Shown: positions 1 to 64,000 of the stretch, one piece after another
Numbering within the stretch: position 1 is the stretch's first letter
How the letters are laid out: each line of letters starts with the position of its first letter
Source: Streptomyces sp. NRRL F-2664
GTDB taxonomy: Bacteria > Actinomycetota > Actinomycetes > Streptomycetales > Streptomycetaceae
Direction: 5' to 3'
Length of the DNA: 64,000 nt
NCBI RefSeq assembly: GCF_000719345.1
Contig: NZ_JOFX01000034.1
Coordinates: forward strand, 6,830 to 70,829
Position numbers and translations under genes: made by a program
Notes under the pieces: generated by a model
The model's input: the letters and a program-made list of their open reading frames with translations, nothing else
The model's database searches: none
Told to the model about the DNA's origin: nothing

Positions 1-1246
1 GCAGCGCGAGGACGGCCCTCTGGATCTCCTGGCGCTCGAAGAACCGCTCGGCTCCGCGCAGCTGGTACGGGACCCCGGCGTCGGCGAGGGCCTGCTCGTA
101 GACCTCGGACTGGGCGTTGATGCGGAAGAGGACGGCGATCTCGCCGGCCGGCACGCCCGCGGCGATCAGGTCGCGGATCCGGTGGGCGACCCCCTCGGCC
201 TCGGCGGGCTCGTCGGCGTACTCGGCGTAGACCGGCGGGGGGCCGCTCTCGCGCTGGGAGACCAGTTCGAGGCGGTGCTCGGCGGCCCGCCCCCGGGCCT
301 GGCCCAGCAGGCCGTTGGCGAGGTGCACCACCTGGGGCGTCGAGCGGTAGTCGCGGACCAGCTTGACCACGGTGGCGTGCGGGTAGCGCGTGCGGAAGTT
401 CAGCAGGTGGTCGGGGGTGGCGCCGGTGAAGGAGTAGATGGTCTGGCTGGCGTCGCCGACGACGCAGAGGCTGTCGCGCTCGCCGAGCCACAGGTCGAGC
501 AGCCGCTGCTGGAGCGGGCTGACGTCCTGGTACTCGTCCACGACGAAGTGCTGGTACTGGGCGCGGATCTGCTCGGCGATGTCGTGGCGGTCCTGCAGGA
601 TGCCGACGGTCAGCAGCAGCACGTCCTCGAAGTCGATCATGCCTCGGTCGCGCTTGAGCTGTTCGTACGTGCCGTAGATCTGGGCGATCTCGGCCATGTC
701 ACGGGGTGCCTCGCGGCCGGCCTTCAGAGCGGCCGCCGGATAGTCGGCGGGCACCGTCTGGGTGACCTTCGCCCACTCGATCTCCCCGGTGACGTCGCGC
801 AGCTCGCTCCGGTCGAGGCGGATGCGGCAGCGGGCCCCGGCCTCCGCGACGAACTGGACCTTGCGCTCCAGCAGCCGGGGGACGGCTTCCCCGCCGACGG
901 CTCTGGGCCAGAAGTACTGGAGCTGGCGCAGGGCCGCGGAGTGGAAGGTCCGGGCCTGGACCCCGCCCGCCCCGAGCGCGCGCAGCCGGCCGCGCATCTC
1001 GCCGGCGGCCCGGTTGGTGAAGGTGACGGCGAGCACGCTGGCCGGCATGAGCAGCCCGGACCGCACCCCGTAGGCGATCCGGTGGGTGATCGCGCGGGTC
1101 TTGCCGGTACCGGCTCCGGCCAGCACGCACACCGGTCCGCGCAGGCTCGTCGCGACCTCGCGCTGCTCCGGGTCGAGCCCCAGGAGCACCGCGTCGGCCG
1201 AGTCGGGCGCGGCGGTGAAGGATGAGGAGTGCGTTGCTGCTGTCAC
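1..1246 (-). CDS. uvrD2: ATP-dependent DNA helicase UvrD2 (N-terminal part, runs off left edge)
   Basis: This is a superfamily 1A (UvrD/PcrA type) DNA helicase, which unwinds DNA 3'-5' in repair. About 415 residues are present and the C-terminus lies outside the window. In order I see the Walker A motif GAGTGKT (residues 44-50), motif Ia TFTNRAA, motif II VVDEYQD near residue 237, motif III GDASQTIYSF near residue 264 and LFRINAQS later. The GTG at 1246 is the first start that keeps the whole N-terminal motor; no convincing ribosome binding site precedes it, so the start may move. It diverges from mycoredoxin across 171 bp. The UvrD2 rather than UvrD1/PcrA assignment rests on that neighbourhood, which matches mycobacteria. 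The diagnostic C-terminal cysteines and HRDC-like domain cannot be seen. Confidence 0.85.
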   Translation of the reverse strand, partial: MTAATHSSSFTAAPDSADAVLLGLDPEQREVATSLRGPVCVLAGAGTGKTRAITHRIAYGVRSGLLMPASVLAVTFTNRAAGEMRGRLRALGAGGVQARTFHSAALRQLQYFWPRAVGGEAVPRLLERKVQFVAEAGARCRIRLDRSELRDVTGEIEWAKVTQTVPADYPAAALKAGREAPRDMAEIAQIYGTYEQLKRDRGMIDFEDVLLLTVGILQDRHDIAEQIRAQYQHFVVDEYQDVSPLQQRLLDLWLGERDSLCVVGDASQTIYSFTGATPDHLLNFRTRYPHATVVKLVRDYRSTPQVVHLANGLLGQARGRAAEHRLELVSQRESGPPPVYAEYADEPAEAEGVAHRIRDLIAAGVPAGEIAVLFRINAQSEVYEQALADAGVPYQLRGAERFFERQEIQRAVLAL

Positions 1247-1348
1247 TCCGCCATGCTGCCAGGTCTCGTGCGCCGGGCGGGAAATCTGTCCACAGGCATC
1301 ACGGATACGTCATACCGGTCACACGCACGGTGCGGATGTGCACGGACG

Positions 1349-1375
1349 GGAATGTTCCGCGCGGTGGCGTACGTT
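1349..1375 (+). promoter_or_regulatory. SigR-type promoter of mrx1 (19-bp spacer)
   Basis: GGAAT at 1349-1353 (preceded by G) and GTT at 1373-1375 are separated by 19 bp, about 40 bp before the mrx1 start. The SigR/SigH thiol-stress consensus is GGAAT-N18-GTT, so the spacer is one base long. Mycoredoxin is a plausible member of that regulon. Confidence 0.45.
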
Positions 1376-1417
1376 CGTGTACTCGGACCACAGAGCCTTC
1401 ACGAAGGAGAGCGCAGC

Positions 1418-1678
1418 ATGCAGGACACCGGCACCGTCACGATGTACAGCACGACCTGGTGCGGCTACTGCCGTCGGCTGAAGACGCAGCTGGACCGGGA
1501 AGGCATCGCGTACAACGAGATCAACATCGAGCTCGATCCGGAGTCCGCCGCGTTCGTCGAGAAGGCCAACGGCGGGAACCAGACAGTGCCGACCGTGCTC
1601 GTGAAGTCCGCCGCCGGCAACGAGTCCGTCATGACGAACCCGAGCCTGGCCCAGGTCAAGCAGGCCCTCGCCGTCTGA
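1418..1678 (+). CDS. mrx1: Mycoredoxin (glutaredoxin-like oxidoreductase)
   Basis: This 86-residue cytosolic glutaredoxin-fold protein should reduce mycothiol mixed disulfides (S-mycothiolated proteins) using mycothiol. The redox motif is WCGYC near residues 14-18, followed by TVPTV, the cis-proline signature of the fold; this is the usual size and arrangement of actinobacterial Mrx1. The ATG at 1418 is chosen over the upstream in-frame GTG starts because GAAGGAGA at 1403-1410 sits 7 nt before it and the N-terminus then matches the family. A SigR-type promoter lies just upstream. The mycothiol deacetylase gene mshB lies elsewhere in the window. It is convergent with nudC, with a stem-loop between. 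Confidence 0.92.
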   Translation: MQDTGTVTMYSTTWCGYCRRLKTQLDREGIAYNEINIELDPESAAFVEKANGGNQTVPTVLVKSAAGNESVMTNPSLAQVKQALAV

Positions 1679-1703
1679 GCCGGCTCTCCCGGCGTCCGCA
1701 GCA

Positions 1704-1729
1704 GGCCCCCGCCGTCCGAGGCGGGGGCC
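1704..1729. terminator. Bidirectional stem-loop between mrx1 and nudC
   Basis: A perfect 10-bp GC stem (1704-1713 with 1720-1729) with a 6-nt loop lies between two convergent genes. There is no long U tract, as is usual in Streptomyces. Confidence 0.7.
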
Positions 1730-1747
1730 TTCCGCATGTGACGGACG

Positions 1748-2677
1748 TTACGCGGCGGCCCTGGGCAGGGGCTCGCCGTACCAGCGCTCGACCAGCCGGG
1801 CGGCGATGGAGATGCCCGACGGGGGCAGCACCTCGCCCGACTCGAACGCCGCGCGCAGCTCCTCGCGGGAGAACCAGCGGGCCTCCTGGATCTCCTCGCC
1901 GTCCACGGTGATCTCGGAACTGGTGGCCCGGGCGTTGAAGCCGAGCATCAGGCTGTAGGGGAACGGCCACGGCTGGCTGGCCACGTACTCGACCCGCCCG
2001 ACCCTGACGCCCGCCTCCTCCCACACCTCGCGGACGACGGACTGCTCGATGGACTCGCCCGGCTCCACGAACCCGGCGAGCGTCGAGAAGCGGCCCTCCG
2101 GCCAGTGCACCTGGCGGCCCAGCAGCGCCCGGTCGTGCTCGTCGGTGACCAGCATGATCACGGCCGGGTCGGTGCGGGGGTAGTGCTCGGCGCCGCAGCC
2201 CGGGCAGCGGCGGATGTGCCCGGCGGCCGCGACCACCGTGCGCTCCCCGCAGCGGGAGCAGAAGCGGTGCATCCGCTGCCAGTTCTCCAGCGCCACCGCG
2301 TTGACCATCAGTGCGGCGTCGCGGTCGTTCAGGAGCAGTCCGGCCTCGCGCAGGCCCGCCGGACGGGCCGACTGGTCCATGCGGCCGGGCAGGGCGTCCT
2401 TCTGCAGGGCGAAGTACCGTACGCCGTCCTCGTCCGTGCCCAGGAAGTAGCGGTGGGTCTCGGTGACCGGGGCCTCGAAGGCCGGCGTCATCACGATGCC
2501 GGTGCCGCCGTCGGGGGTGTCGTCGATCAGGACCTGGCCGCCGGAGACGACGAAGACGCGGGTCGTCGGGTGGCTCCAGGCGGCGGCGAGCCAGGCCTCG
2601 TCGAGGCGGTGGTGCGCACTGCGGTCGATGCCGCTGGGCGCGGTGAGCGAGACGGGACGCTCGGTATGGGTGCTCAC
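1748..2677 (-). CDS. nudC: NAD+ diphosphatase / RNA de-NADding hydrolase NudC
   Basis: This Nudix hydrolase cleaves NAD(H) to NMN(H) and AMP and can remove NAD caps from RNA. The 309-residue protein shows the NudC-specific zinc ribbon (Cys 140, 143, 158, 161), then the Nudix box, GFVEPGE with REVWEEAGV (about residues 202-224), then SQPWPFPYSLM (about 234-244), the motif that marks the NudC subfamily for NADH. I chose the GTG at 2677 because a purine-rich GGGGGAG lies upstream; an ATG 12 codons further up would add a proline-rich tail. It is the last gene of a minus-strand run after adnA, adnB and the dipeptidase gene. Confidence 0.93.
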   Translation of the reverse strand: MSTHTERPVSLTAPSGIDRSAHHRLDEAWLAAAWSHPTTRVFVVSGGQVLIDDTPDGGTGIVMTPAFEAPVTETHRYFLGTDEDGVRYFALQKDALPGRMDQSARPAGLREAGLLLNDRDAALMVNAVALENWQRMHRFCSRCGERTVVAAAGHIRRCPGCGAEHYPRTDPAVIMLVTDEHDRALLGRQVHWPEGRFSTLAGFVEPGESIEQSVVREVWEEAGVRVGRVEYVASQPWPFPYSLMLGFNARATSSEITVDGEEIQEARWFSREELRAAFESGEVLPPSGISIAARLVERWYGEPLPRAAA

Positions 2678-2741
2678 TGGTACTTCCAACTCCCCCGGTG
2701 GTGGGACAGGCATGCTCGGTACGACAGGTGTGTGCGCCGGG

Positions 2742-4169
2742 TCAGGCGGGTGCGGGCGGCGGCGTGCCGGGGGCGCGCAGGGCGGCGGCCAGGTCCCCCC
2801 AGAGGTAGGCGGCCGTCTCGACGCCCTTGAGCAGCAGGTCCAGCTCGACCTTCTCGTTCGGCGCGTGCCAGCCGTCCGACGGCACGGAGATCCCGAGGAA
2901 GAGGACGGGTGCGTCGAGTACGTCCTGGAGGTCGGCGGCGGGCCCGGAGCCGCCCTCGCGGGTGAAGCGGATCTTCTGGCCGAAGGCGCGGCCCATGGAC
3001 CGGACGACGGACTGCAGCGCCGGGTGGTCCAGCGGGGTCAGGCAGGGGCGGGTGGGGGCGCCGAAGGTGATGGCGTGCCGGATCCCGTCCGGGACACGGG
3101 TCGCGACCCACTCCCTGACGGCCGCCTCGACCTCGTACGGGTCCTGCCCCGACACCAGGCGGAACGACAACTTCACGTGGGCGGAGGCGGGCACGATGGT
3201 CTTCCCGCCGGGGCCCTGGTAGCCGCCGCCGATGCCGTTGACCTCGGCCGTGGGGCGGGCCCACACCCGCTCCAGGGTGGAGTAGCCGGCCTCCCCGGCG
3301 GCCGCGTGCGACTTGGCCGTGCGCAGCCACTCCGACTCGTCGAAGGGCAGCTCGGCGATGAGCGCGCGCTCCGTGTCGGTGAGCTCGGCGATCCCGTCGT
3401 AGAAGCCGGGGACGGTGACGCGGCCGTCGGCGTCGTGCAGGGCGGCGACCAGGCGCGCGGCGGCGGTGGCCGGGTTGGGCACGGCTCCGCCGAAAGCGCC
3501 GGAGTGGATGTCCTGGTCGGGGCCGTGGAGGTCGATCTCGCAGTCGGCGACGCCGCGCATGCCGGTGCAGACGGTGGGCGTGGTCTCGGACCACATGCCG
3601 GTGTCGGAGACGATGACGACATCGGCGGCGAGTTCGCCGGCGCGGGTCTCGACGAGCTCGCGGAAGTGCGCGGAGCCGGACTCCTCCTCGCCCTCGACGA
3701 TCAGCTTGAGGTGGACGGCGGGGGCGGCGGCGCCCGTGGCCGCCAGGTGCGCCCGGACCCCCAGGGTGTGGAAGAACACCTGGCCCTTGTCGTCCGCGGC
3801 GCCGCGCGCGTAGAGGCGGCCGCCCTGGACCACCGGCTCGAACGGGTCGGTGTGCCAGCCGTCGGCGAGGGCGGCGGGCTGCACGTCGTGGTGGCCGTAC
3901 ACGAGGACGGTCGGGGCGTGCGGGTCCTCGCTCGGCCAGTGCGCGTAGACGGCGGGGGCGCCGCGGGTCTCCCAGACCTCGGCGACCGGGAAGCCGGTCT
4001 CCTTGAGCTTCGCCGCGAGCCATTCGGCGCTGCGGCGTACGTCGTCCGCGTGCTCGGGCTGGGCCGAGACGGAGGGGATGCGCAGCCACTCGGCGAGGTC
4101 GTCGAGGAAGGCGGCGCGGTGGGTGTCGATGTACGTGCGGACGACGCTGTCCGGCCGGGTGTCGCTCAT
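2742..4169 (-). CDS. M20 family metallo-dipeptidase
   Basis: This is a 475-residue cytosolic di-zinc peptidase of the M20 family, of the dipeptidase/CNDP-like type that hydrolyses short peptides. Visible signatures are YGHHDVQP (first metal His with the assisting Asp), DDKGQVFFH (bridging Asp region) and EGEEESGS (catalytic Glu and metal Glu), then the lid/dimerisation domain and a C-terminal metal-binding segment. The substrate cannot be predicted. The start ATG has no Shine-Dalgarno sequence. Instead TAGGCT lies exactly 6 nt upstream (4176-4181), overlapping the adnB stop codon, so the gene may also have its own leaderless transcript. It is not an obvious partner of AdnAB. Confidence 0.88.
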   Translation of the reverse strand: MSDTRPDSVVRTYIDTHRAAFLDDLAEWLRIPSVSAQPEHADDVRRSAEWLAAKLKETGFPVAEVWETRGAPAVYAHWPSEDPHAPTVLVYGHHDVQPAALADGWHTDPFEPVVQGGRLYARGAADDKGQVFFHTLGVRAHLAATGAAAPAVHLKLIVEGEEESGSAHFRELVETRAGELAADVVIVSDTGMWSETTPTVCTGMRGVADCEIDLHGPDQDIHSGAFGGAVPNPATAAARLVAALHDADGRVTVPGFYDGIAELTDTERALIAELPFDESEWLRTAKSHAAAGEAGYSTLERVWARPTAEVNGIGGGYQGPGGKTIVPASAHVKLSFRLVSGQDPYEVEAAVREWVATRVPDGIRHAITFGAPTRPCLTPLDHPALQSVVRSMGRAFGQKIRFTREGGSGPAADLQDVLDAPVLFLGISVPSDGWHAPNEKVELDLLLKGVETAAYLWGDLAAALRAPGTPPPAPA

Positions 4170-4175
4170 GCCCCG

Positions 4176-4181
4176 AGCCTA
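4176..4181 (-). promoter_or_regulatory. -10 box TAGGCT for leaderless dipeptidase mRNA
   Basis: TAGGCT fits TANNNT and ends 6 nt before the ATG at 4169; there is no ribosome binding site. It overlaps the TAG stop of adnB. No clear -35 box is seen. Confidence 0.4.
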
Positions 4182-7100
4182 GCCGTCCGCCCGGTGGTCG
4201 CCGTCGGGGCCCGATGCGCCTTGGAGGATCCGCTCAAGGCGGGCCCTGCCGGGGAGGTTGCGCGGGCGGATCACACGGCCGCTGCGGACGTGGAGGAAGG
4301 CGGCGGTGACCCGGTCGAGCGGGGTGTCCGTGGCTTCGGCCCAGGCCAGGCGGTAGACGGCGAGCTGGAGCGGGTCGGCGTCGGTGGTTCGGCCGGTCTT
4401 CCAGTCGACGATCTCGTAGGCGTCGTCGCCGTGGGCATCGGTCGTCTTGTAGACGGCGTCGATCCGACCGCGGACGACCCGGCCGGCGAGGGTGATCTGG
4501 ACCGGGGCCTCCATCCGGTGGGGCGGGCGGTCGGCATAGGGGCTGCGCTCGAAGGCCGCCTTGAGGGCGTCGAGGTCGGCGTCGTCGGCGATGTCCTGCC
4601 CGGCGCCGGCGCCGGGCAGGTCGGCGACGGGGTCGAGGACGTCGAGGAAGGGGAGCGGGAGGTCCTCGAAGCGGGACTCGACCCAGGCGTGGAAGCGGGT
4701 GCCCTGGCGGGCCGCCGGCTGCGGGGGCTTCGGCATGGGGCGAGCGAGGTCGCGGGCGAAGCCCTGCTCGTCGGCGGCGAGCCGGAGCAGCTGGCTGGCG
4801 GACAGGGCGGCGGGCAGTTCCACGTCGCGGACGGCCGCGCGGGAACGGCGGAGCTCGCCCTCCAGGGCGTCGAGGTCCCGGTCCCACGAGGCGACGGTCC
4901 GCGCCTCCTCGGGCGTGAGCCGCGCGCCTCGGGCGGGCTCACCCGCCCCGGACCGCGCCGCGGAGTACGGCTGCACCGAGTGGAACCGGCCCCCGGCGGG
5001 CCCGGCCACGCCGGGCCGCCCCGCGGGGGCGGCCTGCGGGGCGGCGGGGCGGGCGGGCGGGCGGGCGCCGGGCTGCGCCGCGGGCTCAGTCGCCCAGGCC
5101 TCGCCGGCCCATGCCTCGTCGGCCCACGCGTCGTCGGCCCACGCGTCCTGCGGCGCGGCGGCTCCGCCCGCGGCATACGGCTCACCCAGCGGGTCGGCCG
5201 GTGAGGCAGGCACCCGCACGCCGGGCCGCGCCGACGGGTCGTCGGCCCAGGCGTCCCACGGCCCGACGGCTCCGCCCGCGGCGTACGGGTCGGCGGTCGG
5301 TGCGCCGCCGCGCGGCTCCGCCGGGGAAGCGCCGTCCTCCGCCGGGGCGGCCGGCACGCCGGGCCGCGCCGACGGGTCGGCGGATCGGGCGTCGCTCGGG
5401 GCGACGGCTGCGTCCGCGGCGCCTGCGTCCGGCGTCGGGTGCCCCGCTGCCGGGCGGGGTGCGCCGTCGCCCCGGGCAGGCTCGGCCGGGGCGGGCCGGG
5501 GGCCGCGCGGACGGGGTACGGCGTGCGGCCCCGGGTCTGCGGGTCCGACCGCCCCGGCGGCCCCGGCGGCCCCGGCCGGGTCGTCCGCCGGGGCGGTGGC
5601 GGCGGCCCGGGGCGGAGCCGCGCCGGCGCCGTTCCAGAGGTCGTCGGTGTCCCAGGCGTCGGCCGGGACGGACCAGGGGGCCTCCGGGGGCCATGGTTCG
5701 GCGTCGTAGGCGGGGTCTTCGCAGTCCGGGGGCCAGAGACAGGCCTCGTCCTGCGCGGGCGGGGGCGGCGTCGCCAGGTGCGACTCCACCAGCGCGGCCG
5801 CCGCGCGGCGCAGGGCCAGGGAGTGCGGGTCGAGCGGGAGCGGCCAGGAGTGGTCCGGGCCGGACCCCGCGGTCAGGGCCGGGTTCTCGGCGGACGGCTC
5901 GGGCTCGTCCGCCCAGGCCTCGATCTCGCCGTGGCCTGCCGCGCAGTGCTCGTAGAGGGCCTGGAGGAACTGCGACGGGCCGCGCCGCTTCTTCTGGGTC
6001 GGGCCCCACCAGTGGCCGGAGGCCAGCAGCAGGGACCGGGGACGGGTGAAGGTCACGTAGCCCAGGCGCAGCTCCTCCACGGCTTTGTGGTGCTTGAGGG
6101 CGACCTTGAAGGACTTCAGCCCGGCCGAGGTCCAGGCCGGGTCGGCCGGCAGGGTGGGGGCGTCGCCGCGCAGCGCGTACGGGAGGACCTTGGCGTACGA
6201 GGTCCAGGCCTCCGGCGCCTTCTCCTTCGGGAAGGACCCCGCGCACAGGTCGGGGACGACCACCACGTCCCACTCCAGGCCCTTGGACTTGTGGGCGGTG
6301 AGGACCTTCACGGTGTTCTCGCCGCCCGGCAGGGCGTGGTCGAGGCCCTTCTCGTACTGGGCGGCCGTGCGCAGGAACGCCAGGAAGGCCAGCAGCGTGG
6401 CCTCGCCGTCCAGCGCGGCGAAACCGGCGGCGACGTCCATGAAGTTCGACAGGGTCTCGCGCCGGCGGGCTGCCAGGGCGTGCGGGGACGCGGACAGTTC
6501 CACTTCGAGGCCGGTCGTGGACAGCACCCGGTGCAGGACGTCCATCAGCGGGTCGGCGAGGGAGCGGCGCAGGTCGCGGAGCTCCTGCGCGAGGTGCGCG
6601 AAGCGGACCCGGGCCTCGGCGGAGAAGGGCAGGTCGTCCGCGGTACGGCCGGCGCCGTCGAGGAAGGTCTCCAGGGCGTCGGCGAGGGACACGACCTCCG
6701 CCGGGTCGACGCCCTCGACGGCCGCCGCGAGCCGTTCGTCGGGGTCGGACCCGGCCGGTGCGCGGCCCACGAGCAGTCGTGCCCGGCGGCCGAGGAGGGC
6801 CAGGTCGCGGGCGCCGATCCGCCAGCGGGGGCCGACGAGGAGCCGGACCAGGGAGGCGTTCGCACCCGGGTCCTGGAGGACTTCGCAGACGGCGACGAGG
6901 TCGGCGACCTCGGGGAGGTGCAGCAGCCCGGACAGGCCGACGACCTCCACCGGGACGTCCCGGTCCACCAGCACGGCCTGGATCTGCGCGAAGTCCCCGG
7001 CGGAGCGGCACAGGACGGCGATCTCGCGCGGCTGCGTGCCCGTGCGCACCAGGTGGGCGACGGAGTCCGCGACCCATTCGAGCTCCTCGGCGTGGGTCTC

Positions 7101-8270
7101 CAGCAGGGCGCAGCGGACCTGCCCGACGCCCTCCGCGCCCGGCGCCGGACGCAGTGCTTCCACGCCTTCGTGCATGGCGCGCAGCGGGGCGGCGAGGCCG
7201 TTGGCCAGGTCGAGCAGGCGGCCGCCGCTGCGCCGGTTCTCGCTGAGGGAGAGCCGGGTGGCGGGCGTGCCGTCGGCGTGCGGGAAGTGCTCGGGGAAGT
7301 CGTCCAGGTTGGCCACGGAGGCCCCGCGCCAGCCGTAGATCGCCTGGCAGGGGTCGCCGACGGCCGTGACGGCGTGGCCGGTGCCCGCGCCGAACAGGCC
7401 CGACAGCAGCAGCCGCTGGGCGACGGACGTGTCCTGGTACTCGTCGAGCAGGACCACCCGGAACTCCTCGCGCAGCAGTGCGCCCACCTCGGGCCGGGTG
7501 GTGGCGAGCTGCGCGGAGAGGGCTATCTGGTCGCTGAAGTCGAAGAGGTCGCGGGAGCGTTTGGCGGCGCGGTAGCGGCCGACGAGCTCCAGGAGTTCGA
7601 GGCGGCCGCGGACGGCCTCGGGGACCTTGCGCAGGTCTTCGTTGGTGAGCTTCACCCCGGCGAGCACGTCCAGCAGCGCGGTGTCGTGCAGGCGCAGATC
7701 GGCGGGGTCGACCAGGTGCTCGGAGAGTTCCGCGTCGAGCGCGAGGAGGTCGCCGACGAGGTCGGGGAGGGACTTGGTGAGCGAGGGGTACGGGCCGGGG
7801 GCGTCGCGCAGCACCTTCGCGGCGAGCTGGAAGCGGGTGGCGTCGGCGAGGAGGCGGGAACCGGGCTCCAGGCCGATGCGCAGGCCGTGGTCCTTGAGGA
7901 GCTGGCCGGCGAAGGCGTGGTAGGTGGAGATCCGCGGCTCCCCGCCGGCCGCGTCGGCGTCGGCCGGGGAGGGGTCGGGGTCGGTGATGCCGGCCCGCGC
8001 CAGCGCGCTCCGTACGCGCTCGGACAGCTCCCCGGCGGCCTTGTTGGTGAAGGTGAGGCCGAGGACCTGCTCGGGTGCGACCGTGCCGGTGCCGACGAGC
8101 CAGACCACGCGGGCGGCCATGACGGTGGTCTTGCCGGATCCGGCGCCGGCGACGACGACCTGCGGGGCGGGCGGGGCGGTGACGCAGGCCATCTGCTCGG
8201 GCGTGAAGGGGATCCCGAGGAGCTCCTTGAGCTGCTCGGGATCGGTCAGTACGGACGCACGCGCGGACAC
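4179..8270 (-). CDS. adnB: AdnB-like helicase-nuclease subunit
   Basis: This is the second subunit of AdnAB, the actinobacterial double-strand-break resection motor. The 1363-residue protein has an N-terminal UvrD-like motor with Walker A GAGSGKT (42-48), motif II LLDEYQD and the late motif LTAHKSKGLEW. A RecB-like PD-(D/E)XK nuclease follows near the C-terminus, with GRIDAVYK and VDWKTGR preserved, so the nuclease should be active. Between them, roughly residues 877-1107 are an Ala/Pro/Asp/Trp-rich low-complexity linker with short tandem repeats, which makes the protein longer than mycobacterial AdnB (about 1100). The GTG start at 8270 has no Shine-Dalgarno but TAGCCT 6 nt upstream. It is 58 bp downstream of adnA. 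Confidence 0.88.
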   Translation of the reverse strand: MSARASVLTDPEQLKELLGIPFTPEQMACVTAPPAPQVVVAGAGSGKTTVMAARVVWLVGTGTVAPEQVLGLTFTNKAAGELSERVRSALARAGITDPDPSPADADAAGGEPRISTYHAFAGQLLKDHGLRIGLEPGSRLLADATRFQLAAKVLRDAPGPYPSLTKSLPDLVGDLLALDAELSEHLVDPADLRLHDTALLDVLAGVKLTNEDLRKVPEAVRGRLELLELVGRYRAAKRSRDLFDFSDQIALSAQLATTRPEVGALLREEFRVVLLDEYQDTSVAQRLLLSGLFGAGTGHAVTAVGDPCQAIYGWRGASVANLDDFPEHFPHADGTPATRLSLSENRRSGGRLLDLANGLAAPLRAMHEGVEALRPAPGAEGVGQVRCALLETHAEELEWVADSVAHLVRTGTQPREIAVLCRSAGDFAQIQAVLVDRDVPVEVVGLSGLLHLPEVADLVAVCEVLQDPGANASLVRLLVGPRWRIGARDLALLGRRARLLVGRAPAGSDPDERLAAAVEGVDPAEVVSLADALETFLDGAGRTADDLPFSAEARVRFAHLAQELRDLRRSLADPLMDVLHRVLSTTGLEVELSASPHALAARRRETLSNFMDVAAGFAALDGEATLLAFLAFLRTAAQYEKGLDHALPGGENTVKVLTAHKSKGLEWDVVVVPDLCAGSFPKEKAPEAWTSYAKVLPYALRGDAPTLPADPAWTSAGLKSFKVALKHHKAVEELRLGYVTFTRPRSLLLASGHWWGPTQKKRRGPSQFLQALYEHCAAGHGEIEAWADEPEPSAENPALTAGSGPDHSWPLPLDPHSLALRRAAAALVESHLATPPPPAQDEACLWPPDCEDPAYDAEPWPPEAPWSVPADAWDTDDLWNGAGAAPPRAAATAPADDPAGAAGAAGAVGPADPGPHAVPRPRGPRPAPAEPARGDGAPRPAAGHPTPDAGAADAAVAPSDARSADPSARPGVPAAPAEDGASPAEPRGGAPTADPYAAGGAVGPWDAWADDPSARPGVRVPASPADPLGEPYAAGGAAAPQDAWADDAWADEAWAGEAWATEPAAQPGARPPARPAAPQAAPAGRPGVAGPAGGRFHSVQPYSAARSGAGEPARGARLTPEEARTVASWDRDLDALEGELRRSRAAVRDVELPAALSASQLLRLAADEQGFARDLARPMPKPPQPAARQGTRFHAWVESRFEDLPLPFLDVLDPVADLPGAGAGQDIADDADLDALKAAFERSPYADRPPHRMEAPVQITLAGRVVRGRIDAVYKTTDAHGDDAYEIVDWKTGRTTDADPLQLAVYRLAWAEATDTPLDRVTAAFLHVRSGRVIRPRNLPGRARLERILQGASGPDGDHRADG
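5101..5148. repeat. 15-bp tandem repeat inside adnB linker
   Basis: Three consecutive 15-bp units start at 5101, 5116 and 5131, the last two identical, with partial copies on both sides. They encode the pentapeptide series ADDAW-ADEAW-AGEAW in the AdnB linker. Confidence 0.85.
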
Positions 8271-8276
8271 ATCAAA

Positions 8277-8282
8277 AGGCTA
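8277..8282 (-). promoter_or_regulatory. Possible -10 box TAGCCT for adnB
   Basis: TAGCCT fits TANNNT and lies 6 nt before the GTG start at 8270. No -35 match is visible, so adnB may equally be read from the adnA transcript. Confidence 0.25.
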
Positions 8283-8328
8283 GCCGCCCCGACCGACAGC
8301 CCCGGCCGACGGCGGGTGGGGCGGGGGC

Positions 8329-11300
8329 TCACTCGACGGTCTGGCGGCCCTCCGGGCGGGCGCTGCACGAGCTGCGGAAGGAGCAGTGGTCGCAGTGGCG
8401 TCCCGCGGCGGGCGTGAAGCGCTCGTCCAGCACCCGGCCGGCGGCGGTCGCGAGCAGGTCGCCGACCCACTCCCCGTCGAGCGGTTCCTGGGCCTGGACC
8501 TTGGGGACCGCGTCGCCTCCGTCGCGGACCGCGGCGCCCTGGCGCAGCTGGACGAGTTCGGCGCCGCCGGGCGCGGGGCGCCGCCCGTCGAAGACCTCGT
8601 CGACGGCTCCCTCGCGGACGGCGAGCTGGTAGACGGCGAGCTGGGGGTGGCGGGCGACCTCGTCCTTGGTGGGCGCGGACTTCCCGGTCTTGAAGTCGAC
8701 GACGTACGCGCGGCCCTGCGGGTCCGCCTCGACGCGGTCCATGGAGCCGCGGATGCGGACGGCGACGTCGCCGGCTTCGAGTGTGACGTCGAACTCGTGC
8801 TCCGTGGCCACGGTCTCCCGGCCGCCGCGGTCGGTGGTGTGCCAGCGCAGGAAGCGTTCGAGGGCGGCGCGGGCGTTCTCCTTCTCCTGCGCCGACTTCC
8901 AGGGCGCGTCGAAGGCGAGGGCGTCCCAGACCGAGTCGAGGCGTTCCATGAGGACGGCGAGGTCTGCCGGGGTGCGGCCGGAGGCGACCTCGTCGGCGAG
9001 GACGTGGACGACGTTGCCGAAGCCCTGGGCGGCGGTGGAGGGGGCGTCGGCCTTGACCTCGCGGCCGAGGAACCACTGGAGGGAGCAGGTGTTGGCGAGC
9101 TGGTCCAGTGCGCTGCCGGAGAGGGCGACGGGCCGGTCCCGGTCGCGGAGGGGGACGCTGCTGCGGGTGGGCTCGTACAGGCCCCACCAGCGCTGCGGGT
9201 GCGCGGCGGGCACCAGGGGGCGGTCCTCGTCGTCGGTGAGCGCGGCGAGGCGGGCGAGGCGGCGGGCGGCCGCGTCGCGCAGGGCGGGCGAGGCGTCCGG
9301 GTCGACGGTGGTGGCGCGCAGCTCGGCGACGAGCGCGGGAACGGCGAGGGGGCGCCGGGGCCGGCCGGTGACGTCCTTCGGCGTGACGCCGAGCTCGGTG
9401 AGGAGGCGGGAGGGCTGGTCGCCGTCCTCGGCGGGGGCTTTCACGGCGGTGACGACGAGCCGGTCGCGGGCGCGGGTGGCGGCGACGTAGAAGAGGCGGC
9501 GCTCCTCGGCCAGGAGCGCGCCGGGGGTGAGGGGCTCGGCGAGGCCGTCGCGGCCGATGCGGTCGGCCTCCAGGAGGGAGCCGCGGCGGCGCAGGTCGGG
9601 CCACAGGCCCTCCTGGACGCCGGCGACGACGACGAGGGACCACTCCAGGCCCTTGGAACGGTGGGCGGTCATCAGGCGGACGGCGTCGGGCCGGGTGGTG
9701 CGGGCCGTCAACGTGTCGGCGGCGATGTCCTCCGCCTCCAGTTGTTCGAGGAAGTTCAGCGCGCCGCTGCCGCCGGTGCGTTCCTCGGCGCGGGCGGCGG
9801 TGTCGAAGAGGGCACAGACGGCGTCGAGGTCGCGGTCGGCGTTGCGGCCGGCCGCGCCGCCGCGGCGGGCCTGGCGCTCCAGCCGGTCGGGCCAGGGGGT
9901 GCCGTCCCAGAGGACCCACAGGGCCTCCTCGGCGGTGCCGCCGCCCTGGAGGAGCTCGCGGGCCTTGCGCAGGAGCAGGCCGAGGCGCTGCGCGCCCCGG
10001 GCGTACGCGGGGTCGTGCGCGGTGAGGCGCTCGGGCTCAGCGAGGGCGCGGGCGAGCAGGACGTCGGAGGGTGCGGGCACCTTGACGCCTGCGGCGCGCT
10101 CCTCGTCCCGCAGGGCGCGGCCGAGCCGGCGCAGGTCGGCGGCGTCCATGCCGCCGAGGGGCGAGGCGAGCAGGGCGAGCGCCGCCTCCACGCCCCCGGC
10201 TGCTTCTTCGCCGGACCCGCCGGCGGCCGCACGGCCGGCCTCCCCGCCCTGCGGGTCGGCGTCGGCCGCGGCCGGGGCGCCTGCGGCGGCGCGGTCTGCG
10301 CCCGGCTCCGCTTCCGCGCGGGGCACGGCCGCTCCGACGTCCGCGTCCGTCGCGGCCGGCTCCGCGTCGGCGGGGAGGGCGTCCGGGTCGGCCGGCAGGG
10401 CGTCCGGATCGGCCGGGGCGGTGGGTGGGGTCCAGGTTGCGGTGAGGCGGAGGGCCGTGAGGAGGGGGGCGACCGCCGGCTCGTGGCGGAGGGGGATGTC
10501 CGTGCCGTCCGTTTCGACCGGGACTCCCGCCGCGATCAGGGCGCGGCGCATCTGCGGGAGGGTACGGCCGCCGGCGCGGACCAGGACGGCCATGTCCTGC
10601 CACGGCACGCCGTCCTCCAGGTGGGCCCGGCGCAGGATGTCGGCGATGTTGTCCAGCTCTGCGCCGGCCGTCGGGTACGTGCAGACCTCCACCCGGCCGC
10701 CCTCCCGCGTGGCCTGCAGGGCGCGGTGGGCCCGCACCGCGGCCGCGGGGAGGCGGGGCAGCGGCATGCGGGTGGTCAGCAGGCGGGTCGCGGCCAGCAG
10801 GGCCGCCCCGGAGCGGCGGGCCACCGTCAGGGCCCTGACCTGCGCACCCGGGAAGGCGGACGCGAAGTCGAGCACGTTGTTGATGTCGGCGCCGCGGAAG
10901 GCGTAGATCGACTGGTCCGGGTCGCCGAAGGCCACCAGCGTGCCGCCGTGCCCGGTCAGGGCCCGCAGCAGGCGCAGCTGGGAGGCGTCCGTGTCCTGGT
11001 ACTCGTCCACGAAGATCGCGTCGTACGCCGAGGCCAGTGACGGGGTGCGCTCGGCCAGGAGGACCGCGCGGTGGAGCAGCTCCGCGTAGTCCAACGTCCC
11101 CTGGATGTCGAGGACGTCGAGGTACTCGGAGAGGAAGGCGGCCGCCGCCTTCCAGTCGGGTCGGCCGATGCGGTCGGCGAAGTCGGCGAGGGCCGTCGGG
11201 CCGAGGCCCAGCTCCCGGGCGCGGGCGAGGACCGCCCGGACCTCGTCGGCGAACCCGCGCGTGGTCAGTGCGGCCCGCAGGTCGTCCGGCCAGCGGATCG

Positions 11301-11772
11301 AGCGGATCCGCCGCTGGCCCTCCAGGAGGGTGCGGACCATCACGTCCTGCTCGGGGCCGGACAGCAGCCGCAGCGGATCGGCGAAGAGGTCGGTGTCCTG
11401 GTGGGCGCGGACCAGGCCGTAGCAGAAGGAGTGGAAGGTGGTGGCCTGCGGGGCGCGTGCCCCGCCCAGCCGCAGGGCGGCCCGGTCGCGCAGTTCCACC
11501 GCCGCCTTGCGGCTGAAGGTGAGGATCAGGATCCGGGAGGGGTCCGTACCGGCTTCCACGCGCGCGGCGGCGGCCTCCACCAGCGTGGTCGTCTTCCCGG
11601 TGCCGGGGCCGGCCAGGACCAGCAGCGGTCCTCCGGGGTGGTCAACCACCGCCCGCTGCGCTGCGTCCAGCACAGGGGGATCCACCCGTTCCGGCCCGGT
11701 GCGCACGAGGCGGTACGCGTCGGGGGTCCGCGAACGCCGCCGTTCGGTGCGGTCCGAGGAAGAGGTGATCAC
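8329..11772 (-). CDS. adnA: AdnA-like helicase-nuclease subunit with Fe-S nuclease domain
   Basis: This is the first subunit of the AdnAB end-resection complex. With the GTG start at 11772 the protein has 1147 residues. The UvrD-like motor shows Walker A GPGTGKT (55-61), motif II VDEYQD, GDPDQSIYAFRG and TAHRSKGLEW. The C-terminal RecB-like nuclease has GSMDRVE and VDFKTGK. A cysteine in NTCSLQW plus HCDHCSFRSSC near the end forms the AddB-like iron-sulfur pattern, absent from AdnB. Residues about 447-511 are a low-complexity insert with a DPDALPA repeat. Starting at 11772 removes a 46-residue arginine-rich upstream extension of poor quality; AGGA lies about 12 nt before this GTG. The order adnA-adnB matches mycobacteria. 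Confidence 0.88.
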   Translation of the reverse strand: MITSSSDRTERRRSRTPDAYRLVRTGPERVDPPVLDAAQRAVVDHPGGPLLVLAGPGTGKTTTLVEAAAARVEAGTDPSRILILTFSRKAAVELRDRAALRLGGARAPQATTFHSFCYGLVRAHQDTDLFADPLRLLSGPEQDVMVRTLLEGQRRIRSIRWPDDLRAALTTRGFADEVRAVLARARELGLGPTALADFADRIGRPDWKAAAAFLSEYLDVLDIQGTLDYAELLHRAVLLAERTPSLASAYDAIFVDEYQDTDASQLRLLRALTGHGGTLVAFGDPDQSIYAFRGADINNVLDFASAFPGAQVRALTVARRSGAALLAATRLLTTRMPLPRLPAAAVRAHRALQATREGGRVEVCTYPTAGAELDNIADILRRAHLEDGVPWQDMAVLVRAGGRTLPQMRRALIAAGVPVETDGTDIPLRHEPAVAPLLTALRLTATWTPPTAPADPDALPADPDALPADAEPAATDADVGAAVPRAEAEPGADRAAAGAPAAADADPQGGEAGRAAAGGSGEEAAGGVEAALALLASPLGGMDAADLRRLGRALRDEERAAGVKVPAPSDVLLARALAEPERLTAHDPAYARGAQRLGLLLRKARELLQGGGTAEEALWVLWDGTPWPDRLERQARRGGAAGRNADRDLDAVCALFDTAARAEERTGGSGALNFLEQLEAEDIAADTLTARTTRPDAVRLMTAHRSKGLEWSLVVVAGVQEGLWPDLRRRGSLLEADRIGRDGLAEPLTPGALLAEERRLFYVAATRARDRLVVTAVKAPAEDGDQPSRLLTELGVTPKDVTGRPRRPLAVPALVAELRATTVDPDASPALRDAAARRLARLAALTDDEDRPLVPAAHPQRWWGLYEPTRSSVPLRDRDRPVALSGSALDQLANTCSLQWFLGREVKADAPSTAAQGFGNVVHVLADEVASGRTPADLAVLMERLDSVWDALAFDAPWKSAQEKENARAALERFLRWHTTDRGGRETVATEHEFDVTLEAGDVAVRIRGSMDRVEADPQGRAYVVDFKTGKSAPTKDEVARHPQLAVYQLAVREGAVDEVFDGRRPAPGGAELVQLRQGAAVRDGGDAVPKVQAQEPLDGEWVGDLLATAAGRVLDERFTPAAGRHCDHCSFRSSCSARPEGRQTVE

Positions 11773-11952
11773 GTGAGGTGCCGGTCCTGGTGGGTCTGCG
11801 TGCTGGGGCGGTACTGCGGTGCCGGCTCGCGCGGAAGCCGAAGAGGCAACGCTACGGCAACCGGCGCGGCCCGCGCAGTCCCCCCGGGTACCCCGGACGG
11901 GCGTTCGCACCGTCGCCCGATCGCCCGCCTCGGCGCCGCATGGCCGAAGCTG

Positions 11953-12345
11953 TCAGGTGTGAGCCTCGTCGCGCCCGCCGTCCCGTCCGGGGTCCTGCCC
12001 GCCCTCCCGGCCGGGCTCCCGTCCGGGGTCCGGGTCCCCGTCCCAGCGTGCCCGGCGCATCTCCAGGCGGGGGGTGCCGTCGGCCGTCAGGCGCAGCGGG
12101 GTGGCCTCGGCCCGGTAGTGCTCCAGGGCGCGCGCCTCGTGGCCGGGCAGCGGCAGGCCGTCCGCCCGCACCACGCGCCACCAGGGCACGGCTCCTCCGT
12201 AGAGGGCCATGACACGCCCGACTTGGCGCGGTCCGCCCTCGCCGAGCCATTCGGCGACGTCTCCGTATGTCATCACCCGGCCGGGCGGAATACGCTCGAC
12301 GCCCTCCAGTACGCGCTCCGCGTACGCGGGCAGCTCCTCACTCAT
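11953..12345 (-). CDS. Alkyltransferase-like (ATL) protein, MGMT family without the acceptor cysteine
   Basis: This 130-residue protein resembles the DNA-binding domain of O6-alkylguanine-DNA alkyltransferase: it starts with AYAERVLEGVERIPPGRVMTY in spirit, then has GPRQVGRVM (recognition helix with the arginine finger region). The active-site motif PCHR of true MGMT is here VPWWRVV, with tryptophan in place of the alkyl-acceptor cysteine. That is the hallmark of ATL proteins, which bind alkylated guanine and hand it to nucleotide-excision repair instead of repairing it themselves. The C-terminal 25 residues are Asp/Gly/Arg-rich and probably disordered. The gene lies just upstream of adnA on the same strand, in a repair context, and diverges from the large membrane-protein gene. 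Confidence 0.85.
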   Translation of the reverse strand: MSEELPAYAERVLEGVERIPPGRVMTYGDVAEWLGEGGPRQVGRVMALYGGAVPWWRVVRADGLPLPGHEARALEHYRAEATPLRLTADGTPRLEMRRARWDGDPDPGREPGREGGQDPGRDGGRDEAHT

Positions 12346-12512
12346 TCAGCACATGGTGCAGTACGCCGGCCACCCGCCGGCGGAAGTTGTGGTTCCGGAC
12401 CGGCGCGCACCCTGATGCCCCGGCGTCCCCTCGGTCCGTGCCACCATCTTCCGGGCGGTGACTGGTGATACGCGATCAAGAAGAGACGGATGTGACGACG
12501 AAGGAGCAGGGT

Positions 12513-15323
12513 GTGAGCCCTCCGGAAGGCGCGGCGGGGGACGACGCGGCGCGCCCTGAGGACGGCCCCGCCCCCCGCCCGCAGAACCGTCCCCAGGACC
12601 CCGCGCCGGAAACCGTGCCGGACCGCGCGCCGGAGCCTGCGCCCGGCCTCCCGGCGGGCCCGCCGGCGTCCCTCCCGGCCGGCCGCGACCCCGGCCGCGC
12701 TGGCGACGAGGACGCGGAGGCCCCGCACGGCCACGCCACCACCGCCGCCGACCGGGTCGAGGTCGACGAACCGCTGCTCGCCGCCCGCGTGCACCGGCCG
12801 TCCGACCTCGTACGGCTCCTCGTCGGCATCCTCGGCATCGCCGTCCTGCTCGGCATCGCCGCCTTCGCCCACGGCACCACCGTCGGGCTGGAGGAGGACA
12901 TCAGCAAGGGCACCGGCCAGGCGCCGGACCTGTTGATCAAGGTGGCGGCGCTGGTCTCCAGCATCGCGGTGCTGCTGCTGCCCGTCGCCTTCGCCATCGA
13001 GCGCCTGATCAAACGCGACGGGCTGCGGATCGCCGACGGCGTGCTGGCCGCCGTCCTCGCGCACGGTGTCACCCTGGCCACCGACCTGTGGGTCTCCCAG
13101 GCCGCCCCGGCCACGATCCAGGACGCCCTCACCCGCTCCGCGGGCGGCGGGGCCCTGACCGACCCCGTGCACGGCTACCTCGCGCCGGTGATCGCGTACA
13201 TGACCGCGGTGGGCATGACCCGCAGGCCCCACTGGCGCGTGGCGCTGTGGGTGGTCCTGCTGCTCAACGCGCTCACCATGCTGGTCAACGGCTACACCAC
13301 CCCCTTCTCGATCATCCTCACGGTGCTGATCGGCTGGAGCGTGGCCTACGGCACCCTGTACGCCGTCGGCTCCCCCAACGTGCGCCCGACCGGGCAGCAC
13401 CTGCTCGCCGGGCTGCGCCGCGTCGGCTTCCAGCCGGTCAGCGCCCTGCGCGCCGAGACGCCCGAGGGCCCCGAGGCGTCCGAGACCGGCGACCGCGGCC
13501 GGCGCTACCACGTGACCCTGGAGGACGGCCCGCCGCTCGACGTCACCGTCGTCGACCGGGAGCAGCAGGCGCAGGGCTTCTTCTACCGGGTGTGGCGCCG
13601 GCTCACCCTGCGCGGCATCACCACCCGCCGCAGCCTGCAGTCGCTGCGGCAGGCCCTGGAGCAGGAGGCGCTCCTCGCGTACGCGGCGATCGCGGCCGGG
13701 GCGAACGCCCAGAAGCTGATCGCCACGTCCGAGCTGGGACCGGACGCGGTCATGCTCGTCTACGAGCACCTGGGCGGGCGAACCCTGGACTCCCTCCCGG
13801 ACGAGGAGATCACCGACGAGCTGAGCCGCAACGCGTGGGAGCAGGTGCGGGCCCTGCAGTCGCGGCGGATCGCCCACCGCAGGCTCACCGGGGACGCACT
13901 GGTGGTGGATCGTTCCGGCAACGTCATCCTCACCGACCTGCGGGGCGGGGAGATCGCGGCCGGCGACCTGGTGCTCCGGATGGACGTCGCGCAGCTGCTG
14001 GCCACCCTCGGCCTGCGGGTCGGCGCGGAGCGGGCGGTGGCCTCGGCGGTGTCGGTGCTCGGCCCCGACACGGTGGCGGGCTGCCTTCCGCTGCTCCAGC
14101 CGATCGCGCTGAGCCGTTCCACCCGGTCGACGCTGCGCAGGCTGGCCCGGGAGCGGGCCGAGCGGGAGCGGGAGGCCGTACTGGAGTCCTCACGGGCGGC
14201 GAAGGCGGCGCGCGAGGCGGAGGCCGCGGCCTCCGCCACGGCGGCCCCGACCTCGCCCGCGGCGGACCGCAAGGCCGAGAAGAGGGCGCTCGACGACGCC
14301 CTGGACGAGGCCCGCGAGGAGGACCTGCTCAGCCAGATCCGCCAGCAGGTGCTGCTGATCCGCCCGCAGGCGCCGGTGGAGCCGGCCCGGCTGGAGCGGA
14401 TCCGGCCGCGCACCCTGGTGTCGTTCATCGCGGGCGCCTTCGGCGCGTACTTCCTGCTGACCCAGCTGGCGCACGTGGACTTCGGGACGATCATCGGTGA
14501 CGCGCAGTGGGGCTGGGTCGGGGCGGCGGTCGCCTTCTCGGCCCTCAGCTACTTCGCGGCGGCGATGAGCCTGCTGGGCTTCGTGCCGGAGCGGGTGTCG
14601 TTCCTGCGGACCGTGGTGGCGCAGGTGGCGGGTTCGTTCGTGAAGCTGGTGGCGCCGGCGGCCGTCGGCGGCGTCGCGCTGAACACGCGCTTCCTGCAGC
14701 GGGCGGGCGTCCGGCCGGGGCTGGCGGTCGCGAGCGTGGGCGCCTCGCAGCTGTTCGGGCTGGCCAGCCACATCCTGCTGCTGCTGTCCTTCGGCTACCT
14801 GACCGGCACCGAGAAAACCCCGGAGATGACCCCGTCCCGGGCCGTCATCGCGGGGCTGCTCACGGTGGCGGTGCTGGTGCTGGTCGTGACGGCCGTGCCG
14901 TTCATGCGGAAGTTCGTGGTCACGCGGGTACGGGCGCTGTTCGCGGGCGTGGTGCCGCGCATGCTGGACGTGCTCCAGCGGCCCAAGAAGCTGATGACCG
15001 GCATCGGCGGGATGCTGCTGCTGACGGGCTGCTTCGTGATGTGCCTGGACGCGTCGATCAGGGCGTTCGGGGGCGGCGAGGCCATCAGCTACGCGAGCAT
15101 CGCGGTGGTGTTCCTGGCGGGCAACGCGCTGGGGTCGGCGGCGCCGACGCCGGGCGGTATGGGCGCGGTGGAGACCACGCTGACGCTGGGGCTGATCGCG
15201 GCGGGGCTGGAGAAGGAGGTCGCGATCTCGGCGGTGCTGCTGTTCCGGCTGATGACCTTCTGGCTGCCGGTGCTGCCGGGCTGGATCTCGTTCAACTTCC
15301 TGACCCGCAAGGAAGCGATCTAG
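12513..15323 (+). CDS. Large membrane protein: kinase-like domain joined to LPG-synthase/flippase-type TM domain
   Basis: The 936-residue protein has a proline-rich disordered N-terminus, a block of about 6 membrane helices (roughly residues 95-300), and a cytoplasmic domain resembling an atypical kinase with IAHRRLTGDALVVD and ILTDLRGGEI in the positions of a catalytic loop and DxG. An Ala/Glu-rich coil follows. The C-terminal membrane domain of about 8 helices is of the UPF0104/lysylphosphatidylglycerol-synthase type, ending with the signature APTPGGMGAVE. The canonical HRD/DFG residues are altered, so catalysis is uncertain. I chose GTG 12513 because AAGGAG (12501-12506) is 6 nt upstream; upstream in-frame starts lack a site. 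It may move or regulate a lipid-linked substrate; the substrate is unknown. Confidence 0.8.
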   Translation: MSPPEGAAGDDAARPEDGPAPRPQNRPQDPAPETVPDRAPEPAPGLPAGPPASLPAGRDPGRAGDEDAEAPHGHATTAADRVEVDEPLLAARVHRPSDLVRLLVGILGIAVLLGIAAFAHGTTVGLEEDISKGTGQAPDLLIKVAALVSSIAVLLLPVAFAIERLIKRDGLRIADGVLAAVLAHGVTLATDLWVSQAAPATIQDALTRSAGGGALTDPVHGYLAPVIAYMTAVGMTRRPHWRVALWVVLLLNALTMLVNGYTTPFSIILTVLIGWSVAYGTLYAVGSPNVRPTGQHLLAGLRRVGFQPVSALRAETPEGPEASETGDRGRRYHVTLEDGPPLDVTVVDREQQAQGFFYRVWRRLTLRGITTRRSLQSLRQALEQEALLAYAAIAAGANAQKLIATSELGPDAVMLVYEHLGGRTLDSLPDEEITDELSRNAWEQVRALQSRRIAHRRLTGDALVVDRSGNVILTDLRGGEIAAGDLVLRMDVAQLLATLGLRVGAERAVASAVSVLGPDTVAGCLPLLQPIALSRSTRSTLRRLARERAEREREAVLESSRAAKAAREAEAAASATAAPTSPAADRKAEKRALDDALDEAREEDLLSQIRQQVLLIRPQAPVEPARLERIRPRTLVSFIAGAFGAYFLLTQLAHVDFGTIIGDAQWGWVGAAVAFSALSYFAAAMSLLGFVPERVSFLRTVVAQVAGSFVKLVAPAAVGGVALNTRFLQRAGVRPGLAVASVGASQLFGLASHILLLLSFGYLTGTEKTPEMTPSRAVIAGLLTVAVLVLVVTAVPFMRKFVVTRVRALFAGVVPRMLDVLQRPKKLMTGIGGMLLLTGCFVMCLDASIRAFGGGEAISYASIAVVFLAGNALGSAAPTPGGMGAVETTLTLGLIAAGLEKEVAISAVLLFRLMTFWLPVLPGWISFNFLTRKEAI

Positions 15324-15558
15324 CCCCCGGCCGGGGGTTGCGGGGGTACGGGGCTCCGCCCGCGCCTCGGCGTGCCGCTCCCCGGGGGCCCGTCCCCCGG
15401 CGGCGCTGCGCGTCCGCGCCTCGAACGCCCGGGGGCGAGAGGCAGGCGGCCGCCGCGTGACGGGCCATCGAACCGGCGCGGAGGGTGCGGGAGTTCGGCT
15501 CCCGGGTCATCGCCTTCACGTACGGCACGGTCCCCGCGAAGTACCGCAGCCGGGCCAC
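15292..15558 (-). CDS. Possible small cryptic or decaying ORF
   Basis: A GTG at 15558 opens a frame whose first roughly 42 codons are almost all G/C-ending and include Tyr, Phe, Lys, Glu and Asn, unlike the Arg/Pro-rich shadow frames nearby. After that the frame becomes low-complexity and overlaps the 3' end of the membrane-protein gene by 32 bp. I recognise no family and see no good ribosome binding site. It may be a short real gene or the remnant of a longer one. Confidence 0.22.
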   Translation of the reverse strand: MARLRYFAGTVPYVKAMTREPNSRTLRAGSMARHAAAACLSPPGVRGADAQRRRGTGPRGAARRGAGGAPYPRNPRPGARSLPCGSGS

Positions 15559-15692
15559 CGCCGGCCGCCCCGGCGCCGCCGGGTCCGCGCCGCCCGGGCG
15601 GCCCGGCAGGTGCCGACGCAGCCGCTGTCACCCGCCCACCCGAACGGGTCAGCGCGCGGGCGGCGGGCGCCGGGGGCGCGCAGGATGGTGAC
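15324..15692. other. 369-bp intergenic stretch
   Basis: It is very GC-rich, with several short G/C runs of inverted symmetry directly after the upstream stop. Apart from the doubtful minus-strand ORF described above I see no gene, and no clear promoter for the lipoprotein gene. Confidence 0.6.
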
Positions 15693-17297
15693 ATGCCCAG
15701 ACACCTCCTGCGCGTCGTCGTCGCCGTCGCCCTCATGGCCGGGGCGGCCGGTACAAGTGGCTGTTCCGACAGCGGGGAGGAGAAGACGCCCAAGGCGGGC
15801 GGCACCGAGGGGGCACCACCCCTGAAGTGGGGGGAGTGCGAGGCCCCGACGGCAGCCGAGGGGGGCGGGCAGGCTCCGCCCAAGGACTGGCAGTGCGCCA
15901 CGCTCCACGTGCCCCTCGACTACGCCGACCCCGAAGGAGAAACGATTCCTCTCGCGCTGATCAGGGCGAAGGCGAGGAACCAGAAGGAGCGCCTGGGGTC
16001 GCTCGTCTTCAACTTCGGCGGCCCCGGCGGCTCCGGGATCACCACGCTGCCCGGCGCCGCCAAGGAGTACGAGGCACTGCGCCGGCGCTACGACCTCGTG
16101 AGCTTCGACCCGCGCGGGGTGGGCCGCAGCGCCCCCGTCCTGTGCCTGGACGACAAGCAGCTCGACGCGTACTACGCCGCGGACTCCTCCCCCGACACCC
16201 CGCAGGCGGAGCAGGCGTACCTCGACAACACCCGCCGCTACCAACGGGCCTGCGAGGCCAAGTCCGGGAAGGTGCTCCCGTACGTCGGCACGGAGAACGC
16301 CGCCCGCGACCTCGACCGGCTCCGCCAGGCCCTGGGCGACGAGAAGCTCAACTACTTCGGGATCTCCTACGGGACCGAACTCGGCGGGGTGTACGCCCAC
16401 CTCTTCCCCGAGAAGGTCGGCCGCGCCGTCTTCGACGCCGTCGTCGACCCGACCGCGACCTCCGAACAGGGTGCGCTCGGCCAGGCCAAGGGCTTCCAGC
16501 TGGCCCTCACCAACTTCGCGCAGGACTGCGTGGACCGGGGCGACGAGTGCCGGCTCCGGGGCAGCACCGCCCAGGAGATCGAGGAAGACATCATCGCGCT
16601 GCAGAAGCAGCTGGCCGCCAAACCGATTCCGGGCATCGGCGACCGGATGCTGACCGAGTCCTCGGCGACCAACGGCATCGCCCAGGCCCTCTACTCCCAA
16701 GAGCTGTGGCCGCTGCTGGAGCAGGGACTGGACGAGGCCGAGGGCGGCCAGGGACAGCTGCTGATGGCACTGTCCGACGCCCTCAACGGCCGCGGCGAGA
16801 ACGGCGACTACAGCAACATCGGCGCCGCCAACACGGCGATCAACTGCGTCGACTCCAAGGACCGCTACACCCTGGAGCAGACCAGGGCGAAGCTCCCCGC
16901 CTTCCGCGGGGCCTCCCCGGTCTTCGGGGACTTCCTCGGCTGGGCGATGATGAGCTGTACCGGCTGGCCGGTCCCCGGCACCTCGGCGACCCCGGACGTC
17001 TCCGCCCCCGGGGCCGACCCGATCGTGGTGATCGGCAACACGGGCGACCCGGCCACCCCGTACGAGGGCGCCCGCAAGATGGTCGAGCGGCTCGGCCCCG
17101 GTGTGGGTGTGGAGCTCACGTACGAGGGCGAGGGCCACGGGGCGTACAACAGCGGCGACCCGTGCGTGCAGGGAGCGGTGAACGCCTACCTGCTCGACGG
17201 AAAGGTCCCCGCCGCGAACACCGTCTGTACCCCGCCGCCGGACGCCACCCAGCCCCCGGCCCAGCCGTCACCCCCGACCGAACCCCTCGGCGCCTGA
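15693..17297 (+). CDS. Secreted tripeptidyl-aminopeptidase-like alpha/beta hydrolase lipoprotein
   Basis: This 534-residue extracellular serine hydrolase belongs to the TAP/SlpD-E family that trims tripeptides from secreted proteins. A signal peptide of about 20 residues ends in AGTSGC, a plausible lipobox, so the protein is probably lipid-anchored. The fold starts with the oxyanion motif FGGPGGSG, has the nucleophile elbow GISYGTE, and the C-terminal TAP domain contains CTGWP, the Asp in GNTGDPATP and the His in EGHGAY. The ATG at 15693 follows AGGA by about 7 nt and gives a proper signal peptide; the longer upstream frame is spurious. It is monocistronic and convergent with moeZ. Confidence 0.88.
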   Translation: MPRHLLRVVVAVALMAGAAGTSGCSDSGEEKTPKAGGTEGAPPLKWGECEAPTAAEGGGQAPPKDWQCATLHVPLDYADPEGETIPLALIRAKARNQKERLGSLVFNFGGPGGSGITTLPGAAKEYEALRRRYDLVSFDPRGVGRSAPVLCLDDKQLDAYYAADSSPDTPQAEQAYLDNTRRYQRACEAKSGKVLPYVGTENAARDLDRLRQALGDEKLNYFGISYGTELGGVYAHLFPEKVGRAVFDAVVDPTATSEQGALGQAKGFQLALTNFAQDCVDRGDECRLRGSTAQEIEEDIIALQKQLAAKPIPGIGDRMLTESSATNGIAQALYSQELWPLLEQGLDEAEGGQGQLLMALSDALNGRGENGDYSNIGAANTAINCVDSKDRYTLEQTRAKLPAFRGASPVFGDFLGWAMMSCTGWPVPGTSATPDVSAPGADPIVVIGNTGDPATPYEGARKMVERLGPGVGVELTYEGEGHGAYNSGDPCVQGAVNAYLLDGKVPAANTVCTPPPDATQPPAQPSPPTEPLGA

Positions 17298-17311
17298 CCG
17301 CAGCACAGCAC

Positions 17312-17352
17312 GAAGGGGCCGTACCCGCGGCGAACGCGGGTACGGCCCCTTC
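17312..17352. terminator. Bidirectional terminator between peptidase and moeZ genes
   Basis: A perfect 18-bp stem (17312-17329 with 17335-17352) and a 5-nt loop GCGAA lie between convergent genes. Confidence 0.85.
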
Positions 17353-17366
17353 ACGAGCGGGAACGG

Positions 17367-18545
17367 TCAGTAGACCGGCTTCTCGGGCTCGATCTGGTGG
17401 ACCCAGCCGATGACGCCGCCGCCGACGTGGACGGCGTCCGCGAAGCCTGCGGACTTCAGGACCGCGAGGACTTCCGCACTGCGGACACCCGTCTTGCAGT
17501 GCAAGACGATGCGCTTGTCCTGCGGGAGGTCCTGCAGGGCGGTGCCCATCAGGAACTCGCCCTTCGGGATCAGCTTCGCGCCGGGGATCGAGACGATCTC
17601 GTACTCGTTGACCTCGCGGACGTCGATGATCTCGATCGGCTCGTCCGTGTCGATCCACTCCTTGAGCTGCTTGGGAGTGATCGTGGAGCCGGCGGCCGCC
17701 TCCTGCGCCTCCTCCGACACGACGCCGCAGAAGGCCTCGTAGTCGATGAGCTCCTTGACGGTCGCGTTCGGACCGCAGACCGCGCAGTCGGGGTCCTTGC
17801 GGACCTTGACCTGGCGGTACTGCATCTCCAGGGCGTCGTAGATCATCAGGCGGCCGACGAGCGGCTCGCCGACGCCCGTGAGGACCTTGATGGCCTCGGT
17901 GACCTGGATGGAGCCGATGGACGCGCAAAGCACGCCCAGCACGCCGCCCTCGGCGCAGCTCGGGACCATGCCCGGCGGCGGCGGCTCGGGGTAGAGGCAG
18001 CGGTAGCACGGGCCGTGCTCGGACCAGAAGACCGAGGCCTGGCCGTCGAAGCGGTAGATCGAGCCCCACACGTACGGCTTGTTCAGCAGCACGCACGCGT
18101 CGTTGACGAGGTAGCGCGTGGCGAAGTTGTCCGTGCCGTCGACGATGAGGTCGTACTGGCTGAAGATCTCCATCACGTTCTCGGCCTCGAGCCGCTCTTC
18201 GTGAAGGACCACGTTCACGTACGGATTGATGCCCAGCACGCTGTCCCGGGCGGACTCGGCCTTGGAACGGCCGATGTCCGACTGGCTGTGGATGATCTGG
18301 CGCTGCAGGTTCGACTCGTCGACCTCGTCGAACTCCACGATGCCCAGGGTCCCGACGCCGGCCGCGGCCAGGTACATGAGGGCGGGAGAACCGAGGCCGC
18401 CCGCGCCCACGGCCAGCACCTTCGCGTTCTTCAGGCGCTTCTGGCCGTCCATCCCGACGTCCGGGATGATCAGGTGACGGGAGTACCGACGGACCTCGTC
18501 AACGGTGAGCTCAGCAGCCGGCTCGACCAGGGGTGGCAGCGACAC
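17367..18545 (-). CDS. moeZ: Adenylyltransferase/sulfurtransferase MoeZ
   Basis: MoeZ adenylates the C-terminal glycine of ubiquitin-like sulfur carriers (MoaD, ThiS, CysO and natural-product carriers) and then thiocarboxylates them. The 392-residue protein has an E1-like domain with GAGGLG (47-52), the Arg/Asp pattern around NLQRQ, and two zinc CxxC pairs (Cys 180/183 and 254/257). A C-terminal rhodanese domain has the persulfide cysteine in LHCKTGVRS (Cys 350). The GTG at 18545 gives the standard N-terminus. A SigR-type promoter lies 45 bp upstream and overlaps the stop codon of the preceding gene, so it probably has its own thiol-stress-responsive transcription although it lies 63 bp after the polysaccharide genes. 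Confidence 0.95.
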   Translation of the reverse strand: MSLPPLVEPAAELTVDEVRRYSRHLIIPDVGMDGQKRLKNAKVLAVGAGGLGSPALMYLAAAGVGTLGIVEFDEVDESNLQRQIIHSQSDIGRSKAESARDSVLGINPYVNVVLHEERLEAENVMEIFSQYDLIVDGTDNFATRYLVNDACVLLNKPYVWGSIYRFDGQASVFWSEHGPCYRCLYPEPPPPGMVPSCAEGGVLGVLCASIGSIQVTEAIKVLTGVGEPLVGRLMIYDALEMQYRQVKVRKDPDCAVCGPNATVKELIDYEAFCGVVSEEAQEAAAGSTITPKQLKEWIDTDEPIEIIDVREVNEYEIVSIPGAKLIPKGEFLMGTALQDLPQDKRIVLHCKTGVRSAEVLAVLKSAGFADAVHVGGGVIGWVHQIEPEKPVY

Positions 18546-18589
18546 GGGGACTCCGTAGATTGGTACGACGTAACGGTGGTTCTCTCCGT

Positions 18590-18615
18590 AACACTGCCAC
18601 GCCCGTCTTCATTCC
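18590..18615 (-). promoter_or_regulatory. SigR-type promoter of moeZ
   Basis: On the minus strand GGAAT (18615-18611) and GTT (18592-18590) are separated by exactly 18 bp, the SigR/SigH consensus. The -35 element overlaps the TGA stop of the Spherulin-4 gene. As I recall, moeB/moeZ was among the SigR targets described in S. coelicolor. Confidence 0.7.
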
Positions 18616-19364
18616 AAGACACCTGTCCCGATACGTGAGACGATTTCGTCCCAGTACCCGGGCATGGACGCCCAGGGGTCGCGGCCCCCCGCGGCGCGGC
18701 GGTCGGTGAACCAGATCGTGCCCGCGCCCTGCCAGCGGGCGATCCGCATCGCCTCCTCCAGGTGGGAGCGCGGCACCCCGTGGACGAGGTGGCAGAACCG
18801 CTCCGGGGGATGCTCGGCGGTCCACTCCGCCACCTGCGACCAGCGGTAGTCGGCCCACGCGCCGGAGAAGGTGACCAGCTGGTCGGCGGCCTCCGCGTAG
18901 CCCTCGTACGGGTGGGTGCCGTGCCCGAGCACGATCCGCAGGTCCTCCCCCAGCCCGCGCAGGCTGTCGACGACCCGGCGCACCGAGGCCAGTTCCGCCT
19001 TGTCGGCCGGAGTCCCGGCGAGGTAGAAGCCGCCGACGCCGTACCAGTCGCGGAAGCGGTGGGCGTCGGAGACCAGCTCCCCGAAGGACCGCGCCCCGTC
19101 CCGCATCGCGAGATGCCCGAGGACCGTGCCGCCCGCGCCGTGCAGCTTCACGGCGGCTTCCGTGCAGTGCGGGTCGGGCCGTCCGCCCGGCCCGTCGGCC
19201 ACGTTCAGCACGGCCCAGTGCAGCGGGGTGCCGGGGCGGGTCAGCTCGGCCCACTCCACGGGGGCGAGGAGCGGGTGCGCGTAACCGGGGATGCCCAGCC
19301 CGAGGCGGCCGGCGCCGGTCGCGGCCGACGCCAGGGCCCCCGGCGGAGTGGTCAGATGCGGCAC
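18609..19364 (-). CDS. Spherulin-4 (GH135/Sph3-type) family protein
   Basis: This 251-residue TIM-barrel protein resembles Spherulin-4, a family that includes fungal Sph3 (GH135), which cleaves alpha-1,4-GalNAc in galactosaminogalactan. The match is seen in the N-terminal GLGIPGYAHP, the strand WAVLNVADGPG, the YGVGGFYLAG strand, HGTHPYEGYAE and the FSGAW strand. No signal peptide is visible, so it should be cytoplasmic unless exported otherwise. At the end of the GFYL strand, where active members carry an acidic residue, this protein has Ala-Gly. Its start overlaps the epimerase gene by 13 bp, so the two are translationally coupled. Function is inferred from the family only; it may be a binding protein or an inactive relative. 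Confidence 0.75.
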   Translation of the reverse strand: MPHLTTPPGALASAATGAGRLGLGIPGYAHPLLAPVEWAELTRPGTPLHWAVLNVADGPGGRPDPHCTEAAVKLHGAGGTVLGHLAMRDGARSFGELVSDAHRFRDWYGVGGFYLAGTPADKAELASVRRVVDSLRGLGEDLRIVLGHGTHPYEGYAEAADQLVTFSGAWADYRWSQVAEWTAEHPPERFCHLVHGVPRSHLEEAMRIARWQGAGTIWFTDRRAAGGRDPWASMPGYWDEIVSRIGTGVLE

Positions 19365-20362
19365 GCCGCCTCCATCCAGATGTCCGCCAGAGACTCCTCC
19401 AGGTTGATCCGGGGCCGCCAGCCGAGCCGGTCGCGGGCGGTGCGCACGTCGGCCTGCTGCCAGGCTCCGCAGCCGTCGGGGTACGGGTACGGCTGGGGCG
19501 CCGCCGCGAGCTGCTCCACGGAGGCCTCGGAGCGGGGGGAACCGATGGAGGAGAGTCCGGCCGGCGGGCGGCCGGGGTGCCCGTGCGCCTGCTGCGGGCC
19601 GCCGTGCGGTACGTCGAGCTCGTGCAGGGCCCCTGCGTACCCGGCGACCCGGGCCAGGACCGCGGCGGCGTCGCGCAGCCGGACCGCGCGGCCGGTGCCG
19701 ATGTTCACCACTCCCTGGGCGGCGGACAGCGACGCGGCGTGCACGGCCCGCGCCACGTCCCGTACGTCGACGAAGTCGCGCTGCACGCCGAGCCCGCTGA
19801 GCTTGAGCTCCCCGTCACCGGACTGCATCGCGCGCCGCATGGCCTCGGCGAGCCGGCCGAGCGGCGACCCGGCGGGGGTGCCGGGGCCGACGGGGGAGAA
19901 GATGCGCAGCACGACGGCGTCCAGCCCGGAGCCCAGCACCAGTTCGGTGGCGGCCAGTTTGCTGACGCCGTACGGTCCGCCGGGTCTCGGCACGGCGTCC
20001 TCGGCCGTGGACGACCCGGGCTGGCTGGGCCCGTACTCGGCGGCGCATCCGAGCTGGACGAGCCGGGCCCCGCAGCCGCTGCGGCGCAGCGACTCGCAGA
20101 TCGTCGCGACGGCGACGGTGTTGTGGCGGGTCAGTTCGCGCGCTCCGCCGCGGGTGGCGCCCGCGCAGTTGATGACGACGCCCGGGTGGACGGCGTCGAG
20201 GAAGCGCGTGAGGGCTCCGGGGCTGCCCGTGGCGAGGTCGAAGCGGACGTCGGCGTCGTCGCCGCGGCCGAGCGCGGTGAGCTGGACGGCGGGGTCGGCG
20301 AGCAGCCGGTCGGCGACGTAGCGGCCGAGGTATCCGTTGGCTCCGATCAGCAGCACCCTCAT
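19352..20362 (-). CDS. NAD-dependent epimerase/dehydratase (extended SDR)
   Basis: This is a 336-residue nucleotide-sugar epimerase-type short-chain dehydrogenase. The cofactor loop is IGANGYLGRYV (GxxGxxG) at residues 6-16 and the catalytic YxxxK is YGVSK near residue 130. Members interconvert or oxidise NDP-sugars in the cytosol; UDP-GlcNAc/GalNAc C4-epimerases of this fold (PelX, Uge3) serve Pel and galactosaminogalactan synthesis. Here it lies between the membrane-protein gene and the Spherulin-4 gene, on the same strand as a PelF-like glycosyltransferase, so supplying its sugar nucleotide is the natural guess. AAGGGG lies 7 nt before the ATG. A 132-bp gap precedes it, so it may also have its own promoter. 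Confidence 0.82.
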   Translation of the reverse strand: MRVLLIGANGYLGRYVADRLLADPAVQLTALGRGDDADVRFDLATGSPGALTRFLDAVHPGVVINCAGATRGGARELTRHNTVAVATICESLRRSGCGARLVQLGCAAEYGPSQPGSSTAEDAVPRPGGPYGVSKLAATELVLGSGLDAVVLRIFSPVGPGTPAGSPLGRLAEAMRRAMQSGDGELKLSGLGVQRDFVDVRDVARAVHAASLSAAQGVVNIGTGRAVRLRDAAAVLARVAGYAGALHELDVPHGGPQQAHGHPGRPPAGLSSIGSPRSEASVEQLAAAPQPYPYPDGCGAWQQADVRTARDRLGWRPRINLEESLADIWMEAACRI

Positions 20363-20494
20363 CGCGTGACCCCTTGGTCGGTTGGCTGGCCGGTCATGTC
20401 TGTGTCTCCTTGCGGACGGGTGGGTGGACGGTGGGGCGGGGTACGGGAGTTCGCTTCGGCGTCGGCTCCGAAGGGTGAGTGGTCCGGTGGGACG

Positions 20495-21607
20495 TCAGGG
20501 CCTCGCGTGGGCGGAGGCGCGGGACAGGGCGAGGACGGCGTGAACGAGGAGTACGGCCGCGGCCGCCGCGGCCGCCCCCGGTACGGGGATCAGGGCCAGG
20601 GCGAGTGCGGCGGCGACGGGTCCGCGACGGGATCCGTGCCGCAGCAGGAGCCGGGTCAGGAAGAACAGCAGGGCCAGTGGCACCGCCACCGCCGGCGGTG
20701 TGCCGGTGAGGGCCGCGGCCCCGGCGGCGGCCGCGGCGAAGCAGGCGACGGCTGCGAGGAGCAGGGGCCGGGCCCGGTCGGCGAAGTCCTCCAAAGCGCG
20801 GCTGCCGTCGAGCCTGGCCCGCCCTCCGCCGGCGAACGCGGCGGCGAGCAGGTGCCCGGGGGCGACGGCCAGCGCGAGGGCGACCGCGAGGGGGGTGCCG
20901 TACCGGTACGCGGCCCAGCCGGCGACGGCTGCGGCGAGCAGGTGGGCGAGCCACGGGAACCTCCCCCCGGCGGCGCGGCCCGGCAGGACGAGCGCCGCGA
21001 CGGTGGCGGCCACGGCGGCGGGTCCGGCCCACGTCTGGCCGGCGGCGGCTGCGCCGGCGGCCAGCGCCCCGGGCAGCAGGGCGCAGCCGAGGGTGCGGTA
21101 TGCGGACGGCCCGGCCGGGGGCGCGGCCGGTGCGGCGGCGGGTGCTTCGCCGCGCGGGCTGCGGGCGTACAGCTCCTCGGCGAGGGAGAAGACGTCCCGG
21201 TGCCGGAAGCGGGCGGCGGTGCGGTCGGTGATGCCGTGGGCCTCCAGCCCGGCGGCGATCTCCAGGGGGTCCACGGCCCGCTCGCACAGCTCGCGGTGCC
21301 GGTGCAGCAGCGCCTTGACGGGATCCCCGCCGGTCCGGCGGCGCGCCTGCGGCGTCGCGCCGCGGGCGACCTCGTCCAGGGTGGCGTCGGCGCCCGCGGG
21401 TCGGGGGGCCGGCCGGAGGTCCGGTAACGGTGCCGCACCCGTGCTCACGCCCGACTCCTGCTGCGCACCATCGGGCCGCGCCGCGTCGGCGCCTGCGCCA
21501 CCGGACCGCGGCTCGGTCGCCGACGGGGCACGGGCGGGAGCCGAGGGCGGCACCGGGGCGGATGGCAGCGCCGGCGGGGCCGCGGTGTCGGGGTCGACGG
21601 TGGTCAT
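20495..21607 (-). CDS. Polytopic membrane protein with disordered N-terminus, glycosyltransferase partner
   Basis: I do not recognise a named family. The 370-residue protein begins with about 90 Pro/Ala/Ser-rich residues, then a soluble segment LLHRHRELCERAVDPLEIAAGLEAHGITDRTAARF in which the PelF-linked membrane proteins of Streptomyces have a short helical domain (quoted here only by its ends, residues about 95-135), then 7-8 hydrophobic helices with almost no polar residues. The start ATG overlaps the stop of the upstream glycosyltransferase gene as ATGA, so the two are translationally coupled and probably act together at the membrane. It could be the export or scaffold component of a polysaccharide synthase; it is too short for PelG (about 12 helices). 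Confidence 0.7.
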   Translation of the reverse strand: MTTVDPDTAAPPALPSAPVPPSAPARAPSATEPRSGGAGADAARPDGAQQESGVSTGAAPLPDLRPAPRPAGADATLDEVARGATPQARRRTGGDPVKALLHRHRELCERAVDPLEIAAGLEAHGITDRTAARFRHRDVFSLAEELYARSPRGEAPAAAPAAPPAGPSAYRTLGCALLPGALAAGAAAAGQTWAGPAAVAATVAALVLPGRAAGGRFPWLAHLLAAAVAGWAAYRYGTPLAVALALAVAPGHLLAAAFAGGGRARLDGSRALEDFADRARPLLLAAVACFAAAAAGAAALTGTPPAVAVPLALLFFLTRLLLRHGSRRGPVAAALALALIPVPGAAAAAAAVLLVHAVLALSRASAHARP

Positions 21608-23223
21608 ACGGCGGCCTCCGAGGTCGGGTCCGGTGCGGGCGTGGCCCAGGTCGGGCTGGTCCAGTGGCCGGGCACCCGCGCCTCCGGGGGCCGGGCGAAG
21701 GGGATGCCGCCGTCGGGCCGTTCGGAGCCCTTGGCCAGCAGCCGCAGGTAGATCTCCTGGAAGGCGGTGACGTTCTGCTCGACGGTGAACAGCTCCAGGG
21801 CGCGCGCCCTGGCGGCGGCCCCGAGGCGTTCGGCCCGCTCGGCGTCCCCGAGCAGCGACAGGCAGGCCTCGGCGAGCGCCCGCGGATTGCGCGGCGGGAC
21901 GACGAGACCGGTGCCGCCGATGACCTCGCACACGGCGCCGACATCGGTGGATACGGTGGCGCGCCCGCAGAGCATGGCCTCGGCCAGGGTCACCGGGAAG
22001 CCCTCGATCACGGAGGACAGCACGACGACGCGCCCGCCGGCGTACGCCTGCGCAGCCGTTGGGGCCTCCGGTCCGCCGACCTCCTCGAAGGCGACCGGGT
22101 TCTCCCCGGCGGTGACGCAGTCTGCGGCCTCGTCGGGGAACAGCTGGGCGGCGAGGGAGCGGCAGTCCGCAAGGTAGCCGGGATCCGCGGCCGTGGCGAA
22201 GATCCGCAGCCGGGTGCCCGGTCGGGTCCTGCGGACCTCGGCGAAGGCGTGCAGCAGGGCGACGAGGTCCTTGGCGGGCTCCACCCGGCCGACCCACACC
22301 AGCGTGTCCGGGTCGCCGCGGTCGGCGCCCTCCCCGACGGAGGCGAATCGGTCCGCCTCCATCCCCGGGTGGACCGTCCTCAGCCGGTCGCGGGTGGCGC
22401 CGCAGCGCTCCTGCCAGCGTCGGGCGTGGGCGTTGCCGGGGGTGAGGAAGTCGGCCCGGGTGTAGATCTCGCAGGCCAGCCGCAGGTGGAAGGCGGCGAG
22501 CAGGGCCCGTACCGCGGGACGGGGCTCCTCGGCCCCGCCGGAACCGAGGTGGGCCAGGTAGTGGGCGCGCAACTGGACGCCGTACTCGGTGACCAGCAGC
22601 GGGACCCCGAAGAAGCGTTTGGCCAGCAGGCCGGGGAGGGCTGCCACCCCGCCGGCGGCGGCGTGGCAGACGTCGACGGCTGCGAGGCCCTCGCCGTGGG
22701 CGTTCTCCTCGTACCAGCCGAGGGACAGCGGCCGCAGCATGCGCTCCAGGTCGTCCACGAACTCCAGCAGGTCGGCCACCCGCGCGGCCTGTACGGTGCG
22801 GCTCGCGCCGGGGGCCCGGCAGGCGGCCTCCAGGGCCCGGACCGCGGACTCGGAGCGCAGCGCCGCGTGGAGCCCGCCCTGTTCGCGGGCGAGTCCGGCG
22901 AGCCCGTACAGCCCGGCTGCGAAGGGGTCGGGGGCACCGGCGCAGATCCCGTGGACCAGCTGGGCGAAGCAGTCCGCGAAGCGCCGCCGCTCGCGCCGGG
23001 AGTAGGTCCGCCCGTCGTCGGCGGGGGCCCACAGGGGGGCGGTGCGGACGCGGGTGACGTGCTCGGGCAGGGGGACCCGGGCGCGCTCCTGGTCGGCGCT
23101 GCGGCTCAGCGCGTAGAGCTCGAACTCGTGCTGCGGGAGTCCGCGCACGAGCCGGTCGCACCACAGCCTGGCCTCGCCCGTCGCATACGGATAACCACCT
23201 TCGGTGAGCAGTCCGATCCGCAC
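21604..23223 (-). CDS. PelF-like GT4 glycosyltransferase (DUF3492)
   Basis: This 539-residue cytosolic GT-B glycosyltransferase has the DUF3492 N-terminus typical of PelF, beginning RIGLLTEGGYPYATGE, and a GT4 C-terminal domain with VWVGRVEPAKD and the donor-site EX7E motif EGFPVTLAE. PelF polymerises UDP-activated N-acetylhexosamines into the Pel exopolysaccharide in Gram-negative and some Gram-positive bacteria. The GTG at 23223 is chosen because the family consensus starts exactly there and GGGGG lies about 9 nt upstream; the longer frame adds 88 unrelated residues. It is the first gene of a set ending with the Spherulin-4 protein. The polymer made here is not known. Confidence 0.85.
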   Translation of the reverse strand: MRIGLLTEGGYPYATGEARLWCDRLVRGLPQHEFELYALSRSADQERARVPLPEHVTRVRTAPLWAPADDGRTYSRRERRRFADCFAQLVHGICAGAPDPFAAGLYGLAGLAREQGGLHAALRSESAVRALEAACRAPGASRTVQAARVADLLEFVDDLERMLRPLSLGWYEENAHGEGLAAVDVCHAAAGGVAALPGLLAKRFFGVPLLVTEYGVQLRAHYLAHLGSGGAEEPRPAVRALLAAFHLRLACEIYTRADFLTPGNAHARRWQERCGATRDRLRTVHPGMEADRFASVGEGADRGDPDTLVWVGRVEPAKDLVALLHAFAEVRRTRPGTRLRIFATAADPGYLADCRSLAAQLFPDEAADCVTAGENPVAFEEVGGPEAPTAAQAYAGGRVVVLSSVIEGFPVTLAEAMLCGRATVSTDVGAVCEVIGGTGLVVPPRNPRALAEACLSLLGDAERAERLGAAARARALELFTVEQNVTAFQEIYLRLLAKGSERPDGGIPFARPPEARVPGHWTSPTWATPAPDPTSEAAV

Positions 23224-23703
23224 GAGTGGCACCCCCGATCTTCCGTTCAGGCGGTCTCCGTCGGTCAGGCGACCCGCCGCGGGAGAACTCAAGCGGATGT
23301 GCCGCAGGCGCGGCGGACGGTTGTCCGTCGCGCCACCGGAAGGGGTGAAGAGTCGTAACTTTCCCGTACGGTTCGCGTTCGAGCGCGCTAGAAGTGCGGC
23401 CTCGGAACTGCCGAACTGCGGTGCGGCAGAGGCCCGGTGGCGTGACGTGCGGCGGTCGGCGGCGCGTCCGGGATCGAGTGCCGGCACGGCGGCGGGCAGT
23501 CGGCGGGTGCCCGGGGGGAGCGTGCCCCGCCGGAGCCGCTCTCGCCCCGGCGACGCCGAGGGTCACCCCCGCGTGCGCGGCGAGGGAAGCCCCGCGGCGC
23601 CGGGCGGGCTGCTGTTCCCGCGCCTGCGGGCCGGGGAGCGCCCGGGCGCTGCGGCGTCACGGAGGTCGACGCCCACCCCGCCGACCGCAGACCGGACGTC
23701 TCG
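23224..23703. other. 480-bp intergenic region upstream of the glycosyltransferase gene
   Basis: It separates the glycosyltransferase start from the end of the DUF3152 gene on the same strand, so it should carry the promoter of the polysaccharide genes and a terminator. A locally AT-richer stretch around 23345-23375 is the best promoter location, but no convincing -10/-35 pair or long stem-loop is seen. No credible gene lies in it. Confidence 0.6.
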
Positions 23704-25140
23704 TCAGTTCCCGGGAAACGCCCAGGGGTTGGGCCTGCACTGGATGCCGTCGATGTTCAGGGACTTGGTCTGCTGCTGCATGACCGGGGCGAGCGCGCCC
23801 GGGGTGCTGCAGTTGACGTGGCCGTGACCGAGCCGGTGGCCGACCTCGTGGTTGATGAGCATCTGCCGGTAGGCGAACATCTGGTCCGGGCCGTAGGTCT
23901 CCGAGCCCTGCGCCCACCGGAAGGCGTTGATCATCACGCGCTCGGTCTTCGCCGAGTCGCAGGACACGTTGCCGACGACGGTGTCGAGGCCGGACTTGGC
24001 ACACCAGATCCCGGTGGTGCCGGGGCTGGCGAGGGTGATCACGAAGTCGGACTCCCCTCCCGGGACCCGTTCGAAGGTCTTCGAGCCGCCGTGGCCCCAG
24101 CTGCGGTCGTCGTTGAGGGTGCGGTGGACGGCCTCGGCGAAGAGCTGCGGGTCCAGTCCCAGTCCCTGCTCGACGTCGACCCGGTAGCGCACGATCCTGC
24201 CCTTGCCGGGGGCCTTGGCCACACCGGGCACGGTGTCGAAGGTCCCGGGCCCGGCGAGCTTCGGATCGAAGGGCAGCTGCGCCGCCATCTGCTGTTCGTA
24301 CGTCAGCTCGGGCGCCGGGGCGGGCGCGGCGGCGGAGGGCGCCACGGGCGCGGCCACGCCGCCGTTCGGGGTGGGGCGGCCGTCGGAACGGGAGGCGGCG
24401 GTGTCGCTGCGCTCCTTGTCGGTGGCGGCGGGCGCGCCGGCCCTGGCCTCCTCCGCGTCGCCGTCGAGGTACCCCTGGCCGGCGACGACCACCGCGAGGA
24501 CGGTGGTCACCGCGGCCGCGGCCATGCCGGTGTACGTACGGACCCTGCGGCCGCGCCCGGTGCCGGCGGCGGGCTGTTCGCAGGCGGCGTCGTCGGCCGG
24601 CCGCCGCGGGCCGGGGACCTGGCGGTGGGAACCGGTGGAGGTCAGCGGGTCGGCCCCCGGCGCCGCATCGGGCGTTGTCGAGCGGGGGGCCGGCGGTTCG
24701 AGGGTGACCTGCGGGAAGCCCACGGCGGGTGTGCCGAAGGCCGGGGTGTCCGGGTCCCGTCGCGGGGCGGGGGGCGCGGTGCGCGCCGAGGGGGCCGGTT
24801 CGGCAGCCCGCGGTCGCGGTATCCCGTGCCAGTCGCCGTACACGGCGTCGGGTCCGGCACCCCAGGCGCGACCGGTTTCGTACTGCTGGGGGTGGCCGCC
24901 GGCCCGGGTGGCGGCGGTCGACCGGTCCTGGGAGGCGTATCCCCGGTGGGTGACGGTCGGTTCGGGCCACCCGGCGAACGGGTCGCCGTTGCCGAAGACG
25001 TCGTCGCCGGGCGCGTCGTGGGCGAACGGGTCCCCGTACCCGGCGTGATCCGGCTGCGCCTGCGGGCGCGCTGCGGCGGGCGCCGGCGCCGGAGCTGACT
25101 CCGGAGCGGGCGCCCCGGATTTTCGACTGTGTCGTCCCAC
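23704..25140 (-). CDS. Membrane-anchored DUF3152 protein with metzincin-like zinc motif
   Basis: This 478-residue protein has a long Pro/Gly-rich, probably cytoplasmic N-terminus (about 200 residues), one membrane helix around residue 215 (GMAAAAVTTVLAVVVAG), a disordered linker and an extracellular DUF3152 domain of about 200 residues. That domain contains HEVGHRLGHGH, a full HExxHxxGxxH zinc site as in metzincins, followed by Cys in VNC; four cysteines may form two disulfides. A membrane-bound extracellular metallopeptidase is the natural prediction, but activity is not established as far as I know. The GTG start at 25140 is 5 bp after the alpha/beta hydrolase stop, so they form an operon. 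It matches the Rv3207c position in mycobacteria. Confidence 0.82.
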   Translation of the reverse strand: MGRHSRKSGAPAPESAPAPAPAAARPQAQPDHAGYGDPFAHDAPGDDVFGNGDPFAGWPEPTVTHRGYASQDRSTAATRAGGHPQQYETGRAWGAGPDAVYGDWHGIPRPRAAEPAPSARTAPPAPRRDPDTPAFGTPAVGFPQVTLEPPAPRSTTPDAAPGADPLTSTGSHRQVPGPRRPADDAACEQPAAGTGRGRRVRTYTGMAAAAVTTVLAVVVAGQGYLDGDAEEARAGAPAATDKERSDTAASRSDGRPTPNGGVAAPVAPSAAAPAPAPELTYEQQMAAQLPFDPKLAGPGTFDTVPGVAKAPGKGRIVRYRVDVEQGLGLDPQLFAEAVHRTLNDDRSWGHGGSKTFERVPGGESDFVITLASPGTTGIWCAKSGLDTVVGNVSCDSAKTERVMINAFRWAQGSETYGPDQMFAYRQMLINHEVGHRLGHGHVNCSTPGALAPVMQQQTKSLNIDGIQCRPNPWAFPGN

Positions 25141-25145
25141 GGCCC

Positions 25146-26141
25146 TCAGCCCCTGCCGTCTTCGGTGTCCCGGTCCGCAGCTCCCGCGCAGGTGTCGCGC
25201 AGCAGCTCCGTGAAGGCGGCGGCCACCACCTCGGGGTACTCCATCATCGCCACGTGCCCGGCCTCGGGCAGGCACAGCAGCCGCGACCCGCGGAAGGCGG
25301 CGGCGGCCCTGCGGGCCATACGGTACGAGACCAGTTGGTCGCGGCCACCGTAGACCAGCAGGGCGGGGGCGAGCACGCGCTGCGCCTGGCGCCACAGTCC
25401 GTGCTGGCCACCGAGGGTGTAGGCGTCGACGATGCCCCGCGAGGTGCGGGTCATCACGTCCCAGAAGTACGGGAGGGCCATGCGGCGCTCCATCTCCTCC
25501 ACCGCGTTGCGGAAGCCTTCCGGAGTCACCCGGGAGGGGTCGCCGTAGCAGAGGTCCATCACTCCCCGGGTGCGCTGTTCTGCGCTCAGGCCCTGGGTCA
25601 TCCGGCTGAAGAGGCCTGCCACGCCGGGCACCGCGAGGAGCGCCGTCGGCACGGCCGAACGTTGCACGCGCAGTTCGGGCAGGGCCGGGGAGACGAGCGT
25701 CAGGGTACGCACGAGGTCGGGGCGGGCAGCCGCGACCCGGGTGGAGACGGCGCCGCCGAGGGAGTTCCCGAAGAGGTGGACGGGCCCGCGTCCGGCCGCG
25801 TCGAGGTGGCGGATGACGGCCCGGGCGAAGGCGGTGACCGAGTACTTGCGGTCCGCGGGCGGCGGGGACCAGCCAAATCCGGGGAGGTCCACCGCCTCGC
25901 CGTCGACGGTGTCCGCCAGCTCCGCCATGAGGGCGGACCAGTTGTGCGAGGAGCCGCCCAGTCCGTGCACGAAGAGCGCGGGGGGCAGGCCCGTCCGCCG
26001 CGGCGGGTGGGACCGGACGGCCAGTTCCAGCCCGGGCAGCGCGGCGATGCGCAGCTGCTCGCCGTCGGCCAGCCGGACCGCTTCCGCGGGGAAGGACGGT
26101 TCGGCGGCGGACCGTACGCCCGGCAGCTCGGTCGAAGACAT
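25146..26141 (-). CDS. Alpha/beta fold hydrolase
   Basis: This 331-residue cytosolic hydrolase shows the canonical order: oxyanion HGLGGSSHNW, nucleophile elbow GNSLGGA, catalytic Asp in YGGRDQLV and catalytic His in EAGHVAMMEYP. The substrate is unknown; it could be an esterase, lipase or C-C hydrolase. It precedes and is presumably co-transcribed with the DUF3152 gene (5-bp gap). There is no Shine-Dalgarno before the ATG, but TAACAT lies 7 nt upstream, so a leaderless mRNA is likely. It diverges from the small acidic-protein gene. Confidence 0.85.
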   Translation of the reverse strand: MSSTELPGVRSAAEPSFPAEAVRLADGEQLRIAALPGLELAVRSHPPRRTGLPPALFVHGLGGSSHNWSALMAELADTVDGEAVDLPGFGWSPPPADRKYSVTAFARAVIRHLDAAGRGPVHLFGNSLGGAVSTRVAAARPDLVRTLTLVSPALPELRVQRSAVPTALLAVPGVAGLFSRMTQGLSAEQRTRGVMDLCYGDPSRVTPEGFRNAVEEMERRMALPYFWDVMTRTSRGIVDAYTLGGQHGLWRQAQRVLAPALLVYGGRDQLVSYRMARRAAAAFRGSRLLCLPEAGHVAMMEYPEVVAAAFTELLRDTCAGAADRDTEDGRG

Positions 26142-26148
26142 GCGGGCA

Positions 26149-26154
26149 ATGTTA
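26149..26154 (-). promoter_or_regulatory. -10 box TAACAT for leaderless alpha/beta hydrolase mRNA
   Basis: TAACAT fits TANNNT and ends 7 nt before the ATG at 26141, with no ribosome binding site in between. Confidence 0.45.
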
Positions 26155-26282
26155 CGAGAGGATCACACTCCACTTGTTGTGTTCGCGGTCACAGACACAT
26201 CGCGGATCCTGGTATCCGCATAGCGGTGCCCCCTCGATCCTCCTAGGCTCGTAAGTGACACAAGGAAGCGAGGGGAGCGGCG

Positions 26283-26501
26283 ATGACAGTCGACCCTGCG
26301 GAGCCGGACACCTTCCGGGAGCGGTTTCCGGAATCCCTCGATGATCCTGAGGCGCCCGAGGCGGACGTGGCGGAGCAGCAGGCCGATCTGCGGCCGGACG
26401 ACGACGAGCCGGACAGCGGCTCGGCGACCGGCCAGGCCGCCGACGGCGATGCCGCCGAGCAGGCGCGGGTCGTGCCGCTGGACGAGGACGACTACCGCTG
26501 A
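26283..26501 (+). CDS. Small acidic hypothetical protein
   Basis: This is a 72-residue, strongly acidic, probably disordered protein rich in Asp, Glu, Ala and Pro, ending in VVPLDEDDYR. I know of no function. GAGGGGAG lies about 5-7 nt before the ATG, which supports translation, and the codon bias is typical of coding sequence. It precedes the TetR gene by 147 bp in the same orientation and diverges from the alpha/beta hydrolase gene. Confidence 0.7.
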   Translation: MTVDPAEPDTFRERFPESLDDPEAPEADVAEQQADLRPDDDEPDSGSATGQAADGDAAEQARVVPLDEDDYR

Positions 26502-26577
26502 CCGACCGGCGACCGACCGCTGACCAGCGCCTCCGGGCCGTCCGTACCGCGAGAAAACTCTGCTTGGACCCCCCAGA

Positions 26578-26590
26578 TTCGGTTACCGAA
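26578..26590. promoter_or_regulatory. Perfect 13-bp palindrome, candidate TetR operator
   Basis: TTCGGT-T-ACCGAA is centred at 26584, 59 bp before the TetR-family start and immediately before a TACGAT hexamer (26594-26599) that could be a -10 box. The position fits autoregulation by the downstream regulator. Confidence 0.4.
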
Positions 26591-26648
26591 AAGTACGATG
26601 GCGGCGCGGCGCAGAGCGCCTGTGTTCTGAGAGAAAGTGGGAGGCGGC

Positions 26649-27287
26649 GTGACAGCCATCGAGCAGACCGAGGCAGCGCGTCCGCGGGGCACGCGACTGC
26701 CGCGCCGGGCCCGGCGCAACCAGCTGCTGGGCGCGGCCCAGGAGGTCTTCGTCGCCCAGGGTTACCACGCGGCGGCGATGGACGACATCGCCGAGCGCGC
26801 CGGGGTGAGCAAGCCGGTGCTGTACCAGCACTTCCCGGGCAAGCTCGACCTGTACCTGGCCCTGCTGGACCAGCACTGCGAGGCACTGCTGCTGGCCGTG
26901 CGCACGGCGCTGGCGTCGACGACCGACAACAAGCTGCGCGTGGCCGCCACGATGGACGCCTACTTCGCGTACGTGGAGGACGAGGGCGGCGCCTTCCGAC
27001 TCGTCTTCGAGTCCGACCTGACGAACGAGCCCGCGGTGCGCGAGCGCGTCGACCGCGTCTCGCTCCAGTGCGCGGAGGCCATCTCGGACGTCATCGCCGA
27101 GGACACCGGCCTGTCCAAGGACGAGTCGATGCTGCTGGCCGTGGGCCTCGGCGGGGTCTCCCAGGTCGTCGCCCGCTACTGGCTCTCCAGCGAGAGCCCG
27201 GTCGCCCGTGACACCGCGGTCGGCCTGCTGACCTCGCTCGCCTGGCGCGGCATCGCCGGCTTCCCGCTGCACGGCACGGAGTCCTGA
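26649..27287 (+). CDS. TetR family transcriptional regulator
   Basis: This 212-residue regulator has an N-terminal helix-turn-helix of the TetR type: RRNQLLGAAQEVF, then MDDIAERAGVSKPVLYQHFPGK (residues about 45-66, given here as the HTH with the usual YxHFxxK end). The C-terminal ligand and dimerisation domain is about 150 residues and contains VARYWLSS. The inducer is unknown. The GTG at 26649 is preferred to that at 26637 because GGGAGG sits about 4-5 nt before it. It corresponds in position to Rv3208, followed as there by a DUF3107 gene. A 13-bp palindrome upstream may be its operator. Confidence 0.9.
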   Translation: MTAIEQTEAARPRGTRLPRRARRNQLLGAAQEVFVAQGYHAAAMDDIAERAGVSKPVLYQHFPGKLDLYLALLDQHCEALLLAVRTALASTTDNKLRVAATMDAYFAYVEDEGGAFRLVFESDLTNEPAVRERVDRVSLQCAEAISDVIAEDTGLSKDESMLLAVGLGGVSQVVARYWLSSESPVARDTAVGLLTSLAWRGIAGFPLHGTES

Positions 27288-27410
27288 CGCCTGCGCGGTG
27301 TTCGCTGCCAGCGTGTCCGCTCTGCGCAGTCCGCGTCCCCTCTCCGGGCTAATGTGGTCCGCGTACGGCGCGGCTGATCGCGCGAACCGGATCGTCGGAG
27401 GGACAAAGCC

Positions 27411-27638
27411 GTGGAGGTCAAGATCGGCGTGCAGCACGCACCCCGGGAGATCGTGCTGGAGAGCGACCTGAGCGCCGAGGAGCTGGAGAGCATCGTCAGC
27501 GCTGCGCTGTCCGGCAACGAGCCGCTGCTGAGCCTCACCGACAACAAGGGCCGCAAGGTCCTGGTGCCGTCCGACCGCCTGTCGTACGTCGACCTCGGTG
27601 AGCCGACCACGCGCAAGGTCGGTTTCGGGGCGCTCTGA
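27411..27638 (+). CDS. DUF3107 family protein
   Basis: This 75-residue protein matches the short conserved actinobacterial DUF3107 family (TB9.4-like in mycobacteria). It begins with MEVKIGVQHAPREIVLES and ends with the family's RKVGFG motif. The GTG start has GGAGGG about 10 nt upstream. The role is not established; antigenicity of the mycobacterial member is all I recall. It follows the TetR gene and ends at a strong terminator. Confidence 0.88.
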   Translation: MEVKIGVQHAPREIVLESDLSAEELESIVSAALSGNEPLLSLTDNKGRKVLVPSDRLSYVDLGEPTTRKVGFGAL

Positions 27639-27648
27639 GAACTGTCCG

Positions 27649-27690
27649 AAACGGCCCGGTGGTTGATACCACCGGGCCGTTTCTCTTTCT
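27649..27690 (+). terminator. Rho-independent terminator after the DUF3107 gene
   Basis: A perfect 15-bp stem (27649-27663 with 27668-27682), TGAT loop and a T-rich tail (TTCTCTTTCT) make this the best intrinsic terminator in the window. Confidence 0.93.
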
Positions 27691-27747
27691 TCCGCTTCGG
27701 GTAGGACCGCACTGACCCGGTTTGCCCTGACGTATGGGAGAGGCCTC

Positions 27748-28050
27748 ATGGTGCTGATGGAAGTGCTCGGCTCCGCGCTGTTGGGCCTCGCCCTGTCCGC
27801 CGCGGCCGTCCGAGTGCTCGCCCCCCGGCTTCCCTCGCGTCGGCTGGTGCTGGCCAGTGGGGTGTTGGGGGCGTTGTTCGGCGCCTATCTCACCCACTTC
27901 GCGCTCGGCCCCGGGCACTACACGCTGATGGCGACCTTCGTCGGCGCGGTGCTGGTGTCGGCCGTGGTGCTGTCGCTGCTGCTCCGTCCGGCCCGCGGAG
28001 CCCGCAGGCGCCCCCACCGGACTCCGTTTTCGCTCCCGTCGCGGGGGTGA
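27748..28050 (+). CDS. Small integral membrane protein
   Basis: This 100-residue protein has three predicted membrane helices (about residues 3-22, 33-52 and 59-80) and an Arg-rich C-terminal tail. I recognise no family. GGGAG lies about 9 nt before the ATG. It is a single gene between the DUF3107 terminator and the convergent ferritin-like gene. Confidence 0.65.
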   Translation: MVLMEVLGSALLGLALSAAAVRVLAPRLPSRRLVLASGVLGALFGAYLTHFALGPGHYTLMATFVGAVLVSAVVLSLLLRPARGARRRPHRTPFSLPSRG

Positions 28051-28081
28051 GCCGCAGGGGTGACCGCTCCCCGTACCCGTA

Positions 28082-28120
28082 CGTCGGCCCCGGCGCGCAC
28101 ACGGCGCGCCGGGGCCGACG
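28082..28120. terminator. Bidirectional stem-loop between small membrane and ferritin-like genes
   Basis: A perfect 16-bp stem (28082-28097 with 28105-28120) with a 7-nt loop lies between two convergent genes. Confidence 0.82.
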
Positions 28121-28170
28121 GCGTTCGGGGACCCTCCGGTCGGGCGGCGGGGCCGCCGGACCGTCTCCGG

Positions 28171-28938
28171 TCAGGCGGCGAGGCCGAGAGCGGCCATCCG
28201 CTTGGTGTGGGCCTTGGTGATACGGGTGAACATCTCGCCGACGGCCGCGAGGTCGAAGCCCGCCGCCATCCCGTCGACTCCGCCGACCAGCATGGTCGAC
28301 AGGGCGTCGCGCTCGGCGACGACGCGCTGGGCCTGCGAGAGGGCCTCGCCCATCAGCCGGCGGGCCCACAGGGCGAGGCGGCCGCCGCAGCGGGGGTCGG
28401 CCTCGATGGCGGCGCGCACCTTCTCGACGGCGAAGTTGCCGTGGCCGGTGTCGTCGAGCACGCCGAGCACCAGGGCGCGGGTGTCGGTGTCCAGGTGCGA
28501 GGCGACCTCACGGTAGAAGTCACTGGCGATGGAGTCGCCGACGTACGCCTTGACCAGGCCCTCCAGCCAGTCCGACGGGGCGGTCTGGCGGTGGAAGTCG
28601 TCGACGCCCTGGGCGAAGGGCTGCATGGCGGCGGTGGGCTCGGCCTCGATCGTCGCGAGGCGGTCGCGGAGCCGCTCGAAGTGGTGGAATTCGGCGGAGG
28701 CCATCGCGGCGAGCTCGGCCTTGTCCTCCAGGGTGGGAGCGAGCTTCGCGTCCTCGGCGAGGCGCTCGAAGGCGGCGAGTTCCCCGTACGCGAGCGCGCC
28801 CAGCAGGTCCACGACGGCGGCCCGGTACTGCGGCGAGGCAGATGCGGTCGCCCAGTCCTGCGAGGCGATCCCCGTCGCTTCGGCGGGGGTGCTGTCGTCG
28901 GCGGGCGAGGCGTTTTCAACGGTCGGCATGCTCCGCAC
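28171..28938 (-). CDS. Ferritin-like (MiaE-type) domain protein
   Basis: This 255-residue all-helical protein resembles the ferritin-like MiaE_2 family, related to tRNA-(ms2io6A)-hydroxylase. Di-iron ligand-type residues are seen in the AYGELAAFERL helix and in ASAEFHHFERL (ExxH), with a second pair expected in the later helices (DDTGHGNFAVEK). Whether it hydroxylates tRNA is not known; the actinobacterial group is widespread and uncharacterised. The start may be the GTG at 28938 or the ATG at 28929; neither has a good ribosome binding site. It corresponds in position to Rv3210c and diverges from the RNA helicase gene. Confidence 0.8.
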   Translation of the reverse strand: MRSMPTVENASPADDSTPAEATGIASQDWATASASPQYRAAVVDLLGALAYGELAAFERLAEDAKLAPTLEDKAELAAMASAEFHHFERLRDRLATIEAEPTAAMQPFAQGVDDFHRQTAPSDWLEGLVKAYVGDSIASDFYREVASHLDTDTRALVLGVLDDTGHGNFAVEKVRAAIEADPRCGGRLALWARRLMGEALSQAQRVVAERDALSTMLVGGVDGMAAGFDLAAVGEMFTRITKAHTKRMAALGLAA

Positions 28939-29044
28939 AATAGCCCGCCGAATGGCGCCTCAAGGCACCACGTCTACTCATAGCCTGTCCACCTAAACCC
29001 ACCGGCCCGGTGAATTCACCCGACACACCTGCGCGATTCCGGGG

Positions 29045-29050
29045 TACAGT
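29045..29050 (+). promoter_or_regulatory. Candidate promoter -10 (TACAGT) of RNA helicase gene
   Basis: TACAGT fits the HrdB -10 consensus; a weak -35 (CCGACA) lies about 19 bp upstream. A stem-loop begins about 8 nt downstream, close to the predicted 5' end of the mRNA. Confidence 0.4.
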
Positions 29051-29058
29051 GGTAATGC

Positions 29059-29308
29059 GCCTGCCGAATACTCGGCGGGCCGTCCCAATGAGGATGCCCG
29101 GTCGGTGGCCCGATCGGCTCCAACCGACCGCCCTCGGTGTGGTGCGTACGTCCATGCGTACCGCCTCCCACGAGGGGCCCCCTCAGCGGCAGAGCGCTTG
29201 AGCGAAGGCCAGTGGTCCCGCGCAGCTTCGTACGTGGCAGTACTGCAAGCCAGCACGGTAGGACCCCCCTCGCCGCCTCGCGCCGCGTCTCACAGAAGAG
29301 GCAGCACC
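29059..29308 (+). promoter_or_regulatory. Long structured 5' leader of the DEAD-box helicase gene
   Basis: If transcription starts near 29057, the leader is about 250 nt. It begins with a 9-bp hairpin (29059-29067 with 29072-29080, loop ATAC, one G-U pair) and holds a second 8-bp stem (29099-29106 with 29123-29130). No gene is credible inside it. Confidence 0.4.
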
Positions 29309-31405
29309 CTGACTACGTTCCGAGACCTCGGGATCTTTCCCGAGACCGCCGAAGCCCTTGAAGCCGTCGGCATTGTGTCCCCCTTCCCGATCCAGGAGAT
29401 GACCCTCCCCGTCGCCCTTTCCGGCACGGACGTCATCGGCCAGGCCAAGACCGGAACCGGCAAGACGCTCGGTTTCGGCCTTCCGCTGCTGGAGCGGGTC
29501 GTCGTCCCCGCGGACGTCGAGGCAGGCCGGGCCACGCCCGACCGGCTGACCGACTCCCCCCAGGCCCTCGTGGTGGTTCCGACCCGCGAGCTGTGCACCC
29601 AGGTCACCAACGACCTGCTCACCGCCGGCAAGGTCCGCAACGTCCGCGTCCTGGCCATATACGGCGGCCGTGCGTACGAGCCGCAGGTCGAGGCCCTCAA
29701 CAAGGGCGTCGACGTGATCGTGGGCACCCCGGGCCGCCTGCTCGACCTGGCCGGCCAGCGCAAGCTCGACCTCTCGCACGTCCGGGCGCTCGTCCTGGAC
29801 GAGGCCGACGAGATGCTCGACCTGGGCTTCCTGCCCGACGTCGAGAAGATCATGGCCTACCTGCCCGCCAAGCGTCAGACGATGCTGTTCTCGGCGACCA
29901 TGCCGGGCGCGGTCATCGGGCTGGCCCGCCGGTACATGACCCAGCCGACGCACATCCGCGCCGTCTCCGAGGACGGCGAGGGCGCGACCGTCGCCAACAT
30001 CACGCAGCACGTCTTCCGTGCGCACAACATGGACAAGCCGGAGCTGGTCTCCCGCATCCTGCAGGCCGAGGGCCGGGGCCTGGCCATGATCTTCTGCCGC
30101 ACCAAGCGCACCGCGGCCGACATCGCCGAGCAGCTGGAGCGCCGCGGCTTCGCGTCGGGCGCGGTCCACGGCGACCTGGGCCAGGGCGCGCGCGAGCAGG
30201 CGCTGCGCGCGTTCCGCAACGGCAAGGTCGACGTGCTGGTGTGCACCGACGTCGCCGCGCGCGGCATCGACGTCGAGGGTGTGACCCACGTCATCAACTA
30301 CCAGACGCCGGAGGACGAGAAGACCTTCCTGCACCGGGTGGGCCGTACCGGCCGCGCGGGCAACAAGGGCATCGCCGTCACCCTGGTGGACTGGGACGAC
30401 ATCCCGCGCTGGCAGCTGATCAACAAGGCGCTGGGCCTGGACTTCCACGACCCGGTCGAGACCTACTCGACGTCGCCGCACCTGTTCGAGCAGCTCGACA
30501 TCCCGGCCGGCACGAAGGGCGTCCTGCCGCGCGCCGAGCGCACGCGGGCCGGCCTGAAGGCCGAGGAGCTGGAGGACCTGGGCGAGACCGGCGGCCGTGG
30601 CGGCCGCGGCGGTCGGGGCGCACAGGCCGCTCCGGCGGTCGAGGAGCGTCCGGCCCGTACCCGCACGCCGCGCCAGCGCCGCCGCACGCGCGGCGGGTCC
30701 GAGGTCGGCGCCGACCAGCCGGCGGCGTCCCCCGTGGTTGAGGCTCCGGAGGCGCCCGCCGCAGGTGACGAGCCTCGTCGGCCGCGACGCCGCCGGACCC
30801 GTGTGGGTGCGGTGCCGGTGCAGTCCGCGCCGGCGGCGGTGGCCGAGGCACCCGTGGCCGAGGCTCCTGTCGTTGCGGCTCCCGTGGTTGCGGCCCCCGT
30901 GGCCGCCGCGCCGGTGGCCGAGGAGGCCGCGGCTCCGCGGCGCGCCCGCGTCCGCAAGGCCGTGCAGAGCAGCCCGCAGCCGGACTTCCAGATGGTCCCG
31001 CCGGTCGAGCCGGCGCCCGTCCGGGCGCGCCGCCCGCGCCGGGTCGTGGAGACGGCCCCGGAGCCGGACTTCCAGATGGCTCCGCCCGTCGAGCCCGTCC
31101 GGGCGCGGCGGACCCGCAAGACCGCTGCCGCACCGGTGACCCCGGTCGCCGAGAGCGCCGTGGCGGAGGAGGCTCCGGCGAAGCCGAAGCGCACCCGCAC
31201 CCGCAAGGCCGCCGAGGCCGCTCCGGTGGCCGCAGAGGCCGTCGCCGCGGCGGAGGAGGCTCCGGCGAAGCCGAAGCGCACCCGCACCCGCAAGGCCGCC
31301 GAGGCCGCTCCGGTGGCCGCAGAGGCCGTCGCCGTGGCGGAGGAGGCTCCGGCGAAGCCGAAGCGCACCCGCACCCGCAAGGCCGCGGCCGCCCCGGAGG
31401 CGTAG
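29309..31405 (+). CDS. DEAD-box ATP-dependent RNA helicase with Lys/Arg-rich repeat tail
   Basis: This RhlE/CsdA-type helicase remodels RNA duplexes in ribosome assembly, RNA decay or the cold response. In the 698-residue reading the Q motif is near residue 28, motif I AKTGTGKT 46-53, PTRELCTQV about 90-98, DEAD 164-167, SAT 195-197 and HRVGRTGRAG near 340. After residue 415 a long low-complexity tail contains RTRTRK segments, a duplicated PDFQM-PPVEP block and an 87-bp tandem repeat; such basic tails bind RNA. The homologous region starts exactly at CTG 29309, with AAGAGG 7 nt upstream. In-frame GTG or TTG codons further up would add unconserved sequence, so a CTG start is my best reading. 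It corresponds to the Rv3211 position. Confidence 0.88.
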   Translation: MTTFRDLGIFPETAEALEAVGIVSPFPIQEMTLPVALSGTDVIGQAKTGTGKTLGFGLPLLERVVVPADVEAGRATPDRLTDSPQALVVVPTRELCTQVTNDLLTAGKVRNVRVLAIYGGRAYEPQVEALNKGVDVIVGTPGRLLDLAGQRKLDLSHVRALVLDEADEMLDLGFLPDVEKIMAYLPAKRQTMLFSATMPGAVIGLARRYMTQPTHIRAVSEDGEGATVANITQHVFRAHNMDKPELVSRILQAEGRGLAMIFCRTKRTAADIAEQLERRGFASGAVHGDLGQGAREQALRAFRNGKVDVLVCTDVAARGIDVEGVTHVINYQTPEDEKTFLHRVGRTGRAGNKGIAVTLVDWDDIPRWQLINKALGLDFHDPVETYSTSPHLFEQLDIPAGTKGVLPRAERTRAGLKAEELEDLGETGGRGGRGGRGAQAAPAVEERPARTRTPRQRRRTRGGSEVGADQPAASPVVEAPEAPAAGDEPRRPRRRRTRVGAVPVQSAPAAVAEAPVAEAPVVAAPVVAAPVAAAPVAEEAAAPRRARVRKAVQSSPQPDFQMVPPVEPAPVRARRPRRVVETAPEPDFQMAPPVEPVRARRTRKTAAAPVTPVAESAVAEEAPAKPKRTRTRKAAEAAPVAAEAVAAAEEAPAKPKRTRTRKAAEAAPVAAEAVAVAEEAPAKPKRTRTRKAAAAPEA
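31166..31388 (+). repeat. 87-bp tandem repeat in the RNA helicase tail
   Basis: Units start at 31166, 31253 and 31340 (the third partial, about 49 bp) and are nearly identical in DNA sequence. Each encodes 29 residues beginning EEAPAKPKRTRTRKAA. The near-identity at the DNA level suggests recent expansion. Confidence 0.9.
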
Positions 31406-31418
31406 CACCCCGTGCACA

Positions 31419-31452
31419 CGGCCCCGGCCCCCTTCCGAGGGGGTCGGGGCCG
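31419..31452 (+). terminator. Terminator after RNA helicase gene
   Basis: A 15-bp stem with one G-U pair (31419-31433 with 31438-31452) and a TCCG loop follows the stop codon by 13 nt. Confidence 0.78.
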
Positions 31453-31487
31453 CGGCGTACCCGGGTGTGCCGGGAGCTACGGGCCGG

Positions 31488-31493
31488 TAACCT
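31488..31493 (+). promoter_or_regulatory. -10 box TAACCT for leaderless hydrolase mRNA
   Basis: TAACCT fits TANNNT and ends 6 nt before the ATG at 31500, after the helicase terminator. Confidence 0.45.
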
Positions 31494-31499
31494 CGGGCC

Positions 31500-32357
31500 A
31501 TGAGCAAGCCGCCCCGCCTCACGCTGCCGTCCGTCGCCCGTGCGTACCACCTCTCCACCGATCGCGGCCCCTTCGCCGTGCACGAGGCAGGTGAGCCGGT
31601 GCGCGGCAGCGCCCTGCTGGTCCCCGGTTTCACGGGCAGCAAGGAGGACTTCATCGCCCTGCTGGAGCCGCTCGCCGCCGCGGGCTACCGGGTGGTCGCC
31701 GTCGACGGGCGCGGCCAGTACGAGACACCGGGCCCGCGCGAGGAGTCGGCGTACGGGCTGGAGGAACTGGCGCGCGACGTACTGGCGCAGGTCAGGGCCC
31801 TGGACGCGGGCCGCGTGCACCTGGTCGGCCACTCGCTCGGCGGGCTGGTCTCGCGGGCCGCCGTGCTGCGGGACGCCTCCTCCTTCGCCTCGCTGACCCT
31901 GCTGAGCAGCGGGCCGGCGGCGATCGCCGAGGAGCAGCAGGCGCGTACGAAGCTGCTGGTCGCGGCTCTGGAGGCGATGGGTGACGACATGCCGGGGATC
32001 TGGGCGGCGATGCGGGCGGCCGACCCGCAGGACGGGGCCCAGGACTCCCGGGAGCTGACGGACTTCCTGCGCCGGCGGTGGCTGGCGACCGTCCCCGAGC
32101 AGCTGATCGCCACGGGCCGGGCGCTGATCTGCGAGCCCGACCGGGTGGACGAGCTGGGTCGGGTGGACCTTCCGAAGCTGGTGCTCTCGGGGGCGGTGGA
32201 CTACGCCTGGCCGGTCCCGCTGATGGACGCGATGGCCGAGCGGCTGGGCGCGCGGCGGGTGGTCGTCCCGGGGACGGAGCACTCCCCCAACGCCGAGGAT
32301 CCGGCCACCACCGCCTCGGCGTTGGCATCGTTCTGGCACTCCGCCACCCCGATGTAG
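31500..32357 (+). CDS. Alpha/beta fold hydrolase
   Basis: This 285-residue hydrolase has VPGFTGSKEDF (oxyanion region), the nucleophile elbow GHSLGGL, the acid in SGAVDYAWPV and the His in GTEHSPNAEDP. The substrate is unknown. The gene has no Shine-Dalgarno but a TANNNT box 6 nt upstream, so it is probably transcribed alone as a leaderless mRNA. The next gene starts 96 bp later behind its own promoter. Confidence 0.85.
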   Translation: MSKPPRLTLPSVARAYHLSTDRGPFAVHEAGEPVRGSALLVPGFTGSKEDFIALLEPLAAAGYRVVAVDGRGQYETPGPREESAYGLEELARDVLAQVRALDAGRVHLVGHSLGGLVSRAAVLRDASSFASLTLLSSGPAAIAEEQQARTKLLVAALEAMGDDMPGIWAAMRAADPQDGAQDSRELTDFLRRRWLATVPEQLIATGRALICEPDRVDELGRVDLPKLVLSGAVDYAWPVPLMDAMAERLGARRVVVPGTEHSPNAEDPATTASALASFWHSATPM

Positions 32358-32386
32358 TTAGCCAGTCAAAAAATTTCCTTAGCGTA

Positions 32387-32414
32387 GGGAATGATTGCGG
32401 CTTACACTTCGTTG
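32387..32414 (+). promoter_or_regulatory. SigR-type promoter of the 50-residue gene
   Basis: GGGAAT at 32387-32392 and GTTG at 32411-32414 are spaced by exactly 18 bp, a full match to the SigR/SigH consensus. It sits in an unusually AT-rich patch, 40 bp before the GTG start at 32454. Confidence 0.8.
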
Positions 32415-32453
32415 ACCCAGTGCAAGGAGAAACACTGACGAAGGGAGAAGCCC

Positions 32454-32606
32454 GTGCGCTTCGAGATTCTGCGCCTGGACGACGTCGACGGGACCGCCGT
32501 GGACAGCACCGTCGTGGACGCGGCCTCCGTCAACCGGATCGTGCAGCAGGCCGCGTCGGTCGGCCAGCGCATCCTGATCCGACCGGCCGAGAGTGCGTCC
32601 TCCTGA
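32454..32606 (+). CDS. Conserved-looking 50-residue protein under SigR-type promoter
   Basis: The frame encodes 50 residues from VRFEILRLDDVDGT to RPAESASS. I recognise no family, but coding bias is clear and GGGAG lies 6-7 nt before the GTG start. It has a mix of acidic and hydrophobic residues, no cysteine, no membrane helix and no signal peptide. It is flanked by its own promoter and a strong terminator, so it is a monocistronic unit. Placement behind a SigR-type promoter suggests a role in thiol-oxidative stress, but the sequence alone does not show what. Confidence 0.75.
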   Translation: MRFEILRLDDVDGTAVDSTVVDAASVNRIVQQAASVGQRILIRPAESASS

Positions 32607-32627
32607 CGCTTCCGCGCGAAAACCTCG

Positions 32628-32659
32628 ACGCCCCCGCACCGGGACCGGTGCGGGGGCGT
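32628..32659. terminator. Bidirectional terminator between the 50-residue gene and marC
   Basis: An essentially perfect 14-15-bp stem (32628-32642 with 32645-32659) with a very small loop lies between convergent genes. Confidence 0.85.
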
Positions 32660-32687
32660 TCGCATACGTACGAGCCCGGGCGGGCGA

Positions 32688-33293
32688 TCAGGCTCCTTGG
32701 ACCACCTGGAGCACACCGTTGATGATCTGCTGGACGGCGATCGCCGACAGCATCATGCCGGCGAGCCGGGTCACCAGGACGACGCCGCCGTCCTTGATCA
32801 CCCTGATGATCACCAGCGAGTAGCGCATGGTGACCCACAGCACGACGTGCATGGCGATGATCGCCGCCCAGACGGAGATCTGGCCGGCCGCCCCGCCCGC
32901 CTTCTGCACGGCCAGGATGACCGAGACGATCGCGCCGGGCCCGGCCAGCAGCGGCATGCCCAGCGGGACCAGGGCGACGTTCACGTCCTTGGTCTGCTTG
33001 GGCTCGTCGGTCTTGCCGGTGAGCAGGTCGAGCGCGATCAGCAGGAGCAGCAGACCGCCGGCGATCATCAGGGCCGGGACGGAGACGTGCAGGTAGTCGA
33101 GGATCTGCTGACCGCAGACGCCGAAGACCGCGATGACGCCGAAGGCCACGCAGACAGCCTGCCAGGCCATGCGGCGCTGCACCTTCACGGGACGGCCGGA
33201 GGTCAACGCCAGGAAGATCGGCGTGATCCCCGGGGGGTCCATAATCACAAAAAGGGTGAGAAAAAGGGATCCGAAGACGGCGAAGTCGAACAC
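32688..33293 (-). CDS. marC: MarC family integral membrane protein
   Basis: This 201-residue protein has six predicted membrane helices and the UPF0056/MarC signature: FVIMDPPGITPIFLALT near the N-terminus and VPLGMPLLAGPGAIV in the middle, an internal repeat of the fold. The family's transport substrate is not established; the original link to multiple antibiotic resistance was withdrawn for E. coli MarC. The start is the GTG at 33293 with AAGG about 8 nt upstream. It is 76 bp downstream of the PHP gene on the same strand. Confidence 0.92.
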   Translation of the reverse strand: MFDFAVFGSLFLTLFVIMDPPGITPIFLALTSGRPVKVQRRMAWQAVCVAFGVIAVFGVCGQQILDYLHVSVPALMIAGGLLLLLIALDLLTGKTDEPKQTKDVNVALVPLGMPLLAGPGAIVSVILAVQKAGGAAGQISVWAAIIAMHVVLWVTMRYSLVIIRVIKDGGVVLVTRLAGMMLSAIAVQQIINGVLQVVQGA

Positions 33294-33369
33294 AGTGATG
33301 CCTTGCAGGAGAGAGGGGTGTCGCGAAGAAGAAGAGGGGGACGGGTGGAGCGGGCCGACGGGCGGCCGG

Positions 33370-34233
33370 TCAGCGCTCGCGTCCGCCGGCGCCGGGCACA
33401 GGGAAGGCGCCGGTCGCCCGGCGCGTGATCTCGCCGTAGATCTCGGGGTCGGTCGTGTACTCGCCGAGACGGCAGGTCTTGCGGCTGCCGTGGTAGTCGC
33501 TGGAGCCGGTGGTGAGCAGCCCGAGGGGGGCCGCCAGAGCGCGCAGGCGCGCCCGGGTGTCGGCGTCGTGGTCCATGTGGTCCACCTCGATGCCGTCCAG
33601 GCCCGCGGCCGCCAGCTCGGCTATCGCGGACGCCGGCACGCACCGGCCGCGCTTGACGGCCGCGGGGTGCGCGAGGACGGCGACCCCGCCGGCCGCCTTG
33701 ATCAGGCGTACGGCGTCGAAGGGGTCGAGCTCGTGCTTCTCGGCGTATGCGCGGCCGCCGTCGGCGAGCCAGTCCGGTGTGAAGGCGTCCGAGACGGTGG
33801 GCACGACGCCCAGCTCGACGAGTGCGGTGGCGATGTGCGGCCGGCCGACCGAACCCTCACCGGCGATCCGCGCCACCTGTTCCCAGGTGACGTCCACGCC
33901 GAGCTCCTGGAGCTTGCCGACCATGGCCCGCGCCCGCGGGACCCGGTCGTCGCGGACGAGTTCCCGCTCGCGCGCGAAGTCGGGCTCCTGGGGGTCGAAG
34001 AGGTAGGCCAGCATGTGCACGCCGGTGCCGTCGAGGCGGCAGGACAGTTCGGCGCCGGTCACCAGCGTCAGTCCGGCCGGAAGGGCGGCAAGGGCCTCGC
34101 CGTACCCGCCCACGGTGTCGTGGTCGGTCAGCGCGACCACGTCCAGCCCCGCGGCCGCGGCGTTGCGCACCAGCTCGGCGGGGGTGTCCGTCCCGTCGGA
34201 CGCCGTGGAGTGCGCGTGCAGGTCGATGCGCAC
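33370..34233 (-). CDS. PHP domain metal-dependent phosphoesterase
   Basis: This 287-residue protein is a stand-alone PHP (polymerase and histidinol phosphatase) protein of the YciV/RNase AM type. It starts with DLHAHSTASDGTDTP, which gives the HxH metal ligands, and has ALTDHDTVGG, HMLAYLF, VAVLAHPAAVKRG and SDYHG in the expected order. Relatives hydrolyse 3',5'-bisphosphate nucleotides or trim RNA 5' ends. GGAG lies 5-6 nt before the GTG start. It sits between the DUF6758 gene and marC on the minus strand. Confidence 0.9.
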   Translation of the reverse strand: MRIDLHAHSTASDGTDTPAELVRNAAAAGLDVVALTDHDTVGGYGEALAALPAGLTLVTGAELSCRLDGTGVHMLAYLFDPQEPDFARERELVRDDRVPRARAMVGKLQELGVDVTWEQVARIAGEGSVGRPHIATALVELGVVPTVSDAFTPDWLADGGRAYAEKHELDPFDAVRLIKAAGGVAVLAHPAAVKRGRCVPASAIAELAAAGLDGIEVDHMDHDADTRARLRALAAPLGLLTTGSSDYHGSRKTCRLGEYTTDPEIYGEITRRATGAFPVPGAGGRER

Positions 34234-34401
34234 AGCGGCTCCATGGGTCGTACGGCCGGGGGGACACCCCAGGATAACCGGGCGGAAGGTCCGCTTTCGC
34301 CGGAAGGATCTCCGTGCGGACTCTCGGGCGGGCCGGGGCAGCCTGGCCGGGCGGGCCGGACCGTGGGCGCCGCCGACCCTGCCTGCTCGGCGGGACCGCT
34401 C

Positions 34402-35046
34402 CTACGCCGGGCCCAGGAGGCGCGGGCTCAGCGCCCCGCACGGGAGGAGTTCCACCTCGGCGCCGCCCTCGCGCAGGTCCGTCAGGACCAGCTCGTCGTA
34501 GAGCAGGAGGCCCGACTGCTGCGGCCAGACGATCGCCCACAGCCACAGGCCGCGCGCCTCGCCCGCGAAGACGGCCCGGTCGTCCGGACCGCCCCCCACG
34601 TGCCACAGCGGTGTCGGCCGGCCCGCCGCGACCACCTTGGTGTGGGGCGGCCCGGCCATGTCGATGGACGGGCCGGGGTCGGGCCCGTCGATCCCCGCGT
34701 AGCGCGCGCCGAGGCCGACGCCCAGCTCCTCCGCGATCAGCAGCAGTTCCCCCATACCGCCCACGGGTCCGGGGCCGGAACAGGCGACCACCGTCGCCCG
34801 GCCCCCGCTGCGGTCGTCACCGGCGGACGCCACTCCGGTGAAGAGCCATCCCAGCGGCAGCGGCCACGGCATCCACACCGGCACACGCGCCCGGTGCACG
34901 ACGACGCCCAGGCCCTCCACGCTCGGCGGGATGACGGGTTGCAGGGGGTGGACAGCACCGTGCACCGCGCACTGCCAGGAGTCGGAGAAGAGACCGGGCG
35001 CCCTGACCCGGCCACCGCACTTCGGGCAAGTTGGTTCACCCCTCAT
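34402..35046 (-). CDS. DUF6758 family protein with N-terminal zinc ribbon
   Basis: This 214-residue protein begins with CPKCGGRVRAPGLFSDSW and a later Cys/His, which looks like a small zinc ribbon. The rest is a soluble alpha/beta region with conserved WMPWPLPLGWLFTG and HVGGGPDDRAVFAGEARGLWLW-type strands (described, not a known fold to me). The function is unknown; the family is restricted to Streptomyces and relatives as far as I recall. It ends with an Arg-Leu-rich tail. It lies in a minus-strand run with the SUFU gene upstream (60 bp) and the PHP gene downstream. Confidence 0.8.
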   Translation of the reverse strand: MRGEPTCPKCGGRVRAPGLFSDSWQCAVHGAVHPLQPVIPPSVEGLGVVVHRARVPVWMPWPLPLGWLFTGVASAGDDRSGGRATVVACSGPGPVGGMGELLLIAEELGVGLGARYAGIDGPDPGPSIDMAGPPHTKVVAAGRPTPLWHVGGGPDDRAVFAGEARGLWLWAIVWPQQSGLLLYDELVLTDLREGGAEVELLPCGALSPRLLGPA

Positions 35047-35106
35047 AGGTAGCCACGCTCCTCCCCGCCCGGCCGCCAGTCAAGGCACGGTCACCCGTCC
35101 GGGCTG

Positions 35107-35691
35107 TCAGTCCAGTGCGACAGCGCTACGCAGAGGATCCCGCAGGTCCGTTCCGCGCGCGAGCCAGCGCTCCTGGAGGGCGGCCGCGCCGTGCACCCGC
35201 TTCCAGGCCGCCTCGTTGGCCGTCATGGGCAACAGCGGCAGGAACCGCACCGGCTCCATGGGCTCGTCGAGTTCCAGGTCCTCGACCAGGCCGCCCGGTT
35301 CCGCCACGAGGACGGAACTGAAGGGAGCCCCGTCCCACAGCGGCCCTCCCACGTCGAGCGAGGCGCCCGGCGCCACGACCAGCCCCTCCACCTGCGGGGA
35401 GGCGGCCAGCACCGCGAGCGGCCGGAGCACCTTGTCGGTGTCCGCCAGTCCTCCCCGCACGGTCAGCACCAGTTCGGCGCGGGGGCCGCGCACCGGATCG
35501 GCGACCACGGCGGTGGGATCGGTCATCGGGTTCGCGGACATTCCGAGGGTCGCGTACCGCACGAGGTCGCCCTCGGCGAAACGCAGGACCTCGATGCGGT
35601 CGGTGCCCAGGAAGGTGACGGCGGCGCGGGCGTCGGGTTCACCGAGCGCGGTGCGCAGCCGGGCCTCGACGAGAGCCAGAATTTCTGCCAT
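35107..35691 (-). CDS. Suppressor of fused (SUFU) domain protein
   Basis: The 194-residue protein matches the bacterial SUFU domain: the ATLGMSANPM and RAELVLTV strands, LPLLPMTANE and a C-terminal WLARGTDLRDP. In bacteria some SUFU proteins are immunity or accessory factors of polymorphic toxins, but in Streptomyces most are stand-alone and uncharacterised, and I see no toxin gene next to this one. The ATG at 35691 has TATGCT 6 nt upstream and TTTACC 16 bp before that, with no ribosome binding site, so the mRNA is probably leaderless. A longer upstream frame is spurious. It diverges from corA. Confidence 0.85.
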   Translation of the reverse strand: MAEILALVEARLRTALGEPDARAAVTFLGTDRIEVLRFAEGDLVRYATLGMSANPMTDPTAVVADPVRGPRAELVLTVRGGLADTDKVLRPLAVLAASPQVEGLVVAPGASLDVGGPLWDGAPFSSVLVAEPGGLVEDLELDEPMEPVRFLPLLPMTANEAAWKRVHGAAALQERWLARGTDLRDPLRSAVALD

Positions 35692-35697
35692 GGAACG

Positions 35698-35725
35698 AGC
35701 ATAGAACTCGTATGAGCCGGGTAAA
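35698..35725 (-). promoter_or_regulatory. Promoter for leaderless SUFU mRNA (TTTACC-N16-TATGCT)
   Basis: On the minus strand TTTACC (35725-35720) and TATGCT (35703-35698) are 16 bp apart, and the -10 ends 6 nt before the ATG. This is the best-formed leaderless promoter in the window. Confidence 0.6.
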
Positions 35726-35770
35726 GGACGCCTCTTGACCATCCGTCGGCTGATAGTGTTGACAGCTGTT

Positions 35771-35950
35771 CGGGGCCGCACGCAGAAGCGTTGTTTCAAG
35801 GCCCCGGAGACAGGACGTCCCCCACGGGGGACCGGCCGGAGGAGGTGGGGCTGCGGTGGACCGAAGTCGATCGTGCAGTACCAATCGCTCTTCCGCTTCT
35901 CCGGCGGGCGCTTCCCGCCCTCTGTGATCTTCTGATCAGTAGAAGAGCGA
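35771..35950 (+). promoter_or_regulatory. Structured leader region of corA (hairpins and a three-way junction)
   Basis: The 376-bp region between SUFU and corA contains nested perfect stems. They are 35771-35777/35800-35806, 35817-35823/35826-35832, and then a compact three-way junction. In the junction P1 is 35885-35893/35942-35950 (9 bp), P2 35903-35908/35914-35919 (6 bp) and P3 35925-35929/35934-35938 (5 bp). It lies 118 nt before the corA start. I do not recognise it as the M-box or any other named riboswitch. Confidence 0.4.
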
Positions 35951-36067
35951 CGGCAGAACGTTGTCCTCCCGTCCTGTTCCCTCCCGCCTGCCCGGGCCTG
36001 CCCGCCCGCCGCGCCGGGGGGTCTCCCACCCGTACGGTCCTCAGCCGTGCGTGCGAAGGAGCCTGCC

Positions 36068-37183
36068 ATGTCGATGCTGCCCTACCTGCGTGCGGCCGTA
36101 CGTCCGTCCCTGCGCAAGTCCACCACCGTCCAGCCCGGCTACGACGCCACCCGCGACCCGTCGGCGAGCAGCGCGGTGGTCGACTGCGCCGTGTACCGCG
36201 ACGGCCGACGGGTGCTGGGACCGGCGTGCCTGACGCCCCGTGAGGCGATCCGCCGGGTCCGCGAGGACGGCGGCTTCGCCTGGATCGGCCTGCACGAGCC
36301 GACGGAGGCGGAGTTCGCGGGGATCGCCGCCACCTTCGGCCTGCACCCGCTGGCCGTGGAGGACGCGGTGCACGCGCACCAGCGCCCGAAGCTGGAGCGC
36401 TACGACGACACCCTGTTCACGGTCTTCAAGACGATCCACTACGTGGAGCACGCCGAACTGACCGCCACCAGCGAGGTGGTGGAGACCGGCGAGGTGATGT
36501 GCTTCACCGGTCCCGACTTCGTCATCACCGTCCGGCACGGCGGCCAGGGCTCCCTCAAGGGCCTGCGCCACCGCCTCCAGGACGACCCCGAGCTGCTGGC
36601 GAAGGGGCCCTCCGCCGTCCTGCACTCCATCGCCGACCACGTCGTCGACGGCTACATCGCGGTCGCGGCGGCGATGCAGGACGACATCGACGAGGTGGAG
36701 AGCGAGGTCTTCGCCGCGCCGGCCAAGGGCCGTGCGCGCGGCGGCGACGCCGGCCGGATCTACCAGCTCAAGCGCGAGGTGCTGGAGTTCAAGCGGGCGG
36801 TTTCGCCGCTGCTGCGGCCGATGGAGCTGCTGAGCGAGCGGCCGATGCGGCTGGTGGACCCGGACATCCAGAAGTACTTCCGGGACGTGGCCGACCACCT
36901 CGCGCGGGTGCACGAGCAGGTGGTGGGCTTCGACGAACTGCTGAACTCGATCCTCCAGGCCAACCTCGCGCAGGCGACGGTCGCCCAGAACGAGGACATG
37001 CGCAAGATCACCTCGTGGGCGGCCATCATCGCCGTGCCGACGATGATCTGCGGGGTGTACGGAATGAACTTCGACCACATGCCCGAGCTCCGGTGGGAGT
37101 ACGGCTACCCGATGGTGATGGCGACGATCTTCGGCGCCTGCTTCACCATCCACCGCGCGCTGCGCCGCCACGGCTGGCTCTAG
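36068..37183 (+). CDS. corA: CorA-type magnesium/cobalt transporter
   Basis: This 371-residue protein is a pentameric divalent cation channel of the CorA family in the cytoplasmic membrane. The large cytoplasmic domain includes FAWIGLHEPT, HPLAVEDA and the long helix QDDIDEVESEVF. Two C-terminal helices follow, with the selectivity motif YGMNF near residue 338 between them and a basic C-terminus RRHGWL. The ATG at 36068 is preferred over a GTG seven codons upstream because AAGGAG lies 8 nt before it. A long, structured upstream region may control it in response to Mg2+ or another signal. Confidence 0.92.
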   Translation: MSMLPYLRAAVRPSLRKSTTVQPGYDATRDPSASSAVVDCAVYRDGRRVLGPACLTPREAIRRVREDGGFAWIGLHEPTEAEFAGIAATFGLHPLAVEDAVHAHQRPKLERYDDTLFTVFKTIHYVEHAELTATSEVVETGEVMCFTGPDFVITVRHGGQGSLKGLRHRLQDDPELLAKGPSAVLHSIADHVVDGYIAVAAAMQDDIDEVESEVFAAPAKGRARGGDAGRIYQLKREVLEFKRAVSPLLRPMELLSERPMRLVDPDIQKYFRDVADHLARVHEQVVGFDELLNSILQANLAQATVAQNEDMRKITSWAAIIAVPTMICGVYGMNFDHMPELRWEYGYPMVMATIFGACFTIHRALRRHGWL

Positions 37184-37202
37184 CGTCCGCGCGGCGACCC
37201 CC

Positions 37203-37208
37203 TACGCT
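37203..37208 (+). promoter_or_regulatory. -10 box TACGCT for leaderless mRNA
   Basis: TACGCT fits TANNNT and ends 6 nt before the ATG at 37215; no ribosome binding site is present. Confidence 0.45.
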
Positions 37209-37214
37209 GTCCGC

Positions 37215-37730
37215 ATGACTGTGAGCACGCTCGACCTGGCCCTCGTCGAGGAGGCCACCAAGAAGTCCGGCCTGATCTGGGTCCGCGGCGCCGGGGCGGA
37301 CCGCGCACTGTGGCACGCCTGGGTGGACGGGGCGGCCCACGTGGTCGGCGACGGGCCCGGCGAGCAGCCGTTCCCGGGGCTGGCGGACGGCGCCGCGGCC
37401 GAGGTGACCGTGCGGAGCAAGGACAAGGGCGGCCGGCTGGTGGCCTGGACGGCGACCGTACGGGAACTCGCGCCCCGCGGCGAGGAGTGGCAGGCGGCCG
37501 TCGCCGAACTCAAGGGCAAGCGGCTGAACGCGCCCGACTCGGAGGCCATGACCGAGCGGTGGGCACGCGAATGCCGGCTGCTCCGGCTGGAGCCGGAGTC
37601 GGTCCGCTCCGACCTGCCGGACGGCTCGCTGGCCGCGGCCCCGCTGGGCTCCCCGGCCACCACCCGCAGGGCGGTCCCCGCAGCCCTGCCGAAGCTCCTG
37701 CTCAAGCGCAAGAAGGCCGCCCGGGGGTAG
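37215..37730 (+). CDS. Conserved hypothetical protein, 171 residues
   Basis: I do not recognise a functional family. The protein is soluble, starts with a short helix, has a beta-rich middle (VTVRSKDKGGRLVAW) that would fit a small barrel, and a basic C-terminus (LLKRKKAARG). No signal peptide or membrane helix is present. It follows corA by 31 bp but has TACGCT 6 nt before its ATG and no Shine-Dalgarno, so it may have a separate leaderless transcript. It is convergent with the lipoprotein gene. Confidence 0.75.
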   Translation: MTVSTLDLALVEEATKKSGLIWVRGAGADRALWHAWVDGAAHVVGDGPGEQPFPGLADGAAAEVTVRSKDKGGRLVAWTATVRELAPRGEEWQAAVAELKGKRLNAPDSEAMTERWARECRLLRLEPESVRSDLPDGSLAAAPLGSPATTRRAVPAALPKLLLKRKKAARG

Positions 37731-37767
37731 GGCGCGCCGGGGCCGACCGCGAGGTGCCGGATGCGAC

Positions 37768-38559
37768 TCAGGGCTTGGTGGGGTTCGCGCCCTGGCCCGA
37801 GCCCTTGGAGGGGCCGGGGGCGGGCTCGCCGCCCTCCCCCCTGGTCGTCGGCAGCTGGCTGCCGTAGTCGACCGTCTGGTCCTGCGCGGGCGGATCCAGC
37901 TGGAAGGGCTTGCCCCACTCCGCGAGTTCGACCCGGCCGGCGCCGCCGGCGCGCTCCATGAGCAGGGGGTACGGGGTCCCTTCCAACGACACCGAGAGCT
38001 TGCCGCCCTTGCCTTCGTCCGCGGTCACCTGCACCGCGCGGGTGTGGCCGACCTTGGTGTAGGAGCCCTTGGCGAGCTTGCCCTCCAGGCCCAGCAGGCC
38101 GTCCAGGAGCACGTCCATGTCGGTGAAGCCGCGGAACTGCTTGTAGGAGGGGTCGCCCTCGGGCACCTTCACGTACTTGTCGCCGAGCTTGCCGGCCGAG
38201 TCGGACTGCCCCCAGAACGCCGCACTGGCCTTCAGGTAGAGCTGCTCCCCCACCCGCAGCAGCTGGAAGGTGTCCTCCTTGGACTTCACCTCGCCGGAGC
38301 CGCCGTCCGCTTTGAGCCGCATGTCGACGGTGAAGGACTTGCCGCCGCTGACCAGCGTGCCGGACAGGTGCACCGAGTCGGCCTCGGTCGCGGCCGCCTT
38401 CGCCTTCGCCTCGATCTTGTCGGCGGAGAGCTTTCCGACGCCGTTCGTGCCTTCGTCCGGGTCCTCCCCGCAGCCGGTACCGGTCACGGCGAGGCCCGCG
38501 CACAGCACACCGATGAAGGCGGCCCGGCGCAGCCGCGCGGCGGGGAAGTGGGCGGTCAC
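37768..38559 (-). CDS. LppX/LprG-like lipoprotein
   Basis: This 263-residue secreted lipoprotein has a signal peptide ending near AVTGTGC (lipobox-like), followed by a domain resembling the LppX_LprAFG fold: KIEAKAKAAATEADSVHLSG, then alternating strands with GEQLYLKA and YVKVPEG. In mycobacteria this fold carries lipids (LprG, LppX) across the periplasm; in Streptomyces the ligand is unknown. The C-terminus is Pro/Gly-rich. The GTG at 38559 gives an intact signal peptide; a purine-rich AGAGG lies upstream. It diverges from the MgtE_N/CBS gene over 187 bp. Confidence 0.8.
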   Translation of the reverse strand: MTAHFPAARLRRAAFIGVLCAGLAVTGTGCGEDPDEGTNGVGKLSADKIEAKAKAAATEADSVHLSGTLVSGGKSFTVDMRLKADGGSGEVKSKEDTFQLLRVGEQLYLKASAAFWGQSDSAGKLGDKYVKVPEGDPSYKQFRGFTDMDVLLDGLLGLEGKLAKGSYTKVGHTRAVQVTADEGKGGKLSVSLEGTPYPLLMERAGGAGRVELAEWGKPFQLDPPAQDQTVDYGSQLPTTRGEGGEPAPGPSKGSGQGANPTKP

Positions 38560-38746
38560 GGGCAGGTGCCTCTCGTCGGTCGTCTGCGGCCAGCAGGCAG
38601 CGTACCCGCCCGTGTGCGGCGCCCCGCGCCCCCTCCCCGCGCTCCGCCGGGCCCCGGGCGGACCTCCCCACCAGGACGCCTTCCCACGGCACGGGCTAGC
38701 CTGAGGGGCGGCACGACTGTCGGCACAGGCTCTGGGAGGCGCTCGG

Positions 38747-40018
38747 ATGGTTGCAGGCGCCCCGCGGATCTTCGTCTCGCATCTGTCGGGTGTACCCGTC
38801 TTCGACCCCAACGGCGACCAGGTGGGCCGCGTGCGCGACCTCGTCGCGATGCTCCGGGTCGGCGGCCGCCCGCCGCGGCTGCTGGGCCTGGTGGTCGAGG
38901 TGGTGAGCCGGCGGCGGATCTTCCTGCCGATGACCCGGGTGACCGGGGTCGAGTCCGGGCAGGTCATCACCACGGGCGTCATCAACATGCGGCGCTTCGA
39001 GCAGCGCCCCACCGAGCGGCTGGTCCTGGGCGAGCTGCTGGACCGGCGCGTGACCCTGGTCGCCAGCGGCGAGGAGGTCACCGTCCTGGACGTGGCCATC
39101 CAGCAGCTTCCGGCCCGCCGGGACTGGGAGATCGACCGGATCTTCGTACGGAAGGGCAAGTCGGGTGCGCTGCGCCGGCGCGGCGAGGCGCTGACGGTGG
39201 AGTGGTCGGCCGTGACGGGCTTCTCCCTGGAGGAGCACGGTCAGGGCGCGGAGAACCTCGTCGCCACCTTCGAGCAGATGCGCCCGGCCGATGTGGCGAA
39301 CGTCCTGCACCACCTGACGCCGAAGCGGCGCGCCGAGGTGGCCAACGCCCTCGATGACGACCGGCTGGCAGACGTCCTGGAGGAGCTGCCCGAGGACGAG
39401 CAGGTGGAGATCCTCGGCAAGCTGAAGGAGGAGCGCGCCGCGGACGTCCTGGAGGCGATGGACCCGGACGACGCCGCCGACCTGCTCTCGGAGCTGCCGG
39501 AGGACGACAAGGAGCGGCTGCTGACGCTGATGCAGCCGGACGACGCGGCCGACGTGCGCCGCCTGCTGTCCTACGAGGAGAACACCGCCGGCGGCCTGAT
39601 GACCACCGAGCCGATCGTGCTGCGTCCGGACGCGACGGTCGCGGACGCGCTGGCCCGCGTACGGCAGGCGGACCTGTCGCCGGCGCTGGCGGCGCAGGTG
39701 TACGTGTGCCGGCCGCCGGACGAGACGCCGACCGGCAAGTACCTGGGGACGGTGCACTTCCAGCGGCTGCTGCGCGACCCTCCGTTCACGCTGGTCAGCT
39801 CCATCGTGGACACGGACCTGCCGCCGCTGCGTCCGGACGCCTCCCTGCCCGCGGTGACCACGCACCTGGCCGCCTACAACATGGTCGCGGTGCCGGTGGT
39901 CGACGAGAGCGGTTCGCTGCTGGGCGCGGTGACGGTGGACGACGTACTGGACCACCTGCTGCCGGACGACTGGCGCGAGACGGACTTCCATTCGGAGGAG
40001 GCGCTGCGTGGGCACTGA
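38747..40018 (+). CDS. PRC-barrel, MgtE N-terminal and CBS domain protein without transporter domain
   Basis: The 423-residue soluble protein combines an N-terminal PRC-barrel-like segment (about 1-150), the superhelical MgtE intracellular N domain (about 165-285, with repeated DVLEELPEDEQVE-type helices) and two CBS domains (about 285-415, with YNMVAVPVVDE). In MgtE these form the cytoplasmic Mg2+ sensor that gates the channel; here the membrane part is missing, so it may sense Mg2+ or nucleotides and act on a partner. The next gene, a DUF1003 membrane protein, overlaps it by 11 bp and is the obvious partner. It corresponds to Rv1232c. GGGAGG lies 9 nt before the ATG. Confidence 0.88.
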   Translation: MVAGAPRIFVSHLSGVPVFDPNGDQVGRVRDLVAMLRVGGRPPRLLGLVVEVVSRRRIFLPMTRVTGVESGQVITTGVINMRRFEQRPTERLVLGELLDRRVTLVASGEEVTVLDVAIQQLPARRDWEIDRIFVRKGKSGALRRRGEALTVEWSAVTGFSLEEHGQGAENLVATFEQMRPADVANVLHHLTPKRRAEVANALDDDRLADVLEELPEDEQVEILGKLKEERAADVLEAMDPDDAADLLSELPEDDKERLLTLMQPDDAADVRRLLSYEENTAGGLMTTEPIVLRPDATVADALARVRQADLSPALAAQVYVCRPPDETPTGKYLGTVHFQRLLRDPPFTLVSSIVDTDLPPLRPDASLPAVTTHLAAYNMVAVPVVDESGSLLGAVTVDDVLDHLLPDDWRETDFHSEEALRGH

Positions 40019-40688
40019 GCGGGGGCGCGGCGAGCAGGGACGCGAGCGGCGCCGGGAGCAGATCCGGGAGCGGCGCGAACAGGCGCGGTCGCACGCGGGA
40101 CGCGAGCACGGGCAGCCGGCCGACACGGCGGATCGTGCCGCCGAGCGGGCGGGCAAGTCCGGCCCGGCCGGGGCGAGCGCGCTGGCCCGTCCGCGGGTCC
40201 GGCTGGACCTGCCGCGGGCGCCGCGCCGCTCGCTGCTGCCCGAGTACGACCCGGAGGCCTTCGGGCGGCTGTCGGAGCGGGTGGCGCGTTTCCTGGGCAC
40301 GGGCCGGTTCATCGTCTGGATGACGCTGGTCATCATCGTCTGGGTGCTGTGGAACGTCTTCGCGCCGGACGACCTGCGCTTCGACGAGTACCCCTTCATC
40401 TTCCTGACGCTGATGCTGTCCCTCCAGGCCTCCTACGCGGCGCCGCTGATCCTGCTCGCGCAGAACCGGCAGGACGACCGCGACCGGGTCACCCACGAGC
40501 AGGACCGCAAGCAGAACGAGCGGTCCATCGCCGACACCGAGTACCTGACGCGGGAGATCGCCGCCCTGCGGATGGGCCTGGGCGAGGTCGCCACGCGCGA
40601 CTGGATCAGGTCGGAGTTCCAGGACCTGATAAAGGAGATGGACGAGCGCCGCCTATTCCCGGCGGAACGTGATGAAGGCGACCGCTGA
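40008..40688 (+). CDS. DUF1003 membrane protein
   Basis: This 226-residue protein has an Arg/Glu-rich N-terminus, then the DUF1003 core with two membrane helices (FIVWMTLVIIVWVLW and FIFLTLMLSLQASYAAPLIL, about residues 100-150) and a charged C-terminal coil. The family's function is unknown; it is often adjacent to MgtE_N/CBS proteins, and here the GTG start overlaps that gene by 11 bp, so they are coupled. A joint role in divalent-cation sensing or transport is inference. It ends 42 bp before mrp. Confidence 0.88.
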   Translation: MGTERGRGEQGRERRREQIRERREQARSHAGREHGQPADTADRAAERAGKSGPAGASALARPRVRLDLPRAPRRSLLPEYDPEAFGRLSERVARFLGTGRFIVWMTLVIIVWVLWNVFAPDDLRFDEYPFIFLTLMLSLQASYAAPLILLAQNRQDDRDRVTHEQDRKQNERSIADTEYLTREIAALRMGLGEVATRDWIRSEFQDLIKEMDERRLFPAERDEGDR

Positions 40689-40718
40689 CGGCCTTTCCCG
40701 AGCCGTGCTACCGGGCCG

Positions 40719-40724
40719 TACCAT
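40719..40724 (+). promoter_or_regulatory. -10 box TACCAT for leaderless mrp mRNA
   Basis: TACCAT fits TANNNT and ends 6 nt before the ATG at 40731; no ribosome binding site is present. Confidence 0.45.
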
Positions 40725-40730
40725 CGGGGC

Positions 40731-41891
40731 ATGGCTACCGACACAAGCTCCGCCGCCGTGCCTGAGCAGGACGCGATCCTGGACGCGCTGGCGACGGTGA
40801 ACGACCCCGAGATCCACCGGCCGATCACCGAGCTCGGCATGGTCAAATCGGTGGAGATCGGCGACGGCGGCGCGGTCGCCGTCACGGTCTACCTGACGGT
40901 GTCGGGCTGCCCCATGCGCGAGACCATCACCCGGAACGTCACCGAGGCCGTCGAGAAGGTCGCCGGCGTCACCTCCGTCGCCGTCTCCCTCGACGTGATG
41001 AGCGACGAGCAGCGCAAGGACCTGGCGGCGACGCTGCGCGGCGGCACCGCCGAGCGCGAGGTGCCCTTCGCCAAGCCGGGTTCGCTGACCCGTGTGTACG
41101 CGGTCGCCTCGGGCAAGGGCGGCGTCGGCAAGTCCTCCGTCACGGTGAACCTGGCCGCCGCGATGGCGGCGGACGGCCTGAAGGTCGGTGTGGTCGACGC
41201 GGACATCTACGGCCACAGCGTGCCGCGCATGCTGGGCGTGGACGGCCGTCCCACCCAGGTCGAGAACATGATCATGCCGCCGTCCGCGAACGGTGTGAAG
41301 GTCATCTCCATCGGCATGTTCACCCCGGGCAACGCGCCGGTCGTGTGGCGCGGTCCGATGCTGCACCGGGCCCTCCAGCAGTTCCTGGCCGACGTCTTCT
41401 GGGGCGACCTGGACGTGCTGCTGCTCGACCTGCCGCCCGGTACGGGCGACATCGCGATCTCGGTGGCCCAGCTCGTGCCGAACGCCGAGATCCTCGTCGT
41501 CACCACCCCGCAGCAGGCCGCGGCGGAGGTGGCCGAGCGGGCCGGCTCGATCGCCGTGCAGACCCATCAGAAGATCGTCGGTGTCGTCGAGAACATGTCG
41601 GGCCTGCCGTGCCCGCACTGCGACGAGATGGTGGACGTCTTCGGCTCGGGCGGCGGTCAGAAGGTCGCCGACGGCTTGAGCAGGACGGTCGGCGCGACCG
41701 TGCCGGTGCTCGGCCAGATCCCGATCGACGTGCGCCTGCGCGAGGGCGGTGACGAGGGCAAGCCGGTCGTCCTGTCCGACCCGGACTCGCCGGCCGGCGC
41801 GGCCCTGCGCGCGATCGCGGGCAAGCTGGGCGGCCGGGCGCGCGGCCTGTCGGGCATGTCGCTGGGCATCACCCCGCGCAACAAGTTCTAG
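40731..41891 (+). CDS. mrp: Mrp/NBP35 family Fe-S carrier P-loop ATPase
   Basis: This 386-residue cytosolic ATPase (ApbC/Mrp) binds a [4Fe-4S] cluster between two subunits and delivers it to apoproteins. Residues 10-95 form a MIP18/DUF59 domain with VSGCPMR. The deviant Walker A GKGGVGKSS is at 128-136, and the cluster-binding CPHC is at Cys 294/297. The length and order match the fused DUF59-Mrp form. The start has no Shine-Dalgarno and a TANNNT box 6 nt upstream. It could serve nearby Fe-S proteins such as AdnA and the ferredoxin, but no specific client is indicated. Confidence 0.95.
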   Translation: MATDTSSAAVPEQDAILDALATVNDPEIHRPITELGMVKSVEIGDGGAVAVTVYLTVSGCPMRETITRNVTEAVEKVAGVTSVAVSLDVMSDEQRKDLAATLRGGTAEREVPFAKPGSLTRVYAVASGKGGVGKSSVTVNLAAAMAADGLKVGVVDADIYGHSVPRMLGVDGRPTQVENMIMPPSANGVKVISIGMFTPGNAPVVWRGPMLHRALQQFLADVFWGDLDVLLLDLPPGTGDIAISVAQLVPNAEILVVTTPQQAAAEVAERAGSIAVQTHQKIVGVVENMSGLPCPHCDEMVDVFGSGGGQKVADGLSRTVGATVPVLGQIPIDVRLREGGDEGKPVVLSDPDSPAGAALRAIAGKLGGRARGLSGMSLGITPRNKF

Positions 41892-41901
41892 GGGACCTCG
41901 T

Positions 41902-41941
41902 ACGAAGGGGGGCACCGCCGGCCGGCGGTGCCCCCCTTCGT
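41902..41941. terminator. 20-bp perfect palindrome, bidirectional terminator after mrp
   Basis: Bases 41902-41921 are the exact reverse complement of 41922-41941, with no loop base. It lies between mrp and a convergent gene. Confidence 0.88.
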
Positions 41942-41962
41942 CGTACCGTCGGCCGGGGAGGG

Positions 41963-42715
41963 CTACTCGTACGTGCCGAGGTCGGTGATGGCCGCGAAGC
42001 CGAGGCCGTAGGCACTCATCCCGCGGCCGTAGGCGCCCAGGTGGACGCCGCTGCCGGTGGAGCCGGCGAGCACCCAGCCGAACTCGGACTCGCGGTAGTG
42101 GAAGGTCGTCGGCTCCCCGTCGACCGGCAGCGACAGGGTGGACCAGTCCTCGCCGTCGAGGTCGTCGGCGAGCTCCCACGCGGCCTCGGTCTGCTGGTCG
42201 AGCCAGTCGTCGCGCAGCGAATGGTCCATCTGGCCGGGCCAGCTGTAGGCCAGCAGCCCGGAGCCGGCCAGCCAGGCCGCCGAGGAGACCGAGGTGGCCT
42301 CCAGGACTCCGGTGCCGTCACCGCTGCGGCGCAGCGGGTTGCTCGCCACCGTGATGACCACCGCGAAGCGCTCCTTCTCACCGGTGGCGATCTCTCCCCG
42401 GGCGGAGGGCTCGTCGCCGTGGCCGGTCGAGCCGTGCTCGACCGTACCGTCGGCGGCGGTGCCGACCTGCATGAGCCAGCGCGGTCCGGTGAAGGCGCTG
42501 TCCAGCCCGTACCAGGGGAAATCGGCCGCGAGGAAGCCCTCGGCCGTCCGGCGGGCCGCCGGCACCGGGGCGGCGGCCTCCGGCTGCTGCCCCTCACCCC
42601 GGTCGCCGGTATGGGAGCTCGTATGCGGACTGCCGTGCGGTTCCTGAGCGGGGTCCGTGGCGCCGGGTGCCTCGGCGGTCTGTGCCCCTACCAGGCTGCT
42701 GCTCGTCGTCTCCAT
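41963..42715 (-). CDS. Conserved hypothetical protein, 250 residues
   Basis: I recognise no family. The first 55 residues are disordered (Ser/Thr/Pro/Glu-rich). The remaining 190 form a soluble alpha/beta region with Trp-rich stretches such as FPWYGLDSAF, GPRWLMQVG, HSLRDDWLDQQ and FHYRESEFGWVLAG, ending GMSAYGLGFAAI. There is no signal peptide. It is convergent with mrp, in the position where mycobacteria have other genes between mrp and tatB. A G/C-rich inverted stretch at about 42751-42785 lies upstream. Confidence 0.7.
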   Translation of the reverse strand: METTSSSLVGAQTAEAPGATDPAQEPHGSPHTSSHTGDRGEGQQPEAAAPVPAARRTAEGFLAADFPWYGLDSAFTGPRWLMQVGTAADGTVEHGSTGHGDEPSARGEIATGEKERFAVVITVASNPLRRSGDGTGVLEATSVSSAAWLAGSGLLAYSWPGQMDHSLRDDWLDQQTEAAWELADDLDGEDWSTLSLPVDGEPTTFHYRESEFGWVLAGSTGSGVHLGAYGRGMSAYGLGFAAITDLGTYE

Positions 42716-42852
42716 CTGGGCGGCCTCTCGTTCCGTGGGGTCCGGAACGGCCCTCCCCCTCGCTGCGCTGGGGGGACCCCCTCCCTCGGGCGTCCCGCGA
42801 TCCGGACAGATGGAGGATAGCCACCGGACCCCCGATCGCCGGGCAGGCTGGG

Positions 42853-43287
42853 TCAGGTGGCGTCGGCGTCGAAGCGGGCGCGCTGCTCTGCGGCCGGGGC
42901 CGCGGGCTTCTTCAGGAGGTCGGCGCCGCCGGGCGCGCCGGACGGGGCGGGCGCCGGGGCGTCGGGCTCCGGGTCGTTGACGGCGTCCGCGACGTCGTTC
43001 AGCTCCTTGCGCAGGTCGAAGCTGGAGCGGATCTCCCTGATGTCCTCGTTCTCCGTCAGCTGCTTGCGGATGAAGGTCTTCGGATTCAGGTCCTCGAATT
43101 CGAAGTCCTTGAATTCCGGTCCGAGTTCGGAGCGGATGTCCTGCTTGGCGCTGTCGGAGAACGCGCGGACCTTGCGGATGAATCCCGTGACGTCCTGGAT
43201 GACCTTCGGGAGCTTGTCCGGGCCGAAGACGAGGATGGCCAGAACCACGATGGTGACGAGTTCGAGTGCGCCTATGTCGTTGAACAC
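42853..43287 (-). CDS. tatB: Sec-independent translocase subunit TatB
   Basis: TatB is the membrane-anchored subunit that, with TatC, recognises twin-arginine signal peptides. The 144-residue protein has a single N-terminal helix (ALELVTIVVLAILVFGPDKLP) followed by a long amphipathic helix and an acidic, Pro/Ala-rich cytoplasmic tail; FGPDKLP is the family hinge. TatA is shorter and lacks this tail. GAGGAG lies 7 nt before the GTG start at 43287. It follows the HtrA-like gene, as in mycobacteria (htrA-tatB), so folded-protein export and envelope quality control are adjacent. Confidence 0.9.
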   Translation of the reverse strand: MFNDIGALELVTIVVLAILVFGPDKLPKVIQDVTGFIRKVRAFSDSAKQDIRSELGPEFKDFEFEDLNPKTFIRKQLTENEDIREIRSSFDLRKELNDVADAVNDPEPDAPAPAPSGAPGGADLLKKPAAPAAEQRARFDADAT

Positions 43288-43405
43288 CTTGCCGCTCCTC
43301 GGCTCTCTGTCACTTCGGGCCCGAACACACGGTACCCGCCCAGGCCCGCGGGCCCCTACACGCGTCCCGGTCCCGTGAGGCTTTCACCCCCGGGCCACCC
43401 CGTGA

Positions 43406-44815
43406 TCACGAGCCGTTCGCCGACCCGAGGACGACGCCGAGGGTGCGCTCCCGGCCGTCGCGCAGGACCGTCAGGGTGAGCGGATCGCCGGGCCGGTGGG
43501 CGCGGATCTTGATGATCAGTTCGTCGCCGCCGCGGACCCGCTGACCGTCCACCTTGGTGATCACGTCCCCCGGCTTGATCCCGGCACGGGCCCCGGGTCC
43601 GCCCGCGGTCACCGACGGCTTGCCGTCCTCGCCCTTGTCGCCCACCCGGGCCCCGTCGCCGGTGTAGTCCATGTCGAGGGTGACCCCGATGACGGGGTGC
43701 GTGGCGCGGCCGGTGGCGATGAGTTCCTCGGCGACGCGCTTGCCCTGGTTGATGGGGATGGCGAAGCCCAGGCCGATGGAGCCGCCCTGCCGGTCGGGGT
43801 CGTCCTTGTCGGCGCCGCGGATCGCGCTGTTGATCCCCACCACGTGCGCCCGCGCGTCCAGGAGGGGGCCGCCGGAGTTGCCCGGGTTGATGGGGGCGTC
43901 GGTCTGGAGCGCGTCGACGTAGCTGATGTCGCTGCCGTCGCCCTTGTCGCCGCCCGCGGTCACCGGCCGGCCGGTGGCGCTGATGATGCCGGCGGTGACG
44001 GTGTTGGACAGGTCGAAGGGCGCGCCGATGGCCACGACCGGGTCGCCCACCTGGACGTTCTCGGAGTTGCCGAGGGCGAGCGGCCGCAGCCCGCGGACCC
44101 CGCTGACCTTGACCACGGCCAGGTCGTAGCCGGAGTCGCGGCCGACCAGCTCGGCGGTGACGCTCTCGCCGGTGCTGAAGGTGACCGCTATCTCCTTGGC
44201 ATCGGCGACCACGTGGTGGTTGGTCAGGATGTGCCCCTGCGGGTCCAGCACGAAGCCGGTGCCCGTGCCGCTGCTCTTCGCGCCCCGCACGTGCAGGGTC
44301 ACCACGCCGGGCAGTGCCGCGGCCGCGATCCCGGCCACGCTGTCGGGCGCCCGGCCGCGGTCCGCGACGGCCGCCTGAGGCAGTTCCAGGCGGGTGCTGC
44401 TCCGCCGTTCGGCGAGCACGCCGACGTAGCCGCCGATGCCGCCGGCGAGCAGCGCCGCCAAGGCGGCGAGGGCCGCCACCTGCCACAGCCGGAAGCCTCG
44501 GCGGTCCCGGCCCCGGTCCACGACCTGGAGGGGCCCTGCGCCCCAGGGGTCGTAGCGGACGTCGTGCGCCGACGGCTCCTGGACGAGCGGCTCCTGGAGC
44601 GGCTGCGAGGCCGGCGCCTGCTGGACCGCGGCGGAAGCCCGGTCGGCCACCGCCGGCCCGCCGGTCCCGCTTCCCCCGCCGTCACCGTCTCCGTCGGCGT
44701 CCTCGCCGCCGCTCCCGGGCCGCGGGGCCGGGACCCCGTCGGCACGGCCGTCGGCCGTGCCCTCGGGCCGGCTCCACCATCGTGGAGCCGGATCGGTCTG
44801 CTGCCTGTCGGCCAT
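43406..44815 (-). CDS. htrA: HtrA-like membrane-anchored serine protease with PDZ domain
   Basis: This 469-residue S1C protease degrades misfolded envelope proteins. A disordered, Gly/Asp-rich N-terminus of about 105 residues is followed by one membrane helix (about 111-133), the trypsin-like domain with His in LTNHHVV (about 200), Asp in SGYDLAVV (about 231) and Ser in PGNSGGP (about 314), and one C-terminal PDZ domain (about 375-465). The ATG at 44815 is favoured over one 14 codons upstream because GGGGAG lies about 5 nt before it. It is 54 bp downstream of the anti-sigma gene and is probably in the SigE-controlled envelope-stress operon. Confidence 0.92.
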   Translation of the reverse strand: MADRQQTDPAPRWWSRPEGTADGRADGVPAPRPGSGGEDADGDGDGGGSGTGGPAVADRASAAVQQAPASQPLQEPLVQEPSAHDVRYDPWGAGPLQVVDRGRDRRGFRLWQVAALAALAALLAGGIGGYVGVLAERRSSTRLELPQAAVADRGRAPDSVAGIAAAALPGVVTLHVRGAKSSGTGTGFVLDPQGHILTNHHVVADAKEIAVTFSTGESVTAELVGRDSGYDLAVVKVSGVRGLRPLALGNSENVQVGDPVVAIGAPFDLSNTVTAGIISATGRPVTAGGDKGDGSDISYVDALQTDAPINPGNSGGPLLDARAHVVGINSAIRGADKDDPDRQGGSIGLGFAIPINQGKRVAEELIATGRATHPVIGVTLDMDYTGDGARVGDKGEDGKPSVTAGGPGARAGIKPGDVITKVDGQRVRGGDELIIKIRAHRPGDPLTLTVLRDGRERTLGVVLGSANGS

Positions 44816-44869
44816 CGGCGCTCCCCGCGTACCTGTGCGCATGTCCGGCCGATTCAACCAGGTCCCGGG

Positions 44870-45535
44870 TCAGCGCAGCAGCGAGACCGGACGGGCCGAG
44901 CCCGGCGGAGAGGGCTGCGGGGGCGGCATCGGGCTCGCGACGGCCGTCAGGAGCGACGGTACGGCCGCGGGCGTGGGCAGCCGGTCGCGGGCCCCGGTAT
45001 CGGTCACGGGCAGGGCGGGACCGGGCCGGGAGGCGGGCGCCGGGGAATCACCCCGCCCGTTCGGCTCCGTTCCCTCCAGCGGCAGCGTGCCGCCCAGCGC
45101 GAGGGCCGCCAGCGACACCGCTCCGGCGGCGACGAATGCGAACCGCCGGCGCGGCCGACCCACCTCGTGGATGCGGAAGCCCTCCTGCTGCGGCCGGGCC
45201 GCGGCAGCGGGCAGCGCGTACGCGAAGGCCTCGAACGGGTCGGGCCGCACGGATCCCGGTCCCGGTGGCCCCGAGGCGCCCGGCGGGCCGTCCTGGCCGC
45301 CGCCCGGCAGCTGCTGGAGGCGGGCGAGCAGCCCCGCGGACAGGGGCGGGGGCGCGCTCTCCACGAACATGGTCTTGAGACGGCGCTGCGCGTCGGCCTC
45401 GGCCTTGCACCTGGCACAGGTCGCCAGGTGTGCCAGGACCCGCTCGCGCGCGTCGTGCTGCAGCTCCCCGTCGACCAGGGCGGCGAGCCGGTCTCCGAGG
45501 TGCTGTTCGGCAGGGGACGGACTGGCTCCGGTCAC
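44870..45535 (-). CDS. rseA: Zinc-binding anti-sigma factor (RseA-type)
   Basis: This 221-residue protein is the likely cognate inhibitor of the ECF sigma factor encoded immediately upstream. It has a ZAS domain with His 12 and His36-x3-Cys40-x2-Cys43, a long linker, a predicted membrane helix around residues 131-150 ([18 protein letters not shown]) and an extracytoplasmic Pro-rich tail. The GTG start overlaps the sigma-factor stop (GTGA), so the two are translationally coupled, the usual arrangement for stoichiometric control. Release of the sigma factor could be redox- or proteolysis-driven. It matches the rseA position in mycobacteria. Confidence 0.88.
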
Positions 45536-46311
45536 TCGGCTCCGCCCTCTCTCCCGGCGTCCGGCGCGCCCGTCGCCACACCGGCCAGGGCCCGCTGCTC
45601 GGCACGGGCCGCGGGGGACCTGTGCTTGAGCGCCTTGCGCAGGTGCGAGCGGCCCCGGTGGATACGGCTGCGCACGGTGCCCAGCTTCACGCCGAGCGTC
45701 GCCGCGATCTCCTCGTAGGACAGGCCCTCGATGTCGCACAGCACCACGGCCGCGCGGAACTCGGGGGCGAGGGTGTCCAGCGCCTGCTGGACGTCCGCGT
45801 CGAAGTGCGTGTCGTGCAGGACCTGCTGGGGGGACGGCTCACGGCTCGGCAGCCGCTCGGCGGCGTCGTCCGCGAGCGCGTCGAAGCGGATGCGCTGCTT
45901 GCGGCGGACCATGTCCAGGAACAGGTTCGTGGTGATGCGGTGCAGCCAGCCCTCGAACGTGCCGGGGGTGTACGTGGACAGCGAGCGGAAGACCCGGACG
46001 AAGACCTCCTGCGTCAGGTCCTCGGCGTCGTGCTGGTTGCCCGTCAGGCGGTAGGCGAGGCGGTAGACGCGCGCGCTGTGCGTGCTGACGATGTCCTCCC
46101 ACGAGGGAGGGGTCCACGCCTGCGATCCCGCATCTGCGGCAAAGGTCGCGGTGGTTGCGGTGTCTGCGGTGTGGATGCGGTCAGCAGTGTCGGTCACGGA
46201 TTTCGGCTCACCCGCCGACCAGAAGAGGCGTCTGAACACGCCTCCACGATCCACAGGCGCAGCCGCACCTCCCCTGTCGGCTCTGGTGGTGTCCAGTGGA
46301 GTCCCTACCAT
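45532..46311 (-). CDS. sigE: ECF sigma factor, SigE_Mtb type
   Basis: This 259-residue extracytoplasmic-function sigma factor has region 2 ([21 protein letters not shown], cited only as the span about 80-125, with EVFVRVFR and [12 protein letters not shown]) and region 4 (about 185-235, [19 protein letters not shown] then [11 protein letters not shown]). A 60-residue N-terminal extension precedes region 2. It is not the S. coelicolor cell-wall SigE (SCO3356) by context, but the homologue of mycobacterial SigE, followed by its zinc anti-sigma factor, HtrA and TatB genes. The ATG at 46311 is preferred over GTG 46317 because a GGGG tract is then 5-6 nt upstream. Transcription is divergent from the O-methyltransferase. 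Confidence 0.88.
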
Positions 46312-46517
46312 AGCCACCCCCTCTGTCAGCTCCGGATAAGGGTTTTTGCAGTATCTTTACGCAAGTCTTGGGCGCCGGGGCCGCGGCCGCCGCCGATCTG
46401 CCCGGCACCGTCCTTCTCGTCCCGCCTCCACCCTCACAACGCCCGGTCCCATCTGCGGGTTCCCGACGTCAACGGATACAGTCACCGTTGCGCCAACTAT
46501 GGGGACAGGAGAGGGTC

Positions 46518-47150
46518 ATTACCGGCAACCGGCAGACGAGCTGGGCGTTCGCCGACGCGTTTGTCGCCGAGGACGACGCTCTGCGATGGGCCCGCGACCG
46601 GTCCAGGGAAGCGGGCCTGCGCTCCGTCTCCCCCGGGACCGGCGCCGCGCTGCGCCTGCTGGCCGCGACCGCGGACGCCAAGGCGGTCGCCGAGATCGGC
46701 ACCGGGACCGGTGTCTCCGGGATCCACCTCCTGCACGGGATGCGCCCGGACGGGGTCCTGACCACCGTCGACCCCGAACCCGACCGCCAGGCCTTCGCCC
46801 GTCAGGCCTTCCGTGCCGCCGGCTTCGCGGGCAACCGCGCCCGCTTCATCCCCGGCCGCGCCCTCGACGTCCTGCCCCGCCTCGCCGACGGCGGGTACGA
46901 CCTCGTCTTCTGCGACGGGGACCCGACCGAGTCCCTCGACTACCTCGCCGAATCGTTGCGCCTGCTGCGCCCCGGGGGGCTGGTGTGCTTCGAGGGGGTC
47001 TTCTCCGACGGCCGTACGGTCGACTCCGCGGCCCAGCCGGTGGAGGTGCTCCGCGTCCGCGAGCTGCTGCGCAGCGTCCGGGAGAGCCCGGCGCTGGAAG
47101 CCGCGCTGCTCCCCGTGGGCGACGGGCTGCTGTGCGCGGTGCGCCGCTGA
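46518..47150 (+). CDS. O-methyltransferase (AdoMet-dependent), possible AUU start
   Basis: This cytosolic class I methyltransferase of the catechol-OMT-like family has the AdoMet loop AEIGTGTGVSG, the acidic residue in TTVDPE, FCDGDP and a C-terminal GDGLLCAVRR. Its natural substrate is unknown. The homologous segment begins TGNRQTSWAFADAF. AGGAGAGG is placed correctly for the ATT codon at 46518 and there is no ATG or GTG nearby. A TTG at 46488 is the only orthodox alternative; the frame is open far upstream but without family similarity. It diverges from sigE and corresponds to Rv1220c next to mycobacterial sigE. Confidence 0.83.
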   Translation: MTGNRQTSWAFADAFVAEDDALRWARDRSREAGLRSVSPGTGAALRLLAATADAKAVAEIGTGTGVSGIHLLHGMRPDGVLTTVDPEPDRQAFARQAFRAAGFAGNRARFIPGRALDVLPRLADGGYDLVFCDGDPTESLDYLAESLRLLRPGGLVCFEGVFSDGRTVDSAAQPVEVLRVRELLRSVRESPALEAALLPVGDGLLCAVRR

Positions 47151-47190
47151 CGCCGTCGCCGGTGTCCGGCCCGGCCCCGGCCGGCCCGCA

Positions 47191-47820
47191 TCAGGTCAGG
47201 AGCGCGAAGGTGAGGGCCGTCGTACCGCCCAGCGCCGTGCCGGCGAGCAACTGGGCGGGGGTGTGCGCGCGCAGCGCCAGGCGGGACCAGCCCACGGCGG
47301 CGGCGACCGCGGCCGCCGGGAGCACCGCCGGCCCGAAGACGAGCAGCAGGATCATCACGGTGCCACCCGCCACGGACATGTGGAGGGAGATCTGCCAGCC
47401 CACCGTCACCAGCAGGGAGGAGACCAGCCCCACGAGCATCGCGACGACGAGCGCGAAGACCTCGGCGGGGGCACCGAGGACGTGCAGGAGGGCCACCCCG
47501 GCGAGGACGGAGAGCAGGCTCAGCGCCATCGGGAGGACCCGCTGGCGGCGCACCCGGATGTGCTGGTCGGTCAGCGTTCCGCGCCGGACCCCGGCGGCGA
47601 TGATGCCGAGGGGGACGACCCCGCAGAACACTGCGGCGAGCAGGCCCCATCCCAGCCCCGTCCACGACCCGGTGCTGTGCCAGCCGACGAGGAGGAGCAG
47701 GGCGACCACCAGGTGCGCCGGTGCCAGCCCGTCGGACAGGACGCGGGCCGCCTTCTGGCGGGGAGTGCAGTCGGCGAAGGCCGGCGGGGCGGGCGGGGAG
47801 AAGGGCACGTGCGGCTCCAC
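47191..47820 (-). CDS. PAP2-like integral membrane protein lacking full catalytic motif
   Basis: This 209-residue protein has five or six membrane helices and recalls the PAP2 phosphatase fold. SLHMSVAGG matches the PSGH region in position, and GWSRLALRAHTPAQLLAG resembles the SRxxxxxHxxxD motif. Yet the final Asp is Gln and the first KxxxxxxRP motif is only loosely present (RGTLTDQHIRVRRQRVLP). It may therefore have lost phosphatase activity or act on an unusual substrate. The GTG at 47820 is chosen over a TTG 10 codons upstream; the ribosome binding site is weak. It is convergent with the O-methyltransferase. Confidence 0.65.
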   Translation of the reverse strand: MEPHVPFSPPAPPAFADCTPRQKAARVLSDGLAPAHLVVALLLLVGWHSTGSWTGLGWGLLAAVFCGVVPLGIIAAGVRRGTLTDQHIRVRRQRVLPMALSLLSVLAGVALLHVLGAPAEVFALVVAMLVGLVSSLLVTVGWQISLHMSVAGGTVMILLLVFGPAVLPAAAVAAAVGWSRLALRAHTPAQLLAGTALGGTTALTFALLT

Positions 47821-47926
47821 CGGGGATGCTGGTCCTGGGACACGACACAACGCTGCCCCGGCCGCTGATCACGGTCGGGGCAGCGCAGAGAATGCGAAAA
47901 CAGAAGGTGGAAGTGCTGTCAGCGGG

Positions 47927-48094
47927 TCAGCCGACGACCTTCTTCAGGGCGTCACCCAGGGCGTCCGCCTCATCCGGGGTCAGCTCGACGACAAGCCGAC
48001 CGCCGCCCTCGAGCGGTACGCGCATGACGATGCCCCGCCCCTCCTTGGTGACCTCGAGCGGGCCGTCGCCCGTCCGCGGCTTCATGGCCGCCAT
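47927..48094 (-). CDS. DUF3117 family protein, 55 residues
   Basis: This short protein (MAAMKPRTGDGPLEVTKEGR to DALKKVVG) is the highly conserved actinobacterial DUF3117, equal to Rv1211 in M. tuberculosis. It looks like a small beta-rich fold with a C-terminal helix; the role is not established, although the mycobacterial member has been proposed to bind calmodulin-like ligands, which I do not rely on. The ATG at 48094 has GGAAGGGGA upstream, and the longer frame to 48142 is less likely. It is monocistronic, between the PAP2-like and the divergent hydratase genes. Confidence 0.9.
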   Translation of the reverse strand: MAAMKPRTGDGPLEVTKEGRGIVMRVPLEGGGRLVVELTPDEADALGDALKKVVG

Positions 48095-48427
48095 GCTCGT
48101 TCCCCTTCCTGAAACCAGCTCATCGTCAGCCGACGGCCCCATTCAGGCGCCTAGTACCCGGCATCGAACACATTGCTTCCCAGCCATTATCCCGCATGTC
48201 AGGACCCGATGACCAACATCACCCGGGAACGCTTGCGCAACGCGCTCGGCCAAAACCACTCATTTCGGGGATCCGCCTGCGATACTTCGCCGCCGCACCT
48301 GGGGAAGCCCTTCCGCTTTCTTTGACACACATCACATGTGCGCTCCGCGTCCGGTCCGCCATGCTGGCCCTTGCACCGGCCGGTACCGGCCGGTAGCGAA
48401 GCCCGCGACGAAGGGGGACCCCCTGCC
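48095..48427. other. 333-bp divergent intergenic region (DUF3117 / enoyl-CoA hydratase)
   Basis: It holds the 5' leader of DUF3117 (a GATAAT hexamer on the minus strand near 48190 is a possible -10) and the promoter region of the hydratase gene. There a TTGACA at 48322-48327 directly adjoins the inverted repeat CACAT-N3-ATGTG (48328-48340), which could be an operator. No -10 at standard spacing follows the TTGACA. No gene is credible here. Confidence 0.4.
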
Positions 48428-49231
48428 ATGGCCGACAGTGTGCTCTACGAAGTGACCGACGGACTCGCGACCATCACGATCAACCGTCCCGACGCGATGA
48501 ACGCGATGAACACCGAGGCCAAGGTGGCTCTGCGCGACGCGGCACGGGCGGCGGCCGAGGACGGCGCCGTCCGGGCGGTCCTGCTGACCGCGGCGGGGAA
48601 CCGCGCCTTCTGCGTCGGCCAGGACCTCAAGGAGCACATCGGCAACCTCGCCGCGGACCGCGAGACCGGCTCCTCGCTGACCATGAACACGGTCAAGGAG
48701 CACTACAACCCGATCGTGCGGGCGCTCACCGAGATGCCGAAGCCCGTGGTGGCCGGCGTCAACGGTGTCGCGGCCGGGGCCGGCTTCGGCTTCGCGCTGG
48801 CGGCCGACTTCCGCGTCGTCGCCGACACCGCCTCCTTCAACACCTCGTTCGCCGGCGTGGCGCTCACGGCCGACTCCGGGATGTCCTGGACCCTGCCCCG
48901 CCTGATCGGCGCGTCCCGCGCCTCGGACCTGCTGCTCTTCCCGCGGTCGATCAAGGCGCAGGAGGCGTACGACCTCGGCATCGTCAACCGCCTGGTGCCG
49001 TCGGACTCCCTGCACGCCGAGGCCGAGGCGGTGGCCCGCGCGCTGGCCGAGGGCCCGACGGTGGCCTACGCCGCGCTGAAGGAGTCCCTGGCGTACGGGG
49101 CCTCGCACACGCTCGCGGAGTCGCTGGCGCACGAGGACGTCCTGCAGACGCGGGCGGGGGCCTCCGAGGACCACTCCATCGCCGTCCAGGCCTTCCTGGC
49201 CAAGCAGCCCCCGAAGTACCTCGGCCGCTGA
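48428..49231 (+). CDS. Enoyl-CoA hydratase/isomerase family protein
   Basis: This 267-residue crotonase-fold enzyme acts on acyl-CoA thioesters. Visible are INRPDAMNAM near the N-terminus, NRAFCVGQDLKE (first oxyanion strand) and AAGAGFGFALAADFRV (second oxyanion hydrogen-bond donor). The next strand reads VALTADSGMSWTLPRLIG, where crotonases of the PaaG type carry Asp rather than the hydratase Glu pair, so it may be an isomerase or hydrolase rather than a classical hydratase. The ATG at 48428 has AAGGGGG about 10 nt upstream. It stands alone, convergent with tag. Confidence 0.85.
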   Translation: MADSVLYEVTDGLATITINRPDAMNAMNTEAKVALRDAARAAAEDGAVRAVLLTAAGNRAFCVGQDLKEHIGNLAADRETGSSLTMNTVKEHYNPIVRALTEMPKPVVAGVNGVAAGAGFGFALAADFRVVADTASFNTSFAGVALTADSGMSWTLPRLIGASRASDLLLFPRSIKAQEAYDLGIVNRLVPSDSLHAEAEAVARALAEGPTVAYAALKESLAYGASHTLAESLAHEDVLQTRAGASEDHSIAVQAFLAKQPPKYLGR

Positions 49232-49323
49232 GCCGCGCGGCCGTGCGCGCGCCCCGGGCCCCGGGTGGCTCGTCGACCGGCCCGGGCGGGCGCGGCCGGC
49301 GGGCCGGCCCCCGCGCGGGCGTC

Positions 49324-49902
49324 CTACGCCGGGTCGCGCAGGGCGCAGGCGGCCAGGTGGTCGTCGACCAGGCCGCACGCCTGCATCAGGGCGTAGGCGG
49401 TGGTCGGGCCGACGAAGCGGATGCCCGCCTTCTTGAGGGCCTTGGCGAGGGCGGTGGACTCCGGGGTGACCGCGGGGACGTCGCCGACCGTGAGCGGGGC
49501 GGGGCCGGGCTCCTCGGGGGCGTGGGACCAGATCAGGGTGTCCAGCTCGCCGGCCTCCCAGCCGGCGAGGACCTTGGCGTTGGCCAGGGTCGCCTCGATC
49601 TTGGCCCGGTTGCGGATGATCCCCTCGTCGGCCAGCAGCCGCTCGGCGTCCGCAACGCCGAACTCGGCGACGGCCGCGATGGAGAAGTCGGAGAAGGCCT
49701 TGCGGAAGCCCTCGCGCCGGCGAAGGATCGTCAGCCAGGACAGCCCCGACTGGAAGGCCTCCAGGCACAGCCGCTCGTACAGGGCGTCGTCGCCGTGGAC
49801 CGGACGGCCCCATTCTGCGTCGTGGTAGGCGATGTAGTCCGGTGTGGACAGCGCCCACGGGCAGCGCAGCAGGCCGTCCGGGCCGGCCGCGGGGCCGCTC
49901 AC
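49324..49902 (-). CDS. tag: DNA-3-methyladenine glycosylase I
   Basis: Tag removes N3-methyladenine from DNA in base-excision repair. The 192-residue HhH-type protein has the N-terminal CPWAL and YHDAEWG (first zinc ligands Cys and His), LCLEAFQSGLSW in the substrate pocket, IIRNRAKI near the helix-hairpin-helix and the C-terminal GLVDDHLAAC with the remaining zinc ligands. The GTG start overlaps the preceding stop as GTGA, so it is coupled to the DivIVA-like gene. It corresponds to Rv1210. Confidence 0.93.
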   Translation of the reverse strand: MSGPAAGPDGLLRCPWALSTPDYIAYHDAEWGRPVHGDDALYERLCLEAFQSGLSWLTILRRREGFRKAFSDFSIAAVAEFGVADAERLLADEGIIRNRAKIEATLANAKVLAGWEAGELDTLIWSHAPEEPGPAPLTVGDVPAVTPESTALAKALKKAGIRFVGPTTAYALMQACGLVDDHLAACALRDPA

Positions 49903-50255
49903 CCCTCACCGCCCTTGCTGAGGTCGACCGGGCCGGGCGCGTCCTGCGGGGCCGCGGGCACCGGCGAGCCGGTTCCCGTCAGCATCGCGATCCGCGCGTC
50001 GCGCTCGGCGAGTTCCGCCGCGAGCCGCTCCAGTACGTCGTCCACCTCCGCCATGCGGTAGCCGCGCGGCGCGACGGGCAGCCGCAGCGCGTCGATGTCC
50101 TCCCGCACCACGGGCCGGGTCTCCGGCAGCCCGTCCGCCACCCGGTCCGGCTCGGCCTCCGGCAGGACGGCCTCCGAGCCGCCGCCGATCACGGCGAGGG
50201 TGACCGCTGCCACGACCACGACCAGCGCGATCATCAAGAAGAAGAACACGATCAA
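49899..50255 (-). CDS. Small membrane-anchored DivIVA-domain protein
   Basis: The 118-residue protein has one N-terminal membrane helix (FFFLMIALVVVVAAVTLAVI, residues 4-23) and a short DivIVA-like segment with LPVAPRGYRMAEVDDVLERLAAEL, where GYR...EVD is the membrane-curvature-type signature; the tail is Pro-rich. It is too short for a DivIVA scaffold, and the role is unknown, perhaps at the cell pole. It is the first gene of a pair with tag and matches Rv1209. It diverges from folP2. Confidence 0.82.
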   Translation of the reverse strand: MIVFFFLMIALVVVVAAVTLAVIGGGSEAVLPEAEPDRVADGLPETRPVVREDIDALRLPVAPRGYRMAEVDDVLERLAAELAERDARIAMLTGTGSPVPAAPQDAPGPVDLSKGGEG

Positions 50256-50331
50256 CTCCCCTGAGAGACTCCGGCCACCAGGTTAAGGTCGCTGGCGAGG
50301 CGCGAGGGCCGCCGAAGGAGGAAAGAGCAGG

Positions 50332-51192
50332 ATGCTGCGACTGGGCAGGCGCGAGTTCGACACCCACGAGCCGGTGATCATGGCCATCGTGAACCGGACC
50401 CCGGACTCGTTCTACGACCAGGGCGCGACGTTCCGCGACGAGCCCGCACTGGACCGGGTGGAGCAGGCCGTGGCCGAGGGCGCCGCGATCATCGACATCG
50501 GCGGGGTCAAGGCGGGCCCGGGCGAGCACGTGGACGCGGCCGAGGAGGCCCGGCGCACGGTCGGCTTCGTGGCCGAGGTCCGCCGCCGCCATCCGGACGT
50601 GGTCATCAGCGTGGACACCTGGCGGCACGAGGTCGGCGAGGCGGTGTGCGAGGCCGGGGCGGACCTGCTCAACGACGCGTGGGGCGGGGTGGACCCGCGA
50701 CTGGCGGAGGTCGCGGCGCGCCACGGCGCCGGCCTGGTCTGCACGCACGCCGGCGGGGTCGAGCCGCGCACCCGGCCGCACCGGATCGCGTACGAGGACG
50801 TGATGGCGGACATCCTGCGGGTGACGGTCGGACTCGCCGAGCGGGCCGCGGCCCTCGGAGTCCGACGGGACGCGATCATGATCGACCCGGGGCACGACTT
50901 CGGCAAGAACACCCGCCACTCGCTGGAGGCGACCCGGCGGCTGGAGGAGATGACGGCGACGGGCTGGCCGGTGCTGGTCTCGCTGTCCAACAAGGACTTC
51001 GTCGGCGAGACCCTGGACCGGCCGGTCAAGGAGCGGCTGCTGGGCACCCTGGCCACCACGGCCGTCTCGGCCTGGCTGGGCGCGCAGGTCTACCGCGTCC
51101 ACGAGGTCGCGGAGACCCGGCAGGTGCTGGACATGGTCCGCTCGATCCAGGGGCACCGGCCGCCCGCGGTCGCCCGCCGCGGCCTGGCCTGA
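50332..51192 (+). CDS. folP: Dihydropteroate synthase-like protein FolP2
   Basis: This 286-residue TIM barrel resembles dihydropteroate synthase, with IMAIVNRTPDSFYDQGATF at the start (residues about 14-32), DIGGVKAGPGE where true DHPS has GGESTRPG, ISVDTWRHEV, NDAWGG, MIDPGHDFGK and VLVSLSNKDF. The changed loop 2 is typical of FolP2 paralogues, and the mycobacterial FolP2 is reported to lack DHPS activity as I recall, so a folate role is not certain. AAGGAGGAAAG precedes the ATG. It matches Rv1207. Confidence 0.9.
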   Translation: MLRLGRREFDTHEPVIMAIVNRTPDSFYDQGATFRDEPALDRVEQAVAEGAAIIDIGGVKAGPGEHVDAAEEARRTVGFVAEVRRRHPDVVISVDTWRHEVGEAVCEAGADLLNDAWGGVDPRLAEVAARHGAGLVCTHAGGVEPRTRPHRIAYEDVMADILRVTVGLAERAAALGVRRDAIMIDPGHDFGKNTRHSLEATRRLEEMTATGWPVLVSLSNKDFVGETLDRPVKERLLGTLATTAVSAWLGAQVYRVHEVAETRQVLDMVRSIQGHRPPAVARRGLA

Positions 51193-51194
51193 TC

Positions 51195-51222
51195 CCGCGG
51201 GCCGGCCGGAGCCGGCCCGCGG
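51195..51222. terminator. Bidirectional stem-loop between folP2 and LOG genes
   Basis: A perfect 12-bp stem (51195-51206 with 51211-51222) with a CGGA loop lies between convergent genes. Confidence 0.78.
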
Positions 51223-51230
51223 CGGCGGTC

Positions 51231-51998
51231 CTACTTCCCGACTTCCTTCGTCACCAGGGCGATCGCCTCTTCCACGTCGTCGGTGACGTGGAAGAGGTAG
51301 AGGTCCTTCTCGGAGGCCTTGCCCTGGGCGATCACGGTGCCCCGCAGCCAGTCGACCAGGCCGCTCCAGTACTCCGTGCCGAACAGCACGATGGGGAAGC
51401 GGGTGATCTTCTGCGTCTGGACCAGGGTCAGGGCCTCGAACAGCTCGTCCAGGGTGCCCAGCCCGCCGGGCAGTACGACGAAGCCCTGGCTGTACTTCAC
51501 GAACATCGTCTTGCGGACGAAGAAGTACCGGAAGTTCAGGCCGAGGTCGACGTGCTCGTTGAGCCCCTGCTCGAAGGGGAGCTCGATGCCCAGGCCGACG
51601 GAGATGCCGTTGGCCTCGCGGGCGCCCCTGTTGGCGGCCTCCATTGCTCCGGGGCCGCCGCCGGTGATCACCGCGAACCCGGCGTCGACCAGCGCGCTGC
51701 CGATCCGGACGCCGGCCTCGTACTCGGGCGAGCCCTCGGGGGTGCGGGCCGAGCCGAACACGCTGATCGCGGGCGGCAGCTCGGCCAGCGTGCCGAAGCC
51801 CTCGATGAACTCCGACTGGATGCGCAGGACCCGCCAGGGATCGGTGTGCACCCATTCGGAGGGCCCGGCGGAGTCCAGCAGCCGCTGGTCCGTCGTACTG
51901 CCCGCCTGCACCTGGCTGCGCCGCCTCAGCACCGGCCCGAGCTGCTGCTCCTCGGGCCGGTGACGAGCGGACCCGCCGGACGTGTCGGGGTTGCCCAT
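51231..51998 (-). CDS. LOG family nucleotide phosphoribohydrolase
   Basis: This 255-residue Rossmann-fold protein of the TIGR00730/LOG family carries the signatures GGGPGAMEAANRGA and PGGLGTLDELFE, the combined nucleotide-binding and catalytic motif PGGxGTxxE. Members hydrolyse cytokinin-type or purine nucleoside 5'-monophosphates, releasing the base. The physiological substrate here is not known. GGAGGGAG gives a strong ribosome binding site before the ATG. It is convergent with folP2, and matches Rv1205. Confidence 0.92.
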   Translation of the reverse strand: MGNPDTSGGSARHRPEEQQLGPVLRRRSQVQAGSTTDQRLLDSAGPSEWVHTDPWRVLRIQSEFIEGFGTLAELPPAISVFGSARTPEGSPEYEAGVRIGSALVDAGFAVITGGGPGAMEAANRGAREANGISVGLGIELPFEQGLNEHVDLGLNFRYFFVRKTMFVKYSQGFVVLPGGLGTLDELFEALTLVQTQKITRFPIVLFGTEYWSGLVDWLRGTVIAQGKASEKDLYLFHVTDDVEEAIALVTKEVGK

Positions 51999-52062
51999 GA
52001 TGTGCTCCCTCCTGCTGATCGTTGGATCAGGGTAGGCGCACGAAGGTGACGGGGAGCGTAAT

Positions 52063-53142
52063 TCAGGTGGTCAGCCAGGCGCGGAGTCGTTCCTCGCAGT
52101 GCAGGATCGCCTTCGTCTCCACGCGTTCGTCGACCTTGTGGGCCAGCAGCGCGTCACCCGGCCCGTAGTTCACCGCCGGGACGCCCAGCGCACTGAAGCG
52201 GGACACGTCCGTCCAGCCGAACTTCGGCATGGCCCGGCCGCCCACCGCCTCCATGAAGGCGGCGGCCGCGGGGTGCGAGAGCCCCGGCAGGGCCCCGCCG
52301 GAGGAGTCGTCGACCACGAACTCGGCGATGTCGCAGTCCGCGAACACCTCGCGGACGTGGGCGAGCGCGTCGGCCTCGCTGCGGTCGGGGGCGTAGCGGA
52401 AGTTGACGGTCACGGTGCACGCGTCGGGGATGACGTTGTTGGCGACGCCGCCCTCGATGCGGACGGCGTTGAGGCCCTCGTGGTACTCCAGGCCGTCGAT
52501 GACCGGCCTGCGGGGCTCGTACGCGGCCAACCGGGCCAGGATCGGGCTCGCCGTGTGGATGGCGTTGGAGCCCATCCAGCTGCGGGCGGAGTGGGCGCGC
52601 TCGCCGGCGGTGCGCAGCAGCACCCGCAGGGTGCCCTGGCAGCCGCCCTCGACCTCGGCGTTCGAGGGCTCCAGCAGCACCGCGAAGTCGCCCGTGAGCC
52701 AGTCCGGGTGGGCTTCTGCGACCTTGCCGAGGCCGTTGAGGTCGGCGGCGACCTCCTCCTGGTCGTAGAAGACGAAGGTGAGGTCCCGGTTGGGCTCGGG
52801 CACGGTCGCGGCGATGCGCAGCTGCACGGCCACGCCGGACTTCATGTCGGTGGTGCCGCAGCCCCACAGGACGCCGTTCTCGTCCAGGCGCGAGGGGACG
52901 TTGTCGGCGATCGGCACCGTGTCGAGGTGGCCCGCGAGCACCACGCGCTCGGGGCGCCCGAGGTGCGTGCGGGCGACGACGTTGTTGCCGAAACGGTCCA
53001 CCGTGAGGTGGGGCAGGCCGCGCAACGCGTGTTCCACGAGGTCGGCGAGTACCTTCTCGTCGCCGCTCACGGAAGGGATGTCGACGAGCCGGGCGGTCAG
53101 CTCGGCGGCGTCCAGGGTGAGGTCCAGCTCGGATTCGGACAT
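52063..53142 (-). CDS. dapE: Succinyl-diaminopimelate desuccinylase DapE
   Basis: DapE cleaves N-succinyl-LL-diaminopimelate in lysine and peptidoglycan-precursor synthesis. The 359-residue M20 protein shows AGHLDTVPI (metal His and Asp), WGCGTTDMKSG (bridging Asp), YDQEEVAAD (catalytic Glu) and a C-terminal FGWTDVSRF, with the M20 dimerisation domain in between. The actinobacterial DapE type is slightly shorter than the E. coli enzyme. It has no Shine-Dalgarno but TAGGGT 7 nt upstream. dapC lies 1.8 kb away, which supports the pathway. It diverges from the lysozyme-like gene. Confidence 0.93.
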   Translation of the reverse strand: MSESELDLTLDAAELTARLVDIPSVSGDEKVLADLVEHALRGLPHLTVDRFGNNVVARTHLGRPERVVLAGHLDTVPIADNVPSRLDENGVLWGCGTTDMKSGVAVQLRIAATVPEPNRDLTFVFYDQEEVAADLNGLGKVAEAHPDWLTGDFAVLLEPSNAEVEGGCQGTLRVLLRTAGERAHSARSWMGSNAIHTASPILARLAAYEPRRPVIDGLEYHEGLNAVRIEGGVANNVIPDACTVTVNFRYAPDRSEADALAHVREVFADCDIAEFVVDDSSGGALPGLSHPAAAAFMEAVGGRAMPKFGWTDVSRFSALGVPAVNYGPGDALLAHKVDERVETKAILHCEERLRAWLTT

Positions 53143-53149
53143 GGAACTG

Positions 53150-53155
53150 ACCCTA
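53150..53155 (-). promoter_or_regulatory. -10 box TAGGGT for leaderless dapE mRNA
   Basis: TAGGGT fits TANNNT and ends 7 nt before the ATG at 53142; no ribosome binding site is present. Confidence 0.42.
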
Positions 53156-53216
53156 ACGCCCCGGGGTGTGGCGAAGCGTCCCTCGTCCGGCCGGTGGACG
53201 CGCCATATGCCTCAAG

Positions 53217-53222
53217 TACGGT
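53217..53222 (+). promoter_or_regulatory. -10 box TACGGT for leaderless lysozyme-like gene
   Basis: TACGGT fits TANNNT and ends 7 nt before the GTG at 53230; only 87 bp separate this start from that of dapE. Confidence 0.4.
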
Positions 53223-53229
53223 GGGCCGC

Positions 53230-54210
53230 GTGTCCGAGATCCGTGTACCCCGTCCTCGCCGCCGCAGGCCGCTGCGTGTGGCCGTCGGCCTGCTCGTTCT
53301 CCTTTCGGTGATCGGGTACTTCGCCGTCCAGCGCGCCTCGAACGGCGGGGGCGCCCCCTTCTGCGTCGCCCGTGCGGACGCGTCCGGCCGCGACGGCGGT
53401 ACCGAGAAGTACGAGATGTCCCCGGAGCAGGCGGCCAACGCGGCGACGATAGCCGCGGTCGGCATCGCCAAGGGCCTTCCCGACCGGGCCGTCACCATCG
53501 CCCTGGCGACCGCCATGCAGGAGTCGGCCCTGCGCAACCTCGACCACGGCGACCGCGACTCCCTCGGGCTCTTCCAGCAGCGGCCGTCGATGGGCTGGGG
53601 CACCCCGGAGCAGATCACGGACCCGGTCTACTCGGCCGGGATCTTCTACGACCACCTCGTCGACGTGCCGGGGTACTCCCGGCTGCCGCTGACGGTGGCC
53701 GCCCAGAAGGTGCAGCGCAGCGGGTACCCGCAGGCCTACGCCAAGCACGAGCCGGACGCGACGGTGCTGACCGCGGCCTTCGCCGGCGGCGGCAGCCTGG
53801 ACTGCGGCGGTCCGGCGCCCACGCAGCCCGGCGATCCGCAGAAGGTGCGCGCGGGCCTGGAGCGGATCTTCGGCAAGGACGGGATGCACACGGCCGGTCC
53901 GCAGGGCGGCCAGGGCGGGCAGGCCGGCCGCAGCGCCGGCGGCCGCAGCGTCGAGGAGCCCGAGATCACGATGGTGGAGAAGCGGGACGCGGGCGAGGCC
54001 GCGACGCGCCGCAGCCGGGCGATGGCCCACTGGGCGGTGGCCAACGCGCGCGAGATGGGCATCGCCAGGGTCTCGTACGACCTGCGCGGCTGGGTCGCGG
54101 GCAAGGACCGGGGCCGCTGGCAGGGCCGGGAGGACGCGGGCGCCAAGAACGGCGACGGCGACCCCTACGGGGCGGCGCCCGGCGAGGTGCGGATCTTCAT
54201 GGCCCGCTGA
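53230..54210 (+). CDS. Membrane-anchored lysozyme-like (lytic transglycosylase-type) protein
   Basis: The 326-residue protein has an Arg-rich N-terminus, a membrane helix (residues about 15-33) and an extracytoplasmic domain with ALATAMQESALRN, then GLFQQRPSMGWG, IFYDHL and YPQAY. That is the pattern of soluble-lysozyme/transglycosylase-like domains in which the Glu of QESAL is catalytic. Databases often call such Streptomyces proteins heavy-metal transporter, which I regard as wrong. A second C-terminal region (RRSRAMAHWAVANAREMG) is of unknown fold. The GTG at 53230 has TACGGT 7 nt upstream and no ribosome site. Its neighbours dapE and dapC also concern the cell wall. Confidence 0.75.
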   Translation: MSEIRVPRPRRRRPLRVAVGLLVLLSVIGYFAVQRASNGGGAPFCVARADASGRDGGTEKYEMSPEQAANAATIAAVGIAKGLPDRAVTIALATAMQESALRNLDHGDRDSLGLFQQRPSMGWGTPEQITDPVYSAGIFYDHLVDVPGYSRLPLTVAAQKVQRSGYPQAYAKHEPDATVLTAAFAGGGSLDCGGPAPTQPGDPQKVRAGLERIFGKDGMHTAGPQGGQGGQAGRSAGGRSVEEPEITMVEKRDAGEAATRRSRAMAHWAVANAREMGIARVSYDLRGWVAGKDRGRWQGREDAGAKNGDGDPYGAAPGEVRIFMAR

Positions 54211-54282
54211 TCCGCCGGGGCCCGGCCGGGTTCCGTCGGAGCGGGCACGGTCAGCGGGAAGCACCCGGCCGCGCGTGCGAGC

Positions 54283-54304
54283 GATCACCCGCCCGGGGGT
54301 GATC
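54283..54304 (+). terminator. Inverted repeat downstream of lysozyme-like gene
   Basis: GATCACCC and GGGTGATC (8 bp) flank a 6-nt loop; a further copy of GATCACCCGC follows. It could be a weak terminator. Confidence 0.4.
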
Positions 54305-54495
54305 ACCCGCTAGGGCGGCGGCCGCCCAGGGCGGCCGAATGGGCGGAAAGCCCTGGTCGGCGCGCATCCAATGCGTTTGTCGCGGAAGCCGATTAAACGA
54401 TGCGTTACCGATCCTTTACCCGAGGGCGCCGCAACCCCACCCGCCCCGTGAGCGGTTAGTCAGGCCGTACTCAGCCGCTACCGCTTAGGAGCATC

Positions 54496-54861
54496 ATGTC
54501 CCTCCCCCTGACCCGTCGGATCGCCCGTGCCGCGCTGCTCGTCGCAGCCGGGGCAGCGCCCGTGGTCGGTGCGGCCGGCGCGGCCAACGCCGCCGGTCTG
54601 GAGTCCGTGCCGCAGCTGGGCGCACTCACCGCCACGGACGCGCCCGCGGCCACCGCCGACACGGCCACGGGAACGGCCACCGACGCCGTCGGCACCGCGG
54701 GTGCCGCGGCCAAGACCCTGCCGGCGCCCGCCTCCGACCTGGCCGGCCAGGCGGGCGGCCTGCTCGGCGGTCTGCCCACCACGCAGGAGCTGCCCGTCTC
54801 CGCACTGCCCGTGGGCGATGTCCTGCCGGCGGGACTGCCCGGCGGCGCGCTGCAGGGCTGA
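54496..54861 (+). CDS. Small secreted Ala/Gly/Thr-rich protein
   Basis: This 121-residue protein has a typical signal peptide (RRIARAALLVAAGAAPVVGA with cleavage near AANA-A, residues about 27-33) and a mature part of low complexity (TADTATGTATDAVG and PVSALPVGDVLPAG). No cysteine and no known domain is present; it may be a surface or spore-associated peptide. GGAG lies 4-5 nt before the ATG at 54496. It ends at a strong terminator opposite dapC. Upstream about 285 bp contain no other gene. Confidence 0.72.
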   Translation: MSLPLTRRIARAALLVAAGAAPVVGAAGAANAAGLESVPQLGALTATDAPAATADTATGTATDAVGTAGAAAKTLPAPASDLAGQAGGLLGGLPTTQELPVSALPVGDVLPAGLPGGALQG

Positions 54862-54873
54862 CACCGGGCGACC

Positions 54874-54913
54874 CCGAGGGGGCCGGGAGTGTGCGCACTC
54901 CCGGCCCCCTCGG
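54874..54913. terminator. Bidirectional terminator between secreted-protein gene and dapC
   Basis: A perfect 18-bp stem (54874-54891 with 54896-54913) with a TGCG loop lies between convergent genes. Confidence 0.88.
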
Positions 54914-54928
54914 CCGTCCCGGGGCCGG

Positions 54929-56026
54929 TCAGCCGAGGCGCTTGACCGCAGCCTCCACGCGCTCGTCGGTGGCGGTGAAGGCGACCCGCACGAAGCGGGC
55001 GCCCGCCTCGCCGTAGAAGTCACCGGGGGCCACCAGGATGCCCAGGTCCGCGAGGTGGGCGACGGTGTCCCAGCAGGGCTCGTCGCGGGTGACCCACAGG
55101 TAGAGGCTCGCCTCGCTGTGCTCCACCCGGAAGCCGTGCGCCTCCAGGGCCCCGCGGAGCGCCGTACGGCGGGCCGCGTAGCGCTCGCGCTGCTCCGCGA
55201 CGTGCTGGTCGTCGCCGAGCGCCGCCACCGTGGCCGCCTGCACCGGGGCGGGGGTCATCATCCCGCCGTGCTTGCGGATCTCCAGCAGCTCGCCGAGCAC
55301 GGCCGCGTCACCGGCGACGAAGGCGGCCCGGTAGCCCGCCAGGTTGGAGCGCTTGGAGAGGGAGTGGACGGCGACGATGCCCTCGTACGAGCCGCCGCAC
55401 ACGTCGTCGTGGAGGACGGAGACGGGCTCGGCCTCCCAGCCCAGCTCCAGGTAGCACTCGTCGCTGAAGAGCAGGATCCCGTGCTCCCGCGCCCAGGCCA
55501 CGATCCGGACCAGCTCGGCCTTGTCGATGACCTTGCCGGTGGGGTTGGAGGGGGAGTTGAGCCACAGCAGCTTCACGCGGGCCGGGTCGAGGTCGGTGGT
55601 CGGGTCGTCGTAGACCACCGGCTCCGCGCCGCACAGCCGCGCGCCGACCTCGTACGTGGGGTAGGCGAGCCGGGGGTGGGCGACCTGGTCGCCGGCGCCC
55701 AGGCCCAGCTGGGTCGGCAGCCAGGCCACCAGTTCCTTCGAGCCGACGACCGGCAGGACGTTGCGGTGCCCGGCGGCGCTCGCGCCGAGCCGGCCGCGCA
55801 GCCAGTCCGTGACGGCGTCGCGCAGGGCGGGCGTCCCCCACACCGTCGGGTACCCCGGGGAGTCGGCGGCGTCGGTCAGGGCCTGCCGGACCACTGCCGG
55901 TACCGGGTCCACGGGCGTGCCGACGGACAGGTCGACGATGCCGTCGGGGTGGGCCGCCGCCGTCTTCTTGTACGGCTCCAGCTTGTCCCAGGGGAAGGCG
56001 GGAAGACGGTCGGATACTGCGGCCAC
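54929..56026 (-). CDS. dapC: Succinyldiaminopimelate transaminase DapC
   Basis: DapC is a PLP-dependent class I/II aminotransferase that converts N-succinyl-2-amino-6-oxopimelate to N-succinyl-LL-DAP. The 365-residue protein has the substrate-binding NSPSNPTGK, SDECYLELGW (PLP-stacking region) and the Schiff-base lysine in SLSKRSNLAGYR, with the final Arg in FVRVAFTATDER. The actinobacterial type is shorter than plant DAP aminotransferases. It lies 120 bp downstream of fdxA on the same strand, as in mycobacteria (fdxC-dapC). Confidence 0.92.
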   Translation of the reverse strand: MAAVSDRLPAFPWDKLEPYKKTAAAHPDGIVDLSVGTPVDPVPAVVRQALTDAADSPGYPTVWGTPALRDAVTDWLRGRLGASAAGHRNVLPVVGSKELVAWLPTQLGLGAGDQVAHPRLAYPTYEVGARLCGAEPVVYDDPTTDLDPARVKLLWLNSPSNPTGKVIDKAELVRIVAWAREHGILLFSDECYLELGWEAEPVSVLHDDVCGGSYEGIVAVHSLSKRSNLAGYRAAFVAGDAAVLGELLEIRKHGGMMTPAPVQAATVAALGDDQHVAEQRERYAARRTALRGALEAHGFRVEHSEASLYLWVTRDEPCWDTVAHLADLGILVAPGDFYGEAGARFVRVAFTATDERVEAAVKRLG

Positions 56027-56090
56027 GGTGGTCTCTGCTCTCTCTGGGTGCGGTCTGTGCCTACGGGGTGGAACGGGTCGGAAAACACCG

Positions 56091-56124
56091 CGGTCCCGTG
56101 CGGCGGGAAGGCCGTACGGGACCG
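56091..56124 (-). terminator. Stem-loop between fdxA and dapC
   Basis: A 9-bp stem (56091-56099 with 56116-56124) with a 16-nt loop lies between the fdxA stop and the dapC start. It may end a share of the fdxA transcripts. Confidence 0.35.
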
Positions 56125-56146
56125 GGGGCGCTTCTGCCGTGAAAGG

Positions 56147-56476
56147 TCAGTGCTCGCCGTTGATGCCGGCGGGCAGCCCCGCGACGAACGGGTGGTCGCG
56201 CTCGATCAGGCCCAGCTTGGAGGCACCACCGGGCGAGCCGAGCTCGTCGAAGAACTCGACGTTCGCCTTGTAGTAGTCCTTCCACTCCTCCGGAGTGTCG
56301 TCCTCGTAGAAGATGGCCTCGACCGGGCAGACCGGCTCACACGCACCACAGTCGACGCACTCGTCCGGGTGGATGTACAGGGACCGCTGGCCCTCGTAGA
56401 TGCAGTCGACGGGGCACTCTTCGATGCATGCCTTGTCCTTGACGTCGACACAAGGCTCCGCGATGACGTAGGTCAC
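56147..56476 (-). CDS. fdxA: 7Fe ferredoxin FdxA
   Basis: This 109-residue electron carrier holds one [3Fe-4S] and one [4Fe-4S] cluster. The first cysteine set is CVDVKDKACIEECPVDC (the middle Cys of the classical CxxC spaced, as in 7Fe ferredoxins) and the second is CVDCGACEPVCP. The C-terminal 50 residues (DDTPEEWKDYYKAN) are those of mycobacterial FdxC. The GTG at 56476 is chosen because GGAGGA lies 9 nt upstream and the family starts TYVIAEPC; the longer frame is spurious. It precedes dapC and diverges from the GNAT gene. Confidence 0.95.
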   Translation of the reverse strand: MTYVIAEPCVDVKDKACIEECPVDCIYEGQRSLYIHPDECVDCGACEPVCPVEAIFYEDDTPEEWKDYYKANVEFFDELGSPGGASKLGLIERDHPFVAGLPAGINGEH

Positions 56477-56593
56477 GCTCTCGTTCCTCCTCGGTAGGGC
56501 TTTCCATATCGCGCGGGAGCGCGGCGTCGTCGATGCCCGCACCTAGTATCTCCGTTCCCGGGCACGATCCGAACAGGAGGGGCGGACAGAGCT

Positions 56594-57580
56594 GTGGAAA
56601 TCACTGCCGGAGGACTGCTGGAGGTCCGAATCACCCCGGCTGACGTGGGTAAACGTGTCTCTGTACGACGGGTGGAGACCGGGCTGGGCGGATCACCCGA
56701 GTTCACGGACACGGTCGGTGTTCTCACATCCTGGGACCACGGTGTGCTGCTGATCACAAAGAAGAGCGGGGAGTCCGTCCGCATCCCGGAATCCTCCCTG
56801 GTCGCGGGGAAGGTCGTACCCGCGGCGCCGGCCCGCCGGCGGGGCCCGGCGGCCTCCTTCGAGGAGCTGACGAGGGTCTGCGCGCGGGGCTGGCAGCCGT
56901 TGGAGAGCGAGCCGCTGGGCGGGTGGACGCTGCGCGCGTCCGCCGGGTTCACCCGGCGGGCCAACTCCGTTCTGCCGGTCGGCGACCCGGGCATACCGCT
57001 GGATGATGCACTCGCGCGAGTGACCTCCTGGTATGCCGAACGAGGACTTCCGGCGTACGTGCAGGCCGCCACGGGGGCCGCCGGCACGCAGGAGCTGCTG
57101 TGCGCGGAGCTGGAGCGCCGGGGTTGGGCGTCCGAGGCGTCGGCGGAGGTCCGGATCGGGGCGCTGGCCCCGCTGGGCGACGTGGACGCGCCCGCGAGCG
57201 GGTCCGTGACGCTGACCCGCGCCCCGGACGCCGAGTGGCTCGGGCGTTACGGGCGGGTGGGCGACCCGGACGTGGCCCGGCGGGTCCTGGTGCGGGGTCC
57301 GTCGGTGTGGTTCGCCTCGCTGCCCGGGGGGCGGGCGATCGGACGGTGCGTGGTGGACGGCCGGTGGGCCGGCTTCGCGGCGGTCACGGTCGATCCCGCC
57401 CACCGGCGGGAAGGACTCGCGACGGCGGTGATGGCCGCGTTGGCGCGGCGCGCGCTGGAGGAGGGCGCGTCGGCGGCATGGCTGCAGGTCGAGACGGACA
57501 ACGCGGGCGCGCGGGCGCTGTACGACGGGCTGGGCTTCGCGACGCACCACACCTACCACCACTTCCGGGCGGCCCGGTGA
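56594..57580 (+). CDS. GNAT family N-acetyltransferase with N-terminal SH3-like extension
   Basis: This 328-residue protein has an N-terminal beta-rich domain of about 75 residues (VGVLTSWDHGVLLITKKSGE, a small barrel-like segment) and a C-terminal GNAT domain with the acetyl-CoA motif DPAHRREGLATAVM and NAGARALYDGLGF. The middle resembles a second, degenerate GNAT half, as in MshD, the mycothiol acetyltransferase, but I would not assign it to MshD, which is a different length and sequence. The acceptor is unknown. AGGAGG lies about 13 nt before the GTG at 56594. The next gene overlaps it as GTGA. Confidence 0.82.
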   Translation: MEITAGGLLEVRITPADVGKRVSVRRVETGLGGSPEFTDTVGVLTSWDHGVLLITKKSGESVRIPESSLVAGKVVPAAPARRRGPAASFEELTRVCARGWQPLESEPLGGWTLRASAGFTRRANSVLPVGDPGIPLDDALARVTSWYAERGLPAYVQAATGAAGTQELLCAELERRGWASEASAEVRIGALAPLGDVDAPASGSVTLTRAPDAEWLGRYGRVGDPDVARRVLVRGPSVWFASLPGGRAIGRCVVDGRWAGFAAVTVDPAHRREGLATAVMAALARRALEEGASAAWLQVETDNAGARALYDGLGFATHHTYHHFRAAR

Positions 57581-58371
57581 GCACGCCCTCCAGGCGGGAG
57601 CAGTTCGCCGCGCAGGCGCGCTCGGAGCGGCCGGACCTGGCACTGATGTGCCTGCTGCTGGCGGCGGAGGCGGACCCCGACCTGGACGAACGCGCCATGG
57701 ACTGGGCCCAGATCGAACTGGACCGGCTGGCCGGGATGCTGCCGTACGGTCTGCGGGGCGGGCGGGCGTGGGCCTCGGCGGTGACGCAACTGCTGGGCGG
57801 GCGCCTCGGTTTCCACGGCACCCCGGCGGACTACGAGCGGCTGTCGTCCTCGCTGCTGCACGAGGTGCTGCGGCGCCGCCGGGGCCTGCCGATCCTGCTG
57901 TCGGTGGTGTGGCTGGAGGTCGCCCGGCGAGCGGGCGCTCCGGTGTACGGGCTGGGCCTGCCGGGGCATTTCGTGGTCGGCTTCGGCGATCCGGAGGAGG
58001 GCGTGGTGGTCGACCCGTTCGCGGGCGGCGCCTCGCTGGGCGCAGGGCCGGCGGAACTGGCGTCGGGGCCGCGTACGCCGGCCCGGACGCTGGACATCGT
58101 GCTGCGGATCCTGACCAACATCCGAGCCTGGGCCTCGACCCGACCGGAGCAGTCGGGAGTGGCCCTGTGGGCCCTGGAGCTGTCGCTGCTGCTGCCGTCG
58201 CACCCGGCATCACTGCGCTACGAGCGGGCGCGGCTGCTGGTGGAGCGGGGGGCCTTCCGGGAGGGAGCGGCGGAACTGGACGCGTACGCGGAGGTCGTCG
58301 CGGCGGTCGACGACGGCGCGGCGGCCCGGATCCGCGCTGAGGCCGTCTCGGCCCGGGCCCTGCTGAACTGA
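57577..58371 (+). CDS. SirB1/transglutaminase-like family protein
   Basis: The 264-residue soluble protein matches the SirB1 N-terminal transglutaminase-like family: LLLAAEADPDLDER, GFHGTPADYERLSSSLLHEV, RRGLPILLSVVWLEVARRAG (span about 100-119), then YGLGLPGHFVVGF and VDPFAGG, where Cys/His/Asp triads of active transglutaminases are not fully retained (a His in GLPGHF and Asp in VDPF are seen, no clear Cys). A TPR-like C-terminus follows. The role is unknown. The GTG start overlaps the GNAT stop, so the two are translationally coupled. Confidence 0.83.
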   Translation: MSTPSRREQFAAQARSERPDLALMCLLLAAEADPDLDERAMDWAQIELDRLAGMLPYGLRGGRAWASAVTQLLGGRLGFHGTPADYERLSSSLLHEVLRRRRGLPILLSVVWLEVARRAGAPVYGLGLPGHFVVGFGDPEEGVVVDPFAGGASLGAGPAELASGPRTPARTLDIVLRILTNIRAWASTRPEQSGVALWALELSLLLPSHPASLRYERARLLVERGAFREGAAELDAYAEVVAAVDDGAAARIRAEAVSARALLN

Positions 58372-58407
58372 CCGCACCCGCCGCCCCTGCCGGGGCCCTG
58401 GTGCGCC

Positions 58408-58440
58408 GGTGCCCCCGCCCGGGGTCCGGGCGGGGGCACC
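58408..58440. terminator. Bidirectional terminator between SirB1-like and PG-binding genes
   Basis: A perfect 15-bp stem (58408-58422 with 58426-58440) with a 3-nt loop, inside a further CCGCACCC...GGGTGCGG pairing, lies between convergent genes. Confidence 0.82.
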
Positions 58441-58453
58441 GTGGGTGCGGTTC

Positions 58454-60421
58454 TCAGCTGGGATTGGTGTCGATGACGACCGTCCGCTCGGCCGGGGTCT
58501 TGCCGCGCAGCGCCTTGGCGAGCGCGCCGACGACGTCCTGAGGGGTGACGGCGGTCTTGGCGCCGGTACCTCGGGTGATCATGACCCCGTCGAAGGTGTT
58601 CCCGTAGGTCGTCTTCAGCGCCTCCAGGTCGAACTTCTCGGTGAGCCGGCCGTCCACGGCCTGCATGCTGAGGATCTTGGGGAGCGACAGCTTGCCGAAG
58701 GCGATGGACTTGGTGCCTGCCTTGACCGTGGCGTTGGCGGACATCGCGGGCTCGGCGAACTCCTTCATCGCACGGTCCAGTTCCGCCTGGTTGATCGTCG
58801 GTTCCTTGGTGGTGGTCGGCAGTTCCACCACGGCCGCCCTGCCGGTGCCGACCTGGTCGCGGAAGGCCTTGGTGACGAGGTCGACGGAGCCGTCCACGTC
58901 CAGGGTGGTGCCCGCCTTGCCGGGCACGGCGACCGCCTTGCCGGTGTCGAAGGTGATCGTGCCCTCGGTGACGGAACCCGCCGATCCGGCGAGTTCCTGG
59001 AGCGCGACCGTGAGCTTCTCCTCGTCGACGGGCATGACGGCGTCGGCGACGCGCTCGTTGCCGAGGAGCGAGCCGATGACCGTGACGGGGTTGTAGTCGC
59101 TGCCGGCGGCGTTGCGGACGGTGGTCTGGCTGTCCAGGGTCAGGCCGGCCTTGTCGGGCTTCAGCTCGACCGGCTTGCCGCCGACCGTCAGCTGGAGCGG
59201 CGCCGCGGCGCGGGTGCCGAAGGCCGTCTGGAGCTTCGAGACGGCCTCGTCGCGGCTGCCGCTGATGTCGACGCCGAGGACGGTGGTGCCCTTGGGGACG
59301 TCGGAGTGGTTCAGGAGCAGGCCGGCGCCGTAGGCCACGCCGATGAGCGCCACGATGCCGCCGCCGACGAGGACCAGCTTGGAGCGGCCCTTCTTGGCGG
59401 GCTTCGCGGGGGTTTTCTTGTCCGCGGGCGGCGTGGGACGCGGGGCGGCGGGCGCGGGGGCCGGGACCGGGGTCGGCAGCGGGCCGTCCAGGTCGGGGCC
59501 GGGCCAGCCCGCGGTGTCCGCGGCGGACGGGCCGCCGCCCCCGGCGGGGCGGGATCCGAAGCCGGGGCCGCCCGTGGGGCCGGCCGGGCCGTCGGCGTGG
59601 TCGTTGTAGACGGGGAACGCCTCGGTGGACGGGCCGGCGTCGCCGTGGTCGCTGCCGTACGCGGGGAAGCCCTGGGTCGCTCCGACGCCGGGAGCCCCGG
59701 GCATCGGGGCGGCCGGCGCCTGCGGCGGGGCGTAGCCCGTGCCGTAGTCGGCCACGGGCGGCGGCGGGGTGCGCGGCGGCGCGTAGGCGGCGTCCGGCGC
59801 CGGCGGGCCCTGGACGTCCGGCGGGGGCGGGAAGCCGCTGCCGGGCGGGGTCGGCGTCGCGCCGGGCACACGCTGGGCGAGCGGCGGCGGCGGGGCGGCC
59901 GCCGGCATCTGCGCGGCGGCGGGCGGCGTGGGCGCCGGCGCCGGGGTGGGCGGCTTGCGGGGCGCGAACCAGTTGCTGGCGGCCGGCTCCTCGGCCTGCG
60001 CCGGGGCCGGGTCCGGCTCGGGTGCGGCCTCGACACGGGTCGGCCGGGGACCCGGGCGCTGCGGGAGCGGCGGCTCGGCCTGCTGCCCGGGCGACGGCTC
60101 CGGCGCAGTCGGCGCACCGCTGCCGGACGGGCCGCTGTTGGTGCCCATCGACTTGCGCACGACCACCGGGGGGATCGGCCGCGAACCCGGGATGTTGATC
60201 CGGATCCGGGTCGTCAGGGTGGTCTCGGTCTTGGGCCCGTCGGATTCGGGCGTGGACGGATTCGAGGTCACAGGGTTCTCCTCCGGGGCGTTCGCCGCGC
60301 CGGGCCCGGGCACAGTCGTGGACGGATACTGGCCGGTTCCGTACGGCGGCGTACCCGAGGGGTAAGCGGCTCCCCCGGACCCCTGGGGCCCGGAGGACGA
60401 ACTGTCGGTTTCACGACTCAA
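58454..60421 (-). CDS. Membrane protein with PG_binding_4 (VanW N-terminal type) domains
   Basis: The 655-residue protein has a long proline-rich, probably disordered cytoplasmic N-terminus (about 320 residues), one membrane helix around residue 360 (KLVLVGGGIVALIGVAYGAG) and an extracytoplasmic part with repeated PG_binding_4-like domains. The first begins VLGVDISGSRDEAVSKLQTAF and contains LQLTVGGKPVELKPDKAGL (each quoted as a span start). Such domains are found in front of VanW or L,D-transpeptidase domains, which are absent here, so the protein is a probable cell-wall sensor or anchor. The start is a TTG at 60421 with GGGAG 8 nt upstream. It ends opposite the SirB1-like gene. Confidence 0.78.
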   Translation of the reverse strand: MSRETDSSSSGPQGSGGAAYPSGTPPYGTGQYPSTTVPGPGAANAPEENPVTSNPSTPESDGPKTETTLTTRIRINIPGSRPIPPVVVRKSMGTNSGPSGSGAPTAPEPSPGQQAEPPLPQRPGPRPTRVEAAPEPDPAPAQAEEPAASNWFAPRKPPTPAPAPTPPAAAQMPAAAPPPPLAQRVPGATPTPPGSGFPPPPDVQGPPAPDAAYAPPRTPPPPVADYGTGYAPPQAPAAPMPGAPGVGATQGFPAYGSDHGDAGPSTEAFPVYNDHADGPAGPTGGPGFGSRPAGGGGPSAADTAGWPGPDLDGPLPTPVPAPAPAAPRPTPPADKKTPAKPAKKGRSKLVLVGGGIVALIGVAYGAGLLLNHSDVPKGTTVLGVDISGSRDEAVSKLQTAFGTRAAAPLQLTVGGKPVELKPDKAGLTLDSQTTVRNAAGSDYNPVTVIGSLLGNERVADAVMPVDEEKLTVALQELAGSAGSVTEGTITFDTGKAVAVPGKAGTTLDVDGSVDLVTKAFRDQVGTGRAAVVELPTTTKEPTINQAELDRAMKEFAEPAMSANATVKAGTKSIAFGKLSLPKILSMQAVDGRLTEKFDLEALKTTYGNTFDGVMITRGTGAKTAVTPQDVVGALAKALRGKTPAERTVVIDTNPS

Positions 60422-60625
60422 GGCAGGTTCTCCCGGTTGGCTCCGCCGCCCGTCATACCGTGCGCGGGCAGCTCGGCGGCCCGTCCACCATACTGGCCGC
60501 CGCCCGCGCGCAACTGACGGCCGGGAATCAGTGGTTCCTCTTGGAGCCCGCCAAACCCCCCTGAAGTGCCACGAGAGCCCTGCCCGCACGGCTCGGCCGA
60601 ACCGTCTACGAGGTCCGACACCACG

Positions 60626-61009
60626 TCACTTGGCGGGCCGGGAGGCCGAAACCGGCCGGTCGGCGGGAAGGGTGATCGTGGCGCACATCACAGCGAGCGC
60701 CGCTCCGCCCAAAAGGTAGGCGTACATGCCGATTCCGGACGAACCGAGGACGAAGTCCCCTTCGGGGCGCGGCAGGCTGAGCACCACGTAGGCGAGGAAC
60801 CAGCCGACCGCGCCACCGCCCACCCCGAGGCCGGTCCCCAGGGCCAGCCGGCCGCCGAGGAAGAGCCCGAGGAGGGCCAGCAGCGCGAGCAGCAGGCCCG
60901 CGGGGAACCACAGGTCCACGACCAGCCAGCCGGCCGCACCGGTCAGCGCGCCCAGCAGCAGCAGGCCCAGGCAGCCGGCGATCCGGCCCGCCGTCAGGCG
61001 GCCGGTCAC
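60626..61009 (-). CDS. DUF6113 family membrane protein
   Basis: This 127-residue protein has four predicted membrane helices ([58 protein letters not shown] and [17 protein letters not shown]). The function is unknown. Its GTG start overlaps the mshB stop as GTGA, so it is coupled to the mycothiol gene in Streptomyces; a role near mycothiol metabolism is only inference from that. A 204-bp gap follows to the PG-binding gene. Confidence 0.8.
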
Positions 61010-61902
61010 GCGTCCACCCCCGCGAAGAGGTCGCGCTCGCGCTCGCCGGCCGCTACGCCCGGGCTGCCCTCGACGAGTTCGTAGTACTCGCGGGCGAACA
61101 GCGGCTGCGCCAGGTCGTTGGAGAGCGCGAAGAAGGGGCCGTCCACGGCGATCTGGGTGGCGTGGGCCCGCATGGCGGCCGCCTTGGCCGCCACGAGGGC
61201 CTCGTCCGCGTCGATCTCGGCGGTGATCCGGGCGTCGTCGACCACGCCGGGCACGTCCGCGGGCGAGGCCACCCCGGGGAAGGACACCCCGTCTCCGGCA
61301 GCGCCGAGCCGGGCGAAGCCCTCCTCGACCACCGACAGCGGGATCCGGTTCCAGTAGATTTTCCCGATCGTGTGGGGGTCCCCGAGGTCGCGCCGGTACG
61401 CCTTCTCGCCGGCCAGTTCGGCGGCACGCATCGCGACCCGGTGCGCCTGGATGTGGTCGGGGTGCCCGTAGCCGCCGTCCGGGTCGTAGGTGACGAGGAC
61501 CTGCGGGCGCAGCTCCCGGATCACCTCCACGAGGTAAGCGGCGGCCTCGTCCACGTCGGCGGACCAGAAGGCCTCCGGGCGGCGGTTCTGCGGGGCGCCC
61601 ATCATCCCGGAGTCGCGGTAGCGGCCGGGGCCGCCGAGGAACCGGTGGTCGTGGACGCCCAGTTCGGCCATGGCGGCGGCGAGCTCGCCGATCCGGTGGG
61701 CGCCGAGGGCGTCGTCGCGGTCGGCCGTCAGGTGGCCGAGGGCGGGCGGGATGACCTCGCCCTCCTCGCCCAGGGTGCAGGTCACCAGCGCGACATGGGC
61801 GCCCTGGGCCGCGTACTTGGCCATGGTGACGCCGTTGTTGATCGACTCGTCGTCGGGGTGCGCGTGCACGAAGAGCAGACGACGGGCGGGAAGACCGTTC
61901 AT
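61006..61902 (-). CDS. mshB: Mycothiol biosynthesis deacetylase MshB
   Basis: MshB deacetylates GlcNAc-Ins to GlcN-Ins in mycothiol synthesis. The 298-residue zinc enzyme has the LmbE/PIG-L motif HAHPDDE (residues 13-19) with the ligands His and Asp, the remaining zinc His in [13 protein letters not shown], and VIPPALGHL characteristic of MshB. The ATG at 61902 has TACGCT 6 nt upstream and no ribosome site, so the mRNA is probably leaderless; the longer frame upstream is spurious. Mycothiol is the co-substrate of the mycoredoxin encoded at the left end of the window. It matches Rv1170. Confidence 0.92.
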
Positions 61903-61908
61903 GGGCCT

Positions 61909-61914
61909 AGCGTA
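61909..61914 (-). promoter_or_regulatory. -10 box TACGCT for leaderless mshB mRNA
   Basis: TACGCT fits TANNNT and ends 6 nt before the ATG at 61902; no ribosome binding site is present. Confidence 0.45.
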
Positions 61915-61973
61915 GGGGGTGCCCCGCGCCGGAACCGGTCTGCCCGCCCTGCCCGGCGGGGCTCGTGGTCGAT

Positions 61974-62168
61974 CTAGAACTTGATGCCGCTGATCATGCT
62001 CGCCACGTTCGAGGTGAGCTGGCTGAGGGTCGGGGCGATGGTGGAACTCGCCAGGTAGAAGCCGAGCAGCACACAGACCACCGCGTGTCCCGCCTTCAGG
62101 CCGGCCCGGCGGACCAGCAGGAAGACGATGATCGCCAGCAGCACCACGGCAGAGATCGAGAGTGCCAC
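61974..62168 (-). CDS. Small membrane protein, 64 residues
   Basis: The protein starts with a hydrophobic helix ([20 protein letters not shown]) and has a second one in [16 protein letters not shown]; the C-terminus is neutral. I recognise no family. GGAGG lies about 9 nt before the GTG at 62168, which supports translation. It lies 71 bp upstream of mshB on the same strand, although mshB has its own putative -10 box. Confidence 0.72.
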
Positions 62169-62527
62169 GGCGTTTCACCTCCACGTCGAGCGGACATCGG
62201 TACGCGCATTCGTGCTCGGCGAGAGTCATACCCACCGTGCGCTACGGATCATAACTATCCGTGCCAGCGCATCGATCGAAATCCGGCAGCACGAGGGGCG
62301 CATGCCGCGCACGGGCGGGGTCACGCACGGGCCGGCCGGGGGGCGGTTGCGCCCCCCGGCCGGCTGTCGGCACCCGCACGGCCGCACGACACCCAGGCTG
62401 CATGCCCCAGATCTCGGGGCAGAAACGGTCAAGTTGCCGCCGTGTAAACCGAGTTGTCGGTCCGGCTCGGCTTCGCAACCGGAACGCGGCGGGTGGCCGG
62501 AAATGATCGCCCGTCGGGGTGGGCGTC
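62169..62527. other. 359-bp intergenic region
   Basis: It holds the leader of the 64-residue gene at its left side, with an AT-richer patch on the minus strand (TATGAT at 62253-62248) as a possible -10, and at 62331-62364 the terminator of the ABC operon. No credible gene is present. Confidence 0.55.
62331..62364 (-). terminator. Terminator of the oligopeptide ABC operon
   Basis: A perfect 15-bp GC stem (62331-62345 with 62350-62364) with a GTTG loop lies about 160 bp past the stop of the downstream ATPase gene. Confidence 0.75.
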
Positions 62528-63592
62528 TCAGCCTTCGTACGGTCCGCCCGCCCGGTCCGCCTCCTCCGGCGGCACGTGCGGCACCACCTGCTTCTCCGCC
62601 GCGAAGTGACACGCCGACGGATGAGCCGCCGGGCCGGAGGGGAACGCCTCCGGAACCGCGAGCAGCGGGACCTCCTCCGCGCAGCGCTCCCGGGCCTTCC
62701 AGCAGCGGGTGCGGAAGCGGCAGCCCGACGGCGGGTCGGCCGGGGACGGCACGTCGCCGGAGAGGATGATCCGCTCACGGTGGGCGCGTGCCCGCGGGTC
62801 GGGGACGGGCACGGCCGAAAGCAGCGCCTGGGTGTAGGGGTGGGTGGGGTGTTCGTAGATCTCGCTGTCCGTGCCGATCTCCACGATCCGGCCGAGGTAC
62901 ATGACCCCGACGCGGTCGGAGATGTGCCGGACGATCGAGAGGTCGTGCGCGATGAAGACGTAGGACAGGTCGAACTCGTCCTGGAGCTTCTCCAGCAGGT
63001 TGACGACCTGCGCCTGGACGGAGACGTCCAGGGCGGAGACCGGTTCGTCGGCGACGATGATCTCGGGCCGGAGGGCCAGGCCGCGGGCGATGCCGATGCG
63101 CTGGCGCTGGCCGCCGGAGAACTGGTGCGGATAGCGGTTGACGTACTCCGGGTTCAGGCCGACGACGTCCAGGAGCTCCTGGACCCTGCGGCGCCGGTCG
63201 CCCTTCGGGGCCGCCTCGGGGTGGATCTCGTACGGCTCGCCGATGATGTCGCCGACCGTCATGCGCGGGTTCAGCGAGGTGTACGGGTCCTGGAAGACCA
63301 TCTGGATGTTGCGGCGCACGGCCTTCAGGGCGCGCCCCGACAGCCGGCTGATGTCCTCGCCCTTGTACGTGATCGAACCGGCGGTCGGCCGTTCCAGGTG
63401 GACCAGCATCTTGGCCACGGTGGACTTGCCGCAGCCGGACTCCCCCACGATTCCCAGCGTCTCGCCGGTGTGCAGGCCGAAGGAGACTCCGTCGACGGCC
63501 TTGACCGCACTGACCTGCTTCTTGAACAGGACGCCCTGGGTGAGCGGGTAGTGCTTGGCCAGATCCGTCACCTCCAGGAGGGGCTCAGCCAT
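62528..63592 (-). CDS. dppF: Dipeptide/oligopeptide ABC transporter ATP-binding protein (DppF/OppF)
   Basis: This 354-residue ATPase energises a type I ABC importer for peptides. It has Walker A GESGCGKS near residue 55, the Q-loop MVFQDPY, the ABC signature SGGQRQR, Walker [14 protein letters not shown] and the switch His in FIAHDLS. The C-terminal oligopeptide-type extension includes the CRFRTRC cysteine segment, characteristic of OppD/F. The start ATG overlaps the upstream ATPase gene by 8 bp, so they are coupled. The substrate (peptide or other) cannot be told from the ATPase. Confidence 0.93.
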
Positions 63593-64000
63593 GGAGGCAC
63601 TCCTTCCAGAAGTGGCAGGCGCTGTCGCGCGGCGCGGGCGCCCCGGTCACCGGGTACAGCGGCGGGACGTCGCTGCGGCAGACCTCCTGCGCCATCGGGC
63701 AGCGCGGGTGGAAGGCGCAGCCGGGCGGGATCCGGAGCAGGTTGGGCGGCAGGCCCTTGATCGCGTACAGCTCCTGGCCCTTCTGGTCCAGGCGCGGGAT
63801 GGAGTCCAGCAGGCCGCGCGTGTACGGGTGCGCGGGCGCCTGGTAGATCTCGTGGACGGGGGCCGACTCCACGATCCGGCCCGCGTACATGACCGCGATC
63901 CTGTCCGCGACGTCGGCGACCACGCCGAGGTCGTGGGTGATCAGGATCAGGCCCATGTTCATCTCGCGCTGGAGCTCCGCGAGGAGGTCCATGACCTGGG
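63585..64000 (-). CDS. dppD: Dipeptide/oligopeptide ABC ATP-binding protein (DppD/OppD), C-terminal part
   Basis: Only about 138 residues lie in the window; the gene continues past 64000 and the N-terminal half with Walker A is outside. Visible are the switch region [24 protein letters not shown] (as a span), the oligo_HPY extension with [11 protein letters not shown] and the cysteine-bearing [15 protein letters not shown]. It is the partner ATPase of the gene that follows; permease and binding-protein genes are presumably upstream, to the right of the window. Confidence 0.92.

Follow-up and report, generated by a model that had tools for sequence, protein, structure and literature searches.

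The window, i.e. the whole 64,000-nucleotide stretch of Streptomyces DNA that was analysed, carries between positions 18609 and 23223 the four minus-strand genes reported by the original prediction (Table 1). As stated there, the glycosyltransferase (GT) and membrane protein (TM) genes share a 4-bp ATGA overlap, and the SDR and Spherulin-4 genes a 13-bp one, while the ORFs and profile scores bear out the families PelF-type GT4, membrane protein, SDR and Spherulin-4. Translational coupling of the SDR to the mini-ORF that precedes it is possible. The interval first considered ended before moeZ, which begins 63 bp past the Spherulin-4 stop on the same strand and adjoins the locus in 95/95 Streptomyces loci examined; it is a constant downstream neighbour whose functional link to the four genes is putative. 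The neighbours of PelF in the window are a DUF3152 protein, TM, SDR, Spherulin-4 and moeZ, and Pfam and NCBIfam profiles run on them report neither PelD, PelE, PelADA or PelG genes beside PelF, nor CE18 (Agd3-like) or GH114 genes adjoining the locus. Membership in a Pel operon (pelDEADAFG) and in an Agd3-associated GAG/Pel-like operon was rejected on these grounds.

Table 1. Features of the locus, in window coordinates
Feature	Position	Strand	Remarks
PelF-like GT4 glycosyltransferase (DUF3492 + Glycos_transf_1)	21604..23223	-	539 aa, GTG start
Membrane (TM) protein, 370 aa	20495..21607	-	probable shortened relative of a 12-helix MOP-like transporter
Extended SDR, 336 aa	19352..20362	-	NADP-type; 4-keto-sugar reductase ancestry most likely
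Spherulin-4 (GH135-fold) protein, 251 aa	18609..19364	-	probable pseudo-hydrolase
moeZ (adenylyltransferase/sulfurtransferase)	17367..18545	-	NF005902 750.6 bits (cutoff 647)
12-codon mini-ORF MTGQPTDQGVTR	20359..20397	-	stop overlaps SDR start (ATGA); AAGGAG precedes
Conserved upstream element	23286..23365	-	GAAAGTTACG..TTCACCCCTTYY, 15-17-bp hairpin/palindrome and TANNNT-like box

The conserved element preceding PelF is a putative promoter/operator or leader. Its hairpin/palindrome, located about 120 nt upstream, occurs as a single copy per genome in 53/61 cases, and its arms (23337-23323 and 23318-23304) are imperfect in the window. Rfam reports no family above cutoff, two matches near the element being far below theirs; promoter and terminator scans return one unrelated promoter-like site and no terminator, and a GGAAC-type pattern of ECF promoters has zero matches.

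The PelF-TM-Spherulin-4 set is found again at a second chromosomal site of the same genome (L003, C10), within a fuller cluster, hereafter type-2, comprising CE18-like, PelF, TM, Spherulin-4 and GH114 genes (GH114 is present, the CE18 match is weak with 21.3 bits for a cutoff of 27.6). Of 20 second loci retrieved from further Streptomyces genomes, 12 contain this set plus an SDR. Since the set recurs at second sites, its association goes beyond chance. The type-2 cluster of the same genome contains counterparts to three of the four window genes, and the window locus might be an accessory to it, the proteins of the locus being regulatory paralogues. This is very unlikely, as the window-type Spherulin-4 is the only match to the window Spherulin-4 query in 28/95 genomes (a proxy count, as the search can miss divergent copies), and the locus therefore seems to be maintained in genomes devoid of a type-2 cluster.

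The window GT scores 106.6 bits with PF11997 DUF3492 (cutoff 23.3) and barely passes the NCBIfam PelF model NF038011 (104.2 bits, cutoff 100), its L003 paralogue reaching 170.4 bits with the latter. The EX7E catalytic pair is present (E407 and E415), and is kept in 80/85 and 84/85, respectively, of the loci covering these residues. By its above-cutoff, if marginal, score and this pair, the protein is a member of the PelF (GT4) family. The membrane protein returns no Pfam match (E<=1) and no NCBIfam match (E<=0.01). It comprises a disordered N-terminus, a conserved helical domain of ~55 residues (96-149; confidently modelled, with pLDDT >=90 for residues 101-150) and eight long helices. Its full-length paralogue in the same genome (L003:8578-10014) has 12 helices and a predicted MOP-flippase-like fold, suggesting that the cluster family possesses a PelG-like component, and that the "hypothetical membrane protein" of actinobacterial Agd3-type operons may fold as would be anticipated for a PelG-like transporter. 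Neither protein matches the PelG Pfam profile at E<=1, so the absence of a recognizable PelG holds at the sequence level only. The MOP fold is claimed for the 12-helix paralogue only, because Foldseek with the window model returned no significant MOP match. The window protein is probably a shortened relative of this MOP-like transporter, "shortened" being firm for the window only, since the TM proteins of other Streptomyces are longer (median 452 aa). Hydropathy counts (4 helices in the window TM, 1 to 8 in 82 relatives and 6 to 11 in 29 type-2 rows) underestimate helices compared with the models and were set aside.

The SDR matches PF01370 Epimerase (127.4 bits, cutoff 20.9) and scores 35.1 bits with the GalE model TIGR01179 (cutoff 262.3). 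Residues Tyr131 and Lys135 are retained and Cys106 occupies the position of the catalytic Ser, while Gly32-Arg33 stands where NAD-type enzymes have an Asp, which we take to indicate an NADP-type enzyme. Arg33 is found in 91/91 Streptomyces loci and the Cys in 90/90; the Ser is retained in three loci from related genera (L186, L188 and L192) and in 12/12 Streptomyces type-2 rows. The closest solved relative is PDB 2pk3 (118.9 bits with profile A2), 6x3b ranking second or fourth, both being GDP-6-deoxy-4-keto-hexose reductases. Type-2 clusters have a LegB-like 4,6-dehydratase and a Man1P-guanylyltransferase-like nucleotidyltransferase (NTase) ahead of the SDR. The SDR is nearer to NADP(H) GDP-4-keto-6-deoxyhexose reductases than to UDP-HexNAc epimerases. 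On the GalE score, the cofactor residue and the context, a UDP-HexNAc C4-epimerase role was rejected, and the sugar epimerase first proposed is not sustained, the Cys and the nearest relatives also speaking against it. A candidate role as NDP-4-keto-6-deoxyhexose reductase follows from the similarity to 2pk3 and the cluster context; compared with these reductases, the window SDR has a Cys for the Ser, and no dehydratase or NTase adjoins it. The best match to the type-2 4,6-dehydratase in its own genome is only 37% identical.

The Spherulin-4 protein belongs to its family by PF12138 (70.6 bits, cutoff 30.2) and to GH135 by profile, as predicted, but hydrolase activity is unlikely. Indeed, both catalytic acids, which PMC12054363 gives as an Asp and a Glu for Sph3, are replaced in the window (A116 for Asp, S167 for Glu). 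The Glu is found in 0/95 moeZ-linked Streptomyces loci and the Asp in 66/95 (absent in 29/95), while 31/31 type-2 or unlinked loci keep both. An active GH135 hydrolase was rejected on these residues, yet neither the lost Glu nor the Ser-to-Cys change of the SDR proves inactivity. The protein also lacks a strongly hydrophobic, secretion-type N-terminal stretch. A Pfam search of the same genome listed two Spherulin-4 genes and missed the window's copy, so absence in such searches is not proof.

As to co-occurrence and adjacency across the genus, the order GT-TM-SDR-Sph-moeZ is intact in 84/88 uncut Streptomyces loci, eight loci that show an additional weak TM match upstream being counted as intact and DUF3152 matches being left out as low-complexity noise. 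The flanking genes (DUF3152 protein, abH) are often conserved too, so synteny within Streptomyces is by itself a weak argument for a functional link. The SDR, the least often lost of the four genes, is intact in 95/97 assessable genomes. PelF and TM return no match in L145, and L039 and L153 retain nothing of the pair but PelF fragments; all three keep SDR-Sph-moeZ. Both genes are also absent at two loci outside the genus (L192 and L194), where the rest of the genome gives only weak GT4 matches. Spherulin-4 is gone in G028 and G037, reduced to a 48-aa remnant in G044, and returns no match in G064 and G086, with PelF-TM-SDR kept in all five. Since PelF and TM, or Spherulin-4, are lost separately while the SDR stays, the four genes do not act as one obligate pathway. 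The locus may even consist of two units side by side, the SDR (with Spherulin-4), perhaps tied to moeZ, being metabolic or regulatory, and PelF-TM a separable passenger pair. The PelF-TM losses favour this, as does the median identity of the SDR (86%), far above those of Spherulin-4 (65%), PelF (63%) and TM (39%); it is nonetheless quite unlikely, given that Spherulin-4 is also lost from otherwise intact loci, that the upstream element precedes PelF, and that no chemistry is known to connect MoeZ with an SDR of this kind. The dN/dS values against the eight closest relatives are 0.03-0.08 for the SDR, 0.12-0.21 for Spherulin-4 and 0.22-0.28 for PelF, and 0.31-0.47 for TM over seven relatives, one 33-codon comparison being dropped. 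Each of the four genes evolves under purifying selection, which, together with the conserved upstream element and the presence of the locus in nearly all species searched, makes a decaying relic without function extremely unlikely despite what looks like stepwise gene loss, the missing catalytic residues and repeated partial deletions.

A cluster from a single genome of a related genus (L186) appears intermediate. It comprises genes for a CE18-like (Agd3-like) deacetylase, PelF, TM, a LegB-like 4,6-dehydratase, an NTase, an SDR, Spherulin-4 (D/E) and GH114, with moeZ downstream, bioB and a PIN-like ORF lying between GH114 and moeZ. Compared with it, the Streptomyces loci have PelF, TM, SDR and Spherulin-4 only, four genes fewer, while L188 and L192 from related genera represent partial states. 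Trees (quick searches, SH-aLRT only, sampling 22/95 window-type loci, 21 for PelF) recover the moeZ clade with 100% SH-aLRT for PelF, SDR and Spherulin-4, on a long branch (2.29) for the SDR. L186 is the first branch of this clade in the PelF tree, and L186 and L192 are two unresolved first branches in the other two. Gene content and trees support descent of the four genes from a Pel/GAG-type cluster encoding an Agd3-like deacetylase together with GH135 and GH114 proteins.

In the available parts of PMC7229062 (Bamford et al. 2020), the Agd3 (CE18)-associated operons of Actinobacteria comprise a cytoplasmic GT and a multispanning membrane protein, joined in some Actinobacteria by a Spherulin-4 gene; L003 resembles such an operon, whereas the window locus lacks the Agd3-like and GH114 genes, its Spherulin-4 lacks the Glu, and an SDR is added. 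The moeZ-linked reduced form is not mentioned in the same parts. In the portion of PMC7112168 consulted, the Bacillus cereus operon pelDEADAFG is comparable in its PelF-type GT and in a membrane protein, whose 12-helix paralogue is predicted to be MOP-like; an epimerase-like domain, reported in Gram-positive PelD with residues altered in actinobacteria and others, is a further parallel. The window locus lacks PelD, PelE and PelADA, its TM has no PelG sequence match, and its SDR is a separate NADP-type protein. The full bacterial clusters share with the Aspergillus galactosaminogalactan cluster (Uge3, Gtb3, Sph3, Ega3, Agd3) relatives of Sph3 (GH135), Ega3 (GH114) and, weakly, Agd3. However, PMC7229062 describes Gtb3 as a synthase predicted to be integral to the membrane, which PelF-type proteins are not.

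We lean slightly towards reading the locus as derived, by reduction and re-purposing, from a Pel/GAG-type cluster of actinobacteria, since the lost Spherulin-4 active-site residues and partner genes suggest a new use. Four genes would have been lost stepwise from the full cluster. The GT would still be active and transfer hexosamine-type sugars at the cytoplasmic side of the membrane, where the TM protein would anchor it and might dock or regulate it through a conserved N-terminal domain. Spherulin-4 would now be a pseudo-hydrolase that binds glycans or plays a regulatory part. The SDR, on which constraint is strongest, would bind NADP(H) and serve as a reductase or as a redox-responsive subunit. 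As product we would expect a short glycan or glycoconjugate, not a processed, deacetylated exopolymer. The usual donor-site lysine and arginine of the GT, kept in only 78/85 (K318) and 75/85 (R313) of the loci covering them, count against this reading; the GT could also build a long polymer together with a transporter whose gene lies elsewhere, and the strong constraint on the SDR is just as compatible with a routine metabolic enzyme that has nothing to do with the GT. More speculatively, and less likely than not, the locus might be a module common to the whole genus, a polymer-building cluster having been converted into a cytoplasmic complex that senses glycans or makes glycoconjugates, with an active PelF-like GT, a membrane anchor with a docking domain, a Ser-to-Cys NADP(H) SDR (possibly redox-responsive), a pseudo-GH135 glycan reader, and one dedicated promoter/operator palindrome once per genome.

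The Pel/galactosaminogalactan-like pathway originally proposed stands as ancestry, but not for the locus itself. A reduced but working exopolysaccharide locus, in which the GT makes and the TM exports a hexosamine polymer, the SDR supplies the sugar nucleotide and Spherulin-4 trims, would agree with this ancestry and the GT motif, the MOP-like paralogue, the conserved gene order, and the galactosamine-containing polysaccharide reported at low levels in Streptomyces cell walls (cited by PMC7229062). It is unlikely, given a Spherulin-4 devoid of the Glu and of a secretion-type N-terminus, an SDR that is not epimerase-like, a shortened window TM, the missing deacetylase and GH114, and the separate loss of parts. 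Under the re-purposing reading, the locus would record a traceable stepwise reduction of a biofilm-polymer cluster to a near-universal, apparently unstudied Streptomyces module, and the tempting hydrolase and epimerase annotations are corrected. Among the titles and abstracts retrieved from open-licence PMC papers, none describes the moeZ-linked locus; SCO5178 is named moeB in PMC4340878. As the full clusters pair the LegB-like dehydratase, guanylyltransferase-like NTase and SDR with GalNAc-polymer enzymes, a 6-deoxy-HexNAc (e.g. FucNAc) variant of Pel/GAG is a testable idea.

A phylum scan with the window Spherulin-4 reports matches in 18/396 genomes, 11 of them inside the genus. Outside it, L077 encodes a secreted Spherulin-4 next to a response-regulator phosphatase and differs from this cluster, and L076 is a TM-Spherulin-4-GH114 set from a member of another family; the remaining matches are weak.

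The four minus-strand genes of the original prediction are real and lie where it placed them. Profile searches assign the first to the PelF-type GT4 glycosyltransferases (GT, 104.2 bits for a cutoff of 100), the third to the extended SDRs, and the fourth to the Spherulin-4 proteins (Sph), while the membrane protein (TM) falls into no family. The moeZ gene, starting 63 bp downstream of the locus, is a fifth constant member. A search with the Spherulin-4 protein finds matches in 98 of 101 Streptomyces genomes, and 95 window-type loci were fetched, the window's own included, seven of them cut by contig ends. The order GT-TM-SDR-Sph-moeZ is found in 84 of the 88 uncut loci (76 plain, 8 with an additional weak TM match upstream); the four others are L039, L145, L153, and L168. 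Median identity to the window is 94% for MoeZ, 86% for the SDR, 65% for Spherulin-4, 63% for the GT, and 39% for the TM. A draw across the phylum returned matches in 18 of 396 genomes, 11 of them within Streptomyces. The family draw gave 88 of 101 with the mixed Spherulin-4 profile A1, which also takes in copies from type-2 loci, the fuller clusters found elsewhere in genomes.

Features in the window and in two further loci of the same genome
Feature	Location	Strand	Remark
Mini-ORF	window, 20359-20397	-	12 codons; ATGA overlap with the SDR start
Hairpin/palindrome element	window, 23286-23365	-	conserved; upstream of the GT
DUF3152 protein	window, 23704-25395	-	often the upstream neighbour of the locus; carries an HExxHxxGH-type motif
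L003 cluster	contig C10, 4787-11545		Agd3-like, PelF, TM, Spherulin-4, and GH114 in a row
L002 Spherulin-4	contig C1, 1321-2280		third copy; Asp and Glu present; signal-like hydrophobic N-terminus

In the window Spherulin-4, A116 and S167 align with the catalytic Asp and Glu of Sph3, as this pair is listed in PMC12054363. Of the 95 window-type loci, 66 have the Asp; not one has the Glu. The pair is complete in each of the 31 type-2 or unlinked loci; of the ten moeZ-linked loci outside Streptomyces, just L186 and L188 have it. Among 20 aligned Spherulin-4 copies, drawn from both the window-type and the fuller locus, none has a strongly hydrophobic stretch at its N-terminus (12-residue maximum at most 1.86), as compared with 2.43 for the secreted-type L002. 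A Pfam search of the strain's genome, which overlooked the window's own copy, reports two further Spherulin-4 genes, in L003 and L002. The first L003 protein returns weak hits with the Agd3 deacetylase (21.3 bits) and CBM87 (16.2 bits), each below the cutoff of 27.6; its PelF reaches 170.4 bits with NF038011, its membrane protein comprises 478 residues, and its Spherulin-4 keeps both catalytic residues. Agd3-linked operons of this kind have been described in Actinobacteria (PMC7229062), and L003 is likely the strain's galactosaminogalactan/Pel-type locus. The window GT has eight matches in its own genome; two of them, the window's own copy and that of L003, are clearly ahead of six much weaker ones. 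No cluster of the L003 kind is seen in the 3.7 kb surrounding L002.

The window-type GT largely retains its EX7E motif (first Glu in 80/85 loci, second in 84/85), together with the Lys (78/85) and Arg (75/85). Comparison with the eight closest relatives gives dN/dS values of 0.03-0.08 for the SDR, 0.12-0.21 for Spherulin-4, 0.22-0.28 for PelF, and, over seven comparisons, 0.31-0.47 for the TM. PelF and TM return no match at all in L145. In L153 and L039, N-terminal pieces of PelF remain, with no filtered TM match, and in L168 PelF, TM, and SDR are all reduced to fragments. Spherulin-4 is gone from two genomes and reduced to a 48-residue remnant in a third (G028, G037, and G044), all three with PelF-TM-SDR-moeZ present; two more (G064 and G086) pair SDR with PelF and return no Spherulin-4 match. 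Of the 91 assessable window-type loci (four of the 95 being cut by contigs and left out), 90 have an intact SDR, as do five of the six remaining genomes, the exception being G001, which is 79% complete; the overall figure is 95 of 97.

The Ser of the SDR Ser-Tyr-Lys triad is a Cys in 90/90 window-type loci, with Tyr and Lys kept in 90/90 and Arg33 in 91/91. In a 29-row alignment, seven rows, each of them moeZ-linked, show Cys, and the remaining 22, L186, L188, and L192 included, show Ser; exceptions at the other positions are His for Arg in two type-2 rows and Phe for Tyr in L192. The closest solved structure is the GDP-4-keto-6-deoxyhexose reductase 2pk3 (118.9 bits, profile A2), as against 76.4 bits for the first named UDP-glucose 4-epimerase. 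An SDR is present in 12 of the 20 type-2 loci fetched, preceded in all 12 by a dehydratase and an NTase. In L047, L051, and similar type-2 loci, a LegB-like 4,6-dehydratase (449 bits in L051, slightly below the LegB cutoff of 475), the NTase, and the SDR sit between TM and Spherulin-4, and the nearest relatives of the L047 NTase are mannose-1-phosphate guanylyltransferases. Campylobacter jejuni LegB uses GDP-GlcNAc as substrate (PMC7439481). Given the reductase likeness, the LegB-like dehydratase, and the guanylyltransferase-like NTase, the sugar of the full clusters may reasonably be guessed to be a GDP-linked 6-deoxy-HexNAc, and the L047/L051-type clusters would offer a possible route to a 6-deoxy-HexNAc polymer. 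The LegB-like dehydratase finds a top match only 37% identical in the strain's own genome; the window SDR therefore appears to have lost its former dehydratase partner.

Twenty loci from other genera of the family were chosen among the family-draw matches, and ten adjoin moeZ: seven with all five genes, L192 and L194 with SDR-Sph-moeZ only, and the fuller L186, which reads CE-PelF-TM-dehydratase-NTase-SDR-Sph-GH114, then a PIN-like ORF, bioB, and moeZ. Quick trees combined family and type-2 loci with 22 window-type loci out of the 95 (21 in the PelF tree). In them, all moeZ-linked copies form one clade for SDR, Spherulin-4, and PelF (SH-aLRT 100% in each), that of the SDR on a long branch. Within it, L186 splits off first for PelF, and L186 and L192 are earliest for SDR and Spherulin-4, without resolved order between them; L188 branches next for PelF and SDR and has no resolved place for Spherulin-4. 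The most plausible reading of the Streptomyces locus, based on one genome, that of L186, is that it derives by reduction from a full cluster already near moeZ. The proposed reduced Pel/galactosaminogalactan-like exopolysaccharide pathway is supported in part, as ancestry (the full cluster of L186 within the moeZ clade); as a present function it is doubtful.

Upstream of the GT, a 24-base core about 118 nt before its start is kept with at most five mismatches in 84 of 85 loci. The element contains a 15-17-bp hairpin or palindrome centred on GGAC-AACC-GTCC, one loop C being changed in one row. The covariation set of 50 sequences took 42 of the 82 distinct copies in Streptomyces and every one of the 8 close copies from other genera; 91.9% of its cells are paired. 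Cells altered on both sides number 29 versus 13.5 ± 2.7 in shuffles (reached in 0/500) and pairs with two-sided change six, a number reached in 46/500, in tests inflated by the relatedness of the sequences. Sliding the alignment by +3 gives six two-sided pairs, 20 cells, and 53.8% pairing. Folding z-scores of four copies range from -7.7 to -2.4, the window copy being the weakest, and no Rfam family reaches its cutoff with the element. A TANNNT-like box, TGAGTT in the window, follows the hairpin with T84 and T89 invariant, which makes a promoter-operator no less likely than an RNA. Of 61 Streptomyces genomes searched for the exact pattern, 53 have a single copy each, and controls give zero; among the eight without a hit, G008, G017, G046, and G050 have contig-cut loci. 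L186 has no good copy (nearest 13 mismatches of 35), and the element is still present in L145 and L194, both devoid of PelF and TM.
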